Origin: Planctomycetota bacterium
GTDB lineage: Bacteria; Planctomycetota; Phycisphaerae; Phycisphaerales; Phycisphaeraceae
NCBI GenBank assembly: GCA_016350165.1
Contig: CP066225.1
Span: 2,418,001 to 2,482,000, forward strand
DNA length: 64,000 nucleotides
Reading direction: 5' to 3'
How positions within the stretch are numbered: position 1 is the stretch's first letter; every line of letters begins with the position of its first letter. Positions 1 through 64,000 of the stretch are shown here, in pieces. A program made the position numbers and the translations under genes. The notes under the pieces are model-generated. The model was not told the origin of the DNA and ran no database searches. It saw only the letters and a list, made by a program, of their open reading frames with translations.

Positions 1-1
1 C

Positions 2-589
2 CCCGAAAATGATGCAACATATGATGCACAATTCGGCTCTGGGATTACTCCTCCAAATGGTATCGAAGGCCTTCTTATAAACAGCTATTCACAAGTCATT
101 CAGTTCGTCACAGTGAAACAATCAGATGCTTCTGGCACACCTAAAGCATACCTTTCATCTTGGGTTGAATCTGAAATCGAACGTCCCGATGGATATGATA
201 GTCGCATCGAGATGGTCGGTAACGCATCCAATAAAATCTTCGCTCTTGATGGCGCACGCTACGTCAATAAATCAACCGGCCAATACACTTTCAATGCTTT
301 CGAAATTCAGTACAGCGGTGGTAACTATGGCACTTATGGCCCCGCTCTCTCCAAACTCGTGAGCAATGGTAATCCATACAAAGACGAATCCGCTCAGGAA
401 CAAGAAAATGCGAAGAAAACTTGGCGTCACAATAATGCTGTGAATGCAGTATTCTTCGATGGTCACGCAGCATCACAGACCAAAGAACAAGCACGTATGG
501 TTGAAAAATACTTCCCAGGTGGCTCGAAAGTCATCGACATGTCAGAGTTCTACGACGACACACTCGAACCTGGCGACATCATCAACTAA
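2..589 (+). CDS. Prepilin-like H-X9-DG protein, C-terminal part (5' end outside window)
   Basis: The frame is open from the left edge, so the start and any prepilin N-terminus lie upstream. The last 195 residues are present. Near the end, a His followed by nine residues and Asp-Gly (RHNNAVNAVFFDGHAAS) matches the H-X9-DG signature of planctomycete DUF1559-type pseudopilin-like proteins. These are thought to be exported and assembled or anchored by a type II secretion or pilus-like system; the individual role is unknown. The gene is followed by a strong terminator and then by a second member of the same family on the same strand. The sequence supports family membership well but not a specific function. 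Confidence 0.8.
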   Translation, partial: PENDATYDAQFGSGITPPNGIEGLLINSYSQVIQFVTVKQSDASGTPKAYLSSWVESEIERPDGYDSRIEMVGNASNKIFALDGARYVNKSTGQYTFNAFEIQYSGGNYGTYGPALSKLVSNGNPYKDESAQEQENAKKTWRHNNAVNAVFFDGHAASQTKEQARMVEKYFPGGSKVIDMSEFYDDTLEPGDIIN

Positions 590-613
590 GCAATTATGTA
601 AAACTAAACTTTC

Positions 614-641
614 AAAACCCAGCCTCAGTGCTGGGTTTTTT
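614..641 (+). terminator. Rho-independent terminator after the first pseudopilin-like gene
   Basis: A 10-bp stem AAAACCCAGC / GCTGGGTTTT with a 6-nt loop runs into a T tract. It starts 25 bases after the stop codon of the upstream gene. Confidence 0.85.
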
Positions 642-801
642 AATTGCACAAATTTGATACGAATTCGGTACCAAAACGCTTTTTTGCGTTGTTAATTTAT
701 TGTAAAATCGCCCGAACCGGAAAAAACGGAGATTAATCTATTATTTCAGTATCTGAGCTTAACAATACATATCTAGAAAAAGCTCACAAAAGGAGTTCAA
801 C

Positions 802-1581
802 ATGAAAAGCCAAATGACCACAAAGTCAGGCGGTCACACGCATCACGCATTCACCTTGATTGAATTACTTGTTGTTATTTCTATCATTGCATTACTTATT
901 GGAATCCTTCTGCCTGCTCTTGGGGCAGCAAGAAGCGCCGCTCGCGATATGAGTTGCAAAAGTAACATGAGACAATGGGGTATAGCCTTGCATGTCTATG
1001 GCGTCGACAACAAATCCTTCATGCCACTGCCCGGCAAACGATACGGAGGCGACCCAGAACTTAATGGGCAAAACTCAAACACCTCACCCGGTACTTGGAT
1101 CAATGAACTGCCACCGCTCGTAGGCTACAAAAAATATGGCGAAGTCTTCCCCGGAACCGCCGTCGATATCGAAGAAGTTTATGACACCGAATCGATCTGG
1201 TTCTGCCCTCAAAAATCAGCCATGACCGATAATTTCATGTCCGGCAGCCAAAAGAACGGCTTCCATTACGGTATGAACACCGTCCTCGACGGCACAGGTA
1301 AATTCAAACCAGCAAGTGGTCTCAGTAAAAACCGTTTTATCAATATGGATATTATTAGAAATACAACGAGCACTGTGTTTCTTACAGAACCTTATGGCAA
1401 CATCGAATACACATACCCTGGCAACCTTGACTGGACTCGCCACCAGGAAGCCAAAGTTCAGATCACTTTCATGGACGGTCACGTCGATATCTTCGAATCG
1501 AAAACTGGCGCTAATGTCGTAACAGCGACAAAACCTTACGTCGTTAATGATGAACTAAATCTAATCTGGGGCGTCTGGTAA
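802..1581 (+). CDS. Prepilin-type N-terminal domain protein with H-X9-DG-like motif
   Basis: 259 residues. A short basic and polar leader ends in [20 protein letters not shown], the type IV prepilin cleavage and methylation motif (glutamate five residues after the Phe) followed by a hydrophobic helix. The body is a globular pseudopilin-like domain. Near the C-terminus [15 protein letters not shown] is a variant of H-X9-DG with ten spacer residues. AAAAGGAG at 788-795 is well placed for the ATG. It probably is cleaved by a prepilin peptidase and exported through a type II secretion-like system (family knowledge). The substrate or surface structure it belongs to cannot be read from the sequence. 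Terminators on both sides suggest it is transcribed alone. Confidence 0.85.
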
Positions 1582-1603
1582 ATCACCCAGCATACACGCA
1601 CAA

Positions 1604-1632
1604 AAAAAGCCACTCATATGAGTGGCTTTTTC
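1604..1632. terminator. Bidirectional terminator between convergent genes
   Basis: AAAAAGCCACTC / GAGTGGCTTTTT is a perfect 12-bp stem with a 4-nt loop, flanked by A and T runs. It can terminate both the + strand pseudopilin gene and the - strand ParA gene that ends at 1651. Confidence 0.85.
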
Positions 1633-1650
1633 ATTCAATTTTTCAACTCA

Positions 1651-3003
1651 TTAAACTGGTGCCGCAACCTGATCAAACAACGCGACGTTATTCAAATCGC
1701 CATATGGATTTGTTTCAACAATGTCATTGTATGGGTCCTGTTTCCATTCACCATCATAAACCAGGCGGTAGCGATATCGCCCCGGTGGAACCTTAACCAC
1801 TGCCTGCCAAATCCCAAGATTCGCATCACGCGACATCGGCGTCTTCGACGGATTCCAGTCATTAAAGTCAGCCGCAATCGCCAAGTTACCCGCAACATCG
1901 CTCGGCTGCACAAACAACAAACCGCGTGATGTTGATCTAACACCATAGATCTTCGCCAACTTAGCCTTCAGACGATCCTGATCCGAAATTTCCTCAGCAC
2001 TCTGTCCCACAACCACTGGCTCAGGCATTGGTGCAACACGCGGTGCAATCTGCTCCGCTTCCATGTCCGGATCTTTCGCAAGCTTGCCTGCAATCGCTGT
2101 CGTTCTCGCTGACAAAGCTTTCGCTCTCTCAACCAACTCAGCAGCGCGACTAAGCGCCGGGTTACTTGCAGCAGGTGTCGTGATCGGATCACGCAACACA
2201 TTTCCCTGCTCCGACATCATCACATCTGTCCGCGGCTTCGGAGGATTCTCCAATAACCACGCTGCCAAACGTTCGAAATCCTGCATCCCTCGAGACGCAG
2301 CATCGTATTCCGTAATCGGCTGACCAAATGAAGCTGCTTCCTTCAACTTACTATTGAAGTTGATCACCACAGGCAACAACTGATCGCCGAATTGCTTCTT
2401 CAATTCACTCAAAATCTCACGTGCCAACTTCGTACGCACATCGTACATCGTTGCCAAAACCTTGAACCTAACCTGATGACCCGCACGTCTCGCCAGCATC
2501 TGAATCGTCTGTTCCTGCTTGATCGAACCTTGCATTGCAAAGTAACCCGTCTCAACTGGAATCAAAACTTCATCAGCCGCACGAAGTGCATTAAATGTCA
2601 GCAAACCAATCGACGGAGGACAGTCAATAATGCAGTACTCATATTTATCCTGCACTGTCGACAAAACCTGCGCCAACCTGCGGTCACGATCATGTGCCGA
2701 GGCTAACTGCTGCTCAATACCCGCCAACGCCATCGTACTCGGCGCCAGATCAAAGTTTCTCGCAATCTGCCAAACAACATCAGCAAACGCGATCGAGCCA
2801 TCCATACCCGCACGCAATATCTCCGGCATGCCCCTGTCTATCTGAGCATCCGGAACTGCCAACCCTAAAGCACAATGTGACTGTGGGTCCATGTCAACCA
2901 ACAACGTCTTACGACCCTTCGCTGCTAATGTCGCAGCCAAGTTAATCGAACACGTCGTCTTGCCACAGCCACCCTTTTGATTAATGATTGCGATTGTACG
3001 CAC
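1651..3003 (-). CDS. ParA/Soj-family ATPase fused to a C-terminal glycogen-binding-like (CBM48/AMPK-beta type) domain
   Basis: 450 residues with a GTG start; GGAAGGG lies seven bases upstream. Residues 1-250 are a complete ParA-type P-loop ATPase: deviant Walker A KGGCGKTT at 10-17, DMDPQ at about 38-42 and a DCPPS switch motif. A linker of about 110 residues follows. Residues from about 360 to 445 (AADFNDWNP, PPGRYRYRLVYDGEW, DPYND, NPYGDLNNV) have the hallmarks of the early-set/CBM48 domain of AMPK-beta and glycogen-branching enzymes. ParA proteins place chromosomes, plasmids or protein assemblies by ATP-dependent dimerisation on DNA. No parB gene lies nearby and no parS site is seen. The fusion suggests positioning of something tied to a polysaccharide such as glycogen (inference). 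Confidence 0.85.
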   Translation of the reverse strand: MRTIAIINQKGGCGKTTCSINLAATLAAKGRKTLLVDMDPQSHCALGLAVPDAQIDRGMPEILRAGMDGSIAFADVVWQIARNFDLAPSTMALAGIEQQLASAHDRDRRLAQVLSTVQDKYEYCIIDCPPSIGLLTFNALRAADEVLIPVETGYFAMQGSIKQEQTIQMLARRAGHQVRFKVLATMYDVRTKLAREILSELKKQFGDQLLPVVINFNSKLKEAASFGQPITEYDAASRGMQDFERLAAWLLENPPKPRTDVMMSEQGNVLRDPITTPAASNPALSRAAELVERAKALSARTTAIAGKLAKDPDMEAEQIAPRVAPMPEPVVVGQSAEEISDQDRLKAKLAKIYGVRSTSRGLLFVQPSDVAGNLAIAADFNDWNPSKTPMSRDANLGIWQAVVKVPPGRYRYRLVYDGEWKQDPYNDIVETNPYGDLNNVALFDQVAAPV

Positions 3004-3509
3004 AACGCAGCCCTTCCGTCCTTGAAAACGACTGGCTGGCTCCGGCTTACACGCCCCTCTTCAAGCCTGGACCCAAACTGCAACCTTGCAGTTTCTTGAG
3101 CGTCATCTGACGATCTTTTGAGCACATAAATGTGAGCATCTCTCATCACACGCACAAAACTACATCACGCATGCAACAACAGGATCACTCAAACAAAAAC
3201 TGGAACATCCAGTCTCCATTCTGGTTATCGGGACAAATCCAAAAAAAACCTTAAAAGTTAATGAAGAAAAGCAGTTTTCTTATTTCCGCATTCCCTATCT
3301 TACCTCTCACCCCCCTCATTCTCGCCCCTTCACCTCCTTCAACAACCTCCCCATATCGGACATCAATAAATGAACCAAGTTCATCACTCTCGCTCTCCCC
3401 TCATCCAAATCTAGATCTTTCGTCCCTCAATGACCCGTCCAGCCTTCTACAAGGGCCCAAACAATTATTGATTAGCCTCACCACCCCCAAGCGCATTACA
3501 ATTCTGTCT
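3004..3509. other. 506-bp divergent intergenic region
   Basis: Apart from the palindrome at 3075-3094, this holds a small CGTCA-TC-TGACG repeat (3101-3112). The stretch 3261-3509 can be read in frame with the maf gene, but it is rich in Pro, Ser and Leu and lacks family resemblance. I read it as untranslated upstream DNA. Confidence 0.5.
3075..3094. promoter_or_regulatory. 20-bp palindrome upstream of the ParA-fusion gene
   Basis: AAACTGCAACCTTGCAGTTT is a perfect 9-bp inverted repeat with a 2-base centre, 72 bases before the GTG start. It has no T tract on either strand, so an operator is more likely than a terminator. Confidence 0.4.
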
Positions 3510-4169
3510 ATGAATTTCAAAGCAGATCACAATACCAGACTCATCCTCGCTTCACGCTCACCCCGCCGCGCTCAGCTCCTCGCTGATGCAGGCTTCACCG
3601 CCGAGCAAATCAGCTCACCCTTCGTGGACCCACCTCAACCCGAACTCCAAGATCATGACTCCGCTCTCGAGCTTTCCGTCGCTCTTGCCATGGAAAAAGC
3701 AAAAGCACTCGCACCAGAAATCGAGGGCAGAGCAGTTCTCATTGCCGCCGACACCATCTGCGTTGACGACCAAAGCAAGCTCATCGGCACACCCACCACG
3801 CGCGATGAAGCCTTCAACATGATCAAGACCTTCTCCTCATCCATCCACTACGTCATCACCGGCGTATGCGTCCTCGCCGTCGATGAAGAGCAACCCAACG
3901 AAGAAGGCCAAAACGTTCGCGCCATCGCCATGTCATGTTTTGGCGACGAAGCCATCGTCATGCTCGGCCACCTCACCGACGAACAAATCAACGAATACCT
4001 CGACCTCAACACCTGGCAAGGTAAAGCCGGAGGCTACAACCTCACCGAACGACAAGAAGCAGGTTGGCCCATCATCGTCAACGGCGAACCCACCACCGTC
4101 ACAGGCCTTCCCATCCAAAACACAATCAAAGCGCTCTCTCAATTTAGCATCGAACCTCAAAGCGCTTAA
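3510..4169 (+). CDS. maf: Maf-family nucleotide pyrophosphatase
   Basis: 219 residues from the ATG at 3510. TRLILASRSPRRAQLLADAG at the N-terminus is the Maf substrate-binding motif (S-R-S-P-R-R). VLIAADTICVDD supplies the catalytic Asp of the family D-T motif, and the late LNTWQGKAGGYNLTE replaces the usual P-x-x-K-A-G-x-Y-x-I. Maf proteins hydrolyse non-canonical or modified nucleoside triphosphates to monophosphates and can halt septation. An upstream in-frame ATG at 3261 would add 83 low-complexity residues; family length argues for the later start, although neither has a clear ribosome-binding site. lpxK follows after 33 bases on the same strand, so the two may be co-transcribed. Confidence 0.85.
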   Translation: MNFKADHNTRLILASRSPRRAQLLADAGFTAEQISSPFVDPPQPELQDHDSALELSVALAMEKAKALAPEIEGRAVLIAADTICVDDQSKLIGTPTTRDEAFNMIKTFSSSIHYVITGVCVLAVDEEQPNEEGQNVRAIAMSCFGDEAIVMLGHLTDEQINEYLDLNTWQGKAGGYNLTERQEAGWPIIVNGEPTTVTGLPIQNTIKALSQFSIEPQSA

Positions 4170-4202
4170 CCCACCCAAGCACCCATTGGTACAATCTTCA
4201 TC

Positions 4203-5291
4203 ATGGACGAAAAGCGCATCCTCCGCATCATGTCTGGCTCCGACAAAGACCTCACCGCCAAAGGCCTTCGTCTTCTCATGCAAACCGCCGAACCCGCATA
4301 CATCCTTGCAACCGCCGCACGCAACACACTCTTCAACACAAACATCCGCAAACCGCAACCACTAGGCCGACCCGCCATCGCCGTCGGTAACATCACAACA
4401 GGCGGAACAGGCAAAACACCTTTCGTCACCATGCTCGCAAAATATCTTCTTTCACAAAACCACAAACCCGCCATCCTCCTGCGAGGCTACCACAGCACCG
4501 AGCAAGGCTCCGATGAAGCGCGTGCATACCAAACCATGTTCAAAGACCAAGTCATCGTCGAACCAAACCCTTCACGTATCGACGGTGCGAAAAACGTACT
4601 ACGCAATCACCCTCAAACATCCGTCTTTTTACTAGATGATGCATACCAACATCGCCAAGCCGCACGCGATCTCAACCTTGTTCTCATCGACGCAACGCAA
4701 CCTTTTGGATACAACCATGTCCTACCTCGTGGCCTTCTTCGTGAACCAATAAAAAATTTAAAAAGAGCCGACGCAATTATCCTCACACGCGCCGATCAAG
4801 TCGAAAACGAGCAACTTCAATCAATCATCAACACCATCTCCGAAGCCGCTGGTACGCCTCCCATCGCGCACACTGCTCATCAATGGACGCATCTCTTAGA
4901 CATCAACGATAATAAAATCCAGCTTCAAGACATCAAACATAAATCCGTCGCAGCAGCGACAGGTATCGGTAACCCAACCGCTTTCTCTCACACCATCAAA
5001 CAACATACCGCCGCGCTACTTGCCTTCGACACCTTTCCCGATCATCATCACTTCACCAGCGATGACATCACCAGCCTCTTAAATAACACTATAAAATTAG
5101 GGGCCCAAGCACTTCTACTCACTGAAAAAGATTACGTGAAGTGGCAACCCCTCCTCACCGACAATCTTAAAAACATCATCCCCATCCTCCGCCCGCAACT
5201 ATCCATCCGCTGCATCACAGGCGAACAAGATCTCTTCAACCTCATCAACCAAACACTTCACAATACACAAACAGACCAATCATCTAACTAA
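4203..5291 (+). CDS. lpxK: Tetraacyldisaccharide 4'-kinase
   Basis: 362 residues. LpxK phosphorylates the 4' position of the lipid A disaccharide at the inner membrane, the sixth step of the Raetz pathway. Walker A is VGNITTGGTGKTP (61-73). The diagnostic DDGFQHRR motif appears as DDAYQHRQAARDLNLVLID near 145, with Gly-Phe changed to Ala-Tyr. ADAIILTRAD and LTEKDYVKW are further family blocks. A membrane-associated N-terminus precedes the P-loop. It sits 33 bases after maf with no clear ribosome-binding site. Its presence implies lipid A and an outer membrane, in line with the porin gene at 55 kb. Confidence is high. Confidence 0.92.
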   Translation: MDEKRILRIMSGSDKDLTAKGLRLLMQTAEPAYILATAARNTLFNTNIRKPQPLGRPAIAVGNITTGGTGKTPFVTMLAKYLLSQNHKPAILLRGYHSTEQGSDEARAYQTMFKDQVIVEPNPSRIDGAKNVLRNHPQTSVFLLDDAYQHRQAARDLNLVLIDATQPFGYNHVLPRGLLREPIKNLKRADAIILTRADQVENEQLQSIINTISEAAGTPPIAHTAHQWTHLLDINDNKIQLQDIKHKSVAAATGIGNPTAFSHTIKQHTAALLAFDTFPDHHHFTSDDITSLLNNTIKLGAQALLLTEKDYVKWQPLLTDNLKNIIPILRPQLSIRCITGEQDLFNLINQTLHNTQTDQSSN

Positions 5292-5298
5292 TGATTAG
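5284..5298. repeat. Copy of the dispersed CTAAYC-N3-GATTAG palindrome
   Basis: CTAACT-AAT-GATTAG overlaps the lpxK stop region. It is one of about twelve copies in the window. Confidence 0.5.
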
Positions 5299-5312
5299 AC
5301 CTATCTTCGCTC

Positions 5313-5355
5313 ACAAAAAAACCGGGCCTGGATCTTTATGACCGACAGGTCCGGT
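5313..5355 (-). terminator. Terminator of the sensor kinase gene
   Basis: Read on the - strand, ACCGGACCTG pairs with CAGGCCCGGT (one wobble) across a loop and runs into seven T. It lies between convergent lpxK and the kinase ending at 5463. Confidence 0.75.
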
Positions 5356-5462
5356 TCGGAGCAATAGGTTGCTATCATTATAAACAACATTTTTCTCTGC
5401 GACTAGGTCTACCTCATTTTTATACCCCACCTCCATCACCACTTATATCAATCATTGACTCA

Positions 5463-7442
5463 TCATACGCCAACACCCATAACAGGATGCTCAGATATTG
5501 CTCTATCCGAAATCAACTTAATCTTTAATTCACACACCAAACCATCTTCTTGATAATCCATCTTTACATCACCCTGCAATTCAAACTCAACCAATCCTTT
5601 GATTAACTTCGTACCAAACCCTGTATAACCAGGTTCATCAATACGAGGTCCGCCGCGCTCTTTCCATCTTAACCAAACGTAACAATCGTCAATCCGTTCC
5701 CATGTAAACTCAACTTCACCATCCTTACATGACAACGCCCCATACTTCGCCGCATTCGCTGCCAATTCATGCAACGTCATACTCAGCGGTGAACACGTAC
5801 GCAACGGCACAATCAACCGCTCACCACCACAACGCACTCGCTCCGAACCCTCATGCACATAAGGCTTCGTCGCCAACCTGAATATCTGACACAATTCCAA
5901 TGACTCCCAATCACGCATCGCCAACGCCTCATGCATCCGCGCCAACGCCTTCAAACGATCTCCTAGTGTCCGCTTAAACTCACCAACATCAACCTGATCA
6001 CTACTACGCTCAACCAGCGCCATCACCTCCGCCAAATTATTTTTCACACGATGATCCAACTCGCGCATCAAAACGCCTCGTCGCTCCGACTCATCTCGTA
6101 ACTCACACATATTGATCATGATCACAGCAACACCATCCGTCTCACCCGCCTCATCCCGCGTCACCCACATCAACACGACACCATCCCTCACATTACCATC
6201 ACCACCAATAATCGGATTGTTATGCAGCAAATAATCGCACTCCCCCGCAATCATCCGATCATATTTCACCGACATCCGCAGTAAATCCTCAACATGCCCC
6301 AAACTCGACCAATCAAACCCGATCAGTTCATCGCGGCCATACCCCAAAAACGCGCACATCTGATCATTCGCTTCAGTAATCCGCCTGTTCAAATCCGCTC
6401 GCCCATAACAAACACACGAAAGCGTTGGAACAACTCGCCTGCCACCATCCACCCATAAAGCTTTTTCATTATCACAAACATCTTTACTCGTTCCGCCACA
6501 CTCATACAACCACTTCATCTCCCTGTATTTCATCCGCGATCGCTGCCACCCAATCAAACTAATAAGTAGCAAAACGCCCAAACTACCAATCACCCACCCA
6601 AACACACCATCACCACCCTTATCCTCCAGCCCCCATGAAATCCATTTATCATGAATCGCCTTGCGCTCCGATTCACTCAACGAGCCCAACACCTTATCAA
6701 CCATACCCGCAAAAAGTTCCCAATCCTTCCTCACTGCAAAACGTGTATCCATCCGCATCGGCGTCTTATAAATCTTCACCAACTCTTCAACACGCTGCTC
6801 AATTTGATAATCACCATACACCTCCAATACCGCCACCGCATCCACCTGCTTCATAAACATCTGAATCAACCCCTCGTTCATGTTATCAAACAGAACGTAA
6901 TTCCAATCCGGATGCAGCGACTTCATATACTTGTAACTCGTCCCACCCTTCAATACACCAATCTTGTAATTCTTCAGCCCACTCACATCCTGAAACTTCT
7001 CACCAAAAATATCCTTCATCCCAACTACAACAATCACATCATCCGAAATGCTCCGACTAAACCGCAACAACTTCTGACGTTCAGGCGTCATACTGATATT
7101 CGCCGTCAAATCCACCTCATACGACAACGCGTCATTTAGCCCATCTTCCCACTTATCTCTTAAAACCACATCAAACTTCACACCCAACTCAGCTTCAATC
7201 AACCGCAAATACTCTGCACTAATACCCTGCCATTTCCCATTCTCATCAATAAAACTCATCGGCGGCCAACCCAACGTCAACCCAACCTTGATCGGCCTCT
7301 CCAACGACGACAACCACGCGCGTTCTTCTTCCGTCAAAACCACCTTTGTCGATTTGTCCTGATCGCAACCCAATACAGACAGGAACAACACAGCTACAAA
7401 CGCAGCAAAACTAAAATGCCGCAAAACAAAAACTCTACACAT
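5463..7442 (-). CDS. Membrane HWE-family sensor histidine kinase with periplasmic solute-binding domain (lipoprotein signal)
   Basis: 659 residues from the ATG at 7442. A longer frame exists to 7487 but adds 15 residues in front of an otherwise good lipoprotein signal ending LSVLGC (Cys about residue 26). Next comes a bacterial extracellular solute-binding family 3 domain (PIKVGLTLGWPPMSF...), then a transmembrane helix near 285-305 and a PAS-like domain (RRITEANDQMCAFLGY). The HWE/HisKA_2 kinase core follows: H-box RELDHRVKNNLAEV with the phospho-His near 464, N-box LHELAANAAKYGALS near 557, and the WKERGGP block with Trp and Glu that names the class. It probably senses a periplasmic small molecule. 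No response regulator is encoded nearby. It is paralogous to the next gene. Confidence 0.88.
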   Translation of the reverse strand: MCRVFVLRHFSFAAFVAVLFLSVLGCDQDKSTKVVLTEEERAWLSSLERPIKVGLTLGWPPMSFIDENGKWQGISAEYLRLIEAELGVKFDVVLRDKWEDGLNDALSYEVDLTANISMTPERQKLLRFSRSISDDVIVVVGMKDIFGEKFQDVSGLKNYKIGVLKGGTSYKYMKSLHPDWNYVLFDNMNEGLIQMFMKQVDAVAVLEVYGDYQIEQRVEELVKIYKTPMRMDTRFAVRKDWELFAGMVDKVLGSLSESERKAIHDKWISWGLEDKGGDGVFGWVIGSLGVLLLISLIGWQRSRMKYREMKWLYECGGTSKDVCDNEKALWVDGGRRVVPTLSCVCYGRADLNRRITEANDQMCAFLGYGRDELIGFDWSSLGHVEDLLRMSVKYDRMIAGECDYLLHNNPIIGGDGNVRDGVVLMWVTRDEAGETDGVAVIMINMCELRDESERRGVLMRELDHRVKNNLAEVMALVERSSDQVDVGEFKRTLGDRLKALARMHEALAMRDWESLELCQIFRLATKPYVHEGSERVRCGGERLIVPLRTCSPLSMTLHELAANAAKYGALSCKDGEVEFTWERIDDCYVWLRWKERGGPRIDEPGYTGFGTKLIKGLVEFELQGDVKMDYQEDGLVCELKIKLISDRAISEHPVMGVGV

Positions 7443-7564
7443 AAGTCTCTCACAATGCTTGGTGAAATGACAAAATACCTCAATCAATTGATAAGAATAA
7501 TACTCGAATTATGGAACTATCAAAATATTTTTTAGTTTAACTTAAACACGTTTTAATCGAATTT

Positions 7565-9553
7565 CTAATCATGCTTCGAAGTTAAATAATCATGAGCCAA
7601 CTTTATCTCGATCTCACACACTAATCCCTCCGCCGGATACGTTAGCTCTAAACTTCCCTGCAACTCATATTCAATCAAACCACGCATCAACTTTGTACCC
7701 AAACCAACACGCGTCGGCTGCTTCACCTCAGGCCCACCACTCTCACGCCACTTCACCTTCAATTCCTCTTCACCAACCAATTCCCAATTCAAATGAATCT
7801 TCCCTTCATCATTCGACAACGCACCATACTTCGCAGCATTCGCAGATAGCTCATTCAACGTCATACACAACGGCGAACACGTCCTGCTCGGCAACACCAA
7901 ATGTTCCCCTTCAATCATAATTCGATCCGCACCATGACGACAATGCGCACCCAACACCAAATTCACCAACTTATGCAGATCCACACCTTCCCACTTCGAC
8001 GCCGCCAACGCCTCATGCGTCTTCGCCATCGCCCTCACGCGACCCAAAAATGAATCACGAAAACCAGCCAACGACGTCGAACGATTCAACGTATGCTCCG
8101 CCAACGCCAACACCTCCGCCAGATTATTCTTCACGCGATGATCCAACTCCTGCATCATCGTCTTCTGACGAATCTCCGTTCGCTTCCTCTCCGTAATATC
8201 CTGAATCAACGCAACCATTTGACTCACACTACCATCCGTCCGACGCAACGCCCTCACCGACGTAATCGCATAAAGCATCCCACCATCACGATGCACATAC
8301 CGTTTATCAACCGTAAACCCATCACGATCACCCTTCAACAAACCCCTGAACGATTCCATACTGTCAGGCAAATCATCCGGGAACGTGATCGACACCCACG
8401 ACGTCTGCTTCAACTGCTCCGCGTCATACCCCAACATCCTGCAAAGCTCATCGTTCACCTCCATAAATCGCCCCTGCTCATCCGTCATCGCCATCCCCAC
8501 AATACCCAACTCAAAATACCTTCTGAAATGCTCCTCACTCTCACGCAACGCGATCTCCGTGCGCTTATGCTGCTCCAATTCCTTCCGCAATTCCTCCGTC
8601 CGCGCACTCACCTTCTGCCTCAGCATCCTGTTCCAAACCAGAACACTCACCACAATCACAACCAGCCCAACAATCACGCAAACAATAATCAGCAGCAACT
8701 GCGGCCAAATATACACCCCACCAACCTGCAAATTAATCCACTTACGCTCTATCGACGCACGCTCCTCCGGCGTGATCGCTTTCAACCCTCGATTCAATAT
8801 CACATTCAAAATATGCCAATCGCGCCGCGACCCAACCCGAATCTTATATTCCAAAGGCGTACGACCCACCACCCTCAGCTTCGGCAACGCCAACTCCTCA
8901 ATGTAGTAACTACTCGATGCCAAGTCCCCCAAGAACACGTCATACTTATGAAACGCAACCCCCTCCAAACCACTCTTGTCATCCATCACCCCAATCAGAT
9001 TCAACTCCGGATAACGATCCTCCAAATAATCACTCACCGCACTCCCCTCAACAACCGCAACCCGCAGCCCATCCAAATCCTCAAGCGATAAATCCTCCCT
9101 CATCTCACTCGTACCAATAATCGCAACCTCAACCGTGAAGTAACTCTCAGTAAAATACAAGTACCGTGACCGACGCGCATTCTCATTAATCGTCGCAATC
9201 ACATCAATATCACGCTTCTGTGCCGCCGCCAAAACCTCAGCCCACGTGTTATACAAAACCTGCTCAAACTTCAGCCCCGTATTCTTCTCAAGCAAATTCA
9301 TGTAATCTTCTGCAACACCAACAACCTCACCTCGCTGATCAAAAAACAAAAACGGCGGCCAATCCGGCGCCGCTCCAACCTTGATCACCGGATGTTCCTT
9401 AATCCAAGCCTTCTCCTCCATCGTCAACTCAACACCAACACCCGCTAACTCACCCTCCTCACCCTCATCCTGACCATTCACAACACCTACAACGATAGCC
9501 AGCAACACCATCACAACCAGTAACATTAACCATCGAATATCAAACTTCTTCAC
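7565..9553 (-). CDS. Membrane HWE-family sensor histidine kinase with periplasmic solute-binding domain and PAS
   Basis: 662 residues with a GTG start. A signal-like hydrophobic N-terminus (LMLLVVMVLLAIVVGVV) is followed by a solute-binding family 3 domain (HPVIKVGAAPDWPPFLFF), a transmembrane helix near 280-305, a short coiled coil (VSARTEELRKELEQHKRTE) and a clear PAS/PAC pair (FRRYFELGIVGMAMTDEQG). The kinase core has H-box QELDHRVKNNLAEVLAL with His near 472, N-box LNELSANAAKYGALS near 566, and KWRESGGPEV. It is a tandem paralog of the downstream kinase, 122 bases apart, and the two may form one transcription unit. HWE kinases often pass phosphate to unlinked single-domain regulators. No partner regulator is present in the window. 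Confidence 0.88.
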   Translation of the reverse strand: MKKFDIRWLMLLVVMVLLAIVVGVVNGQDEGEEGELAGVGVELTMEEKAWIKEHPVIKVGAAPDWPPFLFFDQRGEVVGVAEDYMNLLEKNTGLKFEQVLYNTWAEVLAAAQKRDIDVIATINENARRSRYLYFTESYFTVEVAIIGTSEMREDLSLEDLDGLRVAVVEGSAVSDYLEDRYPELNLIGVMDDKSGLEGVAFHKYDVFLGDLASSSYYIEELALPKLRVVGRTPLEYKIRVGSRRDWHILNVILNRGLKAITPEERASIERKWINLQVGGVYIWPQLLLIIVCVIVGLVVIVVSVLVWNRMLRQKVSARTEELRKELEQHKRTEIALRESEEHFRRYFELGIVGMAMTDEQGRFMEVNDELCRMLGYDAEQLKQTSWVSITFPDDLPDSMESFRGLLKGDRDGFTVDKRYVHRDGGMLYAITSVRALRRTDGSVSQMVALIQDITERKRTEIRQKTMMQELDHRVKNNLAEVLALAEHTLNRSTSLAGFRDSFLGRVRAMAKTHEALAASKWEGVDLHKLVNLVLGAHCRHGADRIMIEGEHLVLPSRTCSPLCMTLNELSANAAKYGALSNDEGKIHLNWELVGEEELKVKWRESGGPEVKQPTRVGLGTKLMRGLIEYELQGSLELTYPAEGLVCEIEIKLAHDYLTSKHD

Positions 9554-9915
9554 TAGTAACTAAACCCAATTTACCCGTATCAAGTTCAAATAACTTCTAA
9601 CGCACACTCTCGCATGCTCACACGCAGCTTTCTCAGATATGTCTCCAAATCCTGACCGCTAAACTTTTTCATAAGCCATCAAAATTCAAGAACACATCAT
9701 AATTCAACAACCCATTGATGTCATGATTTCTTATGGGATTTATAGAATCCTGATCATCACCCCTAATTAAACGTCGCCCCACCCCACGATCCCACTAAAA
9801 ATTATCCCTACCACATCGCTCCTCCCCATCCCCAAACCCTTCCCCATGAAAACCCCAACCCTTATACTGATTCCTGTCTCACGACCACTTCACCCTCCTT
9901 TTCCGGACGCAAAAC
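9554..9915. other. Intergenic region between divergent genes, 362 bp
   Basis: It contains the promoters of the kinase gene and of the zinc-ribbon gene by position, but I see no clear -35/-10 pair, hairpin or small reading frame. The + strand is strongly C and A rich near 9780-9900. Confidence 0.4.
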
Positions 9916-11814
9916 ATGCTTTGGATCTACTTCAACGCCTTCCTCACACTCACCACCCTCGCCCTCCTCATCCTCTCAATCCGTGGCAAACGTATCGATA
10001 AACACCCCATCTGCCGCAAATGTAACTACGACCTCACGGGCCTCGACCAACCCCTCACCCAATGCCCAGAATGTGGCTCCTACCTCACCTCACCCAAATC
10101 CATCCGCATCGGCAACCGCACCCGATCCACCACCAGAATCACACTCGCCGCCACAATCCTCTTCCTCACCACACTCGCCACCTCCTCACTCATCTACATC
10201 CAAGCCGCCAACATCAATCTCAACAAATACAAACCCACCTGGCTCCTCACCCTCGAACTCAAACATCACTACCTCTCATCCGACCCCGCCAACGTCTGGG
10301 ATCAACTCTACCGTCGCAACAAATTCTTCCCATACACACCCGACCAATCCAACGACATCGCCGCCGCCATCCTCACCTTCCTCGAAGCCAACCACGAACA
10401 CGAATACTTCTACAACGGGTCCGCCTACACCAAATTCCTCGAAAACATCATCAAAACCGAACACTGCACCGACCAAAATTTCACGCGCATGGAAAAAATC
10501 ATGCTCGCTCATCTCACCAGCAATAATCAGGAAATCGCCGACTACGCAGCGAGCTGGATCTGGCGCTTCGGCTACAAACACTACAACCCCAAATACGAAA
10601 AAAGACTCATCGACCAATACAACGCCATCCCTCTCCCAAGACGCACCGAAACGCGCCGCCCCGTACCCTACCGGCGTGTCTCCCCTCAAACAGAATTACA
10701 ATCATTAACCATTGCCTTCGACATCCGCGAAGGTAAATACCCCGGCGCAGCACTCTCCGATCATTACCACGCCCTCCTCGTTAACGGCCCCATCGATCAC
10801 GGCAACCAACTCCAATCCTTCGGCCAACTCCTCGCCAAACACAACTTCACCTACTCAATCACACTCCGACAAAACATCGAACAATACACCACACTCCAAA
10901 TACCCATCGACTCAGAAGTCCTCGCAGGCCAACACTCCTACGCCGACCGACAAATTCAAGCCGTCTCACTCTCACTCGTCTCATCCATCGACAACACCAT
11001 CATCCCCCTCACCATCCCCAAAGACCACATCAGCAACGACATGTTCCTCAACCAGTCCCTCTACTTCTCAATCAACCCCGACTGGTCCAAAATCCAACTC
11101 AATCACCCCTACCACATCTCCGCCGACATCCTCGCACGCACACACATCGACAAAAGCACCCGCAACCCAGCTCGCAAAGAAGAAGTCAGCCCCACCGCAA
11201 CACTCACCATCAAATCAAACACCTTCAACATCGTCCCCGCCAACTCAACCGCCGTCGAACTCATCCACGATCAACAAACCAAACAAACCATCCTGAACGC
11301 AACCGTCCGCGCACGTGTCTACTACTCAAAACTAAACGAAGAATCCACAGGCCCATTCTACCGCAACAACGAGCTGTGGCTCACCCTCAAAGACGCCCCC
11401 CTCAACAAACAAAACATTGCCGCTTTCGACGCCAACAACCTTCCCGATAAAAACCAAAAATTCGCACACATCAATAACGCCATTCGCTTCAGCCCCGCCG
11501 CCAAACTCACGCCTTTCTGTTACGACATCTCACTTCGCATCAACGACAAAACCTATCCCATTGAGCCCAAAATCGTTTACGACGGCACCGACAAACTCAC
11601 CGGCTCACTCTTCACCATGTACTCACCACTCCCCTCATCCACCACCACCGCCAAAACCTGCGACATCATTCTCACTCCCAACCCTGATTACGCCAAAGCC
11701 AAAACCCGCATCACCAAAATCCTCGCCGACCCCATCACCATCCCCAACATCCCCATCGTCTGGCTCCACCAAACCACCGACAACCATTGGCAAGACAACA
11801 CAGATACCTTCTAG
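9916..11814 (+). CDS. Zinc-ribbon membrane protein with large exported domain (unknown function)
   Basis: 632 residues. A hydrophobic N-terminal helix (1-22) is followed by a zinc ribbon CRKCNYDLTGLDQPLTQCPECG (36-57), a second transmembrane helix near 77-95, and a soluble part of about 530 residues. The ribbon CxxCxYDLxGL...CPECG is frequent in planctomycete membrane proteins of unknown role. It is clearly paralogous to the gene at 61025-62692: shared blocks include RIGNRTRS, WLLTLEL-H-YLSS, RRP-P-RR-S-QTE-QSL-AF, and FNINPDW or FSINPDW. This copy has one ribbon where the paralog has two, and an extra C-terminal segment of about 160 residues repeating the last domain. Codon third positions are heavily C. 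Function unknown. Confidence 0.75.
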   Translation: MLWIYFNAFLTLTTLALLILSIRGKRIDKHPICRKCNYDLTGLDQPLTQCPECGSYLTSPKSIRIGNRTRSTTRITLAATILFLTTLATSSLIYIQAANINLNKYKPTWLLTLELKHHYLSSDPANVWDQLYRRNKFFPYTPDQSNDIAAAILTFLEANHEHEYFYNGSAYTKFLENIIKTEHCTDQNFTRMEKIMLAHLTSNNQEIADYAASWIWRFGYKHYNPKYEKRLIDQYNAIPLPRRTETRRPVPYRRVSPQTELQSLTIAFDIREGKYPGAALSDHYHALLVNGPIDHGNQLQSFGQLLAKHNFTYSITLRQNIEQYTTLQIPIDSEVLAGQHSYADRQIQAVSLSLVSSIDNTIIPLTIPKDHISNDMFLNQSLYFSINPDWSKIQLNHPYHISADILARTHIDKSTRNPARKEEVSPTATLTIKSNTFNIVPANSTAVELIHDQQTKQTILNATVRARVYYSKLNEESTGPFYRNNELWLTLKDAPLNKQNIAAFDANNLPDKNQKFAHINNAIRFSPAAKLTPFCYDISLRINDKTYPIEPKIVYDGTDKLTGSLFTMYSPLPSSTTTAKTCDIILTPNPDYAKAKTRITKILADPITIPNIPIVWLHQTTDNHWQDNTDTF

Positions 11815-11877
11815 CCATAAGAAACTTTCATCTCCCAATAACTCCCCCACTCCAAAAACTCACTCAGACAATCATTC

Positions 11878-11898
11878 ACCGATACACTTGAGTGCAAC
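11878..11898 (-). repeat. Isolated copy of the CACTNNAGCGTATCGTT motif
   Basis: The + strand reads ACCGATACACTTGAGTGCAAC. It is the first of the motif copies that spread to 13276. Confidence 0.55.
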
Positions 11899-11929
11899 CT
11901 CTCCCCACAAAAAACCCTCAACCCAAAAA

Positions 11930-12169
11930 CTACTCCTCAACCATCTGCTCAATAAACGCTTCAAACGACTCCGCCACAAGCTCAGCGTTATAAAACGTTC
12001 GCGTCACTTCACGATCCCAGAAATAAACCTTCCCCTGATACTTTTCTGAGAGCCCCAGGAAGAAGCCATTCCCAAAACAATCATCCATAATCGCAATCGC
12101 CTCCCAAGGCTTCCGCCACCAGCGATCCTCATTCACATCAACCAAACACAATTTCGAATCTATACCCAC
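11930..12169 (-). pseudogene. SMI1/KNR4 (SUKH) family C-terminal remnant
   Basis: A 79-residue frame with only a GTG available as start and an in-frame stop ten bases further up. The sequence IAIMDDCFGNGFFLGL, GKVYFWDREVTRTFYNAELV and ESFEAFIEQM matches the second half of a SUKH/SMI1-KNR4 domain (F-G-N...l, G-K-V-Y-f-W-d-H-E, a-x-S-F-e-x-F). SUKH proteins are normally about 130-150 residues, so the first half is missing. In polymorphic toxin systems SUKH proteins often act as immunity proteins, but no toxin gene is adjacent here. Upstream DNA is the repeat island, so an old insertion or deletion may have removed the N-terminal half. It could instead be a very short expressed protein. Confidence 0.5.
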
Positions 12170-12204
12170 ACCTCTCTCTCAACCACCACCTCAAACCACC
12201 AACA

Positions 12205-12482
12205 AACGATACGCTCCAGTAAAACAACCACGCTTCCCACCTCACATGCTTCACAACCGACGATACGTTTTAGTACCACAACCTCCCCTTCAACTCTCGT
12301 ACTTATTTCCAACGAAACGTCACCGTACTACAACCATACCCTTCCCCCAACCATCGATACGCCAAAGTGAAACAATCACACTTAACAACCTCGCACGACC
12401 AAACCATCAACACGCTATAGTGCAATAACCATTCTTCACACACCTAATACTTCCTAATCAACGATACGCTTGAGTGCAACAA
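12205..12482 (-). repeat. Cluster A of degenerate CACTNNAGCGTATCGTT motifs
   Basis: Six or seven copies read on the - strand, at about 12205-12227, 12259-12281, 12311-12333 (weak), 12353-12377, 12407-12428 and 12459-12482, spaced about 50 bases apart. The + strand reads AACGATACGCTTNAGTGNAA. There is no coding potential. The same motif in opposite orientation forms cluster B at 59410-59896. Confidence 0.65.
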
Positions 12483-12522
12483 CTCAACAATAGTCAGCGA
12501 ACCACGCTCGCCGTGCCCATCC
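12459..12522 (-). repeat. Two-part repeat module (GCGTATCGTT motif plus CACGGCGAGCGTGG segment)
   Basis: On the - strand GGCACGGCGAGCGTGGTTCG, then CTGACTATTGTTGAGTTGTT, lead directly into CACTCAAGCGTATCGTTG. A homologous module lies at 16665-16725 (+) and its left half at 18678-18709 (+). Confidence 0.65.
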
Positions 12523-12554
12523 CACATCACCTCTTAATCTCAAAATCAATCTAC

Positions 12555-13225
12555 CAACCCAACGACACGCTCAAGTGAAACAACCACGCTTCACATCTCA
12601 CATACTTTCCAACGCAACGATACACTTTAGCACTAAAACCAACCCTTCCCCCCATACCTTCAACCCAACGACACGCTCAAGTGAAACAACCACGCTTCAC
12701 ATCTCACATAATTTCCAACGCAACGATACGCTTTAGTACTAAAACCAACCCTTCCCCCCCATACCTTCAACCCAACGACACGCTCAAGTGAAACAACCAC
12801 GCTTCACATCTCACATAATTTCCAACGCAACGATACGCTTTAGTACTAAAACCAACCCTTCCCCCCATACCTTCAACCCAACATCACGCTCAAGTGAAAC
12901 AACCACGCTTCACATCTCACATACTTTCCAACGCAACGATACACTTTAGCACTAAAACCAACCCTTCCCCCCATACCTTCAACCCAACGACACGCTCAAG
13001 TGAAACAACCACGCTTCACATCTCACATACTTTCCAACGCAACGATACGCTTTAGTACTAAAATCAACCCTTCCCCCCATACCTTCAACCCAACGACACG
13101 CTCAAGTGAAACAACCACGCTTCACATCTCACATACTTTCCAACGCAACGATACGCTTTAGTACTAAAATCAACCCTTCCCCCCCATACCTTCAACCCAA
13201 CGACACGCTCAAGTGAAACAACCAC
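12555..13225 (-). repeat. 106/107-bp tandem repeat, six full copies plus a partial seventh
   Basis: Units begin at 12555, 12661, 12768, 12874, 12980, 13086 and 13193 (partial). Copies are nearly identical; differences are single bases and one extra C in a C run, which gives the 107-bp units. Each unit contains two copies of the dispersed motif, CGACACGCTCAAGTGAAAC and CGATACGCTTTAGTACTAAA. There is no open frame across units and no promoter-like signal. The near identity points to recent amplification, unlike the degenerate copies on either side. Confidence 0.9.
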
Positions 13226-13251
13226 CTTCTTATCAGGCCACACGAACCTCC

Positions 13252-13276
13252 TAACGATACGTTGCAGTGTAACAAC
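13252..13276 (-). repeat. Last motif copy of cluster A
   Basis: TAACGATACGTTGCAGTGTA on the + strand, degenerate but in register with the family. Confidence 0.5.
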
Positions 13277-14192
13277 ACCCCCAAACCCTCATCACTCAAC
13301 TCCCCATGCGCAACACCACACCCTCCACTTCTCATTTCCTCACAGTCCCATCACTTCCCCCTTCTTAAAAATATTCACTCAGCCCTTTACGCCTAACGAC
13401 ACCCCCAAACCACACACAAAACACAACGCCCAAACTCCCCCCCCCATCCACCTCCTCCTTCCCACTACTCCTCGTCACACTAAACACACGCTCCCACCAC
13501 TCACCTCCTCCACCGAGTTTCCATCTTTAAGCAATCTTCTTGAGCACCCTCTAAGCACTCCCCCCCAAAAAACTCCAAGACCAAAAGATAAAGATGATGC
13601 CATCAATCGCAAGCGATTGAAATTGTGTCTCACTCTCCCTTCCCATACACACCACCTCACGACTCCACCAAACCTCACAAACACAAACCTCACCAGCACA
13701 AAACCCATGACACACAACTCACTCCAAGTACGCAGCCCCCACATCACAACCTCAACCAAAGCCTCACCGCCACACTAATCACGCATCCCCAGCACAACCC
13801 ACACCACCCCCTCACCAATTCTTCACCAAAACCCCATCAATCCGCGCGCACAAAAACGCATCCACCAAAAAATCACCCCTAAAAAACACCTCATTTCTGC
13901 CCATTTCTCACCCATTCCGCGCCATTCTCGCCCCATTTCAGCCGTTTTCTGACCACTTTCACCTCCATCATCCACCCCCAAACGCGCTTTCGTGCGCGCA
14001 AACGCGCCGATCACCTTCCCCAACACCTAATCCACCACCACCTCACCCCCACTCACACCCTCAAAACCCATCCCCAAATCTACAATTTAACGAAATCGCT
14101 CAATAATTTGACGATTTCGCTTAAACTCAAATTCCAAATTTCACCGTTTTATGCGCCACCAATTTCCCAACTCCCAACCAAAACGTGCGCGC
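13277..14192. other. Non-coding, strongly C-rich stretch
   Basis: No reading frame here has codon structure or a ribosome-binding site. It contains a short palindrome at 13603-13620 (TCAATCGC-AA-GCGATTGA) and the repeat block at 13842-14008. Guanine is scarce on the + strand except inside that block. Confidence 0.6.
13842..14008 (-). repeat. Repeat block A, bounded by GTGCGCGC elements
   Basis: On the - strand it runs from GGCGCGTTTGCGCGCACGAA, through short degenerate repeats of the form gtcaGAAAaNGGctGAAATGGg, to TGCGTTTTTGTGCGCGCGG. Blocks at 59164-59342 (+) and 39631-39821 (+) have the same order of elements and similar length. Confidence 0.6.
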
Positions 14193-15080
14193 TCACCGCC
14201 CCTCATTCACCCCTTCAACCTCATCACCGCTCGCCCCCACATTCCCCTCCCCATCCTTCGTCGGCACCTGATCCTCAACCTGTACCTCATCATTGTCACT
14301 CATATCGATATCCATCCCCATCTGCTCCGCCGCCCAAGGCCCGCCAATCGAGGTCAACGCAATCACAATCAACAAACCAAACGCCCAAAACTTCAACTTA
14401 CGCTTCGACAACTTCCCACCCAACCAGTGCCCCACCTTCGTCGCAGGCAACCCCACCGCAAACATCGCAACACCCAAACCAAACGACCACATCGCCCCAA
14501 CCCCAAACGACAGCAAATACGCCGCCATGATAATCGGCGCGTTCTGCAGGAAGTTCACCCACAAAAACACGCGTGATTTCTTCGCACCCCAATCATGTGC
14601 ATGCACCCACAACACAATCGGCGGACCCGCCATCCCAACCAGTCCCCCCATGATGCCGCTCGTGCTCCCCGCAAGAAACGTCCAGCCACCACCTAAACTC
14701 TCGCGCGGCTTCGGCCTGAACGTAAACTGCACCAAAAGCGCAGCCAGCAGCACATAACCAATCACCTGCTTGATCAAGCCCGGCTCGTAATTCTGCAGGA
14801 AAAACAACATCACCGCGCCGATAGGTATAAAAAACAACCTGATATACAGTAGCGGCAGCGTTTCCCTCCACGTCACCTCACCCGGATGCGTCCAAATCGA
14901 ATAACTCAGTTGTACCGTCTGGATCCCCACCGCCAAACAAACACCGTCAGATAACTCCACTCCCGCAAAGTACATGATCGGGATCGCAAACATGCCCATC
15001 CCGAATCCCACCGCCGATTGAAGCACACATCCGCCAAACAAAGCCAACGCGATGATAACTAATTGAGTCATAGTAAACAT
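14193..15080 (-). CDS. TauE/SafE-family (DUF81) permease
   Basis: 295 residues from the ATG at 15080; a GTG one codon earlier is also possible, and GAGAGGT lies upstream at a long distance. The N-terminal helix ends in the family pattern GGCVLQSAVGFGMGMFAIPI, and the midpoint repeat GSTSGIMGGLVGMAGPPIVL is the diagnostic second half. About eight hydrophobic helices are visible. The C-terminal 50 residues are acidic and hydrophilic. Members export or import sulfite, sulfoacetate or other small anions; the substrate here is unknown. It is divergent from phosphofructokinase and next to a repeat island, with no sulfur genes nearby to narrow the role. Confidence 0.85.
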   Translation of the reverse strand: MFTMTQLVIIALALFGGCVLQSAVGFGMGMFAIPIMYFAGVELSDGVCLAVGIQTVQLSYSIWTHPGEVTWRETLPLLYIRLFFIPIGAVMLFFLQNYEPGLIKQVIGYVLLAALLVQFTFRPKPRESLGGGWTFLAGSTSGIMGGLVGMAGPPIVLWVHAHDWGAKKSRVFLWVNFLQNAPIIMAAYLLSFGVGAMWSFGLGVAMFAVGLPATKVGHWLGGKLSKRKLKFWAFGLLIVIALTSIGGPWAAEQMGMDIDMSDNDEVQVEDQVPTKDGEGNVGASGDEVEGVNEGR

Positions 15081-15191
15081 CACTAGTTATAATACCTCTC
15101 AAGTGCGCGGCTAGGTTACAGACACAGAACAATAGTCACGTGCATACGGTTATTCAATATATCGGGGCTGCAAACACGAAAGAGACAGCAC

Positions 15192-16538
15192 ATGCCAAAT
15201 TTACACGCCGAATACCTGAAAGTGCAGACACTGGGGCCATGTCGTTTTGATTCTCCCATCTCCGATTGGCTTGTCAAACGTGCAGCTTTCAAACCCGGCA
15301 TCGGTGTCCATGACCGTATGCTCTACCACGATCATCTTTCCGCACTCACTGAATACACCGTCATGGATCATGAACGTGTGCCTTCATTCGAGATTGCCGG
15401 CCCGCGTGCGAAGATTTTCTGGGACCCTTCAAAAGTTAAAGCAGGCATCGTCACTTGCGGTGGTCTTTGCCCCGGCCTGAACGATGTCATCCGTGGTTTG
15501 GTTAATGTCCTTTACCACCGTTACAACGTGACCGATATCTGCGGTTTCAGATACGGCTACGAAGGTATGAACCCTGAGTATGGCCATAAACCGCTGCAGC
15601 TCACACCACATATGGTGAAGGACATTCATCATGATGGTGGCACGATTTTGGGTTCATCACGTGGCCCACAAGATACAGAGATCATGGTGAACTACCTGGT
15701 CGAACAGGGTGTTAATGTTCTGTTTGCAATCGGCGGTGACGGCACACAGCGTGGCGCGTTAGAACTTTCTGAAACGGCACGCGAGATGGGTAAGCCGATC
15801 TCGGTGATCGGCATCCCGAAAACAATCGATAACGATGTGCGATTTGTTGAACAGTCATTCGGCTTCCAGACTGCATTCACCCAAGCGGTTGATGCGATCA
15901 AAGCGGCGCACACCGAAGCGCGCTCGGCGCAGAACGGCATCGGCATCGTGAAACTGATGGGGCGTCATTCAGGTTTCATTGCGGCGTATGCGGCGCTGGC
16001 TGTGAATGATGCGAATTATGTGTTGATTCCTGAGGTTGATTTCCCACTTGAAGGCGAGAACAGTCTGCTCGAATCATTGGAAAAACGATTGAAGCACCGC
16101 GATCATGCAGTGATCGTCGTCGCGGAGGGGGCAGGGCAACAGTACTGTGCGGAAGATGGTGCGGACAAGTCGGGTAACAAGCGTTTAGGTGATCCGGGTC
16201 TGTTTTTGAAGGACAAGATTACAGATCATTTTAAGTCGCAGGGTGTGCCGATTACGGTGAAGTACATTGATCCGTCATATATGATTCGTGGATGTCCGGC
16301 GACGCCACATGATTCGGTGTTGTGTTTCAGATTGGCTGCGTATGCAGTTCATGCTGCGATGGCAGGGCGCACTGAGATGGTGATCGGTAAATGGCACGGT
16401 AAGTTTGTGCATGTGCCAACGAAGGCGGCGGTATCACAGCGACAACAGGTCAACCCGTTCGGCGACTTGTGGCTTTCAGTACAGGAAGCCACCGGCCAAC
16501 CTCGCTGGGAACCTGCACAGGATTGCATTCTGCACTAA
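15192..16538 (+). CDS. pfkA: 6-phosphofructokinase, ATP-dependent type by motif
   Basis: 448 residues. It phosphorylates fructose 6-phosphate to the 1,6-bisphosphate in glycolysis. The P-loop-like TCGGLCPGLNDVIRG (88-102), GGDGTQRGA (181-189) and PKTIDND (209-215) define the family; MGRHSGFIAA and PEVDFPLEG follow. Gly in GGDGT predicts ATP use; the pyrophosphate enzymes have GGDD. Lys in PKTIDND is otherwise typical of the pyrophosphate enzymes, a combination known from plant-type and spirochaete ATP enzymes. The length also fits that long group rather than the 320-residue E. coli PfkA. Base composition on the coding strand shifts from balanced to G-rich within the gene. A strong terminator follows. 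Confidence 0.9.
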   Translation: MPNLHAEYLKVQTLGPCRFDSPISDWLVKRAAFKPGIGVHDRMLYHDHLSALTEYTVMDHERVPSFEIAGPRAKIFWDPSKVKAGIVTCGGLCPGLNDVIRGLVNVLYHRYNVTDICGFRYGYEGMNPEYGHKPLQLTPHMVKDIHHDGGTILGSSRGPQDTEIMVNYLVEQGVNVLFAIGGDGTQRGALELSETAREMGKPISVIGIPKTIDNDVRFVEQSFGFQTAFTQAVDAIKAAHTEARSAQNGIGIVKLMGRHSGFIAAYAALAVNDANYVLIPEVDFPLEGENSLLESLEKRLKHRDHAVIVVAEGAGQQYCAEDGADKSGNKRLGDPGLFLKDKITDHFKSQGVPITVKYIDPSYMIRGCPATPHDSVLCFRLAAYAVHAAMAGRTEMVIGKWHGKFVHVPTKAAVSQRQQVNPFGDLWLSVQEATGQPRWEPAQDCILH

Positions 16539-16575
16539 GCGATAAATAGAAAATTATTTTAAGTTTAAAATTAAT

Positions 16576-16612
16576 CGGGCTGTCTATCTTTTGATTAGAC
16601 AGCCCGTTTTTT
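16576..16612 (+). terminator. Terminator after phosphofructokinase
   Basis: CGGGCTGTCTA / TAGACAGCCCG is a perfect 11-bp stem followed by six T. Confidence 0.9.
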
Positions 16613-16664
16613 GTTTTGAGAACTGGCGTTCGATTGCAAGCAACGGATTGGCGTGAGGGGAGAG

Positions 16665-16725
16665 TACGGCGAGCGTGGCTCGTTGGCTATTGGGGAATTG
16701 TTCACTTAAGCGTATCGTTGGTTGA
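16665..16725 (+). repeat. Two-part repeat module, + orientation
   Basis: TACGGCGAGCGTGGCTCGTT and GGCTATTGGGGAATTGTT are followed by CACTTAAGCGTATCGTTGG. It is homologous along its length to 12459-12522 read on the other strand. Confidence 0.65.
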
Positions 16726-16801
16726 ATAAACTGATGTGGGGTATTGATGTGTGGTTGTGTAGAGGAATGTAATATTTTGAAAAATATTGTGCGGTTTTTG
16801 G

Positions 16802-17761
16802 TTAAAGGAAGTCTTCTTTTAACACATCTTGAAGATCATCGCGGTTGGCGGCAGCGTTAATGACAAGGTCTTTGATGCTGGGGTCGTAGTAGAAAATACT
16901 GAGCGCTTTGATGGCTTGTGTGGCAGTGGTGGTGTTTTCATCACGGATCAGGTCAGCGAGAAAATTGTTGGCTTTGTCTATGCGGAGCATAGACATGGCG
17001 TAAAGGAGAGTTTCGCGGTATTCGTGATCGAGTTCACGTTCGAATTGCGTGAGTAGATAATCGAAAGCTTTGGGATTTTTAGATTGACCGAGCGCAAGGG
17101 CGGCGGCGTTGGCGCGGTTTGGATTGTTTTGATCGTTGAGGTATGAGCTGACAAATTCGAGGCCTGTGGTGGTAGAGATAATGATGATGGATGAAAAAAT
17201 TTCAGGTAAAACTTCTTCATCAGATTCTTCTGAGAGAATTCTCATGCGTAGGAGTGGTTCAGCGGTTGGTTCGCCTGTGGAGGCAATGAGTTTGGCTGCG
17301 CCTGCGCGTGTTTCACGCTCGGGATCACAAAGCAGACGGGCAAGCTCGTTGATAACGTCTGGGTAGTTGATGGACATAAGTCCTGCAGCGCCAGCACATC
17401 GAAGTGTACCAGCAGTATCGACACGGCCACCCCAAACAGGTTCCATTTGAGTGCAATATGTAGCATGTATGAAAATTGTTTCTGATATGGCATGAAATTC
17501 AGTAAGTGCTTGAACGATCGCTAGTTTTGCTTTGCAACCAGGGTCACGTTTGATGGGATTGATTTTAAAGCGGTTATATGCGCTGATTAGATGATCACCA
17601 ACATTTTGAATCCGTTTAGTAATCGCTAACTGTGCAGTTTTTGCGACAACGAAAGAGCTATTATGTTTAAGAAATTTCGTAACTTCGCGCTGAAGTTTAT
17701 CAGCATCGTTACAGTTTTCGAGATTTGTAATATATTCCAGGTCAATTTCTAGTTGCGGCAT
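16802..17761 (-). CDS. HEAT-repeat protein
   Basis: 319 residues from the ATG at 17761; a TTG start at 17833 would add 24 residues and begin inside a palindrome. From about residue 100, repeated helical pairs of 30-35 residues follow: TLRCAGAAGLMSINYPDVINEL, DPERETRAGAAKLIASTGEP, NRANAAALALGQSKNPKAFD and HEYRETLLYAMSMLRIDKAN. This is the HEAT/PBS-lyase-like pattern with conserved Ala, Arg and Leu. Such repeats form protein-binding solenoids. No catalytic motif and no signal peptide are visible, so a cytoplasmic scaffold is likely. The two halves of the repeat array are irregular. The gene is flanked by convergent phosphofructokinase and a divergent monooxygenase-fold gene. Confidence 0.75.
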   Translation of the reverse strand: MPQLEIDLEYITNLENCNDADKLQREVTKFLKHNSSFVVAKTAQLAITKRIQNVGDHLISAYNRFKINPIKRDPGCKAKLAIVQALTEFHAISETIFIHATYCTQMEPVWGGRVDTAGTLRCAGAAGLMSINYPDVINELARLLCDPERETRAGAAKLIASTGEPTAEPLLRMRILSEESDEEVLPEIFSSIIIISTTTGLEFVSSYLNDQNNPNRANAAALALGQSKNPKAFDYLLTQFERELDHEYRETLLYAMSMLRIDKANNFLADLIRDENTTTATQAIKALSIFYYDPSIKDLVINAAANRDDLQDVLKEDFL

Positions 17762-18108
17762 GTTATTAACTATACCTATATATTGTGTTGATGCTATTGA
17801 TGTAGTTTTATCACGATAATATGCTGAATACAAAGGTTAACCTTTGTATCTTATATTTTGATTAATGATTGAAATTTTAAAAATAAGTTATGCATTTGTT
17901 GTTGCGATAAATCCCAAGCGGTTTTAGAATTAACTTAAAGATATGATGATTTTGAATAAATGTGCTTAGTCGAATTCATGTTTTATCTAACGTCTAGTAT
18001 TTAAATAAAAGAATTTAGGGACGTGTGTATTTGCCTGTATGGTGTCAAGGATGATGGTCCACGCCAATGAAGAGCTTGTGATTTTATGTCACGAGGAAAA
18101 AAGAAGGT
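17762..18108. other. Divergent promoter region, 347 bp
   Basis: It is AT rich and contains the 22-bp palindrome at 17828-17849. By position it holds the promoters of the HEAT-repeat gene and of the monooxygenase-fold gene. No other element is recognised. Confidence 0.4.
17828..17849. promoter_or_regulatory. 22-bp perfect palindrome upstream of the HEAT-repeat gene
   Basis: The core is ACAAAGGTTAACCTTTGT, extended by AT on each side into a perfect 22-bp dyad. It lies 67 bases before the chosen start and lacks a T tract. A dimeric repressor site is the simplest reading. Confidence 0.45.
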
Positions 18109-18510
18109 ATGCACATAACCGAACAGCTGCCATATTATGCGGTTATATTCACATCTAACCGCACGATAGACGATGAGAGTGGTTATCGACGGATGAATCA
18201 ACGTCTGGAAACGATGGTTGCCAAGCAGCCAGGGTTTATCGGTGTGGAAACTGTTCGTGATGATAAGGGTTATGGGATAACAATCAGTTATTGGAAAGAT
18301 AAGAAATCCATACGGGCTTGGCGGGAGCATACCGAGCATTGGATTGCTCAGGAGAAGGGGAAAGCGAAGTGGTACGAGTGGTATCGTGTCCAGGTATGTA
18401 AGGTCGAACGCGCTTATAGCGGCGGCTCCAATATACCTGTAGCGGTATCAGATGATGTTAAGAGTAACGGGGATACTGACCAGGGTTTGGTCAATGGACT
18501 CGAGGGGTAG
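18109..18510 (+). CDS. Antibiotic biosynthesis monooxygenase (ABM)-fold protein
   Basis: 133 residues with ACGAGGA eleven bases upstream. YYAVIFTSNRTIDDESGYRR, MVAKQPGFIGVETVRDDKGYGITISYWKD and IRAWREHTEHWIAQ match the dimeric alpha-beta barrel ABM domain: a strand, the G-F-x-G-x-E motif, a strand ending Y-W, then a helix with W-R-x-H. Small ABM proteins include quinol and haem monooxygenases and many uncharacterised members. The last 30 residues are polar and probably disordered. It stands alone between a promoter region and a terminator. The substrate cannot be inferred. Confidence 0.8.
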   Translation: MHITEQLPYYAVIFTSNRTIDDESGYRRMNQRLETMVAKQPGFIGVETVRDDKGYGITISYWKDKKSIRAWREHTEHWIAQEKGKAKWYEWYRVQVCKVERAYSGGSNIPVAVSDDVKSNGDTDQGLVNGLEG

Positions 18511-18575
18511 ATGCTATGGCATGGGGCGTGTCGCCATGACTGCGATGAAACTCATGACTGTGATGGGCATCTGTT

Positions 18576-18613
18576 GAAAAACCGTCAGCTATTTTTAGCT
18601 GACGGTTTTTTAA
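18576..18613 (+). terminator. Terminator after the ABM-fold gene
   Basis: AAAAACCGTCAGCTA / TAGCTGACGGTTTTT is a 15-bp stem with a 4-nt loop and a T tract. Confidence 0.9.
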
Positions 18614-18627
18614 TTTTTATTTTCTAT

Positions 18628-18642
18628 CTAATAGCTGATTAG
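18628..18642. repeat. Copy of the dispersed CTAAYC-N3-GATTAG palindrome
   Basis: CTAATA-GCT-GATTAG, just after the ABM terminator. Confidence 0.45.
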
Positions 18643-18677
18643 ATGTTTTAAATGTTGAGATAAAGAGAGGTGAGGTC

Positions 18678-18709
18678 GTGGGCACGGCGAACGTGGGTCG
18701 CTGACTATT
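18678..18709 (+). repeat. Left half of the two-part repeat module
   Basis: GTGGGCACGGCGAACGTGGG and TCGCTGACTATT match the modules at 12459 and 16665. The GCGTATCGTT half is absent. Confidence 0.6.
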
Positions 18710-18778
18710 TGTTTATATAAGAATTACGATTTAGTTTACATATATGATGATTGGTTATGAATTTTTGTTGTGCCATTA

Positions 18779-18816
18779 AAAAAACCCACACGTTATATGT
18801 GGGTTTTTTGTGGATT
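18779..18816 (-). terminator. Terminator of the thioredoxin-like gene
   Basis: AAAACCCACA / TGTGGGTTTT forms a stem with T runs on both strands, so it could also stop + strand read-through. Confidence 0.8.
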
Positions 18817-18831
18817 ATTTTGTTTGATTGG

Positions 18832-19440
18832 TTAACCGAAGTAGGCGGGTTCGTTGCCGGTTTTCCATTTAATGTTGCAACCCATTGATGGTTTCTGTTC
18901 TGCGCTGACGGGCTGGTTGTTGAGTACGGCTTCGAGCGCGTTGCGGAGGTCGGTGCCGGTGGGTTGGCTATCGTGTGAGTAGACGCCTGACTCGATACGT
19001 GTTGGTCGGGTGTCATCGAGTTGGCCACGATAGACGAGTTTACGGTTTTGGTCGTAAAGGAAGAAGTCTGGTGTGCATGCGGCGGTGTATGCTTTTGCAA
19101 CAGATTGATCTGAGTCGAAGAGATATGGGAAGGTGTAGCCACGTGCTTCGGCTTCGGCCTTCATGTGTTCCGGGGAATCATCTGGGTGTGATTCGGTGTC
19201 ATTTGAGTTGATGGCGAAAACGGCGATGCCTTTGTCCATGTATTCTTTGCCGAGGGCGGTGAGCTGGTCAGCGACATGTTTGACGTATGGGCAATGGTTA
19301 CAGATGAACATGATGAGGTAGCCGTGTACGTCGTCGCCGAATTCGTCGAGTGAGACGGGATCGCCTGAGACGACGTCGATGATTTCGAAGTCAGGGGCGA
19401 TGGAGCCGAGGGATTGCATGGTGGAAGGCGTCAATGCCAT
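18832..19440 (-). CDS. Thioredoxin-fold protein (AhpC/TSA-like redoxin)
   Basis: 202 residues from the ATG at 19440, which has AGGAG eight bases upstream; a TTG at 19482 would be longer but lacks a site. GSIAPDFEIIDVVSGDPVSL begins a redoxin domain, ICNHCPYVKHV carries the Cys-x-x-Cys active site (CNHC), and CTPDFFLYDQNRKLVYRGQLDD contains the cis-Pro and the Arg-Gly-Gln of the PRX-like1 subgroup. It has no signal peptide, so it is cytoplasmic. This group is common in planctomycetes and is presumed to be a thiol peroxidase or disulfide reductase; its substrate is unknown. In contrast to the secreted thioredoxin-like proteins at 25-36 kb, both cysteines are present. Confidence 0.85.
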   Translation of the reverse strand: MALTPSTMQSLGSIAPDFEIIDVVSGDPVSLDEFGDDVHGYLIMFICNHCPYVKHVADQLTALGKEYMDKGIAVFAINSNDTESHPDDSPEHMKAEAEARGYTFPYLFDSDQSVAKAYTAACTPDFFLYDQNRKLVYRGQLDDTRPTRIESGVYSHDSQPTGTDLRNALEAVLNNQPVSAEQKPSMGCNIKWKTGNEPAYFG

Positions 19441-19636
19441 GAGGTCATCTCCTAGTTTGTAGAACCACCTGTGGAACCGCAATGAGGTGGGAATTGTGTC
19501 GCATTGCGTGAGAAGGTCACGCAGTAGTCATTTGATTCCCAATCATAGCGAACAGATCGGAGAAGACGTGGTGATGATGTGATTTTTTGATGAATAAAGG
19601 CAGAAAAAGGTGTGAATGGGGGGTGTGGGGAAGGAG

Positions 19637-19801
19637 TTAGTGGAGGAAGATGGCGACGAGGATAATGAAGATGAAGAGGCCGATCCAGGTGAGGGTGTTG
19701 AGGAATCCTTTTTGGAGTCGGAGAGATTTTTCATGGAAAGCGCGGTTCTCGTCGCGAATAGTGGTTAGGAGTTCGATGATTTTGGGGTCGTTTTCTGGCA
19801 T
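19637..19801 (-). CDS. Small single-span membrane protein, cluster member 1
   Basis: 54 residues: MPENDPKIIELLTTIRDENR then AFHEKSLRLQKGF, then one membrane helix ending IFIILVAIFLH. The soluble N-terminus has the same pattern (acidic start, L-x-x-I-R-x-x-N, basic amphipathic helix) as the upstream members of this gene cluster. It starts six bases after the preceding gene stops, so it is the last gene of a likely six-gene operon. Short length makes the call depend on that context. Confidence 0.65.
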   Translation of the reverse strand: MPENDPKIIELLTTIRDENRAFHEKSLRLQKGFLNTLTWIGLFIFIILVAIFLH

Positions 19802-19807
19802 GGTGGT

Positions 19808-20071
19808 TTATTCGGGGTTGGTGTTTGAGGATGCGGACACATCAATATCGTGGACAGATTTAATGGCACGGGTGAAGTTCATGCAGAAGATGATGATGAA
19901 GCCGACGGCGATGGGGATGCGTAAGACGGAGACGAAAAAGAATGCGGTAACGGCGACGAGGAAGAGGATAATGGCTGCAGAATTTTCGATGTTTTTGATT
20001 TTGCTTTTGAGCGAATCGTTCTGCTTGCGGATGGCGGCTAGTTCGCGGAGGATTATTTCTTCGTTATTCAT
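19808..20071 (-). CDS. Small membrane protein, cluster member 2
   Basis: 87 residues. NNEEIILRELAAIRKQNDSL and KSKIKNIENS form a probable short coiled coil, followed by two membrane helices (about 31-49 and 52-68) and a polar tail. ELAAIRKQNDSLK closely matches ELTAIRKQNTSIK in the next upstream gene, so the two are paralogs. No enzymatic motif is present. The function is unknown; an oligomeric membrane complex is possible. Confidence 0.75.
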   Translation of the reverse strand: MNNEEIILRELAAIRKQNDSLKSKIKNIENSAAIILFLVAVTAFFFVSVLRIPIAVGFIIIFCMNFTRAIKSVHDIDVSASSNTNPE

Positions 20072-20092
20072 TGTAAAGCTGGGGGTTTAGTT

Positions 20093-20317
20093 TTAGTTTG
20101 GGGTGTAGGCGATCCATAAAACGGCACAAATCAGCAGGAAGATGAAGGCGGGGATGATGAGGGAGCCAGTGACGTAGACGAGGGCGATGAGGCCCAAGAC
20201 GATGAGTAGTTTGAAAACTACTGTGAGGAAAGCAAGATTCCGCTTGATTGAGGTGTTCTGTTTGCGGATGGCGGTGAGTTCGGTCATGAGATCGTCGTAT
20301 TGCTGCTGATCAATCAT
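20093..20317 (-). CDS. Small membrane protein, cluster member 3
   Basis: 74 residues: MIDQQQYDDLMTELTAIRKQ and NTSIKRNLAF, then two membrane helices separated by a short turn. It is paralogous in the N-terminal helix to members 2 and 4. Its start overlaps the end of member 4 by four bases, which indicates translational coupling. Confidence 0.75.
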   Translation of the reverse strand: MIDQQQYDDLMTELTAIRKQNTSIKRNLAFLTVVFKLLIVLGLIALVYVTGSLIIPAFIFLLICAVLWIAYTPN

Positions 20318-20610
20318 GATTTAGCTCGGTCTTGGGTTTTAGGGTGATTAAAATAAGCATCTGATGCGGATTGAGCGGAGTTTTGAAATTGCTTATCAAA
20401 GATATCAGCGATGCGGAAGCAGAGAATGATGCTGAGCACACCAGCGAGGCCCCAGCCGATGATGCCGAGCAGGGCGATGGCGAAGATGACGCCAATGGTG
20501 AGTAGAACCCAAAGTAATATTTCGATGCTGTTGAGCTTTTTGCGAAGTGAGATGTTTTGCGCTTCGAGGTTATCGAGGCGTTGGAGGATGGGGTCGTTTG
20601 GGTCGGTCAT
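20314..20610 (-). CDS. Small membrane protein, cluster member 4
   Basis: 98 residues. NDPILQRLDNLEAQNISLRK is an amphipathic, coiled-coil-like start, followed by two membrane helices (about 29-47 and 50-66) and a 30-residue polar tail. It overlaps both neighbours by four bases. The layout is the same as in members 2 and 3. Confidence 0.75.
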   Translation of the reverse strand: MTDPNDPILQRLDNLEAQNISLRKKLNSIEILLWVLLTIGVIFAIALLGIIGWGLAGVLSIILCFRIADIFDKQFQNSAQSASDAYFNHPKTQDRAKS

Positions 20611-20897
20611 GGCTGATACTCGTCGGGTAGATTGGTTGGCGTCAGATCGCTGGCGAAGAATTTGTATGCTTTAACGATGAGGTAGATGCTGGTGAAGCCA
20701 GCGATGAGGAAGAGGAGCAGGGCACTGACGCTGAGGTCTATGTAATGATGAGTATCCAAAAGGAGTGTAGCTGAGGTGAGGGTGATGCAGGTCAAGATGA
20801 TGAGCATGAACATTGTTCGCGAGTGATGTTTTGCGTGCTGATGCTTGAGTTCGTTGATTTCGTCGTAGAGTAGTCGGAATTTGTCATCATCGCTCAT
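20607..20897 (-). CDS. Small membrane protein, cluster member 5
   Basis: 96 residues from the ATG at 20897, with AAGGAAGT upstream; the frame is open further but has no site. SDDDKFRLLYDEINELKHQH and AKHHSRT form a helix, then two membrane spans and a polar end. It overlaps member 4 by four bases. It lacks the I-R-K-Q-N signature but has the same topology. Confidence 0.72.
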   Translation of the reverse strand: MSDDDKFRLLYDEINELKHQHAKHHSRTMFMLIILTCITLTSATLLLDTHHYIDLSVSALLLFLIAGFTSIYLIVKAYKFFASDLTPTNLPDEYQP

Positions 20898-20899
20898 GG

Positions 20900-21139
20900 T
20901 TACTTCCTTGAAAAGGGTTTGGGTGGCCAAATGATGTATGCGAGGAGGATGAAGCTTGAGAAGGTGAGCCCGGTTTCGAAGTCGAGGATTTGTTCGTATT
21001 TGAGCACCCATGCGATGGCGATGAGGAAGAGGCCGAGGACGAGGATGGAGATGAAGTGGAGCTTGTAGTAGATGGCCCGGGTCAATTGACAGAGAAACTG
21101 ATCGGTGTCGGTTTGGGGCTGCTGATCTTGTTGTGGCAT
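20900..21139 (-). CDS. Small membrane protein, cluster member 6 (first gene)
   Basis: 79 residues from the ATG at 21139 (CCGGAAC upstream). A Gln-rich N-terminus (PQQDQQPQTDTDQF), the helix CQLTRAIYYKLHF, two membrane spans and a basic end. It begins the operon, two bases before member 5. By position the promoter lies in 21140-21445, shared with the divergent antiporter gene. Confidence 0.7.
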   Translation of the reverse strand: MPQQDQQPQTDTDQFLCQLTRAIYYKLHFISILVLGLFLIAIAWVLKYEQILDFETGLTFSSFILLAYIIWPPKPFSRK

Positions 21140-21445
21140 GTGACTGTTCCGGAAAAAAATGAACTGAAGGGTCATGATAACGGGTTGCGGGGTGAGTCGT
21201 GAGAGAAATTGGGTGTGCGGACTGTAATAATGACGCTAATGGGGAGGAGAAGTCTCAAAAGGGAGGGGGATTGGCGCGAGTTTTTTTCTGGTGAAAGGGG
21301 GTGTTTGAGATCGGGGATTTGGCCGATAAATGTAACAGTATTCGCGCCAGTGGTTTAACTTTGCGCGTAGGTGGAGGGAATGATGGGACAGGGTTGAAGT
21401 GATGGGGGATGTGAAACGTGATGCTCTAATGAGTGGAAGGATTGA

Positions 21446-23272
21446 ATGGGAGCATTTTGGCCTAGCTTGTTTGATATTTTGTTGCTGCTATCAGCGGCGA
21501 TGATTTTTGGCGCGATAGCTGTTCGATTGAAGCAGTCGGCGATCGTGGGTTATTTGCTTGCAGGGACGATATTGGGGCCTCGGGCACTGAATATTGTGCT
21601 GCAGATTGGGACGGTGGAAGAGGTCGCGGAGTTGGGGGTGGCACTATTGCTGTTCTCAATCGGGTTGGAATTTTCGTGGTCGAGGTTGAAGCAGCTGGGT
21701 AGGACGGCGTTTGTGGGGGGTGCATTACAGATTATTTTGACGACGATTTTAGCGTCGATAGCTGCATACTGGTTTGGAATTGGCGTGGCAGCTGCGATTG
21801 CGGTAGGCGCGATGATTGCGATGTCGTCGACGGCATGTGTGCTGAGAACGTTGTCGGATCGTGCGGAGATTGATTCTGTACCGGGTCGATTGAGCTTGGG
21901 GATTTTGTTGTCACAGGACATCGCGGTGGTGCCGTTGGTGATCCTGGTCACAGCGTTGGGTGTGATTAATTCCCCGCCGATTCCGACGGGTATGGTGCCT
22001 GAAGAAAGTGCTGCAATACAAGCAGAGATGAATGCGCCATCGGCGGGGCAATCGATTATCGCGCCGCTGACGAATCCTGAAGAAGTGCATACGGATTATG
22101 TGAAAGAAGCACTGATCGATGAAGATACAGTGACGCAGACGCTTGCTGAGGTTGGTTTTCAGCTGACGGCTGCGGGGTTGTTGATCGGCGCGTTTTTCTT
22201 CTTTAGTAAGAAGGTGCTGCCTTGGTTTGTAACGATGCGGACGATCTCGACGAATCGGGAGCTTCCGATTTTGTTTGCGCTGGTGGTTGCAGCGGGGTCG
22301 GCGTGGCTGGCACATGCTCTGGAATTGAGTCCAGCCTTGGGCGCGTTTGTTGCTGGGGTGGTACTAGGTGAGAGTTCACTGGCAACACAAATTCGTTCGG
22401 ATGTCGGGTCGATTAAGACGCTATTTGTGACGTTGTTCTTTGCGTCGATCGGGATGTTGGCGGATATCGCGTGGATTTTGGAACACTGGTACTGGGTGTT
22501 AGGCGCGACGGCTGCGGTGATCATTGGTAAGGCTGTGATTATTTGGATGGTCGAACGGATCATGCAGGTACAGCATCGTCATGCGATTGCGACGGGGTTG
22601 TGTTTGGCTCAGGTGGGCGAGTTCTCATTTGTGCTTGCAGTGACGGCGCGTGGTACGGATGGGAATGGGTTGATTAATGATGATGTATTTAATCTGATTG
22701 TGTCGGTGTCGATCGTGACGTTCTTTGTGACGCCGTATTTGATCACGATTTCGCGGCCGGTGAGTCGGTGGATTGAATATACGTTAAGAAAACGCAGATT
22801 GATCCATACACCAAGTAAGAATTTGCATGGTGGTGATATTACGCTGGCGAATCATGCGTTGATTGTTGGGTTTGGTCCTGCTGGACAAGAGGTTGCGGAG
22901 CTGATGCTTTCACTTGAAGAGCAGGTGATGGTCGTGGATTTGAATCCGATGACGGCAACGCGCGTTGAGCAGATGGGGATGATGGCGCAGATTGGTGATG
23001 CGGCTGCACCGGAGGTTTTGGAACACGCGGAGGTGGGTCGTGCGAAGTTATTGGTTGTGACATTGCCGGACCATCGCGCTGCGGCTGCGGTGATCAGGAC
23101 GGCGAGAAGAATGTCGCCTGACTTGCAAATCATTGCACGCGCGCGATATCACGTTTACGTGAATGAACTTGAGAAATCAGGTTCTAACCGTGTGATAGAT
23201 GAAGAACAAGCGGTGGGCAAAGAATTAGCGGATCAGGTTCGCCAAGAGATTGGTTTGGATATTGGTGGCTAG
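21446..23272 (+). CDS. CPA2-family cation/proton antiporter with RCK/TrkA-N domain (Kef-type)
   Basis: 608 residues; GGAAGGA lies just upstream. About twelve membrane helices occupy residues 8-435, with the CPA2 patterns KQSAIVGYLLAGTILGP, LLLFSIGLEFSWSRL, AMIAMSSTACVLRTLSDRAE and SPALGAFVAGVVLGESS. A loop of about 50 residues near 180-230 is unusually long. From about residue 470, ALIVGFGPAGQEVAELMLSL and VVDLNPMTATRV form a Rossmann TrkA-N domain that binds NAD(H), as in KefB/KefC. Kef systems release potassium in exchange for protons and are gated by this domain. No KefF/KefG-like flavoprotein is adjacent. It ends in a four-base overlap with the convergent NifX-like gene. Confidence 0.9.
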   Translation: MGAFWPSLFDILLLLSAAMIFGAIAVRLKQSAIVGYLLAGTILGPRALNIVLQIGTVEEVAELGVALLLFSIGLEFSWSRLKQLGRTAFVGGALQIILTTILASIAAYWFGIGVAAAIAVGAMIAMSSTACVLRTLSDRAEIDSVPGRLSLGILLSQDIAVVPLVILVTALGVINSPPIPTGMVPEESAAIQAEMNAPSAGQSIIAPLTNPEEVHTDYVKEALIDEDTVTQTLAEVGFQLTAAGLLIGAFFFFSKKVLPWFVTMRTISTNRELPILFALVVAAGSAWLAHALELSPALGAFVAGVVLGESSLATQIRSDVGSIKTLFVTLFFASIGMLADIAWILEHWYWVLGATAAVIIGKAVIIWMVERIMQVQHRHAIATGLCLAQVGEFSFVLAVTARGTDGNGLINDDVFNLIVSVSIVTFFVTPYLITISRPVSRWIEYTLRKRRLIHTPSKNLHGGDITLANHALIVGFGPAGQEVAELMLSLEEQVMVVDLNPMTATRVEQMGMMAQIGDAAAPEVLEHAEVGRAKLLVVTLPDHRAAAAVIRTARRMSPDLQIIARARYHVYVNELEKSGSNRVIDEEQAVGKELADQVRQEIGLDIGG

Positions 23273-23622
23273 CATACAGCGCAACCACAGCCGGGCGTGA
23301 GTTTTTGGAATTGCTCTGGGTGGTAGAGGTAGCGTGTGATGATTTGCTCTGGGTAGCCGGTGGCGTTGGTGGTGATGAGTTCCATGTCTGAATCAAATTC
23401 ATGAAGACATTTATCACAGTGATTGGTTTGCAGGATAACCTGATCGACGTTGTATTTACGAAGAAGGTCGGTGCATGAGAGACATGCAGGGTCATTAGTG
23501 CGCACGATGTTGATGGTGCAGACGTGTTTGGATTGTCTATTCACGCGATAAAGTACGAGCCGATCGGCGTCTTGGATGCAGCCGGCGAAGCGGCCCGATG
23601 ACATAGGTATTGCAACATTCAT
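23269..23622 (-). CDS. NifX/NifB-type dinitrogenase iron-molybdenum cofactor-like protein
   Basis: 117 residues from the ATG at 23622, with GAGGTG nine bases upstream. MNVAIPMSSGRFAGCIQDAD and RLVLYRVNRQSK are the family N-terminus (V-A-I-P, then D-A-D-x-F/L). DPACLSCTDLLRKYNVDQVI matches the Rossmann-like core. The C-terminus LTPGCGCAVC is Cys rich and could hold a metal or iron-sulfur cluster. In organisms without nif genes these small proteins have unknown, often metal-related roles. No nitrogenase gene is present in the window. Confidence 0.7.
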   Translation of the reverse strand: MNVAIPMSSGRFAGCIQDADRLVLYRVNRQSKHVCTINIVRTNDPACLSCTDLLRKYNVDQVILQTNHCDKCLHEFDSDMELITTNATGYPEQIITRYLYHPEQFQKLTPGCGCAVC

Positions 23623-24160
23623 ATTTCCACACCTCGGTCGGTCGTTGGTGTTAAGAGATCTCGCTGAGTGGGTCACAGAGTTTACGAAGCGTTGTTTGCG
23701 AGCAGTAACTAATCATAAGATAGACTGCGTGGTGCCTTAGTGTGGCTATTCAATGCGAGTCCCGAACTGGCTGACGGACTAAGTTAACGGAGTCTATTGT
23801 CCGAATAACTAAGCTTATTTCAAGGGTCGGATTTTATATTCTGCAGAACGGAATTTAACTTACTATTTACTGGTATTTAGTCGCATTCTTATAAGAAATG
23901 AGCTTTTTGAGATTCAAACAGATTGAAATATTTATGATGGGATAACTCTATTTATAAGTTTCTTTGCTACTGATAGTTACAACGTTAATGACGAATACTG
24001 AGTTAGTCAGAGAAACTGCTGAATGACAGTATTTTAGAAAATGCGCTTGAATTTTATTTAACCATTTGGTTAAATGTTAATAAACCAAGATTTGGGGCAA
24101 TTGGGTGGAAGGGTTTATGAGGTGGCGTGATTGTGATGATTATGGAATGGAGTCACTGAG
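23623..24160. other. 538-bp intergenic region
   Basis: AT rich. It holds a degenerate copy of the dispersed palindrome (CTAATC-ATA-AGATAG, 23709-23723) and the perfect inverted repeat at 24056-24075. No reading frame is convincing. Confidence 0.45.
24056..24075. promoter_or_regulatory. Candidate operator of the ArsR regulator
   Basis: ATTTAACCA-TT-TGGTTAAAT is a perfect 9-bp inverted repeat ending 85 bases upstream of the arsR-type start. Autoregulation through such a dyad is usual in the family. Confidence 0.45.
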
Positions 24161-24511
24161 ATGGTATCAGCGAGTGCGGAACAATTAGATCGGACGTTTG
24201 CAGCGTTAGCGGACCCGACGAGGCGAAGTATGTTGGGCCGTTTGATGGAGGGGGATTGTTCTGTGAGCGAGTTGGCGGAACCATATGAGATGTCGATGCC
24301 TGCGGTCTCAAAACATTTGCGAGTTTTGGAGCGTGCTGGGCTGGTCGAGCAGCAGAGGGAAGGTAGAGTGAGACGGTGTGTGTTGCAAGCGGAGCCACTA
24401 CGATCAGCTACGGAGTGGATGGAAGCTTACCGCGTGTTCTGGGAAGGTCAGTTCGACAATCTGGAACAGCTATTAAAGAAACAAAAAGAAGAAGGCATGC
24501 AATCAGAATAA
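24161..24511 (+). CDS. ArsR-family HTH transcriptional regulator
   Basis: 116 residues; GGAG lies eight bases upstream. DRTFAALADPTRRSMLGRLM starts the winged helix, CSVSELAEPYEMSMPAVSKH is the recognition helix region, and LRVLERAGLVEQQREGRVRR the wing. There is no metal-binding CVC motif in helix 3. This matches the ArsR subgroup that accompanies SRPBCC/AHSA1 proteins, and the next two genes on the strand are of that kind. It probably represses its own operon in response to an unknown signal. Confidence 0.9.
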   Translation: MVSASAEQLDRTFAALADPTRRSMLGRLMEGDCSVSELAEPYEMSMPAVSKHLRVLERAGLVEQQREGRVRRCVLQAEPLRSATEWMEAYRVFWEGQFDNLEQLLKKQKEEGMQSE

Positions 24512-24577
24512 TGGTTGCTTTGAATAACTGTTTGTTGTCTTATTTATTAATACTTTACTAATATAAGGAAATTAAAG

Positions 24578-25021
24578 ATGCCTGTTGTTTCAGATCAAAA
24601 ATTGGTGATTGAAAGAGTGTATCAAGCTCCACCTCGTGTGGTGTTTGATGCCTGGATGAAACCGGAGTTACGGAAGCAGTGGTTTACGCCGAAGCCGGGG
24701 CTGGTAAGTTGTACAGAATGTGTCATTGATGCGCGAGTTGGTGGTGAGTATGAAATCACATTAGATGTTGGTGAAGGAAAGCAAGCGGTATTGCGCGGGA
24801 AATTTCTTGATATTGAAGAAGGGAAAAAGATTGTGTTTACATCCAAGGCATGTGTTGAGCCAGCGGATGCGGAGCCTTCAACTTGTACTGTTGAATTTAA
24901 GCAGATTGCAGAGGGGACGCATATGACATTTACTCAAGTTGGGTTCTACAGTGAAGAAACCAAACGAGATCAGCGTGAGGGTTGGAACGGATGTTTTGAT
25001 GAGCTGAAGAAGTTGTATTGA
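24578..25021 (+). CDS. SRPBCC (AHSA1-like) domain protein
   Basis: 147 residues; AAGGA lies eight bases upstream. LVIERVYQAPPRVVFDAWMK is the standard AHSA1 opening, followed by LRKQWFTPKPGLV, DARVGGEYEI, GKFLDIEEGKKIVFTS and the closing EGWNGCFDELKK. The fold forms a hydrophobic cavity for lipids or other small ligands. It lies 66 bases after the ArsR gene and is paralogous to the next gene. The ligand is unknown. Confidence 0.88.
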   Translation: MPVVSDQKLVIERVYQAPPRVVFDAWMKPELRKQWFTPKPGLVSCTECVIDARVGGEYEITLDVGEGKQAVLRGKFLDIEEGKKIVFTSKACVEPADAEPSTCTVEFKQIAEGTHMTFTQVGFYSEETKRDQREGWNGCFDELKKLY

Positions 25022-25092
25022 GTAAAAGTACTTGAAATATAGTCATAAACGTGATTAGATTGTTTTGGTGATTCACGGTGAAAGGAGATGTT

Positions 25093-25554
25093 ATGACGAC
25101 GACGAATGAGGCTTATTCATTGGAGATCAAACGGACGTTTCATGCGATGCCGCGGCAAGTTTATCAGGCATGGATTGATCCGAAAATGCGTTTGCAATGG
25201 TCTGTGCCGTGTCATGAGAAGATGACGTGTACAGCTTGCAGTATTGATCCACGTATCGGGGGACAGTATGCGGTGACGATGCATAATGATGAGAATGGTG
25301 AGGATTATATAGCGGTGGGAGAGTTTAAGGAGATGATTGAAGATAAGAAGTTGGTGTTTACGTGGTCATGGAAAGATCGACTGAATCTTGCGCAAGATAC
25401 TTTGTGTACGATTGAATTGAAGTTGTCGGAAGATGGCAAGCAAACGCATATGGTGTTTACACATGTTGGGTTCCCAGATGAGTCATCACACGATGATCAC
25501 ATGAAGGGTTGGAATGGTTGCTTGAGCTCGCTTGATTATTTCCTGAACAAGTAA
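25093..25554 (+). CDS. SRPBCC (AHSA1-like) domain protein, paralog
   Basis: 153 residues from the ATG at 25093, which has AAAGGAG five bases upstream; a GTG at 25078 would be earlier but lies in front of that site. LEIKRTFHAMPRQVYQAWID, IDPRIGGQYAV, GEFKEMIEDKKLVFTWSWKD and MKGWNGCLSSLDYFL mirror the preceding protein block by block. Two such proteins behind one ArsR regulator suggest gene duplication inside the operon. Confidence 0.88.
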   Translation: MTTTNEAYSLEIKRTFHAMPRQVYQAWIDPKMRLQWSVPCHEKMTCTACSIDPRIGGQYAVTMHNDENGEDYIAVGEFKEMIEDKKLVFTWSWKDRLNLAQDTLCTIELKLSEDGKQTHMVFTHVGFPDESSHDDHMKGWNGCLSSLDYFLNK

Positions 25555-25610
25555 CCGACTAAGAAATAAATCTAGATTATTAGAAGTGGCTGAGCAAGTG
25601 TTTGGCCGCT

Positions 25611-26087
25611 TTATTGATTGGTGAGATAGTGTTTGACGGTATCGTAGATTTCGTTGTCACGGAGATTGACGGCGATGATGTTGCCTTGGGGGTTGATGAG
25701 GAAGATGGCGGGGATGCCTCGGGTTTTGTAGGCCGGGCGGACTGTGTCGTATTCCCATTGGCCGAGATAGGCTTGCGGATAGGTGATGTTGTTTTCACGA
25801 TTGAAAGTGATTGCGTCGTTGGGATTGTTGTCGAGTGAGAGTGCGATGATCGTGAAGTTGGGATCGTGTTTGAATGCGTTCCATGTTTTTTGGACGTAGG
25901 GTGTTTGGTCGCGACAAAGTTTTGAGGTGGAAGCCCAGAAGAAGAGCAGGACATATTGGCCGCGATGATCGGAGAGGGTGAAAGGTTTGTTTTTTTGATT
26001 GAGGCTTTGTGCGGTGAAGTCGGGAGCGCGCTGGGAGCAGCCGAGGATAGAGAAAAGGAGGAGTGTTGTGATGAGTAGGCGTTTCAT
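25611..26087 (-). CDS. TlpA/redoxin-like lipoprotein with degenerate active site
   Basis: 158 residues. A short basic start and LLITTLLLFSILGC form a lipoprotein signal (lipobox SILGC, Cys 17). The thioredoxin fold follows: RAPDFTAQSLNQKNKPFTLS, HRGQYVLLFFWASTSKLC, IIALSLDNNPNDA and RGIPAIFLINPQGNI with the cis-Pro. The canonical W-C-x-x-C is replaced by T-S-K-L-C, so only the second cysteine remains. It is the smallest of four related secreted proteins between 25.6 and 36.1 kb. The lost nucleophilic Cys argues against ordinary disulfide reduction. Confidence 0.82.
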   Translation of the reverse strand: MKRLLITTLLLFSILGCSQRAPDFTAQSLNQKNKPFTLSDHRGQYVLLFFWASTSKLCRDQTPYVQKTWNAFKHDPNFTIIALSLDNNPNDAITFNRENNITYPQAYLGQWEYDTVRPAYKTRGIPAIFLINPQGNIIAVNLRDNEIYDTVKHYLTNQ

Positions 26088-26182
26088 AGTTTGTGATTAT
26101 AGATAAGATGTATTTAAAATCATCATGCTTTGCCTTATGATTTTAGCAATATAGCAAATGTAAGACTGAAAAGGTTATTTCC

Positions 26183-26611
26183 ATGGGCAAATATGATTAC
26201 GTAAAGCAAATCGAAGAACAGTATGGAGAGGACGCGATATTCTGCTCGCAGTGTAAGTATTCATTGGTCAATTTAGAAGAGAATATATGTCCAAAGTGTA
26301 AGAAACCATTTGATCCAAAAGACTACGCAACGTATTTCAAAGCAAAAGATATTACGCAAGCAGATATCCATTGGGTACCTTTGGCGGCTTTTGTTATCAA
26401 TTTAGCAATTCTGATTCTGATTTTGTCTTCCGATGAATCGATAAATTATACGGTCGGCTTGATATTGTCTCCTGTAGGAATTGCGCTTGGTTTTGTATCA
26501 AAAAAGCTGAATCTATGTGATAACAGGTATGCAGTAATTTCAATCTGGCTTTCTTCCATAATAATGACTTGCTGTGCTCTTTCGTGTATTTGTGACGCGT
26601 TTTATGTATGA
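26183..26611 (+). CDS. Zinc-ribbon membrane protein, small
   Basis: 142 residues. FCSQCKYSLVNLEENICPKC (20-39) is a zinc ribbon of the CxxCxYxL...CPxC type also seen in the two large membrane proteins at 9.9 and 61 kb. Three hydrophobic segments follow (about 65-81, 88-104 and 118-138). The last segment contains several cysteines. Function unknown. It shares a bidirectional terminator with lpdA. Confidence 0.7.
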   Translation: MGKYDYVKQIEEQYGEDAIFCSQCKYSLVNLEENICPKCKKPFDPKDYATYFKAKDITQADIHWVPLAAFVINLAILILILSSDESINYTVGLILSPVGIALGFVSKKLNLCDNRYAVISIWLSSIIMTCCALSCICDAFYV

Positions 26612-26624
26612 TTGACGTGAAATT

Positions 26625-26656
26625 AAAAACCCACGTACCGAGATACGTGGGTTTTG
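26625..26656. terminator. Bidirectional terminator
   Basis: AAAACCCACGTA / TACGTGGGTTTT is a perfect 12-bp stem with a 6-nt loop and flanking A and T runs, between a + strand gene and lpdA. Confidence 0.85.
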
Positions 26657-26670
26657 TTTTTTTGTATGTA

Positions 26671-26685
26671 CTAATCGTTGATTAG
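26671..26685. repeat. Perfect copy of the dispersed CTAATC-N3-GATTAG palindrome
   Basis: CTAATC-GTT-GATTAG overlaps the lpdA stop codon. Confidence 0.6.
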
Positions 26686-28175
26686 AAGTTGAGCATGCGG
26701 TTGTTAATGCCTAGGGCTGACTCATGGACCGCTTCACTGAGGGTTGGGTGAGCGTGCATAGTTGCGACGATTTCGTCTGCGGTTGCTTCGAGTGTGATTG
26801 CGAGGCCCATTTCAGCGATCATTTCTGTTACGCCTTCGCCAACCATGTGAGCACCGAGAACTTCTTCATGTTCAGCGCCAACGATGAGCTTGATGAAGCC
26901 TTGGGTTTCGTTGAGCGCTTGTGCTTTGCCGGAAGCCATGAATGGGAACTGGGCTGTTTTATAGGCAATATCGTTTTCTTTGCAGTATTGCTCGGTGAAA
27001 CCGACAGAAGCGATTTGAGGTTGGCAGTATGTGCAGCCTGGGATCGCGTTGTAGTTTACGTCTGGAGCAGCGTGCCCGAACATTCTTTCGATTGCGAGGA
27101 CAGCTTCTTCGGATGCAACGTGAGCAAGCCACGGAGGGCCGATGACGTCGCCGATGGCGTAGATACCGGGGACGGTCGTTTCGTAAGTTGCACCGGGGAG
27201 TTTGTAATCGGTGGCTGTTTTGATGTGGCCACGATCGATTTCAATACCGAGTGATGGATCGAAAAGACCGTCGTAGCGACCTTGTACGCCAATCGCGACG
27301 AGAACTTTATCTGCTTCAATTTCCTGTGTTTTTGAATCATCGCCGACAGCACTCACTTGCGCTTTAATGCCTTTGTCTGTTTTTTCAACTGACTTGACGA
27401 TGTTCTTGGTGAGGATTTTGATGCCTAGCTTTTTGTAAGCGCGAAGCATTGCTTTGGAGACGTCCTGGTCTTCGACTGGGACGACCTTGTCGAGCATTTC
27501 GACGATGGTGACTTCGGTGCCATAGGCGTTGTAGACGTATGCGAACTCCATGCCGATCGCGCCGGAGCCGACGACGAGGAGTTTGTCTGGACGCTCATCG
27601 AGAAGCATGGCTTCTTTGGATGAGATGATTTTGTCGCCATCGAAAGGTGAACCGGGCATCGGACGTGGTGAAGCGCCGGTTGCGATGAGGACTTTTGAAG
27701 CTGTGAGCGTTGCTTTCGGCGCGTTCTTGAAGTTGAACTTTTCGGGTGCGTTGTCAGCTTTCTCGCCGGTTGGCTCAGCGTCTTCGAGAGCGTAAACCTG
27801 AACACTTCCGGGGGCGCTGATGAAGGCATGACCGTCGAAGTGATCGATCTTGTTCTTCTTCATGAGCATGCCGACACCACTGTTGAGGTTGCCAGCGACT
27901 TTGCGTGAGCGAGCGATGACCTGAGGCCAATCGAATTTTATGTTATCAGCGGAGATGCCGAATTCAGCCGCTTCGTGGTTGAGTTTGTGATAGAACTCAG
28001 CACCGGCGAGGAGTGCTTTGGTTGGGATACAGCCCCAGTTGAGGCATGTGCCGCCGAGCTTGTCGCGTTCGACGATAGCAACTTTCTTACCAAGCTGGGC
28101 TGCTCTGATAGCGCCGACGTATCCGCCGGGCCCGCCGCCGATGACGATCAGGTCGTATGACTTTGTTTCTGACAT
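26682..28175 (-). CDS. lpdA: Dihydrolipoyl dehydrogenase (E3)
   Basis: 497 residues; GGGAAG precedes the ATG. It re-oxidises dihydrolipoamide in the pyruvate and 2-oxoglutarate dehydrogenase complexes and the glycine cleavage system, passing electrons to NAD through FAD. FAD-binding GGGPGG (13-18) and the redox pair in GGTCLNWGCIPTKALL (Cys 44 and Cys 49) are intact. The NAD site reads VVGSGAIGMEF, a second FAD contact GIYAIGDVIG, and the catalytic His-Glu dyad HPTLSEAVHE is near the C-terminus. An insert of roughly 25 residues (about 125-150, acidic and Ala/Pro rich) separates the first FAD half. E1 and E2 genes are not in the window. Confidence 0.95.
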   Translation of the reverse strand: MSETKSYDLIVIGGGPGGYVGAIRAAQLGKKVAIVERDKLGGTCLNWGCIPTKALLAGAEFYHKLNHEAAEFGISADNIKFDWPQVIARSRKVAGNLNSGVGMLMKKNKIDHFDGHAFISAPGSVQVYALEDAEPTGEKADNAPEKFNFKNAPKATLTASKVLIATGASPRPMPGSPFDGDKIISSKEAMLLDERPDKLLVVGSGAIGMEFAYVYNAYGTEVTIVEMLDKVVPVEDQDVSKAMLRAYKKLGIKILTKNIVKSVEKTDKGIKAQVSAVGDDSKTQEIEADKVLVAIGVQGRYDGLFDPSLGIEIDRGHIKTATDYKLPGATYETTVPGIYAIGDVIGPPWLAHVASEEAVLAIERMFGHAAPDVNYNAIPGCTYCQPQIASVGFTEQYCKENDIAYKTAQFPFMASGKAQALNETQGFIKLIVGAEHEEVLGAHMVGEGVTEMIAEMGLAITLEATADEIVATMHAHPTLSEAVHESALGINNRMLNF

Positions 28176-28202
28176 ATTGATTCTTCCCGTGTTTCTCTTG
28201 AT

Positions 28203-28225
28203 CTACATATATGGTCTATATGTAG
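28203..28225. promoter_or_regulatory. Inverted repeat in the lpdA upstream region
   Basis: CTACATATA-TGGTC-TATATGTAG is a perfect 9-bp dyad 28 bases before the lpdA start. It could be an operator or a 5' UTR hairpin. Confidence 0.4.
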
Positions 28226-28410
28226 TTATCGAATCAGGGGCGCATTCTAGCGGATTTATTGGGGTGGTTCCTGTTAGCAGATGTTTTATTCTGCTAAATG
28301 GGATGACAGTTTTGGCTAAAGGGATGGCATGGGATTTAAGCGTCTGAGCGGGGTTTTTATGATCGTGGAAGAGTGGTGGGGAAATAGGTGAGTTGGGCAG
28401 GGTGGCGCAT

Positions 28411-28449
28411 AAAAAATGGTGGTCGGCATGAAGAGGGACGCCGACCACA
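28411..28449 (-). terminator. Terminator in front of lpdA, end of a candidate ncRNA or leader
   Basis: On the - strand GTGGTCGGC pairs with GCCGACCAC and is followed by ATTTTTT. No protein gene ends near it on this strand, so it either closes a small RNA or acts as an attenuator about 235 bases before lpdA. Confidence 0.7.
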
Positions 28450-28595
28450 CATGCATAGAAGAGAAAGAAGTTCGTAAGCAGATTGCGTGTGGAGCGACAA
28501 CCTGCTGATGATTTTGGTTGATGCCATCCGATTCAATTTGATGGCTGTAGGCGAGAAGCTCAGCAATCCGGAATCTTGCCTGCTTTCATATATAT
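28411..28595 (-). ncRNA. Candidate structured RNA (or riboswitch-like leader) upstream of lpdA
   Basis: Read on the - strand, four hairpins follow each other: GCAGGCAAGA with TCTCGCCTAC (some mismatch), GCCATC with GATGGC, CAACC with GGTTG, and the terminator above. TATATATATG just upstream could be a -10 region. No reading frame fits. It matches no RNA family I can name; 6S, SRP RNA, RNase P and tmRNA signatures are absent. Confidence 0.45.
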
Positions 28596-28694
28596 AGACA
28601 AAGCGAAGAAAGAATCTTGCATCATTCTGTGAATAATTTCGAGTTTTTTTCACCCAAAACCAATCGATGCTATAACTCGTGCATTTAGAGCAGG

Positions 28695-30623
28695 TTATTT
28701 TTCTTTCATTTTTGCTTCTTCAATATATTGTTGCACGCGTGTGTAGAGTTCTTCACCTGTGAGATTCACTTCAAGCAAAACCCCGTCAGGCGAGATCAGG
28801 TAATTTGCTGGAATCTTGGAGACGCCAAACACATTTGATGCTGAAGGGTTCGCCCATGCATTCTTCCAGCCAATCACGTACTGCATGTTGTTCTGTTTTG
28901 CGTAATCCACCAGATCATTGATATCACGATCTGACGAGTGGCTTACGATCACAAAATTCTCGCCCTTTAGTTTGTCATAAACCTCGTTCAGCTTCGGTGT
29001 CAGTGCTCGGCAAGGACCGTATGATGTTCGCCAAAACTCAAGCAGCACAAACTTGCCTTTGTAATCCGACAGCTTCGCGAGCTTCATCTTGCTCAACTCT
29101 TCATACGTCTCAGGTTTCTGCGGATCGATCACATAGAAATGACAATCAGGAGCAGGCTGACCGATCACCGGCTTAGGTCCCTTTGTCGATCGGTTTCGAT
29201 ACACAGGCTGTAAGTAACACACGCCCAGATCGATCGTCTTCGCTTCCGCCACAACCGTGATTTGCTGACGGTATGAAGCGCTCGAAACATTCGTGATCGC
29301 TGTTTCGTTTCGTGGCAATGAAAAGTAGATATCTAACTCATACTCGCCCGGCTCGACATTGATCACATCAAACGAACCATCCTTCTCAATTTTGAATTCA
29401 TACTTCGGATAGTGTTTTTGTCTCTTACGCCATTCAGCTTCCCAGTACGCATACTTCTCTGTTTTTGTGAACTTGCGCAACCATATATTTTTCTCATCCA
29501 TCGTCATTGCTGCGTAATCGCTCGGATATGGATAAGGCGGCCTCGCTTTCTCATGTAGCGACTTCAAACTCGCATAACCCATATGGAATCGCCAATTATC
29601 TGGGATACCAACAAACATCGGATGCTGCACGCGACCTTTCACACGACTGTGACTGTTCGAAAATTCAACCTCGTTCATACCGGAATGAATCGTGACTGGA
29701 GCTTGAAACAGATAACGTTCATAAAACGCGCTCTCGCCGTTATAAGGCGTAAAACAAATCATCTGCCCCTTACCAGTCGTCGCATGTTTTATCTCAAAAT
29801 AGCCATTCTCGTCTGTTTTATGACTGGTATTACCAAACCCAATGATCACACCTTGCATTGATGCACCAGATACGTATTCAAAATCTGAATCCAGATCAAA
29901 ATTAACACTGTGATTCGCTAGCGGCTTCCCATCCATCATCAATCGGCCCTTAATGTGAGCCCAAGGCGTTAGCACAATCTCTTTAATCATGTCCGTCTTC
30001 ACCTGCTCAACATCAATAATCGCATACCCCTCTTCATGCGTTACCAGCACGCCAAAGATCTTATTAGGGTGGCTGAAAATAAATGAACCATCCTTCTTGG
30101 TATTCACTTCTTTACTTGAGCTACGTGAATTGAGCGAAACAAAAACTTGATCCCCAAAATCAACGCGTGTTACGATTGCTCCTTCAAGCGGCTTTTTATC
30201 TTTCGAAAACACCTTGCCAGTTACAATCTCACCTTTATCTAACTCAAACTTCAGGTCAAAATCTTTTTTCTCTGATGTAAAAGTATCCGACTTGCTCGGC
30301 TTATACCCAATTGCCTCCGCAATAATGAACATCTTCGCCTTAGCTTGTTCACAAACGATGATGTACTTGTCGCCATCTTTGCGCAACCGCTCATCTGATA
30401 TCCCAAACGTATGGATATCATCCGCATGATGTGGGTTGATCCAGCCTAAAATAAATGTGGCATTCTCAATCCGCTCACCCGTCGCTTTATCAAACACCTC
30501 AGCTGTAATCGTATGCTTCGGCTTCTCTTTTGGCTTTTCAGCTTCTTCATCTTGTGCATTCAAATTCAGCGCACACAACAACATCAACACGACCAATATC
30601 GTCAGTTTCAAACAAGTCTTCAT
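28695..30623 (-). CDS. Secreted protein with carboxypeptidase-regulatory-like repeats and C-terminal thioredoxin fold (degenerate site)
   Basis: 642 residues from the ATG at 30623 (AGAGG six bases upstream); a TTG at 30638 is less likely. A signal peptide ends near NLNAQ. Several beta-sandwich repeats of the carboxypeptidase-regulatory type follow: HTITAEVFDKATGERIENAT, VTGKVFSKDKKPLEGAIV with KKDGSFIFS, and AHIKGRLMMDGKPLANHSV. The last 170 residues are TlpA-like: IGQPAPDCHFY, GKFVLLEFWRTSYGPC, IPANYLISPDG with the cis-Pro. The active site is Y-G-P-C, so the first catalytic Cys is a Tyr. It is the third of three tandem paralogs on this strand. A role in envelope or polysaccharide binding with a redox-like module is inference only. 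Confidence 0.8.
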   Translation of the reverse strand: MKTCLKLTILVVLMLLCALNLNAQDEEAEKPKEKPKHTITAEVFDKATGERIENATFILGWINPHHADDIHTFGISDERLRKDGDKYIIVCEQAKAKMFIIAEAIGYKPSKSDTFTSEKKDFDLKFELDKGEIVTGKVFSKDKKPLEGAIVTRVDFGDQVFVSLNSRSSSKEVNTKKDGSFIFSHPNKIFGVLVTHEEGYAIIDVEQVKTDMIKEIVLTPWAHIKGRLMMDGKPLANHSVNFDLDSDFEYVSGASMQGVIIGFGNTSHKTDENGYFEIKHATTGKGQMICFTPYNGESAFYERYLFQAPVTIHSGMNEVEFSNSHSRVKGRVQHPMFVGIPDNWRFHMGYASLKSLHEKARPPYPYPSDYAAMTMDEKNIWLRKFTKTEKYAYWEAEWRKRQKHYPKYEFKIEKDGSFDVINVEPGEYELDIYFSLPRNETAITNVSSASYRQQITVVAEAKTIDLGVCYLQPVYRNRSTKGPKPVIGQPAPDCHFYVIDPQKPETYEELSKMKLAKLSDYKGKFVLLEFWRTSYGPCRALTPKLNEVYDKLKGENFVIVSHSSDRDINDLVDYAKQNNMQYVIGWKNAWANPSASNVFGVSKIPANYLISPDGVLLEVNLTGEELYTRVQQYIEEAKMKEK

Positions 30624-30701
30624 CGCATACCTCTTCAAGCAGCTACGACAAACAGCTCAATTGTCTTTGTTTATTTCAATACACAATACCGTACGACGCA
30701 A

Positions 30702-32501
30702 TCACTCCGCCTGCTCAACCTGAGCTTCGATTGTCTCATACATCGCTTTAATATGCAGATTCTTCGAAACGATATACCCGTTCGTGTCAATCAGCACATT
30801 GCTCGGCAACTCATCAATGCTGTACTCATCAGTCACCGTATCTTCAGCCCAGTCACCTAGATACCCATGCACAAACTGATTTTTGTTTTTCTTGTAGTAA
30901 TTCAAAGGCGCCGCCATATTGTCATCCAATGACAAACCAATCACGACCAAACCTTTATCCTTAAACGTTTCAAGCGCACGTGTCATTTCTTTGTGATGAT
31001 CCGCAACATCATCATTCCATGTCGCCCAGAAGTTCAAGAGAATATATTTGCCTTTATACTTAGACATTTTCTCTTCATTAGACTTCATGGGATTCTTCAG
31101 ATTCAATACTTTAAACGTAAACTCAGGCGCCATTGAGCCAAGCCCCAATTTCTTTGATGCAACATCTGGCTTAATAGGGTCAAGCACCACAACATTCGCA
31201 TCATCACCTTTCACTTCAAACTCTGAATTGAAATTAAAAAGCTGATGATTATCATTCTGATAATTACTGATATTCAGCACACTCATAACCGACAACTTAC
31301 CGGGATTAACGTTGTAAGCTGTAAATGTTCCATCGTCAGCCACATTTAGTGGATATCGCTTTTCCTCTTCTTCGCTGAACAGATAAGCGTTGTAATCCAT
31401 ATACGAACGATCAGACTTCTTAAACGGCTTCATATCGTAGTTCACAAACTGCCCAGCCACGATATATCCAGATAGATTGAAGTCTACAGGTGCAGACCCC
31501 GGCTTCACCTTCTCCGACATGATCTTTGTCGATTCATAATCGTACCGTGACACCTGCCCCTTATTCCACGACACCTTCAACTGCTGGTCAGGCACGAATG
31601 GGAATCTAAACTTTCCTTGCTGATCGGAAAACGTATTCGCTGCAAACTGAATGCGATTGTTAAACTCATTATCATCCTCAACCATATACCCCGACACGGT
31701 CACATGCTGGGCTGGTTTCGCTTGCCCCAAATGTGATGTCGAACCCGATATCTCTTTCCAAGGCTTCAACGTAAACTCAGTCCCACTATGAACATCCTTG
31801 TGATCAATCACCAAATACCCCTCAGGCGCGAGCGCAACCAACTTAAACGGTGGCCGTAATGCTGGCAACTCAAATCGCCCTTCTAAATCCGTCTTCAACG
31901 GCAAACGATCACCATACCCCGACTCAATCACAATCGGACCGAACACCTGAATACGATTTTGTGGCTGCACAATCTGCACACTCGCATTCCAAATCGGCTC
32001 ACCCGCTGACGACTTAATCACACCCGAACGATCCGGTGCAGGTTCAAGTTTCAAATCCCAGGTCACCGGCGATTTCGTCAACGCAATCCCCTCCTTCTCA
32101 ATCGGATAATACCCCGGCGCAATAATCCGAAGCGCCAACAACTGCTCAAGCTCTTCATCTGTCTGCACCATCCCCATGACCCCATCTCCAAACTGATAAA
32201 CCAGCTTGTATCCGTTGTCATCCTGCGTGACGCTATACATCCCACTCATGTATCCACTATCAAACCAACTCGTGTGAACACTATCTCTCCCCTTACCCGA
32301 TCGCCACGACTGCCCAAGCGTGAACGTTAAATTCGTCACAGGCTCACCAGTCTTCGCATCAATTGCCTTGCCCTGAATCACAATCGATTTTAGTTGTGGC
32401 TTCTTCTCCTCAACAACTTCATCTGCCCCAAACCCAGTACCAGCAATCAATAACCCAATTACAGCCATCACAAATGCGTTACGAATATAGCTCAGTTTCA
32501 T
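30702..32501 (-). CDS. Secreted protein with beta-sandwich repeats and cysteine-free thioredoxin fold
   Basis: 599 residues; CCGGAG precedes the ATG. Signal peptide AFVMAVIGLLIAGTGFGA. Regulatory-like repeats follow: VIQGKAIDAKTGEPVTNLTF, GVIKSSAGEPIWNASVQIV and GRFELPALRPPFKLVALA. The last 150 residues form a thioredoxin fold: LGSMAPEFTFKVLNLKNP, GKYILLNFWATWNDDVADHH, LVVIGLSLDDNMAAPLNYY and LPSNVLIDTNGYIV. Where W-C-x-x-C should be it reads W-N-D-D-V, so both catalytic cysteines are gone. Domain order matches its two neighbours. It cannot act as a thiol oxidoreductase; the fold may now serve binding. Confidence 0.82.
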   Translation of the reverse strand: MKLSYIRNAFVMAVIGLLIAGTGFGADEVVEEKKPQLKSIVIQGKAIDAKTGEPVTNLTFTLGQSWRSGKGRDSVHTSWFDSGYMSGMYSVTQDDNGYKLVYQFGDGVMGMVQTDEELEQLLALRIIAPGYYPIEKEGIALTKSPVTWDLKLEPAPDRSGVIKSSAGEPIWNASVQIVQPQNRIQVFGPIVIESGYGDRLPLKTDLEGRFELPALRPPFKLVALAPEGYLVIDHKDVHSGTEFTLKPWKEISGSTSHLGQAKPAQHVTVSGYMVEDDNEFNNRIQFAANTFSDQQGKFRFPFVPDQQLKVSWNKGQVSRYDYESTKIMSEKVKPGSAPVDFNLSGYIVAGQFVNYDMKPFKKSDRSYMDYNAYLFSEEEEKRYPLNVADDGTFTAYNVNPGKLSVMSVLNISNYQNDNHQLFNFNSEFEVKGDDANVVVLDPIKPDVASKKLGLGSMAPEFTFKVLNLKNPMKSNEEKMSKYKGKYILLNFWATWNDDVADHHKEMTRALETFKDKGLVVIGLSLDDNMAAPLNYYKKNKNQFVHGYLGDWAEDTVTDEYSIDELPSNVLIDTNGYIVSKNLHIKAMYETIEAQVEQAE

Positions 32502-32591
32502 CTATTTACTCCGGAAAAAATATGTGCGTACCGCGATGATACGTAAACCAGCCTAAACTGAAAAGGTTTCTTTCACATGACTTCAGCACAC

Positions 32592-32623
32592 AAAAAAAGC
32601 TGGCGTGATCTCACGCCAGCTTT
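32592..32623 (-). terminator. Terminator of the 1143-residue secreted protein gene
   Basis: AAAGCTGGCGTGA / TCACGCCAGCTTT is a perfect 13-bp stem followed by a T run on the - strand. Confidence 0.9.
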
Positions 32624-32709
32624 CATTAGAGTTGCACAAGAGTTTTTGAGGGTTTGAGTACGGTTAGCCATTACTAACCAAAACCAAAACAAACTTCCGT
32701 GCTAAAAAC

Positions 32710-35700
32710 TTATTTCTTCTCATATTGCTCCATTGCCTCCAGAATCATCCCCGTCATTTGCCGTCCCGTCACATTCTTCGCAACAATTTTTCCATCCGGA
32801 TCAATCAACACAATCTCAGGCAATCTGTTCACGTTATACGCTTCAGCAATCGGATGATCCCATCGATCAATCACGCCATGAACACTCTTCAGCTCATGCC
32901 GCTTCACATAATCCTTCACCTCATCAAGCTTCTCATCAACCGTCAGTTGAATCACAGCCAAATGCTCATCTGAAATCTTCTCCATCGCTGCCTTGATATT
33001 CGGCGTTTCAGCAATACAAGGCCCGCACCACTTCGCCCAAAAGTCAACAAGCACAAACTTGCCGCGATAATCTGACAACTTCACTGTCTTACTACGATCA
33101 AACAAATTCTGCGCTTCAAAATCAGGAGCAACTTCACCAACCTGCAATACCTTCACATCCTTGATCTTAAACTCACCAAGATCAATCTTGTCTTTACTTT
33201 CAGCAGATATCACAACCTCATCAAACACTTCGCCAACTCGCCTGAGCTTCCCATCTTCCTCTCTTGTATAAAACCAACCCTTCAGCACATACTCCCCCGG
33301 CTCAAGATCATAAACCTCAAACTGGCCATCCTCTTTCAGAAATACTTCGATATCCCAACGGTCCGTCCCCGCTTTCGCCATACGTAACGACGATCCGTAC
33401 AGCAACCATACTTCAAGGTTCGGCGACAACTCAGGATGTGTCAGCTTGCCAACAACCTTATCCCCCTCTTGCTTGATAACAAACTCGTTCACGCCCGGCT
33501 GCAAATCAACTTCACGCTCAAGCAACGTAATCAAACGATTATCACCATCCTGCAAATGCGGATACACAACCATCTTCCCACGACTCGCAGGCACATACCT
33601 GAAATCAAACTTCCCGTCAGCATTCGTCACAATCAACTGATTAAAACCAACACTCGTATTCTTACCTGTCGTCGCATCACGATCTTCATAATCCGATTCA
33701 AAGTCAAAACTGATCGCATATTGCTGAGCTTGATCGCCCTCAATCTGAACTTGCCCCTTCACCTGCGCCCAAGGCTGCAATTCAATCACATCCATCGCAT
33801 CGCCATGTGTATCCTCAAGCTTCACAATCGCCCAACCCTGTTGAGCATACACATACAACGCAAATTCATGCTCAGGATCTGTCATCAAAAATTGACCCTC
33901 TGCATCAGTCTTACCCATCGGCAAACTGTTCGAATACGATCCCACCGGATTCAACATCCCCCATCTTCGCCCCTTATCCACACGCAACACTGACGCACCA
34001 GCAACACCATTCCCATTCGCATCAACAACTTTACCTGTTATCGCAATCGCCTTCTCAAGCGCTACAACAATCTCAACTACACCATCATTTCGCTCAATTA
34101 CTTCCGACTCATAAACCTTATACCCCGGCGATTCAATCCTCACCGCCTGCTTATCCTTCGCATGAGGCCAAACAAGCTTTACTCGGTTCCCATCAACCTC
34201 CGCACGCTTTGTATATCGCCAGTGAAGCTTATCACGATGATTGTATCCATAACCTTCAGCAATCCTAAAGTCCTTCAACGGCTCGCCCGTTTCCTTATCA
34301 ACCACATGCGCAACAAACGTCAGCGGGCCTTTCAATTCAAATACGTAAGGCGACTTTCCAGGCTTAATAATAGGCGAAATCCGTGTCAGCCCTTCTGCCT
34401 TAATACCAACATGGTACAAATCACCCTCAGCCAAATTCGGCATCATAAACTGGCCCATCGCATCAGTTTTCGTACGCTGCAATAACCTGCCAACATAATT
34501 ACTACCTGATCGACTTCTCACACCTTCCCCATACTTCGCCCACATATACAACGTGACCTTCGCCCCCTCCAACGGCTTCCCATCCGGACCAAGTACCGTA
34601 CCATACCAAGGTGTCGGCTCACCCAACTCAATATCATGAGGCTCACTCAACAACTCCTCGACACGCTTATCATTCAAATCCAAATGTGCAGCAGCAGCAT
34701 CTGGATGCGAGAAATTCAAAATCTTCTCATTATTACCAACGTAATCAATCCGCGCTAACTTATACTTCCCATCCTTATCCGTATGCGTTCTCGGATACCA
34801 AGGACATCCACCGCTATACATCGAAACCAGTGCACCCTCCAACGGCTGCCCATCAACACCATAAACCGTCCCATACATATACGGCTTCGGATCAAGCTCA
34901 TATGAGATCGAATGACCCAACATAATCTCATCAATACCGAATGTCATCACCGGCTCATACGGCAAATTCTTATTGTTGTTGTAAACATCACTACCACCGG
35001 TCTCAGGCGTATCATAAAAATCATGATACAAATAAACATCAACATCCTTCACGTACTCAATCGGCAAAGGAAACGCGAGATCAATATGATCCGGCTCAAT
35101 CACTGCTGTTAAATAGAACCAATCCGTCTGCATTACATAAGGCAGCTTCGGCAAATCATCTTTGTAATTCACCTTAAAACGCACCGACACATTCGGAATT
35201 TCTTCCTTCGTCTCACTATCAAACGCATTAAACATAACCCATTCTTCACGCAACATCTTCACTAACTTCACAGATTTATCATACGTAATGCCTTCCAATT
35301 CCATGATATGCGACGCATCCGCAATACGAGCTGTCACATAACCATATGCATCAATCGTCAGCGGATGCTTCGACTTCGCACTCACACCAAAATCATAAGG
35401 CACGACCGTTGCAACACCATTCTCATCCGTTCTTGCATACTGCGCAAAATTCTCCAACGCCTCATCAACCGTCACCTTCGCACCCTCAATCGGCACACCC
35501 TTCGAATCAACAACCTTCACCTCAATCGGCTCACCCAACTTATACTCAGGGATCGGGAACGAAGCGCCCTGTTCTTCAGTCGCAGGACTCAATGACAACT
35601 CAAAAATCTCAAACTCACCCGGCGACTGAGCACTGTTCAGCACACCCACCACCAACATGTCAATAAACCCATCATCACGAATCTCACGTAAATCTTTCGT

Positions 35701-36141
35701 CAGCGTATGGATCTCACCATCACCCTCAATATCCTTCAGCTCAAAGATGTAAAAACCCTTCTTATAATCCTTCTCCAGCAAATTGTTCCCATACAACGAC
35801 CAGATCGACGACTCCGCAGGTGAATTCGAGCGATACTTCAGCGTCAAAATCGGATACTGATTGATATCCACCACACGGCCCAAAGGCATTTCCCAAGCAA
35901 CACGCGCCCCTGTCTCATTCACACGGAACAAAACGCTATCAACAGAATTCTGCACCTCATGCGCTTCGGTATACGCAGGCTGCGCTCTCGCTGGCGCAAC
36001 ATTCCATTTCGCCATCTGATTGATATAAATTTTCAGCTCAGGCGGCGTACGATCCAACGCAAATTCCTCTGGCCCAACACAACACGCTGACAATAATATC
36101 GCCATCACCAACAACATCATCTCTGAGATAAATCGTTTCAT
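32710..36141 (-). CDS. Large lipoprotein with carboxypeptidase-regulatory repeats and intact TlpA-like thioredoxin domain
   Basis: 1143 residues from the ATG at 36141, with GGGAAG upstream; an earlier start adds 13 residues in front of a good lipoprotein signal (MMLLVMAILLSAC). Many beta-sandwich repeats are visible, for example KVVDSKGVPIEGAKVTV, GTVYGVDGQPLEGALVSMY, GTVLGPDGKPLEGAKVTLY and GKVVDANGNGVAGASVLRV, each followed by a D-x-x-G-x-F/Y motif. The C-terminus is a full TlpA-like domain: VGEVAPDFEAQNLFDRSK, GKFVLVDFWAKWCGPCIAET, LPEIVLIDPDGKIV. This is the only one of the four related proteins with the complete WCGPC motif. It is probably anchored in the outer membrane facing the periplasm (inference). 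A terminator follows. Confidence 0.85.
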   Translation of the reverse strand: MKRFISEMMLLVMAILLSACCVGPEEFALDRTPPELKIYINQMAKWNVAPARAQPAYTEAHEVQNSVDSVLFRVNETGARVAWEMPLGRVVDINQYPILTLKYRSNSPAESSIWSLYGNNLLEKDYKKGFYIFELKDIEGDGEIHTLTKDLREIRDDGFIDMLVVGVLNSAQSPGEFEIFELSLSPATEEQGASFPIPEYKLGEPIEVKVVDSKGVPIEGAKVTVDEALENFAQYARTDENGVATVVPYDFGVSAKSKHPLTIDAYGYVTARIADASHIMELEGITYDKSVKLVKMLREEWVMFNAFDSETKEEIPNVSVRFKVNYKDDLPKLPYVMQTDWFYLTAVIEPDHIDLAFPLPIEYVKDVDVYLYHDFYDTPETGGSDVYNNNKNLPYEPVMTFGIDEIMLGHSISYELDPKPYMYGTVYGVDGQPLEGALVSMYSGGCPWYPRTHTDKDGKYKLARIDYVGNNEKILNFSHPDAAAAHLDLNDKRVEELLSEPHDIELGEPTPWYGTVLGPDGKPLEGAKVTLYMWAKYGEGVRSRSGSNYVGRLLQRTKTDAMGQFMMPNLAEGDLYHVGIKAEGLTRISPIIKPGKSPYVFELKGPLTFVAHVVDKETGEPLKDFRIAEGYGYNHRDKLHWRYTKRAEVDGNRVKLVWPHAKDKQAVRIESPGYKVYESEVIERNDGVVEIVVALEKAIAITGKVVDANGNGVAGASVLRVDKGRRWGMLNPVGSYSNSLPMGKTDAEGQFLMTDPEHEFALYVYAQQGWAIVKLEDTHGDAMDVIELQPWAQVKGQVQIEGDQAQQYAISFDFESDYEDRDATTGKNTSVGFNQLIVTNADGKFDFRYVPASRGKMVVYPHLQDGDNRLITLLEREVDLQPGVNEFVIKQEGDKVVGKLTHPELSPNLEVWLLYGSSLRMAKAGTDRWDIEVFLKEDGQFEVYDLEPGEYVLKGWFYTREEDGKLRRVGEVFDEVVISAESKDKIDLGEFKIKDVKVLQVGEVAPDFEAQNLFDRSKTVKLSDYRGKFVLVDFWAKWCGPCIAETPNIKAAMEKISDEHLAVIQLTVDEKLDEVKDYVKRHELKSVHGVIDRWDHPIAEAYNVNRLPEIVLIDPDGKIVAKNVTGRQMTGMILEAMEQYEKK

Positions 36142-36356
36142 TCTGCTCTTCCCGTCATTGCGGCACACGCAAACACCCATCTCTCTATATATAGATGCTG
36201 CTGTACCAACCTCTGTGCGTTTAGTTTTCAGTGGAACAAAACCGCTAGTTTTAGCAGTCTCTACTTAAAAGACGCATCCTTTTTTCCCCTGTTGCATCAA
36301 CTCTCAAAAAAAAGCCCATCCCAGCCAATTTTCTCACCCAATCTCATATTCATACA

Positions 36357-36385
36357 AAAAACCCGCCTTAATTAAGACGGGTTTC
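36357..36385 (-). terminator. Terminator of the matrixin-like gene
   Basis: AAACCCGTCTTAA / TTAAGGCGGGTTT with one wobble, followed by T on the - strand. Confidence 0.85.
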
Positions 36386-36407
36386 ATTTGCTTTACATGT
36401 ATCTCAA

Positions 36408-37715
36408 TCACGCCCTTCTACGTCTGCTCATCATTCCCAACGCAGACAGCATCATCAACCCCAATGTCGCCGGCTCAGGTATCGCCTCTGACAACACTCC
36501 TAATTGATAAAACTGTGCATTGTCATCCAAACCACTCACACGAAGGAAGTAATCACCCGCTGCCAATGTCGTCAGCAGTTCCTCACCAGCGCCAACTGCA
36601 GCATCATCAATCGCCGTGATCACACTACCACTATTATCCAAAAGCTCCAACACCAAATCCGACAGTTCTCTCATATCCGTTGTATCCGTCGAACCACCAT
36701 CAAGCTCCTCCGACCAGTCATACTCATACCCTTCGGGGCTCAGCAAAACCAGTAGATCCGACTCGATATCCAAACTAAACGAATAAACATCAACATCTGT
36801 CTCATCGTCAATCGTTACAAAATCAACATCTGTGCCAAAGATCTCACCACCAGTAGCCAGATCCGCATCTCCACCAATTGACCACACTGCACCACTAGTC
36901 AGCGTACCAATCGCCTGTGCATTCGCGATATCATTGTTACCCATACCCGACTCATAAAAATCACCATAAAGCCTTTGGACCATCAAAATATCTTCAAGCT
37001 GTGGTCCATAAAAACTTGTATTAATAAACGGCTCCATCAACTGCCGCGTATCATCACTCTCCAAGTGTGGCAATCCCAACCCATGACCAATCTCATGCGT
37101 CAAAATGTTAATCAAAAACTTACTGCCCGAATCCGTCACAGGATCATACAAACCCCACGAACTCGAATTCGCAACATCAATCAGCATATCACCATTATCA
37201 GGAAAGTAATTGTACGCAAGCGTATTTGAACCCGAATTACCATCGATGTTCATGCCCGCAATACGCATATCACCACGAACACCCAACGCGCCATCTAAAC
37301 TAAACTGCCCGTGCTTCGTGCCATCATCTTCTGATTCATAATGGAACGTCAAGCCTGATAAATCACCCCAACGACCATACGCAATCTCAAACAGTCCAAA
37401 CCAAGGCCTTAACGTCAGATCACCTCCACCCGGACCCGACCCAAACTTACCATCAAGTTCTGCAATCAATGAACTTTCAAACGGTGGAATCGTGTCATCA
37501 ATATCTGTCGCCGTACCATCAGGCACAATCGACCATGTCAATATCGAAGGCAAACCAACCGAACTAGACGTTCCCGTATCACCAGGAGACGCAGTCCGAC
37601 TACCACGCCAGTGATCTAAACCGTCGAATATATCATTCGCAGCATAGACCGACTGAACACTTAAAAACGATGTCACTGTGATTGCACCAAAAGCGCAGAC
37701 GAAATGTTTTCGCAT
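36408..37715 (-). CDS. Secreted metzincin (matrixin-like) metalloprotease with PEP-CTERM signal
   Basis: 435 residues; GGAGAGA precedes the ATG. Signal peptide to about residue 26 (SVYAA). The zinc-binding HEIGHGLGLPH (207-217) has the three-His metzincin pattern, and LMEP near 227 is the Met-turn. The preceding region has a matrixin-like layout (LTLRPWFGLFEIAYGRWGD, RIAGMNIDG). After residue 260 comes a pre-peptidase C-terminal-like beta domain (VDVYSFSLDIESDLLVLLS, AGDYFLRVSG). The end PEPATLGLMMLSALGMMSRR is a PEP-CTERM sorting signal, cut by an exosortase not encoded here. It is probably a surface or matrix protease. Confidence 0.88.
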   Translation of the reverse strand: MRKHFVCAFGAITVTSFLSVQSVYAANDIFDGLDHWRGSRTASPGDTGTSSSVGLPSILTWSIVPDGTATDIDDTIPPFESSLIAELDGKFGSGPGGGDLTLRPWFGLFEIAYGRWGDLSGLTFHYESEDDGTKHGQFSLDGALGVRGDMRIAGMNIDGNSGSNTLAYNYFPDNGDMLIDVANSSSWGLYDPVTDSGSKFLINILTHEIGHGLGLPHLESDDTRQLMEPFINTSFYGPQLEDILMVQRLYGDFYESGMGNNDIANAQAIGTLTSGAVWSIGGDADLATGGEIFGTDVDFVTIDDETDVDVYSFSLDIESDLLVLLSPEGYEYDWSEELDGGSTDTTDMRELSDLVLELLDNSGSVITAIDDAAVGAGEELLTTLAAGDYFLRVSGLDDNAQFYQLGVLSEAIPEPATLGLMMLSALGMMSRRRRA

Positions 37716-38321
37716 CTATCTCTCTCCGTTACCTTGTAAAAACAACAAGCGTGTAGAAACTACATACTGTTTGATCACAAACATAAATCCGTGCCTCTCA
37801 TGCTAAAGCATTCAGCTCCACGATTCATTACGAAAAACATAAGTGTTTTCCGTGTTTAACTCAGTCAATCAAACGTTATTAAACATCAAAAAAAGAAATG
37901 CGATCAATCCACAACAAACAACTCAACACAAGCACCACGGACAATCACACAACAGAACTTTAATCGACTAGCTCAAATCAAAGACGTGAACGATTCTAAT
38001 TCGCGTCTTATAAGTAAAAATAAACCTCAAAACAGCTCATTTTTACTTTCACACACACACGCGATGTAAACCCATCTCAAACCCACACCCCTCATCTCAT
38101 CTCTCGCATTATATAAACCCAACCCAACGGCGCACACATAAAAATACAACCCAATCCTCATACTAACCGTTGATTAGACCACATATAAAACGTACATACT
38201 TAAAACATACGTACGCTCAATAATAAAACACAACTAATGTGAATTTAGGCAAGTGTAGAAATGACTATATTTAAAGCTTGAAATGCTCGCCGCTTAAACA
38301 ATAACAACCTATCACCAACAA
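37716..38321. other. 606-bp AT-rich intergenic region
   Basis: It has no convincing reading frame. It holds a copy of the dispersed palindrome at 38163-38177 and an ACACACACAC run near 38051-38062. Promoter of the matrixin gene by position. Confidence 0.4.
38163..38177. repeat. Copy of the dispersed CTAAYC-N3-GATTAG palindrome
   Basis: CTAACC-GTT-GATTAG in intergenic DNA. Confidence 0.55.
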
Positions 38322-39470
38322 CTACGCCACGTTCGACGGCGGCGTCTGGTCGTCCGACAACCGTGAACTCTCATCACCATCACCCGGTAACCGCTTCGCA
38401 TTTACATTTGTTTCTTCACGCTGGTCCGCTAGATGTAGCGGCTCCGCGTCGGGGATCGTCGTCACACCTTTACCCGCTTGTTTAGACAGGTATAAACGCT
38501 CGTCGGCACATTTCATCAATGTGTCAGCATCTTCGATTCTGTCGTGGTTCAACGATGCGATCCCAATCGACAAGTTCGGTATTACAGGCAACTTATGTTG
38601 CGCGAGGGTTAATTTGGTTTGCTGCATAAACAGTTTGCGCGTGTTGTCCGCGAGTTGCTGTGCGCGGTGGATTGGGCAACCGGGCAGGAGAATGAGGAAT
38701 TCATCGCCGCCGAGACGGATGGGCAGGTCGTCATGACGGATGGAACCGCGGATGATGTTAGCGAGCAACGTGAGCAATTCATCACCACGATCATGTCCCA
38801 GTAAGTCATTGATCTGCTTGAAGTTATCCATATCGATCATCACCGCAAGCAGATCGGTTTTGGTTGCTTTTGCAGCAGCGACCAGCGGCCCGAGGTTATC
38901 CTCAAGTGCGCGGCGATTGCAGAGATCCGTAAGTGGATCACGGTTGGCGAGCGTTTCGAGTTGGGAACATGCGCGGCGAGTTGCGTTTTCAATCCGCGAT
39001 GAGAGCGTGCGGCGCAGATGACTGATCTCATGCGAATCTTTAACTGCTTGCGTGGCAAGTCGTTGCACTAAGCGCGCCACTTGACCGACTTCGTCACGAC
39101 GTTCTGTGGGCAGACGACGAATCGTGCGTGGCGAGTTAATGGTGCAGATGTCGAGGACGTTGACGATCAGTTTATCGACGGGGGAGACGACCCATGAGCG
39201 GGCGAAAGCGATGAGCAGTGAGGTGGATAGCGCGAGGCCGAAGAAGAGGGGCCAGGTCAGATGGCCAAACTTGGCTTCAAGTACGCCCACCGCAGCCCCG
39301 ATGGTGGCTGATGCGATGACGATAAGTGATACCTTATTGCGCAATGAAGCGTCGTTCCAAACCTTTGGTGCGGAACGATTTGCGTTACATAAGCCTTCAT
39401 CGAAATTGAACGTGTTGTGAGCTTGTTCATCTGAAGGCGACTCAGATTTACGGGGAGGGTGTGTACTCAC
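38322..39470 (-). CDS. Membrane diguanylate cyclase (GGDEF)
   Basis: 382 residues with a GTG start. Two membrane helices (about 46-66 and 73-92) are followed by a HAMP-like segment and coiled coil, then a GGDEF domain. ETLANRDPLTDLCNRRAL opens the domain, MIDMDNFKQINDLLGHDRGD is the substrate and metal part, and RLGGDEFLILLPG (252-264) is the intact active site. RHDD five residues before it is an inhibitory I-site, so product feedback is likely. It makes c-di-GMP from GTP at the membrane. There is no periplasmic sensor domain between the helices. The + strand switches from C-rich to G-rich near 38.5 kb inside this gene. Confidence 0.9.
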   Translation of the reverse strand: MSTHPPRKSESPSDEQAHNTFNFDEGLCNANRSAPKVWNDASLRNKVSLIVIASATIGAAVGVLEAKFGHLTWPLFFGLALSTSLLIAFARSWVVSPVDKLIVNVLDICTINSPRTIRRLPTERRDEVGQVARLVQRLATQAVKDSHEISHLRRTLSSRIENATRRACSQLETLANRDPLTDLCNRRALEDNLGPLVAAAKATKTDLLAVMIDMDNFKQINDLLGHDRGDELLTLLANIIRGSIRHDDLPIRLGGDEFLILLPGCPIHRAQQLADNTRKLFMQQTKLTLAQHKLPVIPNLSIGIASLNHDRIEDADTLMKCADERLYLSKQAGKGVTTIPDAEPLHLADQREETNVNAKRLPGDGDESSRLSDDQTPPSNVA

Positions 39471-39630
39471 GTTGTGATGAATCGGCTAGACACGGGGTAA
39501 GGGATAAGAAGATATGTGTTATAGGCTGTGGTATTTGTTGCTGAGAGTGGGGTTATATGAGATGGAGAGGAAAGGCGAATTGAGGGTGAAATGAGAATGG
39601 GACAGGGATAATTGAGAATGAGTTGCTGTA

Positions 39631-39821
39631 GCGCGACGGTTTTGTGCGCACGAAAATGCAAAACCTATGAAAAACCCGTAGTCAGAAATGGTCAGAAACA
39701 GCGCGAAACGGGTAAAGAATCGCGCGCTTTGGTCCAAAACAGACAGAAAACGGTCAGTCGTGTGATGGAAAAATAAGGACTTATGCGCGTTCGATTCAAA
39801 ACGTGCGCACAAAAGCACGCC
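39631..39821 (+). repeat. Repeat block C, bounded by GTGCGCAC elements
   Basis: It begins CGCGACGGTTTTGTGCGCAC, contains GTCAGAAATGGTCAGAAAC and AGACAGAAAACGGTCAG, and ends AACGTGCGCACAAAAGCACG. Order and length resemble blocks A and B, but no CACTNNAGCGTATCGTT motifs accompany it. Confidence 0.5.
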
Positions 39822-39959
39822 TGATTCTCTGTTTCTACTATATGAGCAGTAGGTGTCTGCATGGGTTGTTTTGATGTGAACTTCAAAGCAAATGATGGTG
39901 ATGCATCAATAACGGATCGCTCAAATAGTGTTTGCACATAGCAGCCCATCTAAAGTGAT

Positions 39960-39974
39960 CTAACTAATGATTAG
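39960..39974. repeat. Copy of the dispersed CTAAYC-N3-GATTAG palindrome
   Basis: CTAACT-AAT-GATTAG, identical to the copy after lpxK. Confidence 0.5.
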
Positions 39975-40381
39975 TCATGTCTGAAATTTGGTCGGACATG
40001 AATGAATACAATGAACGTAAAATTTATAAATGATTCATACATGTATGATGTCTAATCGATTATTAGGCGTAATTAATTGATTAACCAAAAATATAATCCG
40101 CATGTCACAGTTTTCTTTTGAAAAAGTCGCATAAAAGACTTAGTTTATAGATGGTTGTTAAAGATATGTTTCACTGACTGAATATGATTTGTTTGGTATT
40201 CATGTTTTAAGTTTTTTAACTTTTTGAGTTGATCATATCAAGGCGAATGGGTGTATCGAAAAAAAGAAAGATAACAAGGGTAAGGTTTCGCAGTGATTGG
40301 TGGTAAGAGCGCAGACGCATGGCTGCTGTTTGTGTTGTCATACTAAATTCAGGTAAAGACTATAAATAAAGGGTGCATCTC

Positions 40382-41839
40382 ATGAAGAAGGCGATGTTGT
40401 TAGGTTGTTTATTGATCTCGTGTGGCGTGCATGCTGAGTCATGGGAAACATCAAATCCGTTTGATGGTGTGACTTATAACAAGATACGAATTGATCGCGG
40501 CAAGTATGAGTTGGCGATGGATTGTTTAGAAATTGATTTGGGCAATGAGCGCATCAGTTTTACGACAACTAAGGGAACGGATAATCCGAACTGGATTGAC
40601 CAGACGATGCCTGAGACGACGATGGATTTTATGAAGCGTACGGAGACGCAGATTGCGGTGAATGGGATGTATTACAGTTGGGATCCTTATTATCATCCGA
40701 TTGGTAAAGCGTATTCGGAGGGTGAGGATGTGGTTGAAGAGTGCGCGAATAATTGGGAGTTTAACAAGTGGTGGCCTTCAATTGATATCAGCAAGACGAA
40801 TGAAATCAGTTTGCTATTGGATAAGAAAAGCCAGGATGCACATGATAAATGGAATACGTTTACGGGGAGCGATCTGATTGTAAAGGATGGAAAGTATAAT
40901 CCTGCAGCGGATGGCGAGTGGAATGTGCCACACCAGGATGAGTACCGCCCGAGCACGATGATTGGTTTTAATGAAAGTGAAAACAAGCTGATTGTAATGA
41001 CGATTGATGGGCGACAGAATGGTTGGAGTGATGGCGCGACGTTTGAGCAAACAGCTAATTGGATGATTAAGTTTGGTGCGGACTGGGCGGTGAATATGGA
41101 TGGTGGTGGATCAACGCAGATGACGATGGATGATGGGCAGTCGAGGTATGTGAATCGCCCGAGCGAGAAGTATCGCGCGGTGGCTCATAATATTGGCGTG
41201 TTTGCGGATGTGAATGAGACGTTTAGAAGTTTGGCTAATTTTGAACATGGCAATCGTGGTACGTTTACATCTGAACCAGCAACATCAGGGACGAATAAGA
41301 ATGTTTCGGATGCATCGACAGCTGAAACGATAACGGATGATGCGGCTGTGGGTGAAGGGGCGATGAAGCTACGGATTGTTGAATCGAATAAGGGGGATGA
41401 TTGGGAACTGCGTTTTCTTTCAGCGAATGGGCGGTATAGCCAAAATATTAAGCGTGAAACAAGCGGGTTTATTGGTGTTTGGGCAAAGACCGCTGATGAG
41501 GGACAGTTTATCTCGATCGCATTAGATGACTCGAAGAGTCAAGAAGTTGAGATGGAGTATGGGGTGAAGCAGGAGATGATTGCTGATGATGAATGGCATT
41601 ATTATGAGTGGGCGGTGGATGATGCGGCACAATGGCTTGCTTATACAGAATCGTCTAACGGTGAGATAGATGGGGCGACGATGTCGATCGATTCGGTTTT
41701 GCTTTACGGCGAGAAGGATAGTGTTGTGTATCTGGATGAGGTTGTGCATGACAGTGAGAAGAGTATGACGATACCGGAGCCGACGGCGCTGGCGGTGATG
41801 GGGATTGGTGGGATTGCTGCGATGCAACGTAGGCGATAA
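40382..41839 (+). CDS. Phosphodiester glycosidase (NAGPA)-domain secreted protein with PEP-CTERM
   Basis: 485 residues from the ATG at 40382 (AAGGGTG upstream); a GTG three codons earlier is possible. Signal peptide MLLGCLLISCGVHA. The NAGPA domain spans about 20-285: TQIAVNGMYY, RPSTMIGFNESENKLIVMTI, DGRQNGWSDGATFEQ and the signature WAVNMDGGGSTQM, then AHNIGVF. Family members remove N-acetylglucosamine from phosphodiesters or act on related cell-wall and exopolysaccharide substrates. A carbohydrate-binding-like beta domain follows (about 290-460), and the protein ends PEPTALAVMGIGGIAAMQRR, a PEP-CTERM signal. It is probably a surface or exopolysaccharide enzyme. Confidence 0.87.
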   Translation: MKKAMLLGCLLISCGVHAESWETSNPFDGVTYNKIRIDRGKYELAMDCLEIDLGNERISFTTTKGTDNPNWIDQTMPETTMDFMKRTETQIAVNGMYYSWDPYYHPIGKAYSEGEDVVEECANNWEFNKWWPSIDISKTNEISLLLDKKSQDAHDKWNTFTGSDLIVKDGKYNPAADGEWNVPHQDEYRPSTMIGFNESENKLIVMTIDGRQNGWSDGATFEQTANWMIKFGADWAVNMDGGGSTQMTMDDGQSRYVNRPSEKYRAVAHNIGVFADVNETFRSLANFEHGNRGTFTSEPATSGTNKNVSDASTAETITDDAAVGEGAMKLRIVESNKGDDWELRFLSANGRYSQNIKRETSGFIGVWAKTADEGQFISIALDDSKSQEVEMEYGVKQEMIADDEWHYYEWAVDDAAQWLAYTESSNGEIDGATMSIDSVLLYGEKDSVVYLDEVVHDSEKSMTIPEPTALAVMGIGGIAAMQRRR

Positions 41840-41874
41840 GGCTGCGGATGAAGGGGGAAATAAAAAGGAAAAGC

Positions 41875-41908
41875 AAAATGCTACGGCTACGGTCGTGGCA
41901 TTTTTTAT
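41875..41908 (+). terminator. Terminator after the NAGPA-domain gene
   Basis: AAATGCTACG / CGTGGCATTT with one wobble, then T6. Confidence 0.75.
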
Positions 41909-41922
41909 TGTAGGATGGTGGG

Positions 41923-43297
41923 ATGAGTGAAGAAGTAAAAAAAGATTGGCGGAAAGAGATTGAGCGGTATGAATTGCCTTTGAATCGTGAGGATTTTAAG
42001 GAAGCGCTGTTGCAAGGATTAGGTCGAGCGAAGCTGCATGTGGAGCAGTATGGGGTAGAGGGGGTTGAGGATTTATTGGTTGGGCAGCCAATATGGGGAT
42101 GTATGGGGAGAGGGTGAAAATCAATGGGATGAGTGGTTACTTGGAATGATCAAGAATGCAGGGCTTATTGATGCTTTAGCGAAACGATTACTTGCCTGGC
42201 ATGAAGATTCAGATGATGGGTATGGATGGAATAGTTGCGGTATTGCTTCTTACTTGTATGAGCTTGGTTATACAGAAGTAAAAGACTGGTTGTATCGGGT
42301 TTTAGATAAAGATATGGCAAGTACGTATAGAAATTTCAGCGATTCATGGGAATGTGAGGATTTGCTGAAAATTGATGGTGAAAATGCGCTGATCTATATT
42401 TGCGAAAGGATGCCGGAATGGTATGAGAGGGAAAAGGATAATTGGGACTACATCAAGCAAGGTCAATATGCGATAGAAGTGTACGATGATTGGCATGGCA
42501 AGGGTAAGGCTATTCGTGTATTAGAAGCTTGCGAATCTGAAAATTCAGGTGTTAGGAAATATTTAGCGCAGTATCGAATAGAACGCAAAGAAGAGCAGGA
42601 AAGGGGAGAGGATCGTGAAGAGCGACATGAGCGGTGGGCTAAGGAAAAGAATATTGAGGATGTATTAGCTTGGTACAGAAGCGATCAGTCTTTTGAGGAA
42701 GGGTGTTACTGGTGTTTAATTTGGATGGGCACAGCGAGTAAAGCAGATTTGAATCGTGTGATGGATTTGATGCTGACTCGATATGAAGATGGTGATTTGG
42801 AACTGGCGGACTTCCAATACGTATTCAGATGGCCTGGGCTGCCACGATTTGATGATCGGATTATGACATGGCTTGAAGAAGATCGTGATGTAACGTTAGA
42901 GATGATTCATCAGGTGAAGCATCCAAAAGTTAGGGCGTATGCGATTGCGGAGATTGAGGGTGGATGTGAGTTGGATGAAGAGATATTGCGAGTGTTTAGC
43001 TGTAACTGGGAAGCGGGTGATGAGCGTGTGCTGGAAAAGCGCCTTTATGATGTAAAACAGGAGGATAGTTTTGGATGGGTGGGACTCTTTAACGGCCTCC
43101 AAAGGTTGACGGCGAGGTGGCATGAGCCGTCACTACTGACGCTGAAGAAGTATGCGTATCGATATGGCGGGTACTGGAAAGAACGCCGTAGTGCGGTGAA
43201 GGGGATTTTGTCGGTGGGGGATGAGGACCTGAAAGCTTGGGTGAGGGAAGAGGCGAAGCATGATGCGGCGGAGGCGGTTCGTAAACTGGTAAGTTAA
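41923..43297 (+). pseudogene. Frameshifted gene for an uncharacterised helical protein
   Basis: The first frame, from the ATG at 41923 (AGGA upstream), runs 64 residues (SEEVKKDWRKEIERYELPLN...) and stops at 42117. The +1 frame then continues for nearly 400 residues to 43297. Removing one base near 42090 gives LLVGQPYGDVWGEGENQWDE and a single protein of about 457 residues. The second part is helical and rich in Trp, Glu and Asp, with paired-helix segments reminiscent of HEAT repeats, but I recognise no family. Either this is a recent mutation or a sequencing error. The downstream part keeps good coding character, so decay, if real, is young. Confidence 0.6.
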
Positions 43298-43660
43298 GCA
43301 ATTAGCGACTTTTATATCATTTTTTGAGAAGTACGTCTGGGAATAGATGGCTTTATCTATGCCATCAAAATAGGGGATTGTATTTATAGTTGTGGGTATA
43401 CCCTGATGACTTTATACTGGGACTTTCGGCAAAAATTGAAAGCGCACTGGATGCGTCCTATTTTTATACATTCGTGACATTTATAGCGATATGTATGCAT
43501 AGGAACGATTTTGAGGGGCTTTTCGGGTTGTTTGTGGGAAATGCGTGGGGGGATTGAGCGCCTGCGTTGAACCCCCTGTTGGGACAGTTTTGTTTTGGTG
43601 GAAGTGGTTCTGCTGTCGATGTGAAGTGTGGTGAGCGAAGAGATTCTTTATAAATGAAAA
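43298..43660. other. 363-bp intergenic region
   Basis: Contains a small GATGGC / GCCATC hairpin (43345-43366) without a T tract. No other feature is recognised. Confidence 0.4.
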
Positions 43661-45091
43661 GTGAGGCCAGGTAGTTTGGAAACTGATAAACAGATAGCGG
43701 AAGCTGAGAGATTTGAGCCAGGGCTACGTGATTATCTGAAGTTTGCGATCCCGTCATTGTTCGGGGTGTTCTTATTCGTGATCCCGATCTGGGTGGAGAA
43801 GGTGAAGGATGATGGGGAGATCGTGAAAGAGATCACGTTGCCGGTGGCGTGGTTGGCGAAATGGCTGGATGGGGCGATGGGGAATCATCTTGAAGCCTTT
43901 ACGATTGGGCTACTGATTTTTTCAGCAGTAATGACTTTGATTGTGAAGTTGACGAAGCCGAAGTGGGCAATGGGGAATGAGTTTTATAAAGGGCTGTTTA
44001 ATGTTAATTGGTTCTGGGTGATCTCACGTGTGGTAGGTGCAATATTTGGGATCATGATTTTTTGGAAGATGGGTTATGAGCCAATTTACCATGATGATAC
44101 GGGTGGAGTTGCATTCAATGATTTGGCTTCGTTTTTGGTTGTGATTTTTTTGTTTGCGGGGCTGTTTCTACCGCTACTGATAGATTTTGGTTTATTGGAG
44201 TTGTGCGGGACGTTGATGTCGAAGTTGATGCGTCCGTTGTTTACATTGCCGGGGCGATCTGCGATTGACTGTGCGGCATCATGGGTGGGCGATGGCACGA
44301 TTGGTGTACTACTGACAAGTAAGCAGTATGAAGCTGGTTTTTATACGAAGCGCGAAGCTGTGGTTGTGGGGACGACGTTCTCGTTTGTGTCAGTGACGTT
44401 TACGATTGTTGTGATCGAGACAATTGGTTTATCGCATTTATTTTTGCAGAGTTACTTGGCGTTAACAGTTGCTGGTATTGCGGCAGCGTTTATTGTGCCA
44501 CGTATTCCACCGCTGAGTTTGGTGAAGGATACATATTACCAGCGAGATGAGCGAACGGTCAGTGATGAGTTACCGAAGGATGTTTCGCTACTGCGCCATG
44601 GTATACATTTGGCGACAGAACGAGCACGTGAGGTTGAAGGGGCGAAGTCTGTGACGGTGAAGGGGGTACAGAATGTGATGGAGATGTGGTTGGGGATTGT
44701 GCCTGTGGTTGTGATGTTGGCGACGATTGCGAATATGGTTGCAAACTACACGCAGGTGTTTAACTGGATTGGTATGCCATTTGAGCCGCTGTTGAATATG
44801 TTGGGTGTGCCTGAAGCGGATAAAGCTGGTCAGATGTTTGTAGTTGGTTTTGCAGATATGCTGTTGCCCGCGATTTTGTCTGAAGGTGCAATTAAGAGTG
44901 AGTTTACACGGTTTGTGATCGGTACGGTGTCGTGCACGCAGCTGATTTACATGAGTGAGATTGGTGCGTTGCTGATGAGTTCACGCGTGCCTGTGCGGTT
45001 CTGGGAATTGGTTGTGATTTTCCTGGAGCGTACACTGATCACGTTGCCGATTGTTGTAGGGATGGCGTATTTGCTGGGAATTGGTAGCTGA
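43661..45091 (+). CDS. YjiH-type membrane protein with nucleoside-recognition (Gate) domain
   Basis: 476 residues from a GTG; a TTG at 43676 with a better-placed AGG is an alternative. About ten membrane helices. LLPLLIDFGLLELCGTLM, LPGRSAIDCAASWVGDGTIG and LTSKQYEAGFYTKREAVVVG are the Gate-domain hallmarks of the YjiH/SpoVB-neighbour family, and the second half repeats the pattern (VGFADMLLPAILSEGAIKSE). The transport substrate is unknown. A terminator follows. Confidence 0.82.
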   Translation: MRPGSLETDKQIAEAERFEPGLRDYLKFAIPSLFGVFLFVIPIWVEKVKDDGEIVKEITLPVAWLAKWLDGAMGNHLEAFTIGLLIFSAVMTLIVKLTKPKWAMGNEFYKGLFNVNWFWVISRVVGAIFGIMIFWKMGYEPIYHDDTGGVAFNDLASFLVVIFLFAGLFLPLLIDFGLLELCGTLMSKLMRPLFTLPGRSAIDCAASWVGDGTIGVLLTSKQYEAGFYTKREAVVVGTTFSFVSVTFTIVVIETIGLSHLFLQSYLALTVAGIAAAFIVPRIPPLSLVKDTYYQRDERTVSDELPKDVSLLRHGIHLATERAREVEGAKSVTVKGVQNVMEMWLGIVPVVVMLATIANMVANYTQVFNWIGMPFEPLLNMLGVPEADKAGQMFVVGFADMLLPAILSEGAIKSEFTRFVIGTVSCTQLIYMSEIGALLMSSRVPVRFWELVVIFLERTLITLPIVVGMAYLLGIGS

Positions 45092-45093
45092 TA

Positions 45094-45108
45094 CTAATCA
45101 AAGGATAG
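45094..45108. repeat. Degenerate copy of the dispersed CTAAYC-N3-GATTAG palindrome
   Basis: CTAATC-AAA-GGATAG immediately after the stop codon of the YjiH-type gene. Confidence 0.4.
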
Positions 45109-45110
45109 AC

Positions 45111-45142
45111 AAACGCTGTGACTTCGGTCGTGGCGTTTTTTT
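45111..45142 (+). terminator. Terminator after the YjiH-type gene
   Basis: AAACGCTGTGAC / GTCGTGGCGTTT with three wobble pairs, TTCG loop and T tract. Confidence 0.75.
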
Positions 45143-45148
45143 ATGTGT

Positions 45149-45438
45149 CTAAAGATTGCTTGTTGAGTTTTCGGAATTGGATATAAAGAATACCAACGTA
45201 GAGCATGCAATAGAGAATACGATGAAAAACCAGATAAAGAACCAATAAGCGATAAGAGCTGGTATTAAAAGGATTATGATGATGACGGATTCAGTGGAAA
45301 TGAGCAACAATTCAATGATGAAGAAAAATGGAATAAAGATTAAGTCAATAAGGACGTGTCTATTCCACTTATGAGGGAGATGAAGTAAAAAATTGCAGAG
45401 ATGATGCTGAGGAAGATGGACAGTGCGAAGTATTTCAT
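45149..45438 (-). pseudogene. Small membrane protein, cluster 2 member 4, apparent frameshift
   Basis: An ATG at 45438, nine bases after the preceding gene, starts KYFALSIFLSIISAIF, which parallels RYLVPQILLSIAVAIV in the gene at 45835. That frame stops after 32 residues. One extra T in the six-T run near 45387 would join it to LLHLPHKWNRHVLIDLIFIP and two further membrane helices ending at 45149. The join gives about 96 residues, the size of its neighbours. It may be a homopolymer sequencing error or a true slippage mutation. Confidence 0.5.
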
Positions 45439-45446
45439 AACAGGAA

Positions 45447-45803
45447 TTACTTAGGAAGGTAGTAGTGATCGTCTGATTGTTCTTTGGCTTGGTTGTATTT
45501 ACGACGGTGTAGTTGATAGAGAGCACACCCATATTTGTAGCCGAAGATGATTAGCAAGTTGCAGATTATTATCCAATAAGTAAATAATGAAATTGTTGTT
45601 ACTGTGATAAACAAAATAGCGCGATGTGGATTGACACCAGAAAAACAAATATCGAGTACAAATATGAGTGGTGCAATTGGGATCTTGAGAATGCCAAACA
45701 GAACGTAGTTACCTAAGCCCATCATGATGACAGCCAGATAGATCGCTGAAATTGCAATGCCCAGCAATGTTCCAGTTATAAGATGCTTTTGAAGAAGAGT
45801 CAT
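45447..45803 (-). CDS. Small membrane protein, cluster 2 member 3
   Basis: 118 residues from the ATG at 45803; the open frame extends further but overlaps the upstream gene and is Ser-rich noise. Three hydrophobic segments (about 8-30, 40-55 and 67-92) and a basic, Tyr-rich tail ending DDHYYLPK. There is no recognised family. It is part of a four-gene run of small membrane proteins on this strand. Confidence 0.65.
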   Translation of the reverse strand: MTLLQKHLITGTLLGIAISAIYLAVIMMGLGNYVLFGILKIPIAPLIFVLDICFSGVNPHRAILFITVTTISLFTYWIIICNLLIIFGYKYGCALYQLHRRKYNQAKEQSDDHYYLPK

Positions 45804-45834
45804 AGTCAATCTCTGATGTTTGCAAGGATTTAAG

Positions 45835-46122
45835 TTATAGGCCGTTTTTGTAAATGTGCTGAATATATAGGAAGATGAGGTAGAACATGCGGAAGATGAC
45901 AATGATGATCGTGCTGACGATAAGCCAATAGATGAGCGCGAGTGGAATGAGTGGAACATAGCCGAAATTTGAGTCTGCATATTCAGAGAGATCTTTGCCA
46001 AGATAGACGATGGGGTAGAAAAGATATTCGATGTATGAGATATCGTAGCCTTTAACGTAAAGGTACCAGGTGACGATCGCGACAGCGATGCTGAGCAGGA
46101 TTTGAGGGACGAGGTATCTCAT
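45835..46122 (-). CDS. Small membrane protein, cluster 2 member 2
   Basis: 95 residues: RYLVPQILLSIAVAIVTWYL, a tyrosine-rich periplasmic-type loop, then a second long helix (LIPLALIYWLIVSTIIIVIF). It starts two bases after member 1 stops. Function unknown. Confidence 0.68.
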   Translation of the reverse strand: MRYLVPQILLSIAVAIVTWYLYVKGYDISYIEYLFYPIVYLGKDLSEYADSNFGYVPLIPLALIYWLIVSTIIIVIFRMFYLIFLYIQHIYKNGL

Positions 46123-46124
46123 TG

Positions 46125-46418
46125 CTAGCCGGAAGTTTGATGGTTTTGATTGCTGTGTTTTTTAATGATGACGAATGATGCGATTAAGCTGATCACGAGC
46201 CACATGAGAACAGCGAATGGGATGCCAGTGTAGATCCACTGCATGGGGTCTTGGTTTGAGTGATCGATGCAAAAATTCGCACAGATTAGAGCGGGGAAAT
46301 TGATAATAGCAATGGCGACATTAACCACTGGGATGCATGCGAGTATGAATTGAATGAGTATCGCAATGCCGAAGATCTTGCCTGCTTTTAAGAAAAATTT
46401 GCCCCAGTGTATGCCCAT
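46125..46418 (-). CDS. Small membrane protein, cluster 2 member 1 (first gene)
   Basis: 97 residues with a hydrophobic helix FGIAILIQFILACIPVVNVA extended by a second segment and a third helix near 65-83, then a His- and Gln-rich tail. It is the first gene of the likely operon. No family is recognised. Confidence 0.65.
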   Translation of the reverse strand: MGIHWGKFFLKAGKIFGIAILIQFILACIPVVNVAIAIINFPALICANFCIDHSNQDPMQWIYTGIPFAVLMWLVISLIASFVIIKKHSNQNHQTSG

Positions 46419-46506
46419 ATAAGTTATCGCCTCATTAATCGTAATAAGGTTTTATACAGGCGCAGTGATATTGTAGTTTAAAGCAATCGGAATAGCATTA
46501 TGAAAT

Positions 46507-47382
46507 TTAGTGAGCGGTGAATGGTGGCTGCTGAGTATCTGCTTGCAATTCTATGCGCTCGATTGAAGTTGCAAGGCGAGTATTTGGGTTCAGGTCTAGA
46601 ACGATACCTGAGGTAACAGGGCTGACCGTTGCAACGTCGAACGGCGCGGGCATATTGGTGGTCATGTATGTAAGAACACGATCAACACGGCGGCCAAGCA
46701 CAGAACCCGTCGGGCCACACATGCCAAGGTCGGTGATGTAAGCGGTGCCACCTGAAGGTGATGGGTGATCGGAGATGGAGCCATCACCTAAGGTTGGTGG
46801 AAGAATGCGTGCATCAGCAGTTGGCGTGTGTGTATGTGTACCAAAGACGCAAGACACGCGGCCATTGAGATACCAACCTAAAGCAACCTTCTCAGAAGTT
46901 GCTTCTGCATGCACTTCGGTGATGATGATCGCTGTCGGGTCATGACGTTTAATGTCGTCGATGAGCTGATCGCAGCATTCGAATGGATCTGAAGCGGGGA
47001 GTGACATGAAGATGCGACCAAGGACTGTGAAGACATAAATATTAGGAAGATTATCTTCAGGCGAACCAACGGAGAGTTTCATGTAGCGATTGCCGAGCGC
47101 TTTATGCGAAAGGTTGGCAGGGCGAATGATATTAGATTCGCGTTGGAGTGTAGGGATGATGTGGTTCTTTTTGTAGACGTGGTCGCCAAGTGTAAATGCA
47201 TCGACGCCAGCTTTGACGAGTTTTTTATATAGATCGGGTGTGAGACCTGTGCCATTGGATGCGTTCTCAGCATTGGCAATAATCAGATCAGGTGAGTACT
47301 GTTCACGAAGAACGGGTATAGCTTGAGTAACGGCCTGACGGCCAGGTGTACCAACAATGTCGCCGAGGATTATGATTCGCAT
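46507..47382 (-). CDS. YmdB-family metallophosphoesterase
   Basis: 291 residues. MRIIILGDIVGTPGRQAV with the metal Asp at 8, LIIANAENASNGTGLT, DAFTLGDHVYKKN and IITEVHAEATSEKVALGWYL, then FGTHTHTPTADARILP, are the successive metal-binding blocks of the TIGR00282/YmdB family. The B. subtilis member hydrolyses 2',3'-cyclic AMP and influences biofilm and motility choices. No rny gene is adjacent, unlike in Firmicutes. A final stretch of about 20 residues is variable. Confidence 0.9.
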   Translation of the reverse strand: MRIIILGDIVGTPGRQAVTQAIPVLREQYSPDLIIANAENASNGTGLTPDLYKKLVKAGVDAFTLGDHVYKKNHIIPTLQRESNIIRPANLSHKALGNRYMKLSVGSPEDNLPNIYVFTVLGRIFMSLPASDPFECCDQLIDDIKRHDPTAIIITEVHAEATSEKVALGWYLNGRVSCVFGTHTHTPTADARILPPTLGDGSISDHPSPSGGTAYITDLGMCGPTGSVLGRRVDRVLTYMTTNMPAPFDVATVSPVTSGIVLDLNPNTRLATSIERIELQADTQQPPFTAH

Positions 47383-47482
47383 ACATAGAGGATAGCGGGG
47401 GAGTAGGGGGTGTGTCGAATATATGAGTGGAGTGTTAACGGGGTATGTGCGATGATGAGATTGTCATGAAGAGGATTACGTG

Positions 47483-47737
47483 ATGAATGCATTATTTCGG
47501 CTGCTAATGGGGGTTAAATTCGTGATTAAAATCGAAGGCGGACTTGTCGCGCGCGTTAAGGGAGAGGCTCCTGAGGAGTATTTAAAGGATGTGGAGAGGA
47601 TCTGTGAGTTGTGGGGGATTGAGACGGGGATCATCAAAGGGGTCGGTCGAGGCGAGCGGATTGAGGTTGAGGTGGGGGGCGGAATCGACAAGCAACACGC
47701 GATGGCTTTTAAAAATGCGTGGCGTAACCCTTTATAA
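47483..47737 (+). CDS. DUF3634-like small protein
   Basis: 84 residues from the ATG at 47483, with GAGGA seven bases upstream (a GTG directly precedes it). MGVKFVIKIEGGLVARVKGE, EYLKDVERICELWGIETGII and KGVGRGERIEVEVGGGI resemble the small DUF3634 proteins (I-k-G-k-v, C-x-x-x-g-i, g-x-x-r-G-x-r-i-x-l). The role is unknown. Confidence 0.6.
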   Translation: MNALFRLLMGVKFVIKIEGGLVARVKGEAPEEYLKDVERICELWGIETGIIKGVGRGERIEVEVGGGIDKQHAMAFKNAWRNPL

Positions 47738-47903
47738 ACGTCCATATATGACTGGGCCAAGATACTGAAAAGTGAAGATGTTGCGGACAGATGGGATGAT
47801 GGTGAGGATTATAAGGTGTGGTTTGGGAAGAAGTTGGGGGCATATTGCGGGGATTTTTCGTGATTGGGATGACGAAATGGAAGGTGGAATGTAAGCTAGG
47901 GGT

Positions 47904-48401
47904 ATGCGATGCCCTTATTGCCACGATAATAATGACAAAGTGATCGATTCTCGCGAGAGTGAGGGTGGGAAAGTTGTACGCAGAAGGCGAGAATGCAAAA
48001 ACTGTGGTAAGCGGTTTAGTAGCCGTGAGCGTATCGAGGAAACAACACGTCTGACGGTGATTAAGAAAGATAAGAGCCGCGTACCGTTCGAACGAAGTAA
48101 GTTGCTGACAGGTTTGCAACGAGCCTGTTATAAACGACCTGTTCCAACCGAGGTCCTCACTAAGACTGTTGAGGAGATGGAGGAGCAGCTGCTCAATCGT
48201 GGCGAGCGTGAAGTTGAAAGCCTTGAAATCGGCAAGATTTTGGCTGAGAAACTCAAACGCATTGACGGTGTTGCATACCTCCGCTTCGCCAGCGTCTACA
48301 TGCAATTCAAAGACCTCGACGACCTGATCGCCGAAGCTGAAGACATCAAACAACTCTCACCTGAAGAACAAGAAGGCATCGATCAAGGTAAATTATTCTG
48401 A
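47904..48401 (+). CDS. nrdR: Transcriptional repressor NrdR
   Basis: 165 residues. MRCPYCHDNNDKVIDSRESE with CKNCGKRFSSRER forms the zinc ribbon (Cys 3, 6, 31 and 34), and VIKKDKSRVPFERSKLLTGL starts the ATP-cone that senses ATP/dATP. RIDGVAYLRFASVYMQFKDL is the conserved end. NrdR represses ribonucleotide reductase genes through NrdR boxes. No nrd gene is in the window. The gene is directly after a non-coding stretch and has only a short AGGGG before the ATG. Its coding strand shifts from G-rich at the start to C-rich at the end. Confidence 0.95.
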   Translation: MRCPYCHDNNDKVIDSRESEGGKVVRRRRECKNCGKRFSSRERIEETTRLTVIKKDKSRVPFERSKLLTGLQRACYKRPVPTEVLTKTVEEMEEQLLNRGEREVESLEIGKILAEKLKRIDGVAYLRFASVYMQFKDLDDLIAEAEDIKQLSPEEQEGIDQGKLF

Positions 48402-48890
48402 TTTAGCATGTACGCATTACGTGCAGCCTTTGATTAGACGCACCCCAAAATAAAACCATACGCAATTCAGTTCTAACCATATATTAGGACTGCCATGTGT
48501 TTATTATTGCATTTCCAGAGCCTAAACAAAGGTCCAAATAAGCGCGGTATCAAACGTAGAATGATCTGTCATATATGACAAAGTCAGGTAAGGGATGACC
48601 GCTACTCGGGAAAATACGATGTTCGTATAAAGTGTAAAAAGTACTGCAAAACTAGCGTTTTTTGTGGTAAATTGAGCATGTGAAGCATTTGAACTTAAAA
48701 CGAAAAACATACGAATTCGTCTGATGATTCATATCTGATTTTGGGCCTATTATTAAGTAGTGCAGCAAATAAACAAAGCAGGGATGCATTTCAACGGGTG
48801 TCTCACACCTATCCGATACGTAATATAAGGATGGGTAAAACCAACGATGAATAACGTTCTATTTGTTGCGCGCGTTAAAAGGAGATACTT
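48402..48890. other. 489-bp intergenic region upstream of the CBS gene
   Basis: It holds two copies of the dispersed palindrome (48423-48437 partial and 48473-48487), the perfect palindrome TGTCATATATGACA (48567-48580) and ATACGA-TGT-TCGTAT (48614-48628). None has a T tract. The region is AT rich and probably regulatory. Confidence 0.45.
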
Positions 48891-49325
48891 ATGGCTACTG
48901 TTGGGAACATACTTGCAGACAAGGGTGACACGGTCATGACCATTGCATCATCAACAACCATTCTTGATGCTGCAAAAAAAATGAATGAACATGGCATCGG
49001 TGCACTGGTCGTTGAAGATGACACCAAAGTTGTTGGCATCTTTACAGAGCGTGACGTGTTAAGACGTGTTGTAGCAATGGGTGTTCAGCCTGACGTAGCA
49101 TGCGTTAGCGAAGTCATGACAGATGAAGTGATCTGTGCACGTCCTGAAATGGACCTTGAAGAAGCACGCGGTATCTGCATGAAACGTCGTGTTCGCCACC
49201 TTCCTGTTCTAGATGAAGCAGGCAAACTACATGGCTTAATATCCATCGGTGACCTGAACGCTTGGGACCTTAGCGGACACAAGCGAACCATACACTACTT
49301 GCATGAATATCTATACGGCACTTAA
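48891..49325 (+). CDS. CBS-domain pair protein
   Basis: 144 residues; AAAAGGAG lies six bases upstream. Two CBS motifs make up the whole protein: TIASSTTILDAAKKMNEHGI with VVGIFTERDVLRRVV, and VICARPEMDLEEARGICMKR with LHGLISIGDLNAWDL. Such stand-alone pairs bind adenine nucleotides and often sense energy state. The second motif carries R-R-V-R-H-L-P-V, the common ligand contact. There is no partner domain, so it may regulate another protein. A terminator follows. Confidence 0.9.
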   Translation: MATVGNILADKGDTVMTIASSTTILDAAKKMNEHGIGALVVEDDTKVVGIFTERDVLRRVVAMGVQPDVACVSEVMTDEVICARPEMDLEEARGICMKRRVRHLPVLDEAGKLHGLISIGDLNAWDLSGHKRTIHYLHEYLYGT

Positions 49326-49988
49326 TGTATGCAATAAAAAAACGACTTAAACGATATACCCGTATCAAAATGATGCGGGTTTTTTTGATTTGTTTACCTG
49401 CTTCGTTTCTTAGTGATCATCGCTCATTGCTGATTATTACATAACAAGATGTGGATACATTGGGGGCAATTACCAATTTAAGCATAATTAAACATATGCG
49501 ATCCGATTATCTTAATTCGAAATTTTTACCGTAAAGCACAAAACAGTCTTTACAGTTGTAAATCTAAGTTGTTTAAGGAGCTATCCGGTAGATAGATTAT
49601 AAGAATTATGTGTACATAAGCGCGAAAAACGCTTGCAATGTACGATTTTCGTATCCTCTAGTATTCAGAAGTGACTGATATTAAAAAATTTATGTTGAAC
49701 TTAGCGATTCAAGTATTGTAATCAGTAGGGGGTAGCTTTTATAATTAATGTGTGTTTTGTTTTGGTTTAGTTTTTTTAAACAATCGCATAGTTGCTTTTT
49801 AAAATGCCGTGTGCTACTTCCGGGCATGTTAAATTGAGATTGATTTCACGATCAGTGTCCCTTAAAGCTTGAACGATAAGAAACGATAGTTTTTTAAGGT
49901 CATTTCGTGCATTTCTAGAGTTGCTGTGTGGTTATTTAATGTAGAGGTTTGATACGTCATACCATTTCTTCAGATGGAGGTTTTTGCT
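49326..49988. other. 663-bp AT-rich region upstream of a pseudopilin-like gene
   Basis: Contains TACGA-TTT-TCGTA (49641-49653), similar to the dyad at 48614, and a long T- and A-rich stretch (49680-49800). No reading frame is convincing. Confidence 0.4.
49358..49387 (+). terminator. Terminator after the CBS gene
   Basis: ACCCGTATC / GATGCGGGT with one wobble, followed by T7. Confidence 0.85.
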
Positions 49989-50888
49989 GTGAATAAAACA
50001 GGAAAACATTTTCGCCTAAGATCAGCTTTCACGTTGATCGAATTGCTCGTAGTTATTTCAATCATTGCATTATTAATTGGCATCCTATTGCCCGCCCTTG
50101 GTGCTGCCAGACAAACAGCCATGTCTATCCAGTGTCTGAGTAATGTAAGACAAATTGGAATAGCTCAAGCAGCTTACATGGTTAGCTATAATGACCATTT
50201 TTTACCATTTGCAAATCCATGGCCTAGCCACTCAAATCCGAAATACTGGCCTGGTATTTTAGCTAGTGGTGGAATTATTAGCTCACCTGAGTTTTATGAT
50301 TGTCCTTCTTTTGATGCTATTAATGCTGATTTTTTAGAGATTGATGATCTGACCCAAGCAGATGATCCACGTTGGTTTACTGCTCAATATGGTATTAGTT
50401 ACATGCACACTGGATCAACACAGCGCATGTCCTATGTTAAATATAGCCAATCAGCCTTTAACGAAGGAATTTTCTGGGACAATGAAAGTGAAGACACTGT
50501 TCAAACCCCCAAAGCGGTCATGTTAAGAAATCCAACACAGACAGTAATTTTTGCTGATTCACAAAATACGACAGAGTTAGCTAGTACAGGTGATAGTGTT
50601 GGTGTATGCCGTATACGCGATTCATGGAATGACCCATTGGATGGTTATGAACGTACTGAAATACACCCGCGCCATAATGGTGATTCAGCCAATGCCGCAT
50701 TTGCTGATGGTCATGGTGAAACTGTTGGATGCGAGTGGGAACCAGATGAATCACTTAATGGTTTGCCAAATGACCAAAAGTATAGTGCTTATGCTGTTGG
50801 ATCTTTTGGTGACTGGGCCGATGATTGGTATGCCCCATGGAATAGTGGTGGTACCCCAACAGAAACCCTTTGGGGCGATTGGCGCTAA
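49989..50888 (+). CDS. Prepilin-type N-terminal domain protein with H-X9-DG-like motif
   Basis: 299 residues from the GTG at 49989, which has GGAGG eight bases upstream; an ATG at 49974 overlaps that site and is unlikely. Basic leader, then [20 protein letters not shown], the prepilin motif. Near the end [18 protein letters not shown] gives the H-X9-DG motif with one extra residue. Same family as the two genes at the left edge of the window. Its use of codons is more AT-rich than its neighbours. A terminator follows. Confidence 0.85.
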
Positions 50889-51215
50889 TTTAGCTCATAT
50901 AACAATAAAAATAGCTGGTCTTCGGATCAGCTTTTTTTATTGCCCAAATTCAGTCTCCCAAATAGCTATTACATCACACATATCTACCAAATCTGACAAT
51001 TTCGCCACGCCACTACCCATCCATGCGAACTCAAGACCTAAAGCTCTTGACGACTCTACATACGCAGGTTACTTTCAAGTCGTTAAGCCTGATGAACCAA
51101 AAATTTATGACAATTTCACAGGCTTGATCAGATGTTTCATCTTTATTGCTATCTTCGCAATCTGAAACCTCTGCTTAACCGGATTTTGGGCAAAACGAGT
51201 GCCCGAGGATGGACC
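50889..51215. other. 327-bp intergenic region
   Basis: After the terminator, nothing is recognised except the upstream region of the NfeD-like gene. Confidence 0.4.
50913..50939 (+). terminator. Terminator after the pseudopilin-like gene
   Basis: AGCTGGTC-TTCG-GATCAGCT with one wobble and seven T. Confidence 0.9.
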
Positions 51216-51857
51216 ATGAGTAGCTATATCTTAGATCTGATCGGCTGGGACTTCGCACTTGGTACCGGTATGGATGCTGTCATCTTCTTCGGCATCGCGG
51301 TCTTCGCCACACTGCTCTTCATGTTTCGTATGGCCATGATGATGCTTGGCGGCGATGGGGGTCACGCTGACCTCATCGGTGGCGACGCTCTCGACGCTCA
51401 CGACCTCGACGCTATGGACACAGGTGAGTCCTTCAATGCGTTCTCACTCCTCTCCATCACCGCATTCTTCATGGGCACCGGCTGGATGGGCCTCGCTGCT
51501 AGAGCAACCTTCGGTCTTGGCGGAGCCGCTAGCATCGCCCTTTCCGTCGTCTTCGGCATCAGTATGATGCTACTCGCCTCCTTTGGCATCATGTACGTCA
51601 AACGACTCGAAGGCACAAACGAATACGACGTCAAAACAGGCATCGGCCGAACCGCTAAAGTTTACCTCACCATCCCCGGCAAAGGCACCGGCATGGGCCA
51701 AATCGAAGTCACTATCTCTGGCAGACGAAAAATCATGAGCGCCATGACCAACGGCGATGACCTCAAAGCTTTCGACCTCGTCCGCGTTGTCAACGTCGGC
51801 GATGATCAAGTCATGTGGGTTGAAAAATGTGGTGCAGGCGAAGCCGTTCAATCATAA
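51216..51857 (+). CDS. NfeD/YqiJ-like membrane protein
   Basis: 213 residues from the ATG at 51216, with GAGGAT six bases upstream; the frame is open further but lacks a site. Three to four membrane helices (about 20-42, 80-98 and 103-125) are followed by a soluble OB-like domain: GIGRTAKVYLTIPGKGTGMG, QIEVTISGRRKIMSAM and LVRVVNVGDDQVMWVEK. This is the YqiJ/NfeD layout, and the next gene is the flotillin partner. NfeD proteins work with flotillins in membrane microdomain organisation. Confidence 0.82.
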   Translation: MSSYILDLIGWDFALGTGMDAVIFFGIAVFATLLFMFRMAMMMLGGDGGHADLIGGDALDAHDLDAMDTGESFNAFSLLSITAFFMGTGWMGLAARATFGLGGAASIALSVVFGISMMLLASFGIMYVKRLEGTNEYDVKTGIGRTAKVYLTIPGKGTGMGQIEVTISGRRKIMSAMTNGDDLKAFDLVRVVNVGDDQVMWVEKCGAGEAVQS

Positions 51858-51966
51858 AGATACTTTGTAATTCTTGAGCAATAGGTGGATTCAACTTTGA
51901 ATCCCAAAAAATAAATAACCGGGTGCGCGGCTAAACTGCGCTCTCAATTTCTTTAAGGAGCGATTT

Positions 51967-53598
51967 ATGGGTTTACTTATACTGGGTGCGAACGAAGCGA
52001 TTCTCTTCGGCGTCATCGGCGTCGTCTTGATGATCTTCCTGTTCATCGCAATGTACGCTGCGACACGTTACAAACGCTGTCCGTCTAATAAGGTGTTAGT
52101 CGTCTACGGCCGCACTGGTGGCGATCGGACCGCCAAATGTTTACACGGTGGTGGCGCCTTGGTCATGCCTCTCATTCAGGATTACGCATACCTGAATCTC
52201 GAGCCAATGACCATCGAAATCGACCTCACCAATGCTCTTTCCAAAAAGAACATTCGCGTGAACGTCCCTTCAACCTTCACTATCGGCATCTCAACCGAAC
52301 CAGATATCATGAACAATGCTGCCGAGCGTCTGCTTGGTCTCACTGAGATCGACATCGCTACGCAAGCTCGTGACATCATCCTCGGCCAAATGCGTCTGGT
52401 TATCGCGACACTCACGATTGAAGAAATCAACCAGGACCGTGAAAAGTTCCTCGGCCTCGTCAACCAAAACGTGAACAGCGAACTCATGAAGGTTGGCCTC
52501 GAAGTCATCAACGTGAACATCCGTGACATCACCGACGAGTCTGGATACATCGACGCAATCGGCCGTCGCGCTGCCGCCGAAGCGATCAACACCGCTAAGG
52601 TCGAAGTCGCAGTCGCTGACAAGCAAGGTGCCATCGGCGAAGCATCTGCAAATCGTGAGAAACAAGTTCTCGTCGCAGAACAAGTCGCTCAATCCAACAT
52701 GGGTCAGAAGCAAGCCGAACGCGATCAGCGTATCAAAGTCGCTGCACTTGAAGCCGACGGCATCGCAGGTGAAGCAAACGCTGAACGTTCAAAACAAATC
52801 GCTGTGGCTGAACAAACCGCCAAAGCTGTCCAAGGTAAGAAAGCTGCCGAAGCGCAGCAGCGTATCGAAGTCGCAACACTCGAAGCTGGTGCAGTCGAAG
52901 GCGAAAACAAATCGCAGGCTGAAATCGCCGACTACAAAGCGACCCTCGAAGAACGCAAAGCTGAAGCGAAACGTCGTGGTGAAGTTGCAACCGCAAACGC
53001 AGCCAAAGACGTTCTCGAAGCTGAAAAAGCTCAGGAAATCGCTCGACTCGAAAAGGAAGAAGTTGCTCGCCAAATGATCGAGCAGCGTAAAGTCGAAATC
53101 AACGCTGAAGCCGAAGCCGAACGTCAACGCCGTATCGCCAAGGGTGAAGCCGACGCGATCCTCGCTAAGTACACCGCTGAAGCTGAAGGTATGCAGAAGG
53201 TTCTCGAAGCCAAAGCCGAAGGTTACAACAAACTCATCGAAGTTTGTGGCGACCGCAAAGACCTCGCTCCTTCATTACTCATCATCGAAAAACTTCCAGA
53301 ACTCGTTGCCGAACAAGTCAAAGCTATCCAGAACCTCAAGATCGACAAGATCACTGTCTGGGATTCAGGCAATGGTGGCAACGGTTCAGGCGATGGCGAA
53401 AGCGTTCCAACCGGCTCGACCGGCAACTTCCTTCGTGGCCTCATGGGTGCTCTGCCTCCTATGCATGAGTTAGCTCAGCAAGCTGGCATCGACCTGCCCA
53501 AAGTCCTCGGCCAAGTTGCTGATACAAAGCAAAATGCCGACAGCCGCACAACCTTCGAAGCCGTCCCTGTCGATGGCGATGAAGCAACCGACGCATAA
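51967..53598 (+). CDS. Flotillin-like SPFH protein (YqiK type)
   Basis: 543 residues; AAGGAG lies upstream. One membrane helix (about 11-32) anchors the protein. The SPFH/band 7 domain (about 40-200) includes KVLVVYGRTGGDRTAKCLHG, GGALVMPLIQDYAYLNLEPM and LGLEVINVNIRDITDESGYI-like blocks. Residues from about 210 to 430 form the long Ala/Glu-rich coiled coil typical of flotillins, with EAEAERQRRIAKGEADAILA. The end is Gly/Ser rich. It pairs with the upstream NfeD-like gene, 109 bases away, and probably scaffolds membrane microdomains. Confidence 0.92.
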   Translation: MGLLILGANEAILFGVIGVVLMIFLFIAMYAATRYKRCPSNKVLVVYGRTGGDRTAKCLHGGGALVMPLIQDYAYLNLEPMTIEIDLTNALSKKNIRVNVPSTFTIGISTEPDIMNNAAERLLGLTEIDIATQARDIILGQMRLVIATLTIEEINQDREKFLGLVNQNVNSELMKVGLEVINVNIRDITDESGYIDAIGRRAAAEAINTAKVEVAVADKQGAIGEASANREKQVLVAEQVAQSNMGQKQAERDQRIKVAALEADGIAGEANAERSKQIAVAEQTAKAVQGKKAAEAQQRIEVATLEAGAVEGENKSQAEIADYKATLEERKAEAKRRGEVATANAAKDVLEAEKAQEIARLEKEEVARQMIEQRKVEINAEAEAERQRRIAKGEADAILAKYTAEAEGMQKVLEAKAEGYNKLIEVCGDRKDLAPSLLIIEKLPELVAEQVKAIQNLKIDKITVWDSGNGGNGSGDGESVPTGSTGNFLRGLMGALPPMHELAQQAGIDLPKVLGQVADTKQNADSRTTFEAVPVDGDEATDA

Positions 53599-53627
53599 AC
53601 TCACCTCATCATTAATGCTAAAATTAA

Positions 53628-53656
53628 AGAGTGCCCTCAACGGGGCGCTCTTTTTT
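53628..53656 (+). terminator. Terminator after flotillin
   Basis: AGAGTGCCC / GGGCGCTCT with one wobble and six T. Confidence 0.85.
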
Positions 53657-53681
53657 ATTTCCCTCACCACGGACACGCAAC

Positions 53682-54395
53682 ATGAAAACCAAAGCCATCA
53701 TGAACTGGAGCGGCGGCAAAGATTCCTCACTCGCACTCCATAAAACGCGCCAAGACCAATCCATCGAAATCGTCGCACTACTCACCACACTCAACAAGCA
53801 ATACGCCCGCGTCAGCATGCATGGCACCACCGAAACCCTCCTCGATGCTCAAGCCAAAGCGATCAACCTCCCACTCATCAAAATCTACATCCCCGAAGAC
53901 GCAACCATGCAAAGCTACGAAGCCGCCATGTCCAAAGCCATGAACGATCTCAAAACCCAAGGCGTCACACTCTCAATCTTCGGCGACATCTTTCTCCAAG
54001 ACCTCAAACAATACCGTATCAACAAACTCAAAGAAATCGGCTTCGATGCCCATTTCCCCCTATGGAAAACCGATACAACCACGCTCGCGCAGCAATTCGT
54101 ACAAGATGATTTCAAAGGCATCACAACCTGCGTTAACGCACAATCCCTCGGCAAAAATTACATCGGCCGTGAAATGAACTCAGACTTCTTCTCATCACTC
54201 CCATCAAACGTAGACCCCTGCGGCGAAAACGGTGAATACCACTCCTTCGTCTACGCAGGACCGCACATGCAATCCCCCCTCACCATCAAAAAGGGCGACA
54301 CCGTCTATCGCGAATATAAAAGCCCCGAAAAATCAGACTCAAACGAACCCAACCTTCAAATGGGCTTCTACTACTGTGATCTATTACTCGATTAG
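53682..54395 (+). CDS. Diphthine-ammonia ligase-like (DUF71/MJ0570) adenine nucleotide alpha-hydrolase
   Basis: 237 residues from the ATG at 53682; an upstream ATG would run through the terminator. MNWSGGKDSSLALHK carries the PP-loop SGGKDS (10-15). GITLSIFGDIFLQDLKQYR-like and NVDPCGENGEYHSFVYAGP are the two signature regions of the MJ0570/Dph6 group (G-D-I-x-L, C-G-E-N-G-E-Y-H-T/S). Eukaryotic Dph6 amidates diphthine; bacteria lack diphthamide, so the role here is unknown, perhaps ATP-dependent amidation of another substrate. Confidence 0.85.
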   Translation: MKTKAIMNWSGGKDSSLALHKTRQDQSIEIVALLTTLNKQYARVSMHGTTETLLDAQAKAINLPLIKIYIPEDATMQSYEAAMSKAMNDLKTQGVTLSIFGDIFLQDLKQYRINKLKEIGFDAHFPLWKTDTTTLAQQFVQDDFKGITTCVNAQSLGKNYIGREMNSDFFSSLPSNVDPCGENGEYHSFVYAGPHMQSPLTIKKGDTVYREYKSPEKSDSNEPNLQMGFYYCDLLLD

Positions 54396-54397
54396 AC

Positions 54398-54649
54398 TTA
54401 CTTCTCTTCAACATCAGGCAAAACAAAAGCAAACGTGTGCGCAGAATCAACATACAACTTCGCATCATCAACTGTCTCTACAAAAAAAATGTCGTAATAA
54501 TCAAACCGATGCCCTGTTATCTCACTGATCGCTCGCTGCGAATCACGCTTACACTTCTCACGAAACTCACGATCAGTCTTCGATCTTTCTCGGATCTTCC
54601 CGATCGTTTCCATAAACTCTGTATATGTCCAGTCAGCATTAATAACCAT
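54398..54649 (-). CDS. NHLP-leader-like small protein, copy 1
   Basis: 83 residues; GGAGGG lies seven bases upstream. NADWTYTEFMETIGKIRERS and DREFREKCKRDSQRAISEIT, G-H-R, then IFFVETVDDAKLYVDS and FAFVLPDV. The pattern of a helical N-terminus, F-R-x-K/x-L-x-x-x-P/x-x-A-I, a Gly near the middle, and a strand ending in V-L-P resembles nitrile-hydratase-like leader peptides (NHLP) of ribosomal peptides. It lacks an obvious core peptide with Gly-Gly. It is paralogous to the next gene. The ends of this gene and of the convergent Dph6-like gene are only two bases apart. Confidence 0.55.
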   Translation of the reverse strand: MVINADWTYTEFMETIGKIRERSKTDREFREKCKRDSQRAISEITGHRFDYYDIFFVETVDDAKLYVDSAHTFAFVLPDVEEK

Positions 54650-54683
54650 CGTCTAACCCTCCATTAGATAGAACCAACTCACC

Positions 54684-54929
54684 CTACACCAATTCTGGCA
54701 ACACAAACGTCAACGTATTAGGCGAATCCGTATATAACTTCGCCTCCCTAATGTCATCCAAAAAGATCACATGATGCGTCTCATACGGATGACCCGCAAC
54801 CTGCTCAATCGCGCTGTGAGGAGACGACAAACACTTATGACGAAAATCACGATCCAAGCTCGCCCTTCGGCGAATATCGTTGATCGTCGTCATGAACTCC
54901 ACATACGTCCAGTCTGCATTACGTACCAT
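54684..54929 (-). CDS. NHLP-leader-like small protein, copy 2
   Basis: 81 residues from the ATG at 54929, with AAGGAG seven bases upstream (the frame is open to 54965 without a site). NADWTYVEFMTTINDIRRRA and DRDFRHKCLSSPHSAIEQVA, GHPYETHHVIFLDDIREAKL, then NTLTFVLPELV. It shares N-A-D-W-T-Y-x-E-F-M, F-R-x-K-C, A-I and A-K-L-Y with the downstream copy. Both are single proteins without a maturation enzyme nearby. The NHLP reading is by pattern only; they may be a lineage-specific family. Confidence 0.55.
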   Translation of the reverse strand: MVRNADWTYVEFMTTINDIRRRASLDRDFRHKCLSSPHSAIEQVAGHPYETHHVIFLDDIREAKLYTDSPNTLTFVLPELV

Positions 54930-55151
54930 AGCCACACTCCTTTCAACCCCCAATCCTATGCCCACAACCCCATATCCTCATCAAACCATCGGGGTTAATG
55001 CCCATTGGAGCCTCCCCCACCAACCCCATAAGTCGTTTTTAAACAACGAATAACACCAAATCACCCTTCTAATCATTTCTTAATTTGACAAATCAAAGTA
55101 AATAGATTGATATATCAAACTATTATTCTTTAATCTTTCGGAGTGCCCAAA

Positions 55152-56402
55152 ATGGTTGAACCCAAATCATCCGCCATCTTCATACCCGCCGCCGCCCTAC
55201 TGGTTCTCGCCCCAGCTCTCACCGCTGAGTTGGCCCAAACCGACAACAACCCTGCCGCCTCTGCCAATTTCGCAATCGCTGATCAGTTCCAGCAGTGGTA
55301 TCAAAACGAACAGGACTACCTCGCTTCTAAAGGGATCGAAGCTGCCGCAAGTCTAACCGTTGATTATTCAAAAAATCTCATGGGTGGTATCAGCACCCGC
55401 CGTGATGCCTTACGTTCTCTCTTCGATCTTTCCATCACTTTTGATCTCGAAACAATCGCGCAAATTAAAAACGCAACTTTCTTCATCGATGCCTATTCAA
55501 TCAACGGTGACGATGGCAGCGAAGTCCTCACCGGCGACGCGCAAGCATTCTCAAACATCGACTACTCAGACAACCGCACACAAATCGCTGAAGCATGGTT
55601 CGAGCAGACCATCGGCAACTTCGCATACAAGCTCGGCAAGATTGATGTTAACGGTGACTTTGCTTTCGTCGAAAGTGCAGGTGAATTCATCAACTCATCA
55701 GCGGGCTTCAGTCCCACCATCATAGGCTTCCCAACTTACCCCGAGACAGCCTTCGGCTTAACACTCAAACTCCTCCCCTCTGAGGAGTCACCTTACTTCG
55801 CATCACTCGGCATCTATGACGGCTCAAACTTGCGCGGTATTCGTACCGGCCTTCGTGGTCCTTCGAGTTTCATCGACAACGACTCTGACCTCTTCCTCAT
55901 CACCGAAGCCGGCATACAATGGACAGTCCAAGACCAACTCGCAGGCCGCTTCGCCATCGGCGTTTGGCGATACACCGGTGACATTGAATATCTCAGTAAA
56001 ATCGGCCACGACAACAACACCACCGGCTATTACGGTCTCATCGAACAACAACTCTACAATGAAAATGATACTGAAAATCAAGGCTTAAATGGTTTTATTC
56101 AGTTCGGCGTCGCTGACAAAAACGTTGCAGAAATAGATCGCCACGTCGGCGCAGGCCTCGTCTACACAGGTCTACTACCCAATCGCGACGACGACTCAAT
56201 CGGCCTCATGGGGTCATACATCCGCTTAAGCAATCCCGCAGGTGTTTTGGAAGATACAGAGTTTGCTGCAGAACTTTTCTACAAAGCGCAGCTCACACAA
56301 AACTTCAGCATCAAACCCGACATTCAATGGATCGCCAACCCCGGCGGCATCGATGGTAACGACGCACTCGTCTCAACACTGCGTGCAGAAATCAGTTTTT
56401 AA
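55152..56402 (+). CDS. OprB-like carbohydrate-selective porin
   Basis: 416 residues from the ATG at 55152, with CGGAGTG upstream; a GTG at 55143 is also in frame. Signal peptide IPAAALLVLAPALTA. The rest is predicted beta barrel, with alternating polar and hydrophobic strands such as IEAAASLTVDYSKNLMGGIS, LFDLSITFDLETIAQ, AWFEQTIGNFAYKLGKIDV and ETAFGLTLKLLPSEESPYFA, ending in AEISF, a typical outer-membrane barrel terminus with aromatic last residue. OprB-type porins admit sugars. It supports an outer membrane. Confidence 0.85.
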   Translation: MVEPKSSAIFIPAAALLVLAPALTAELAQTDNNPAASANFAIADQFQQWYQNEQDYLASKGIEAAASLTVDYSKNLMGGISTRRDALRSLFDLSITFDLETIAQIKNATFFIDAYSINGDDGSEVLTGDAQAFSNIDYSDNRTQIAEAWFEQTIGNFAYKLGKIDVNGDFAFVESAGEFINSSAGFSPTIIGFPTYPETAFGLTLKLLPSEESPYFASLGIYDGSNLRGIRTGLRGPSSFIDNDSDLFLITEAGIQWTVQDQLAGRFAIGVWRYTGDIEYLSKIGHDNNTTGYYGLIEQQLYNENDTENQGLNGFIQFGVADKNVAEIDRHVGAGLVYTGLLPNRDDDSIGLMGSYIRLSNPAGVLEDTEFAAELFYKAQLTQNFSIKPDIQWIANPGGIDGNDALVSTLRAEISF

Positions 56403-56429
56403 GGTGAATGCGTTTCAATAAGCGCATTT

Positions 56430-56464
56430 AAAAAGCTCATGCTTCGATTGCATGAGCTTTTTTA
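56430..56464 (+). terminator. Terminator after the porin gene
   Basis: AAAAGCTCATGC / GCATGAGCTTTT is a perfect 12-bp stem with T tract; the - strand also has an A/T context that could end the TetR gene. Confidence 0.85.
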
Positions 56465-56469
56465 TTTTC

Positions 56470-57099
56470 TTACTTATTCATTTCACGCACACTATTCTCA
56501 ATGTGCGTCACAATCATATCCAAAAACTCTTCTGCAATAACACGGTATCGTGGCAAATCATCATAAATAAAATTATGAATAAAGAATCCGCCAAAGAACA
56601 TATCTATCGTTCTCGCAATATGATCCTTTTCTTCAGTTGGCAAATTTCCACCAACATAACCAAACAATATCTCTGTCCATTCAGCCATTGAACGGTCCAA
56701 GTACGCCTGCATCACACCGCGTATCTCAGGATCGTGAACCGACTTACTCATAAAATAAAACAACGCAGCAAAAACATCACGGTGTTTCTCTAATGCTCGA
56801 ATAGACGTATCGCAAGTATCATAAATATATTCCCACACATCCTTATGTTCGCGACTACGTACCTCATTCTCCATCTGATCCACCAAATACTTCAGCACAC
56901 TCAACTTCACACGATCCATATTCGGGAAATGATGAAACAACGTACCTTTGCTGATCCCCATCACCGAACACAATCGCCCACTTGTTAGTGAGTCCATACC
57001 TTCAGCCGCTAGAATACCCATCGCTGCCTGTGCGATTTCCAATCTCATACCTTCTAACGGCTTCTTCGCAAGCATTTCACCTTCTTGCTTCTCTGTCAT
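56470..57099 (-). CDS. TetR/AcrR-family transcriptional regulator
   Basis: 209 residues from the ATG at 57099, with GGAG seven bases upstream (earlier in-frame starts exist to 57123). LEGMRLEIAQAAMGILAAEG begins helix 1, and LTSGRLCSVMGISKGTLFHH with FPNMDRV is the HTH with the standard K-G-T-L-F-H-H-F recognition helix. The C-terminal ligand domain is diverse; here FYFMSKSVHDPEIRGVMQAY and MFFGGFFIHNFIY. The ligand is unknown. A dyad upstream is a likely operator. Confidence 0.88.
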   Translation of the reverse strand: MTEKQEGEMLAKKPLEGMRLEIAQAAMGILAAEGMDSLTSGRLCSVMGISKGTLFHHFPNMDRVKLSVLKYLVDQMENEVRSREHKDVWEYIYDTCDTSIRALEKHRDVFAALFYFMSKSVHDPEIRGVMQAYLDRSMAEWTEILFGYVGGNLPTEEKDHIARTIDMFFGGFFIHNFIYDDLPRYRVIAEEFLDMIVTHIENSVREMNK

Positions 57100-57158
57100 A
57101 GCCATACTCCAATAACACTCCAATCTCGATAACTAGTTGGAAAACAACTAATTACGCA

Positions 57159-57176
57159 TTCGACCGATCGATCGAA
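57159..57176. promoter_or_regulatory. Candidate TetR-type operator
   Basis: TTCGACCGATCGATCGAA is a near-perfect 18-bp palindrome (one mismatched pair), 60 bases upstream of the TetR start. A TAGTTG-GAAAA-CAACTA dyad lies between (57134-57150). Confidence 0.5.
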
Positions 57177-57489
57177 TTGCAAATTGTAACACGGATATCG
57201 CACCAATCAACGTTTATTTACCCCACGAGCGCCGCTGTAATCCTATTCGCACAAAAATGTTCGATCCCTCACATCAATCAATCGACTTTTTGCTCATTCT
57301 CTGAATGTACACCGACCTTCCCTAGGGCACTTGGGAAGGTCGGTACTCGAGGGGAGTTCTAATGCGCCAAACGTCCGGACGCTCTATGAGTTAGTGACGT
57401 TCAACAGTTCGCGGTTGATCTATCAATTGAAAATTCTTTATGCAATGTAATCTGCTATTCATACTGACGAGTCATTCAATGATGCGCAT

Positions 57490-57520
57490 TAAAAAAGCTC
57501 ACGCCGAAACGTGAGCTTTT
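57490..57520. terminator. Bidirectional terminator downstream of leuB
   Basis: AAAAAGCTCACG / CGTGAGCTTTTT is a perfect 12-bp stem with a 6-nt loop and T runs on both strands. Confidence 0.8.
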
Positions 57521-57539
57521 TGCTTTATCAGTCGGGGTT

Positions 57540-57554
57540 CTAACCTTTGATTAG
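57540..57554. repeat. Copy of the dispersed CTAAYC-N3-GATTAG palindrome
   Basis: CTAACC-TTT-GATTAG. A second copy, CTAACC-ATC-AATTAG, lies at 57590-57604. Confidence 0.55.
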
Positions 57555-57620
57555 CAGAACGCATTTTAATGCGCAAATGATTTTATTGACTAACCATCAA
57601 TTAGAACATTGCAGACTCGA

Positions 57621-58715
57621 TTAGAGTGCTGCGATGACCATGTCGCCGATTTCGGTTGTTGAGTAACCGGAACGGTCGAGGCGTTTACCTGTGAAATTGC
57701 TTGTGACTGACTGTACTGCCTTCGCGATACGTTCGCCGGCTTTGATCAGCACATCATCATCTTTCTTGCGGCCAGACTCTTGCAACAACAATGCGAGTGA
57801 ATCGATCGCTGCGAGTGGGTTCGCTTTGTTTTGACCTGCAATGTCAGGTGAAGAACCGTGTACCGGTTCAAACATTGAAGGATTGTTGTTGTCCTTATCA
57901 GGGTTGATGTTACCTGATGATGCGATACCCATACCACCTGCGATCGCTGCGCCGAGGTCGGTGATGATGTCGCCGAACATGTTCGGTACGACAACAACGT
58001 CGTAAACTTCTGGCTTTGTCGCCATATACATGCAGCATGCGTCAACGTGATGATAATCACGTTCGATTTCTGGGTAATCAGCCTCGCCAACTTCATTGAA
58101 TGCACGGAACCAAGTGTCGCCACAGAATGTGAGGACGTTAGTTTTGTGTACCAATGTTAAGCGGCCCGGGTAGCCCGCTGCTTTACGAGCGCGAGCGAGA
58201 TCGAACGCATAACGCACACAGCGCTCAGCACCGAAACGTGTTGCGATCATTTCTTGTGTAGAAATTTCATGCGGTGTGTTTTTGCGAGCTGTGCCGCCGT
58301 TGCCACAGTAGAGGTCTTCGGTGTTCTCGCGAACGCAGACGAAGTCGATGTCTTTTGGCGTTTTGTTTGCGAGAGGTGTTTCGATACCTTCGTAGAGTTT
58401 CACTGGGCGAAGGTTGATGTACTGATCGAGATCGAAGCGCATCTTGAGGAGCAGGCCCTTTTCGAGGATGCCTGGTTTGACGTCGGGGTGGCCGACGGCG
58501 CCGAGGTAGATGGCGTCGTAGTTTTTGAGTTCTTCGATGTCGGCGTCGGAGAGTACTTCGCCGGTTTTCATGTAGCGTTCACCGCCGAAGTCGAAATCTT
58601 TGGTGGTGAAAGTGAAGTTATCGAGTTTGGAAACAGCTTCGAGGACTTTGAGACCTTCAGCTACAACTTCTGGGCCGGTACCGTCACCGCCAACGATGGC
58701 GAGGTTGAGTGTCAT
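57621..58715 (-). CDS. leuB: 3-isopropylmalate dehydrogenase
   Basis: 364 residues; GGAGA precedes the ATG. It oxidises and decarboxylates 3-isopropylmalate in leucine biosynthesis, using [23 protein letters not shown] is the family start, [20 protein letters not shown] the substrate loop, [16 protein letters not shown] and [19 protein letters not shown] the middle motifs, and [20 protein letters not shown] the metal-binding D-x-x-x-D site. [20 protein letters not shown] is the conserved NAD region. The single deviation is a fairly long acidic loop. Isocitrate or tartrate dehydrogenase relatives are possible. No other leu gene is in the window. Its composition changes strand bias near 58.3 kb. 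Confidence 0.88.
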
Positions 58716-59163
58716 GATAGTGAATCTCCGATTGATTAGTGTCAGCTTCAGATCGCGATTCGGGCGACTGAGCGGGGATTTTTATGATTTAGATCATATT
58801 AGGAGCCACATTTATAACAGGGATGAGGGGTTAGGGGCAAAATTGGGGTGGTGGATGGGAGAGGCGTGGCGGAATTGGGGCGGGTTTTTGGTGCTGAGGT
58901 GAGGATTGGGGGTAGGTTGTTGAGGGGGTGTGGGTGAGTCTGCGGGTGGCGGGTGTGAGGGAATGGGGGATGGGCGGCGCGCACGATTTGGGTGCGGATT
59001 GGGATTTTGGGGGCTGCTGAAATGGGTGGATTTTGGATTTTTAAGATGAGCGATATGGTCAAATAGATGATTGAAAATGTGAAATTTGATTTGGTAAATG
59101 GGGATTGGAGAGTGTGAGGCGGGGTGCGGGGTTTGAGCGTTGCGCTTTTGAGAGGGGGATTTT

Positions 59164-59342
59164 GCGTGTTTGTGCGCGCAGGAGCGCGGTTTTGCGCACA
59201 AAAGCGGTTTTTGAAGGTTGGAAATGGCTCGTTTTTGGCTAAAAACGGTCGAAAATAGTGAGAAATGAGCTGAAAATGGCCCAAAATGGGCGATTTTTGA
59301 TGGTTTTCGGTGTGGTGAATGCGTGAATGTGCGCGCGGTTCG
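59164..59342 (+). repeat. Repeat block B, bounded by GTGCGCGC elements
   Basis: GCGTGTTTGTGCGCGCAGGA and TTTTGCGCACAAAAGCGG open it. Short degenerate units follow (AAAAACGGTCGAAAATAGTG, AGAAATGAGCTGAAAATGGC), and GCGTGAATGTGCGCGCGGTT closes it. It corresponds to block A (13842-14008, opposite strand) and block C (39631-39821). Confidence 0.6.
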
Positions 59343-59409
59343 TGTAGTTGATAGGTCAAGAATGCAGGGTGGGGTGTGAGGAGAAGGGGGTGGTTGTGCG
59401 GGGCTTGAG

Positions 59410-59896
59410 TTGTTTCACTCGAGCGTATTGTGGTTGTTGGTGTGTGGTTGGTGATGAGTTGTTCCACAAAAAACGTGTCGTTGCTTGGGAAGTGGTCAGA
59501 GAGTCGTTGTGGCACTGGAACGTATCGTTGCACCCCCGCACCGGCGGTGCGGGGCTTGGGTTTCACTTGAATGTTTCGATGATTGGGGTGATAGGTGCTA
59601 CTTAAGCGTATCGCTGGTTGGTGGGTGTTTAGGGGAGGGCGCGATGTTTTACTAAAGCGTATCGTTCGCTGTCTCAGTGCCTGTGGGTTTGGGAGAGAAG
59701 TTTTCACTTGAACGTATCGTTAGTTGTCTCGGTGGTAGAGGAAGTAGAGATCGTTTCACTAGAGCATGTTGTTGGTTGTGCAGGTGGTACCGAAATGTAT
59801 CGTCTTACTGTTGTTGAAATGGATTGTGTTTTTACGCAAGTGTGATTCGATCGTTAGAGAGGTGAATGATTGTTTCACGTTAGCGTATCGGTGATT
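59410..59896 (+). repeat. Cluster B of degenerate CACTNNAGCGTATCGTT motifs
   Basis: About eleven copies on the + strand, at 59410-59437, 59459-59486, 59504-59534, 59560-59588, 59598-59622, 59646-59670, 59701-59727, 59751-59780, near 59790 and 59827 (weak), and 59871-59896. TTTCACTTGAACGTATCGTT at 59702 is close to consensus. Spacing is 40-60 bases and intervening DNA is not conserved. Confidence 0.65.
59534..59554. repeat. GC hairpin inside motif cluster B
   Basis: CCCCGCACC-GGC-GGTGCGGGG, a perfect 9-bp stem with no T tract. Confidence 0.55.
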
Positions 59897-59918
59897 GAAG
59901 CGATGAATGAATCTGTGG

Positions 59919-60929
59919 TTAGTTGGGTTGGTGGGAGATAATGCTACGGCATTTTGGATAGTTGATGCAGCCGAAGAATGTTGAGCCTTTGTGTTTTCCT
60001 TTTGTGCTGGTGCGCAGGACCATGGTTGAGCCACATTTGGGGCATGGGGGTGGAGATTGAATTTGAGTTGAGGTTTGTGTGGCAGGTTGGGGTTGAGGTT
60101 TTTGGGTGTTCGAGGTGGTAGGTGTGGGGATTGATTGTTGCAGGTTGGCTTCTTCTTGTGGGAGTGCATCAATGAAAGCGTGTGCTTGTTGGAGAGGGGT
60201 TTGGCTAATGTCTTGGGATGAGATGAATTTACAAACGTTTTGTAATTCCGTTTTCGTGAAAGCTGGCTGACGTTTTTTAGTGTTTTTGTCTACGCTATCG
60301 GCGACGAGGAAGCTGAGTGCGGAAGCTTTTTCGGTGCGATGTTGTTGTTCTATTTCTTCGGGAATGAGATCCATAGGGCGAAGATGTTTTTCGATGAGTT
60401 TCTTACCTTGGCCGGTGATAATGGCATCGAATGAGATGGCGATGTAATGTTTTGTCTGGATGGCTCCTCGATAATGTTTTTGTAAGCCAATGATTTTGCC
60501 CATGAACTGTTTTACGTTGTTGTCGAGTAGTTCGTAGAGGATTGCTTCGTGTCGTCGGCTTTGTTCGAGTGGTGATTGTATGCCAATGTATTTTCTGCCG
60601 TAGACACGAGACCACTGGCCATGCTTGTTGATATTGATTTTGTGACTGACGGATTTTGTTTCGATGAAGAAAGCGCTCCACTGAGTCAGTATGAGGTGAT
60701 CGATTTGGGTGGTCAGTCCACGGTTTTCAACTTTGAGGTTATTGAAGATCATGAAATCAGGGTCGCCGCCGAAACGAACGTCGAGGTAGTAGGCCATTTG
60801 TTTTTCGGCGTGGATGCCTGCGAGGTGGGCTTTGGCGAGTTTGGTTTGGTCGAGTGTGAGTGTCTGGGAATCTAATAGATGAGACCACTCTGCGATGGCG
60901 AGATCGTAGTTGACGTCTTTATAGATCAT
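59919..60929 (-). CDS. NERD-domain protein with C-terminal topoisomerase-type zinc finger
   Basis: 336 residues from the ATG at 60929, with GGGAGGGG six bases upstream; a TTG at 60986 is unlikely. LAGIHAEKQMAYYLDVRFGG, VENRGLTTQIDHLILTQWSA and FFIETKSVSHKININKHGQW are the NERD nuclease-related core (G-x-x-A-E, Q-I-D-H-x-x, E-x-K). A Gln/Pro/Thr-rich linker follows (about 255-290). The end CPKCGSTMVLRTSTKGKHKG with FFGCINYPKCRSI is a topoisomerase I-type four-Cys zinc finger. NERD proteins are predicted DNA-processing enzymes; targets are unknown. Confidence 0.82.
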   Translation of the reverse strand: MIYKDVNYDLAIAEWSHLLDSQTLTLDQTKLAKAHLAGIHAEKQMAYYLDVRFGGDPDFMIFNNLKVENRGLTTQIDHLILTQWSAFFIETKSVSHKININKHGQWSRVYGRKYIGIQSPLEQSRRHEAILYELLDNNVKQFMGKIIGLQKHYRGAIQTKHYIAISFDAIITGQGKKLIEKHLRPMDLIPEEIEQQHRTEKASALSFLVADSVDKNTKKRQPAFTKTELQNVCKFISSQDISQTPLQQAHAFIDALPQEEANLQQSIPTPTTSNTQKPQPQPATQTSTQIQSPPPCPKCGSTMVLRTSTKGKHKGSTFFGCINYPKCRSIISHQPN

Positions 60930-61024
60930 GTTTGGCCCCTCCCGAAATGCTGCTGTGGAACTGGTTTTAGGTAATGATTTGGGCAATCAATCATAGCAGG
61001 GTTTGAACTGGTATTGAATAGATT

Positions 61025-62692
61025 TCAATCGCTAGGTGGGGTGATGATGAAGGTGTTGGATTGGGCGGTGATGGGGGTTGTGATTGTTTGTGCTTTTGGG
61101 AGTTGGGTTGCGTTGCCGAGGTGGGGGACGAACTGAGTGTGTACGAGGAAGTCGGCGATGATGCGGTATTGCTGGTTGGGGTGTACTTTGGGCCAGTCGG
61201 GGTTGATGTTGAAGTAGAGATAGGACGAGGCGAAATGAGATTCGCGTTTATGGTTGGGTGGGATAGTCAGTGGTAATGAGACTGGGATTGGTGCGGGGAT
61301 GGTTTTGGTGCGCACTGAAACGAGTTTTAGGGATTTGATTTCGAGTTTGATGTATGAACGGCCAATTGTGTTCTTAGCTTCGATGAAGAAATCGAGTGGG
61401 GTTTGGTATTGGATTTGTTTTGGGGTGTTGATTTTGTAGGTGGTTGCGTGTTTGGTGATGGGGGCTGCGAATTCGTAGAGGTCTGAGATGGGAAGATGGT
61501 TGAAGGGGCCGTAGGTTAGGAGTTGGAATGCTTGTTGAGATGGGATGTAGTTGAAGGGACCAACTCGAATGAGATTGGTTGCACGTTCATCTTTGCGGTC
61601 GTTTGGGTATTCGGTTTCGAGAATTTGGAATGCGAGCTTGAGTGATTGTTTTTCGGTTTGGTATGAGATGCGACGGAAGGGGATGGGGCGTTTTTGTTTG
61701 GTTTTGGCAGCTAGTGGGAGGTTGTTGTAATGTTTGAGTTGCTGCTGCTCGGATTTGGGTTTGTTGTTTTTGTAGCCATGGGTGTAGAACCAGTAAGCAG
61801 CACCATGAATAAAACTTGAGTTGGGATTGGCGAGGAGTTTGAGTTGCAGTTGCTCCATGCGGTTCCAGTTTTCGTCGGTGACATGTTCGCGAGCGATGAG
61901 TGGTTTTATGAATTGATCGTAATTGGATTCATAGTATGAGGTGAGGAAGGGATGATTGGGGTTTGATTCGAAGAAATTGAGAGCGGCGGAGGCGACGGCG
62001 TTGCCTTGGGATATGGTGAGTGGTTTATTTTTGTGGCGTTGGGAGAGTTCGTGGTAAACCAAGTCGGGGTTTGATGAGAGGTAATAGTGGTTGAGTTCGA
62101 GGGTAAGAAGCCAAATGGGTTTGTGTTGGTTGAGGTCGTATTCTTTGTAGCGAATGGTGAAGAGAGTGGCTGTGAAGAGGGCAGAGATGAGGAAGATTGT
62201 GGAGGCGATTGTGATGTTGCGTGAAGATCGGGTTCGGTTGCCTATGCGGATGGATGGGGGGAGTTTACAGTCGGGGCAATGTGTGGGAGGTGTGGCGAGG
62301 GTTTTGAAGTTGTAATGGCAGCTGCGACAGTGGGTGAGACGATAAGGGCGGTGGTGTGTGATGAAGATGTAGATGAGTGAAGCGATTGCGAGGTAGTTGA
62401 GGATGGTGAGGAAGATGTTTTGTGAATCGATGGCGATGGGTGTGATGAGGATAATGAAGATGATGAGAGAGGTTGTGATGAAGGCGGAGGCGCGAGGCGT
62501 GCGTATTGGTTTGGTGGAGGTGAGGTTGTGGCCACATTCGGGGCAGTTGGTGAGAGGGTCGGGGAGGCCGGTGAGGTCGTAGTTGCATTTACGGCAGAGT
62601 GGGTGGCGATCGATGCGCTTACCTCGGATTAAACGAACGAGGTAGAAGAGGGTGATGAGAGTGATGATGCTGTTGATGATGAGCCAATGCAT
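61025..62692 (-). CDS. Membrane protein with two zinc ribbons (unknown function), paralog of the 9.9-kb gene
   Basis: 555 residues. One N-terminal helix, then CRKCNYDLTGLPDPLTNCPE as first ribbon, two membrane helices (about 68-104), a second ribbon CRSCHYNFKTLATPPTHCPD, a further helix, and a soluble domain of about 360 residues. RIGNRTRSSRNITIASTIFL and WLLTLELNHYYLSSNPDLVY align with the gene at 9916, as do RRISYQTEKQSLKLAFQ and YLYFNINPDWPKV. It has an extra ribbon and helix pair near the N-terminus, and lacks the long C-terminal extension of its paralog. Function unknown. Confidence 0.75.
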   Translation of the reverse strand: MHWLIINSIITLITLFYLVRLIRGKRIDRHPLCRKCNYDLTGLPDPLTNCPECGHNLTSTKPIRTPRASAFITTSLIIFIILITPIAIDSQNIFLTILNYLAIASLIYIFITHHRPYRLTHCRSCHYNFKTLATPPTHCPDCKLPPSIRIGNRTRSSRNITIASTIFLISALFTATLFTIRYKEYDLNQHKPIWLLTLELNHYYLSSNPDLVYHELSQRHKNKPLTISQGNAVASAALNFFESNPNHPFLTSYYESNYDQFIKPLIAREHVTDENWNRMEQLQLKLLANPNSSFIHGAAYWFYTHGYKNNKPKSEQQQLKHYNNLPLAAKTKQKRPIPFRRISYQTEKQSLKLAFQILETEYPNDRKDERATNLIRVGPFNYIPSQQAFQLLTYGPFNHLPISDLYEFAAPITKHATTYKINTPKQIQYQTPLDFFIEAKNTIGRSYIKLEIKSLKLVSVRTKTIPAPIPVSLPLTIPPNHKRESHFASSYLYFNINPDWPKVHPNQQYRIIADFLVHTQFVPHLGNATQLPKAQTITTPITAQSNTFIITPPSD

Positions 62693-62727
62693 GGGAGAGC
62701 CGGAAGTTAAGGGGGTTGTGTGAGGGG

Positions 62728-63183
62728 TTATTTGAGTGAATTGGGGAGGTTGTCGTAGTAAATGGTTGGGAGGTTATTGGCTTTGGTCGTGTCGATGGTT
62801 TGTTTGGACCATGCGGGTGAGGTGTCGGGTGAAAATTTGAAGAGGCCGAGGTCGCCGGAGTAGGTGTAGAGGGTGGGTTCCTGATAATAGAAATACCAGC
62901 GTGAGAAGTTGGACCCGAGGTTGTCGCTTAGGAGGGTCTGTTGAGTTTTTGAGTCGAGGATTGTGAATGTGACGAGATGCCCGTTGCCGTCGGGTGTGAG
63001 TTTGATGTTGAGGGTGTATTTTTTGTTGTTGAGTTTGAATGTGCCGGGGTATTTGATGATGGCGTTGTCGGCGTTTTGCTGAAGCTTGTTGAACTGGCGT
63101 TGGGTGGAGATGAGGTTGAATGCGAGTATGAAGAGGAAGAAGAGTGTGATGGCGATGATGAAAATGCGGAGGTATTTAGGCAT
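62728..63183 (-). CDS. Single-span membrane-anchored protein of unknown function
   Basis: 151 residues from the ATG at 63183 (CCGGA upstream); the open frame further upstream is not convincing. YLRIFIIAITLFFLFILAFN is one membrane helix. The remaining 120 residues are beta-rich: YPGTFKLNNKKYTLNIKLTP, LVTFTILDSKTQQTLLSDNL and RWYFYYQEPTLYTYSGDLGL. It lies 35 bases upstream of the zinc-ribbon gene on the same strand and may be co-transcribed with it. No family is recognised. Confidence 0.65.
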   Translation of the reverse strand: MPKYLRIFIIAITLFFLFILAFNLISTQRQFNKLQQNADNAIIKYPGTFKLNNKKYTLNIKLTPDGNGHLVTFTILDSKTQQTLLSDNLGSNFSRWYFYYQEPTLYTYSGDLGLFKFSPDTSPAWSKQTIDTTKANNLPTIYYDNLPNSLK

Positions 63184-63441
63184 GTTAAATCCGGAAATTT
63201 TATGGATGTTGCTACGGCTGCTGGGTTTTATTGTAAGAAAGGAGGGATTGGGTGTGAAGAGGCGGAAATTTTGTTGCAAATGATAACGTGAGGGTTGCTT
63301 GGATGGGAAAAGATGGGATGATGTTATTATAGTGCTTATGCTATATAATATAATTGGGCGTGAAGGAACGGCTATTGGTTTGAGTTACAGGTACTGGATG
63401 TGTGCTGGGGGTGGGATCAGGTTTAGATTGGATGAATTGAA

Positions 63442-64000
63442 ATGAGGATGGACATGATAAGCAAGCGAAGTGGTTTGTTGGCGATGTCGGCGGTGGTTGG
63501 TGGGAGTCTGTTGTTGGGACAGGGTGAGGTGATGGGAGCTGAGGGGAGTGGTGGTGAGGTGGTGAGGCCGAATGTTTTGATGCTGGCAGTGGATGACTGG
63601 AATGATTGGTTGCCGGCGTTGGGTGATAATCGCGCGATTACGCCGAATTTGGATCGGTTGGCGGCGCGTGGCGTGACGATGGCGAATGGTCATAGTCCTG
63701 CTGTATATAGTGCACCGTCGAGGACGGCGTTGATGACGGGGATGAATGCGACGACGACTGGGATTTATCACGATCAGATTTTTTATGTCGCTGATCCGAG
63801 CATTGAGGATTTGCCGCGGTACTTTAAGAAGCATGGATATAAGACGGTTGGTGCTGGGAAGATATACCATCACATGCCGGGATGTATTGATATGCGGAGT
63901 TGGGATGAGTACTTCGTATGGAATCCTGTGAATAAGAAGAATGGTTGGTCGTACGAGGCGTGGGCACCGAAGACGGGGTTGTTGCCGAAAGAGTTACCGG
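63442..64000 (+). CDS. Sulfatase, N-terminal part (3' end outside window)
   Basis: 186 residues are present from the ATG at 63442; ATGs at 63448 and 63454 are also possible, the last with a GAGG spacing of about seven bases. A signal peptide (GLLAMSAVVGGSLLLGQGEV) is followed by PNVLMLAVDDWNDWLPALGD, the alkaline-phosphatase-superfamily metal Asp pair. VYSAPSRTALMTGMNA carries the S-x-P-S-R sulfatase motif, so the catalytic formylglycine comes from a serine and needs an anSME-type activating enzyme. Planctomycetes carry many such secreted sulfatases for algal sulfated polysaccharides. The activating enzyme is not in the window. Confidence 0.9.
   Translation, partial: MRMDMISKRSGLLAMSAVVGGSLLLGQGEVMGAEGSGGEVVRPNVLMLAVDDWNDWLPALGDNRAITPNLDRLAARGVTMANGHSPAVYSAPSRTALMTGMNATTTGIYHDQIFYVADPSIEDLPRYFKKHGYKTVGAGKIYHHMPGCIDMRSWDEYFVWNPVNKKNGWSYEAWAPKTGLLPKELP

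What the first reader, a model, noticed from the sequence alone, without database searches (positions are those of the whole stretch)
25611..36141. Series of secreted thioredoxin-fold proteins with decaying active sites
Four related proteins keep the fold and the cis-Pro, but the active site reads W-C-G-P-C (32710), S-Y-G-P-C (28695), T-S-K-L-C (25611) and W-N-D-D-V (30702). Three also carry carboxypeptidase-regulatory repeats. This suggests duplication with one working enzyme and three members turned to binding or another role.
Basis: partly seen in the sequence, partly recalled or inferred. Interest (0 to 1): 0.55.

Follow-up and report, generated by a model that had tools for sequence, protein, structure and literature searches.

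The report
Thioredoxin-fold relatives without catalytic cysteines
A marine planctomycete carries a cluster of exported thioredoxin-like proteins of which only one keeps the two cysteines needed for disulfide chemistry; the changed sites arose several times, and some persist between species, so those copies probably bind partners instead of doing redox work.

Summary
Four minus-strand genes encode TlpA/ResA-type thioredoxin-fold proteins: 32710-36141 (WCGPC), 30702-32501 (WNDDV), 28695-30638 (SYGPC), 25611-26087 (TSKLC). All four keep the cis-Pro.

The genome is Poriferisphaera heterotrophicis ZRK32, identified by its exact length. In P. corsica the locus is syntenic. The active protein and the small lipoprotein have orthologues there, and the small one reads DSHLC, so its first cysteine was lost before the species split. 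The WNDDV and SYGPC genes are absent there. Trees reject one clade of the three long proteins and reject a single origin of the dead sites. In the longer alignment P0002 is nearest a second pseudo-thioredoxin (YSGFM) whose P. corsica orthologue reads FNGFA.

ZRK32 is unusual: 11 of 20 TlpA-like domains read lack CxxC, against 16 of 109 in the other family genomes sampled. P0002 has no cysteine at all in 599 residues. Dead domains often sit beside, or in the same chain as, active ones; in one relative a dead domain ends an M56 receptor.

Best reading: exported pseudo-oxidoreductases kept as binding heads, three of the four proteins on beta-sandwich stalks. Relaxed selection in an anaerobe is the main rival and fits one locus well. 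A new variant of a known kind.

The parts
32710..36141 (-). P0001: lipoprotein-like N-terminus, stalk of carboxypeptidase-regulatory-like beta-sandwich repeats, C-terminal TlpA/ResA domain with intact W-C-G-P-C (codons 33016-33030) and cis-Pro
   Evidence: P. corsica orthologue L078:5391-8984, 42% identity
30702..32501 (-). P0002: Sec-type signal, beta-sandwich stalk, C-terminal TlpA domain reading W-N-D-D-V (codons 31005-31019); no cysteine anywhere in 599 residues
   Evidence: absent from the syntenic place in P. corsica
28695..30638 (-). P0003: Sec-type signal, beta-sandwich stalk, C-terminal TlpA domain reading S-Y-G-P-C (codons 29010-29024); second cysteine kept. An in-frame ATG at 30623 may be the true start
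   Evidence: absent from the syntenic place in P. corsica
25611..26087 (-). P0004: small lipoprotein-like TlpA domain reading T-S-K-L-C (codons 25914-25928); its only cysteines are the lipobox one and the second active-site one
   Evidence: P. corsica orthologue L078:11101-11748 reads D-S-H-L-C
26682..28175 (-). lpdA-like dihydrolipoyl dehydrogenase between P0003 and P0004 (name by recall, from its sequence); conserved neighbour, 85% identical in P. corsica
32595..32624 (-). terminator-like hairpin (13 pairs) with T run between P0001 and P0002, suggesting separate transcription of P0001; pattern match only, and such matches in the region are no more than chance (12 found, 10.5 expected)
36408..37715 (-). 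secreted metalloprotease-like PEP-CTERM protein upstream (name by recall, from its sequence); marks the conserved synteny

Best explanation
The four genes belong to a family of exported thioredoxin-like proteins, most with a beta-sandwich stalk (three of the four here), that is expanded in this species. P0001 is probably a working membrane-anchored thiol-disulfide oxidoreductase. P0002, P0003 and P0004 are pseudo-oxidoreductases. They keep the TlpA fold and the cis-Pro loop that in active members contacts clients, but they have lost the attacking cysteine, and in P0002 both cysteines. I think they are maintained as binding heads, meaning partner recognition, holding or sensing of the same kind of extracytoplasmic client, much as the non-catalytic b/b' domains work beside the catalytic domains of eukaryotic PDI. 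Shown: fold by sequence and (for P0002) by model, the missing cysteines, several separate origins, persistence across two species for P0004 and for two further dead paralogues, and frequent pairing with active domains. Inferred: export, redox activity of P0001, and binding by the others.
For: P0002 has no cysteine; the P0004 orthologue lacks the first cysteine too. The paralogue pair L043/L079 (YSGFM/FNGFA) is 52% identical over 594 codons, against 42% for the intact P0001 pair; in the Trx-only tree its two end branches sum to 0.56, against 1.65 for P0001. cis-Pro is kept in 21 of 27 degenerate domains of the family set and in 10 of 11 in ZRK32. Outside ZRK32, 11 of 21 loci with two or more TlpA domains hold a degenerate one, against 4 of 70 single-domain loci (biased, see evidence against). 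In G035 a dead TlpA domain (YNPAA) ends an M56 receptor; its sister in the stalk-plus-head tree, G014, has the same fusion with WCGPC. Two Verrucomicrobia-group proteins (L183, L195) alternate active, dead, active, dead, active TlpA domains. The P0002 model keeps the ResA fold, 10-residue pLDDT blocks 79-97 in that domain, matching 3fw2, 4grf and 2h1g, the ResA variant with both active-site cysteines replaced. The b' domain of PDI binds substrates (PMC7794689, passages read).
Against: No binding partner, expression or redox data were seen. The dead site is not specially conserved in the P0004 pair (10 of 21 site residues identical, 52 of 106 in the rest of the domain) nor significantly so in L043/L079 (16 of 21 against 69 of 110); only L042b/L080b leans that way (p=0.042). 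Synonymous sites are saturated for many pairs, so dN/dS says little. P0002 and P0003 have no orthologue, so constraint on them rests only on open frames. P0002's grouping with L043/L079 comes from the stalk-plus-head tree, where the program warns of long branches; the Trx-only tree leaves P0002 and P0003 unplaced. A terminator-like hairpin lies between P0001 and P0002, but the scan found no more such sites than chance (12 against 10.5). The cis-Pro is lost as well in six degenerate domains (L043, L079, both G035 proteins, L152, L065). The tandem statistic is biased: partners were found by looking near hits of an intact query, and flanks were about 1.2 kb for most loci. At least one Trx hit (G010:C176) was not fetched.
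Confidence: 0.5

Rival explanations
1. Relaxed selection. ZRK32 is a strict anaerobe with little need for exported disulfide chemistry; an expanded paralogue family is drifting, and the dead sites are stages of decay without a new role.
For: ZRK32 has 11 of 20 domains without CxxC against 16 of 109 in the other family genomes sampled; at a uniform score cut of 40 bits, 9 of 17 against 7 of 103 (p=1.6e-5). One locus reads NSELC here and WCPPC in P. corsica, with only 29% identity. ZRK32 is strictly anaerobic and P. corsica aerobic (PMC10945688, passages read). The buried acid before the site is also lost more often in degenerate domains: D/E in 8 of 27 against 90 of 102.
Against: P. corsica, an aerobe, itself has 3 of 6 domains degenerate, and all three are orthologues of dead ZRK32 members. 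All four window frames are open over 158-1156 codons. The L043/L079 domain is better conserved than the active P0001 domain.
Confidence: 0.28
2. Single-thiol chemistry. P0003 (YxxC) and P0004 (SxxC) use the remaining second cysteine for mixed disulfides, metal binding or client trapping; only P0002 is fully inert.
For: Of the 11 ZRK32 degenerate domains, 5 keep the second cysteine alone, 1 the first alone and 5 neither. Ser-x-Leu-Cys is shared by P0004 and its orthologue. P0003 has further cysteines at 96, 295, 474 and 499.
Against: In thioredoxins the first cysteine attacks and the second is buried (established knowledge). In a metagenomic thioredoxin the variant lacking the attacking cysteine had no insulin-reduction activity (PMC7949104, passage read). 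The buried acid is Phe in both P0004 orthologues.
Confidence: 0.15
3. Assembly or annotation error: the missing cysteines are sequencing errors or recoded codons.
For: Recoding at this very position probably occurs in relatives: five genomes read W-TGA-GPC and all five have a selA match.
Against: The window sites use ordinary sense codons, differ at several positions, two of the three lose the buried acid too (N, F), one is shared with a second species, and ZRK32 and P. corsica have no selA match.
Confidence: 0.02

Closest known systems
TlpA/ResA/DsbE-type extracytoplasmic thiol-disulfide oxidoreductases (Pfam AhpC-TSA/Redoxin; PDB 3fw2, 4grf, 2lja, ResA 1st9)
   Same: Fold, cis-Pro, export signals by eye; P0001 also CxxC and buried Asp
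   Different: P0002-P0004 lack the attacking cysteine; long beta-sandwich stalks in three of four; none reaches the NCBIfam ResA cut-off (91, 56, 54 and 61 bits against 170)
Protein disulfide isomerase with non-catalytic b/b' thioredoxin domains
   Same: Catalytic and non-catalytic thioredoxin-fold units side by side; b' binds substrates (PMC7794689, passages)
   Different: Here on separate chains; no sequence membership tested; bacterial envelope, not ER
QSOX1, an exported disulfide catalyst of animals with one active and one inactive thioredoxin domain
   Same: Active plus inactive thioredoxin fold (recalled; of PMC6295897 only the listing and the start of the abstract were seen)
   Different: Oxidase fusion, eukaryotic (recalled)
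BlaR1/M56 receptors with carboxypeptidase-regulatory and TlpA ectodomains in relatives G014 and G035
   Same: Same stalk plus TlpA module, dead in G035
   Different: Membrane M56 part absent from the window proteins; the three M56 hits in ZRK32 do not coincide with its TlpA hits

Membership tests
TlpA/ResA-type oxidoreductase | AhpC-TSA/Redoxin thioredoxin fold | tested here: met
   All four over the Pfam cut-offs; P0002 model matches ResA-type structures, TM by target 0.82-0.90 for the top three
TlpA/ResA-type oxidoreductase | CxxC dithiol | tested here: not met
   Met only by P0001; not by P0002, P0003, P0004
TlpA/ResA-type oxidoreductase | cis-Pro opposite the active site | tested here: met
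   Pro present in all four at the aligned position
TlpA/ResA-type oxidoreductase | Buried acid five residues before the pentapeptide | tested here: inconclusive
   P0001 Asp, P0003 Glu, P0002 Asn, P0004 Phe
TlpA/ResA-type oxidoreductase | NCBIfam ResA curated score | tested here: not met
   91, 56, 54 and 61 bits against 170
TlpA/ResA-type oxidoreductase | Export to the envelope | tested here: inconclusive
   Signal-like N-termini by eye only
TlpA/ResA-type oxidoreductase | Thiol-disulfide exchange activity | not testable with these tools
   needs biochemistry
PDI-like active/inactive thioredoxin pair | Active and inactive units on one chain | tested here: not met
   Separate genes in the window; one chain in L038 of ZRK32, L120, L148, L152 and in L183, L195 of the Verrucomicrobia group
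PDI-like active/inactive thioredoxin pair | Inactive unit binds clients | not testable with these tools
   needs binding assays

The most novel reading that the evidence does not exclude
Planctomycetes and their PVC relatives have repeatedly evolved a PDI-like division of labour outside the cell membrane: catalytic TlpA domains paired, in tandem genes or on one chain, with TlpA domains lacking the active-site cysteines that recognise clients or act as sensor heads, including on M56 receptors.
Probability: 0.3. Interest if true: 0.7.

Novelty: new variant of a known kind. Interest (0 to 1): 0.47.

Why it matters
If the dead copies bind clients, bacteria have built PDI-like catalytic and non-catalytic pairs many times from TlpA domains, which offers small testable models of how a redox fold becomes a binding module. 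The same residue is lost in some members and is probably selenocysteine in relatives, so this one family would span gain and loss of catalytic power. It also warns against annotating such genes as oxidoreductases.

Tried and rejected
Recent tandem duplication of P0001 as the source of both P0002 and P0003: rejected by the AU test for the three together (0.003), though P0001+P0003 as a pair is not rejected (0.31). Single origin of dead sites: rejected for the eight members tested. Long-branch effects were flagged by the tree program for P0002 with L043 and are not excluded; the Trx-only tree does not place P0002 or P0003.

Remnants of P0002/P0003 in the P. corsica gap before lpdA: only matches to the end of the P0001 orthologue, plus hits with E of 1.1 or more. 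Special conservation of the dead site: mostly not found. dN/dS: infinite dS for seven of the eleven gene pairs compared, so used only as dN and identity. Structure of full P0001: mean pLDDT 57.9; the C-terminal domain is confident, parts of residues 620-915 are fair, the N-terminal half is not usable. Selenocysteine in the window genes: excluded by sense codons and absence of a selA match. The N-terminal domain of P0001 stayed unidentified: no family has its best stretch within residues 44-210 (only best stretches are listed); the alignment failed and was not repeated. Promoter and terminator scans gave no more sites than shuffles (11 against 23.3, 12 against 10.5).

Literature: three searches combining carboxypeptidase regulatory domains with thioredoxin and Planctomycetes, with TlpA and thioredoxin, or with thiol-disulfide oxidoreductase returned no paper; the library is open-access only.

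Rows dropped: of 142 domain hits, 129 had readable motif and cis-Pro columns and were counted. The 13 dropped are three non-TlpA hits (window 18832-19482, L078:15750-16427, L087:2783-4768) and ten partial or TGA-split ones; four of the ten show an intact CxxC and are counted, which needs the motif only.
Full report
What is there. Four minus-strand genes encode thioredoxin-fold proteins of the TlpA/ResA type. P0001 (32710-36141; the longer ORF starts at 36180) reads WCGPC, P0002 (30702-32501) WNDDV, P0003 (28695-30638) SYGPC and P0004 (25611-26087) TSKLC. Pfam AhpC-TSA, Redoxin and Thioredoxin_8 exceed their cut-offs in all four; CarboxypepD_reg does so in P0001 and P0002 and is just below in P0003. 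P0002 and P0003 align to residues of about 620-1156 of P0001 at 25-26% identity. All four keep the cis-Pro. P0002 has no cysteine at all; P0004 has only its lipobox cysteine and the second active-site cysteine. The AlphaFold2 model of P0002 has a confident C-terminal domain (10-residue blocks from residue 451 at 79-97; mean for the whole protein 79.5) whose best PDB matches are Bacteroides and Chlorobium oxidoreductases and ResA, including ResA variants without one or both active-site cysteines. The model of P0001 is poor over most of its N-terminal half (mean 57.9).

Which organism. The window lies in a genome of 5,234,020 bases. That is the length given for Poriferisphaera heterotrophicis ZRK32, a strict anaerobe; the one other genome of the genus in the set has the length of P. 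corsica KS4 (4,291,168), described there as aerobic (PMC10945688, passages read; for the contig length).

Orthologues and synteny. In P. corsica the order GGDEF protein, metalloprotease, P0001, lpdA, P0004, SRPBCC, ArsR-type regulator, KefB-like is the same (gene names by recall from sequence). P0001 is 42% and P0004 49% identical. P0002 and P0003 are missing from the interval in P. corsica, no remnant was found there, and their hits elsewhere in that genome all belong to other genes of the family. Among 151 genomes of the order, no better P0004 match than the P. corsica one was found.

History. In a tree of 23 stalk-plus-head sequences, P0001 groups with its P. corsica orthologue (95/89) and P0002 with the pair L043/L079 (99/97). 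That pair is itself pseudo (YSGFM in ZRK32, FNGFA in P. corsica). The program warns that long branches meet there, and a Trx-only tree of 42 domains leaves P0002 and P0003 unplaced. AU tests reject one clade of the eight degenerate members tested (1e-40), of P0001+P0002+P0003 (0.003) and of P0002+P0003 (0.016), but not of P0001+P0003 (0.31) or of P0001, its orthologue and P0003 (0.40); at least five changes of state are needed. So the losses are separate, and the set as a whole is older than a fresh tandem duplication; a P0001-P0003 duplication remains possible.

How unusual. I read the sites of 129 TlpA-like domains from a sample of 51 family genomes, ZRK32 included: 102 intact, 27 degenerate. 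ZRK32 has 9 intact and 11 degenerate, P. corsica 3 and 3, the other genomes 90 and 13. ZRK32's domains came from two searches, the others mainly from one (with at least one Trx hit left unfetched) plus loci. With one score cut of 40 bits the counts are 8 and 9 in ZRK32 against 96 and 7 elsewhere, p=1.6e-5; cuts of 30, 35 and 45 give p from 5e-5 to 5e-6. Related domains are not independent. The acid that lies five residues before the pentapeptide is D/E in 90 of 102 intact and 8 of 27 degenerate domains; cis-Pro is kept in 102 of 102 and 21 of 27.

Pairing. Outside ZRK32, 21 loci hold two or more readable domains: 10 mixed, 10 all intact, 1 all degenerate. Single-domain loci are 66 intact and 4 degenerate (Fisher 6e-6, or 2e-4 with one set of four alike pairs counted once). 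This is biased, since partners were seen because they lie near hits. Dead and active domains share one chain in G017, G018, G020 and in ZRK32's own L038. In L183 (a Verrucomicrobia MAG) and L195 (an Opitutaceae MAG), five domains alternate active, dead, active, dead, active; a third, L229 (Opitutaceae), lacks the second of these (dead sites read by eye; five AhpC-TSA stretches in L183). G014 and G035 carry the stalk and TlpA domain fused to an M56 peptidase; the TlpA domain is WCGPC in the first and YNPAA in the second. ZRK32 has M56 proteins, but not at its TlpA loci.

Constraint. L043/L079 is better conserved (52%, dN 0.39) than the active P0001 pair (42%, dN 0.54); P0004 has dN 0.48, and the dead L042b/L080b pair (WNRGS/WHVGS) 0.60. 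A different locus shows a change in this species alone: NSELC here, WCPPC in P. corsica, 29% identity, dN 0.78. The dead sites themselves are not clearly more conserved than the rest of the domain. Thus some dead domains are kept, at least one member is drifting, and P0002 and P0003 cannot be judged.

Mechanism. P0001 is the likely redox enzyme, lipid-anchored with a stalk. A terminator-like hairpin follows it, though such sites are no commoner in the region than in shuffles; P0002 and P0003 are 63 bases apart and may form their own transcript. I favour binding heads (0.5) over relaxed selection in an anaerobe (0.28) and single-thiol chemistry (0.15). The binding step is inferred by analogy with the b' domain of PDI (PMC7794689, passages read), not shown.

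Novelty. Thioredoxin folds without CxxC are known, and PMC7949104 names calsequestrin (passage read). I found no paper on this stalked combination in three searches of an open-access library. It is a new variant of a known kind.

Noticed in passing
L117 (G019), L158 (G020), L272 (G058), L273 (G070), L274 (G054): TlpA-like genes read W-TGA-G-P-C in frame, a likely selenocysteine in place of the attacking cysteine; all five genomes have selA over its cut-off, while ZRK32, P. corsica and G017 have no match. A sixth genome with a TGA inside the match, G062, was not examined. No SECIS element was looked for.
   Followed up: partly
L183:5872-8901, L195:445-3570, L229:5434-8319 (Verrucomicrobia and Opitutaceae records): Polyproteins with alternating active TlpA domains and TlpA domains whose site has no cysteine; a Pro at the cis-Pro place is seen in both dead domains of L183 (one by alignment, one by eye).
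   Followed up: partly
L090:3508-8115 (G014), L082:798-6020 (G035): M56 (BlaR1-type) peptidase fused to carboxypeptidase-regulatory repeats and a TlpA domain; in L090 a BlaI-like gene (by eye) lies just upstream, at 3116-3496.
   Followed up: partly
L136 (G022), L133 (G048), L155 (G049), L140 (G050): A W-G-G-P-P pseudo-TlpA domain beside a W-C-G-P-C one in four genomes of two genera (g15, g33), a second recurring dead/active pair.
   Followed up: no
window 26183-26611; L042:10647-12702: Small zinc-ribbon membrane-like protein between lpdA and P0004 in ZRK32, with no such ORF at that place in P. corsica; similar genes stand five in a row at another ZRK32 locus, and at least one is in P. corsica (L080:9516-9929) (by eye).
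   Followed up: no
window 24578-25021 and 25078-25554: Two adjacent SRPBCC-like genes after an ArsR-like regulator where P. corsica has one.
   Followed up: no
L038:5683-7982 (ZRK32): One chain with three TlpA domains reading CKYC, KRSYS and GFPYC (the last with only its final Cys) next to a second gene with CPDC.
   Followed up: no
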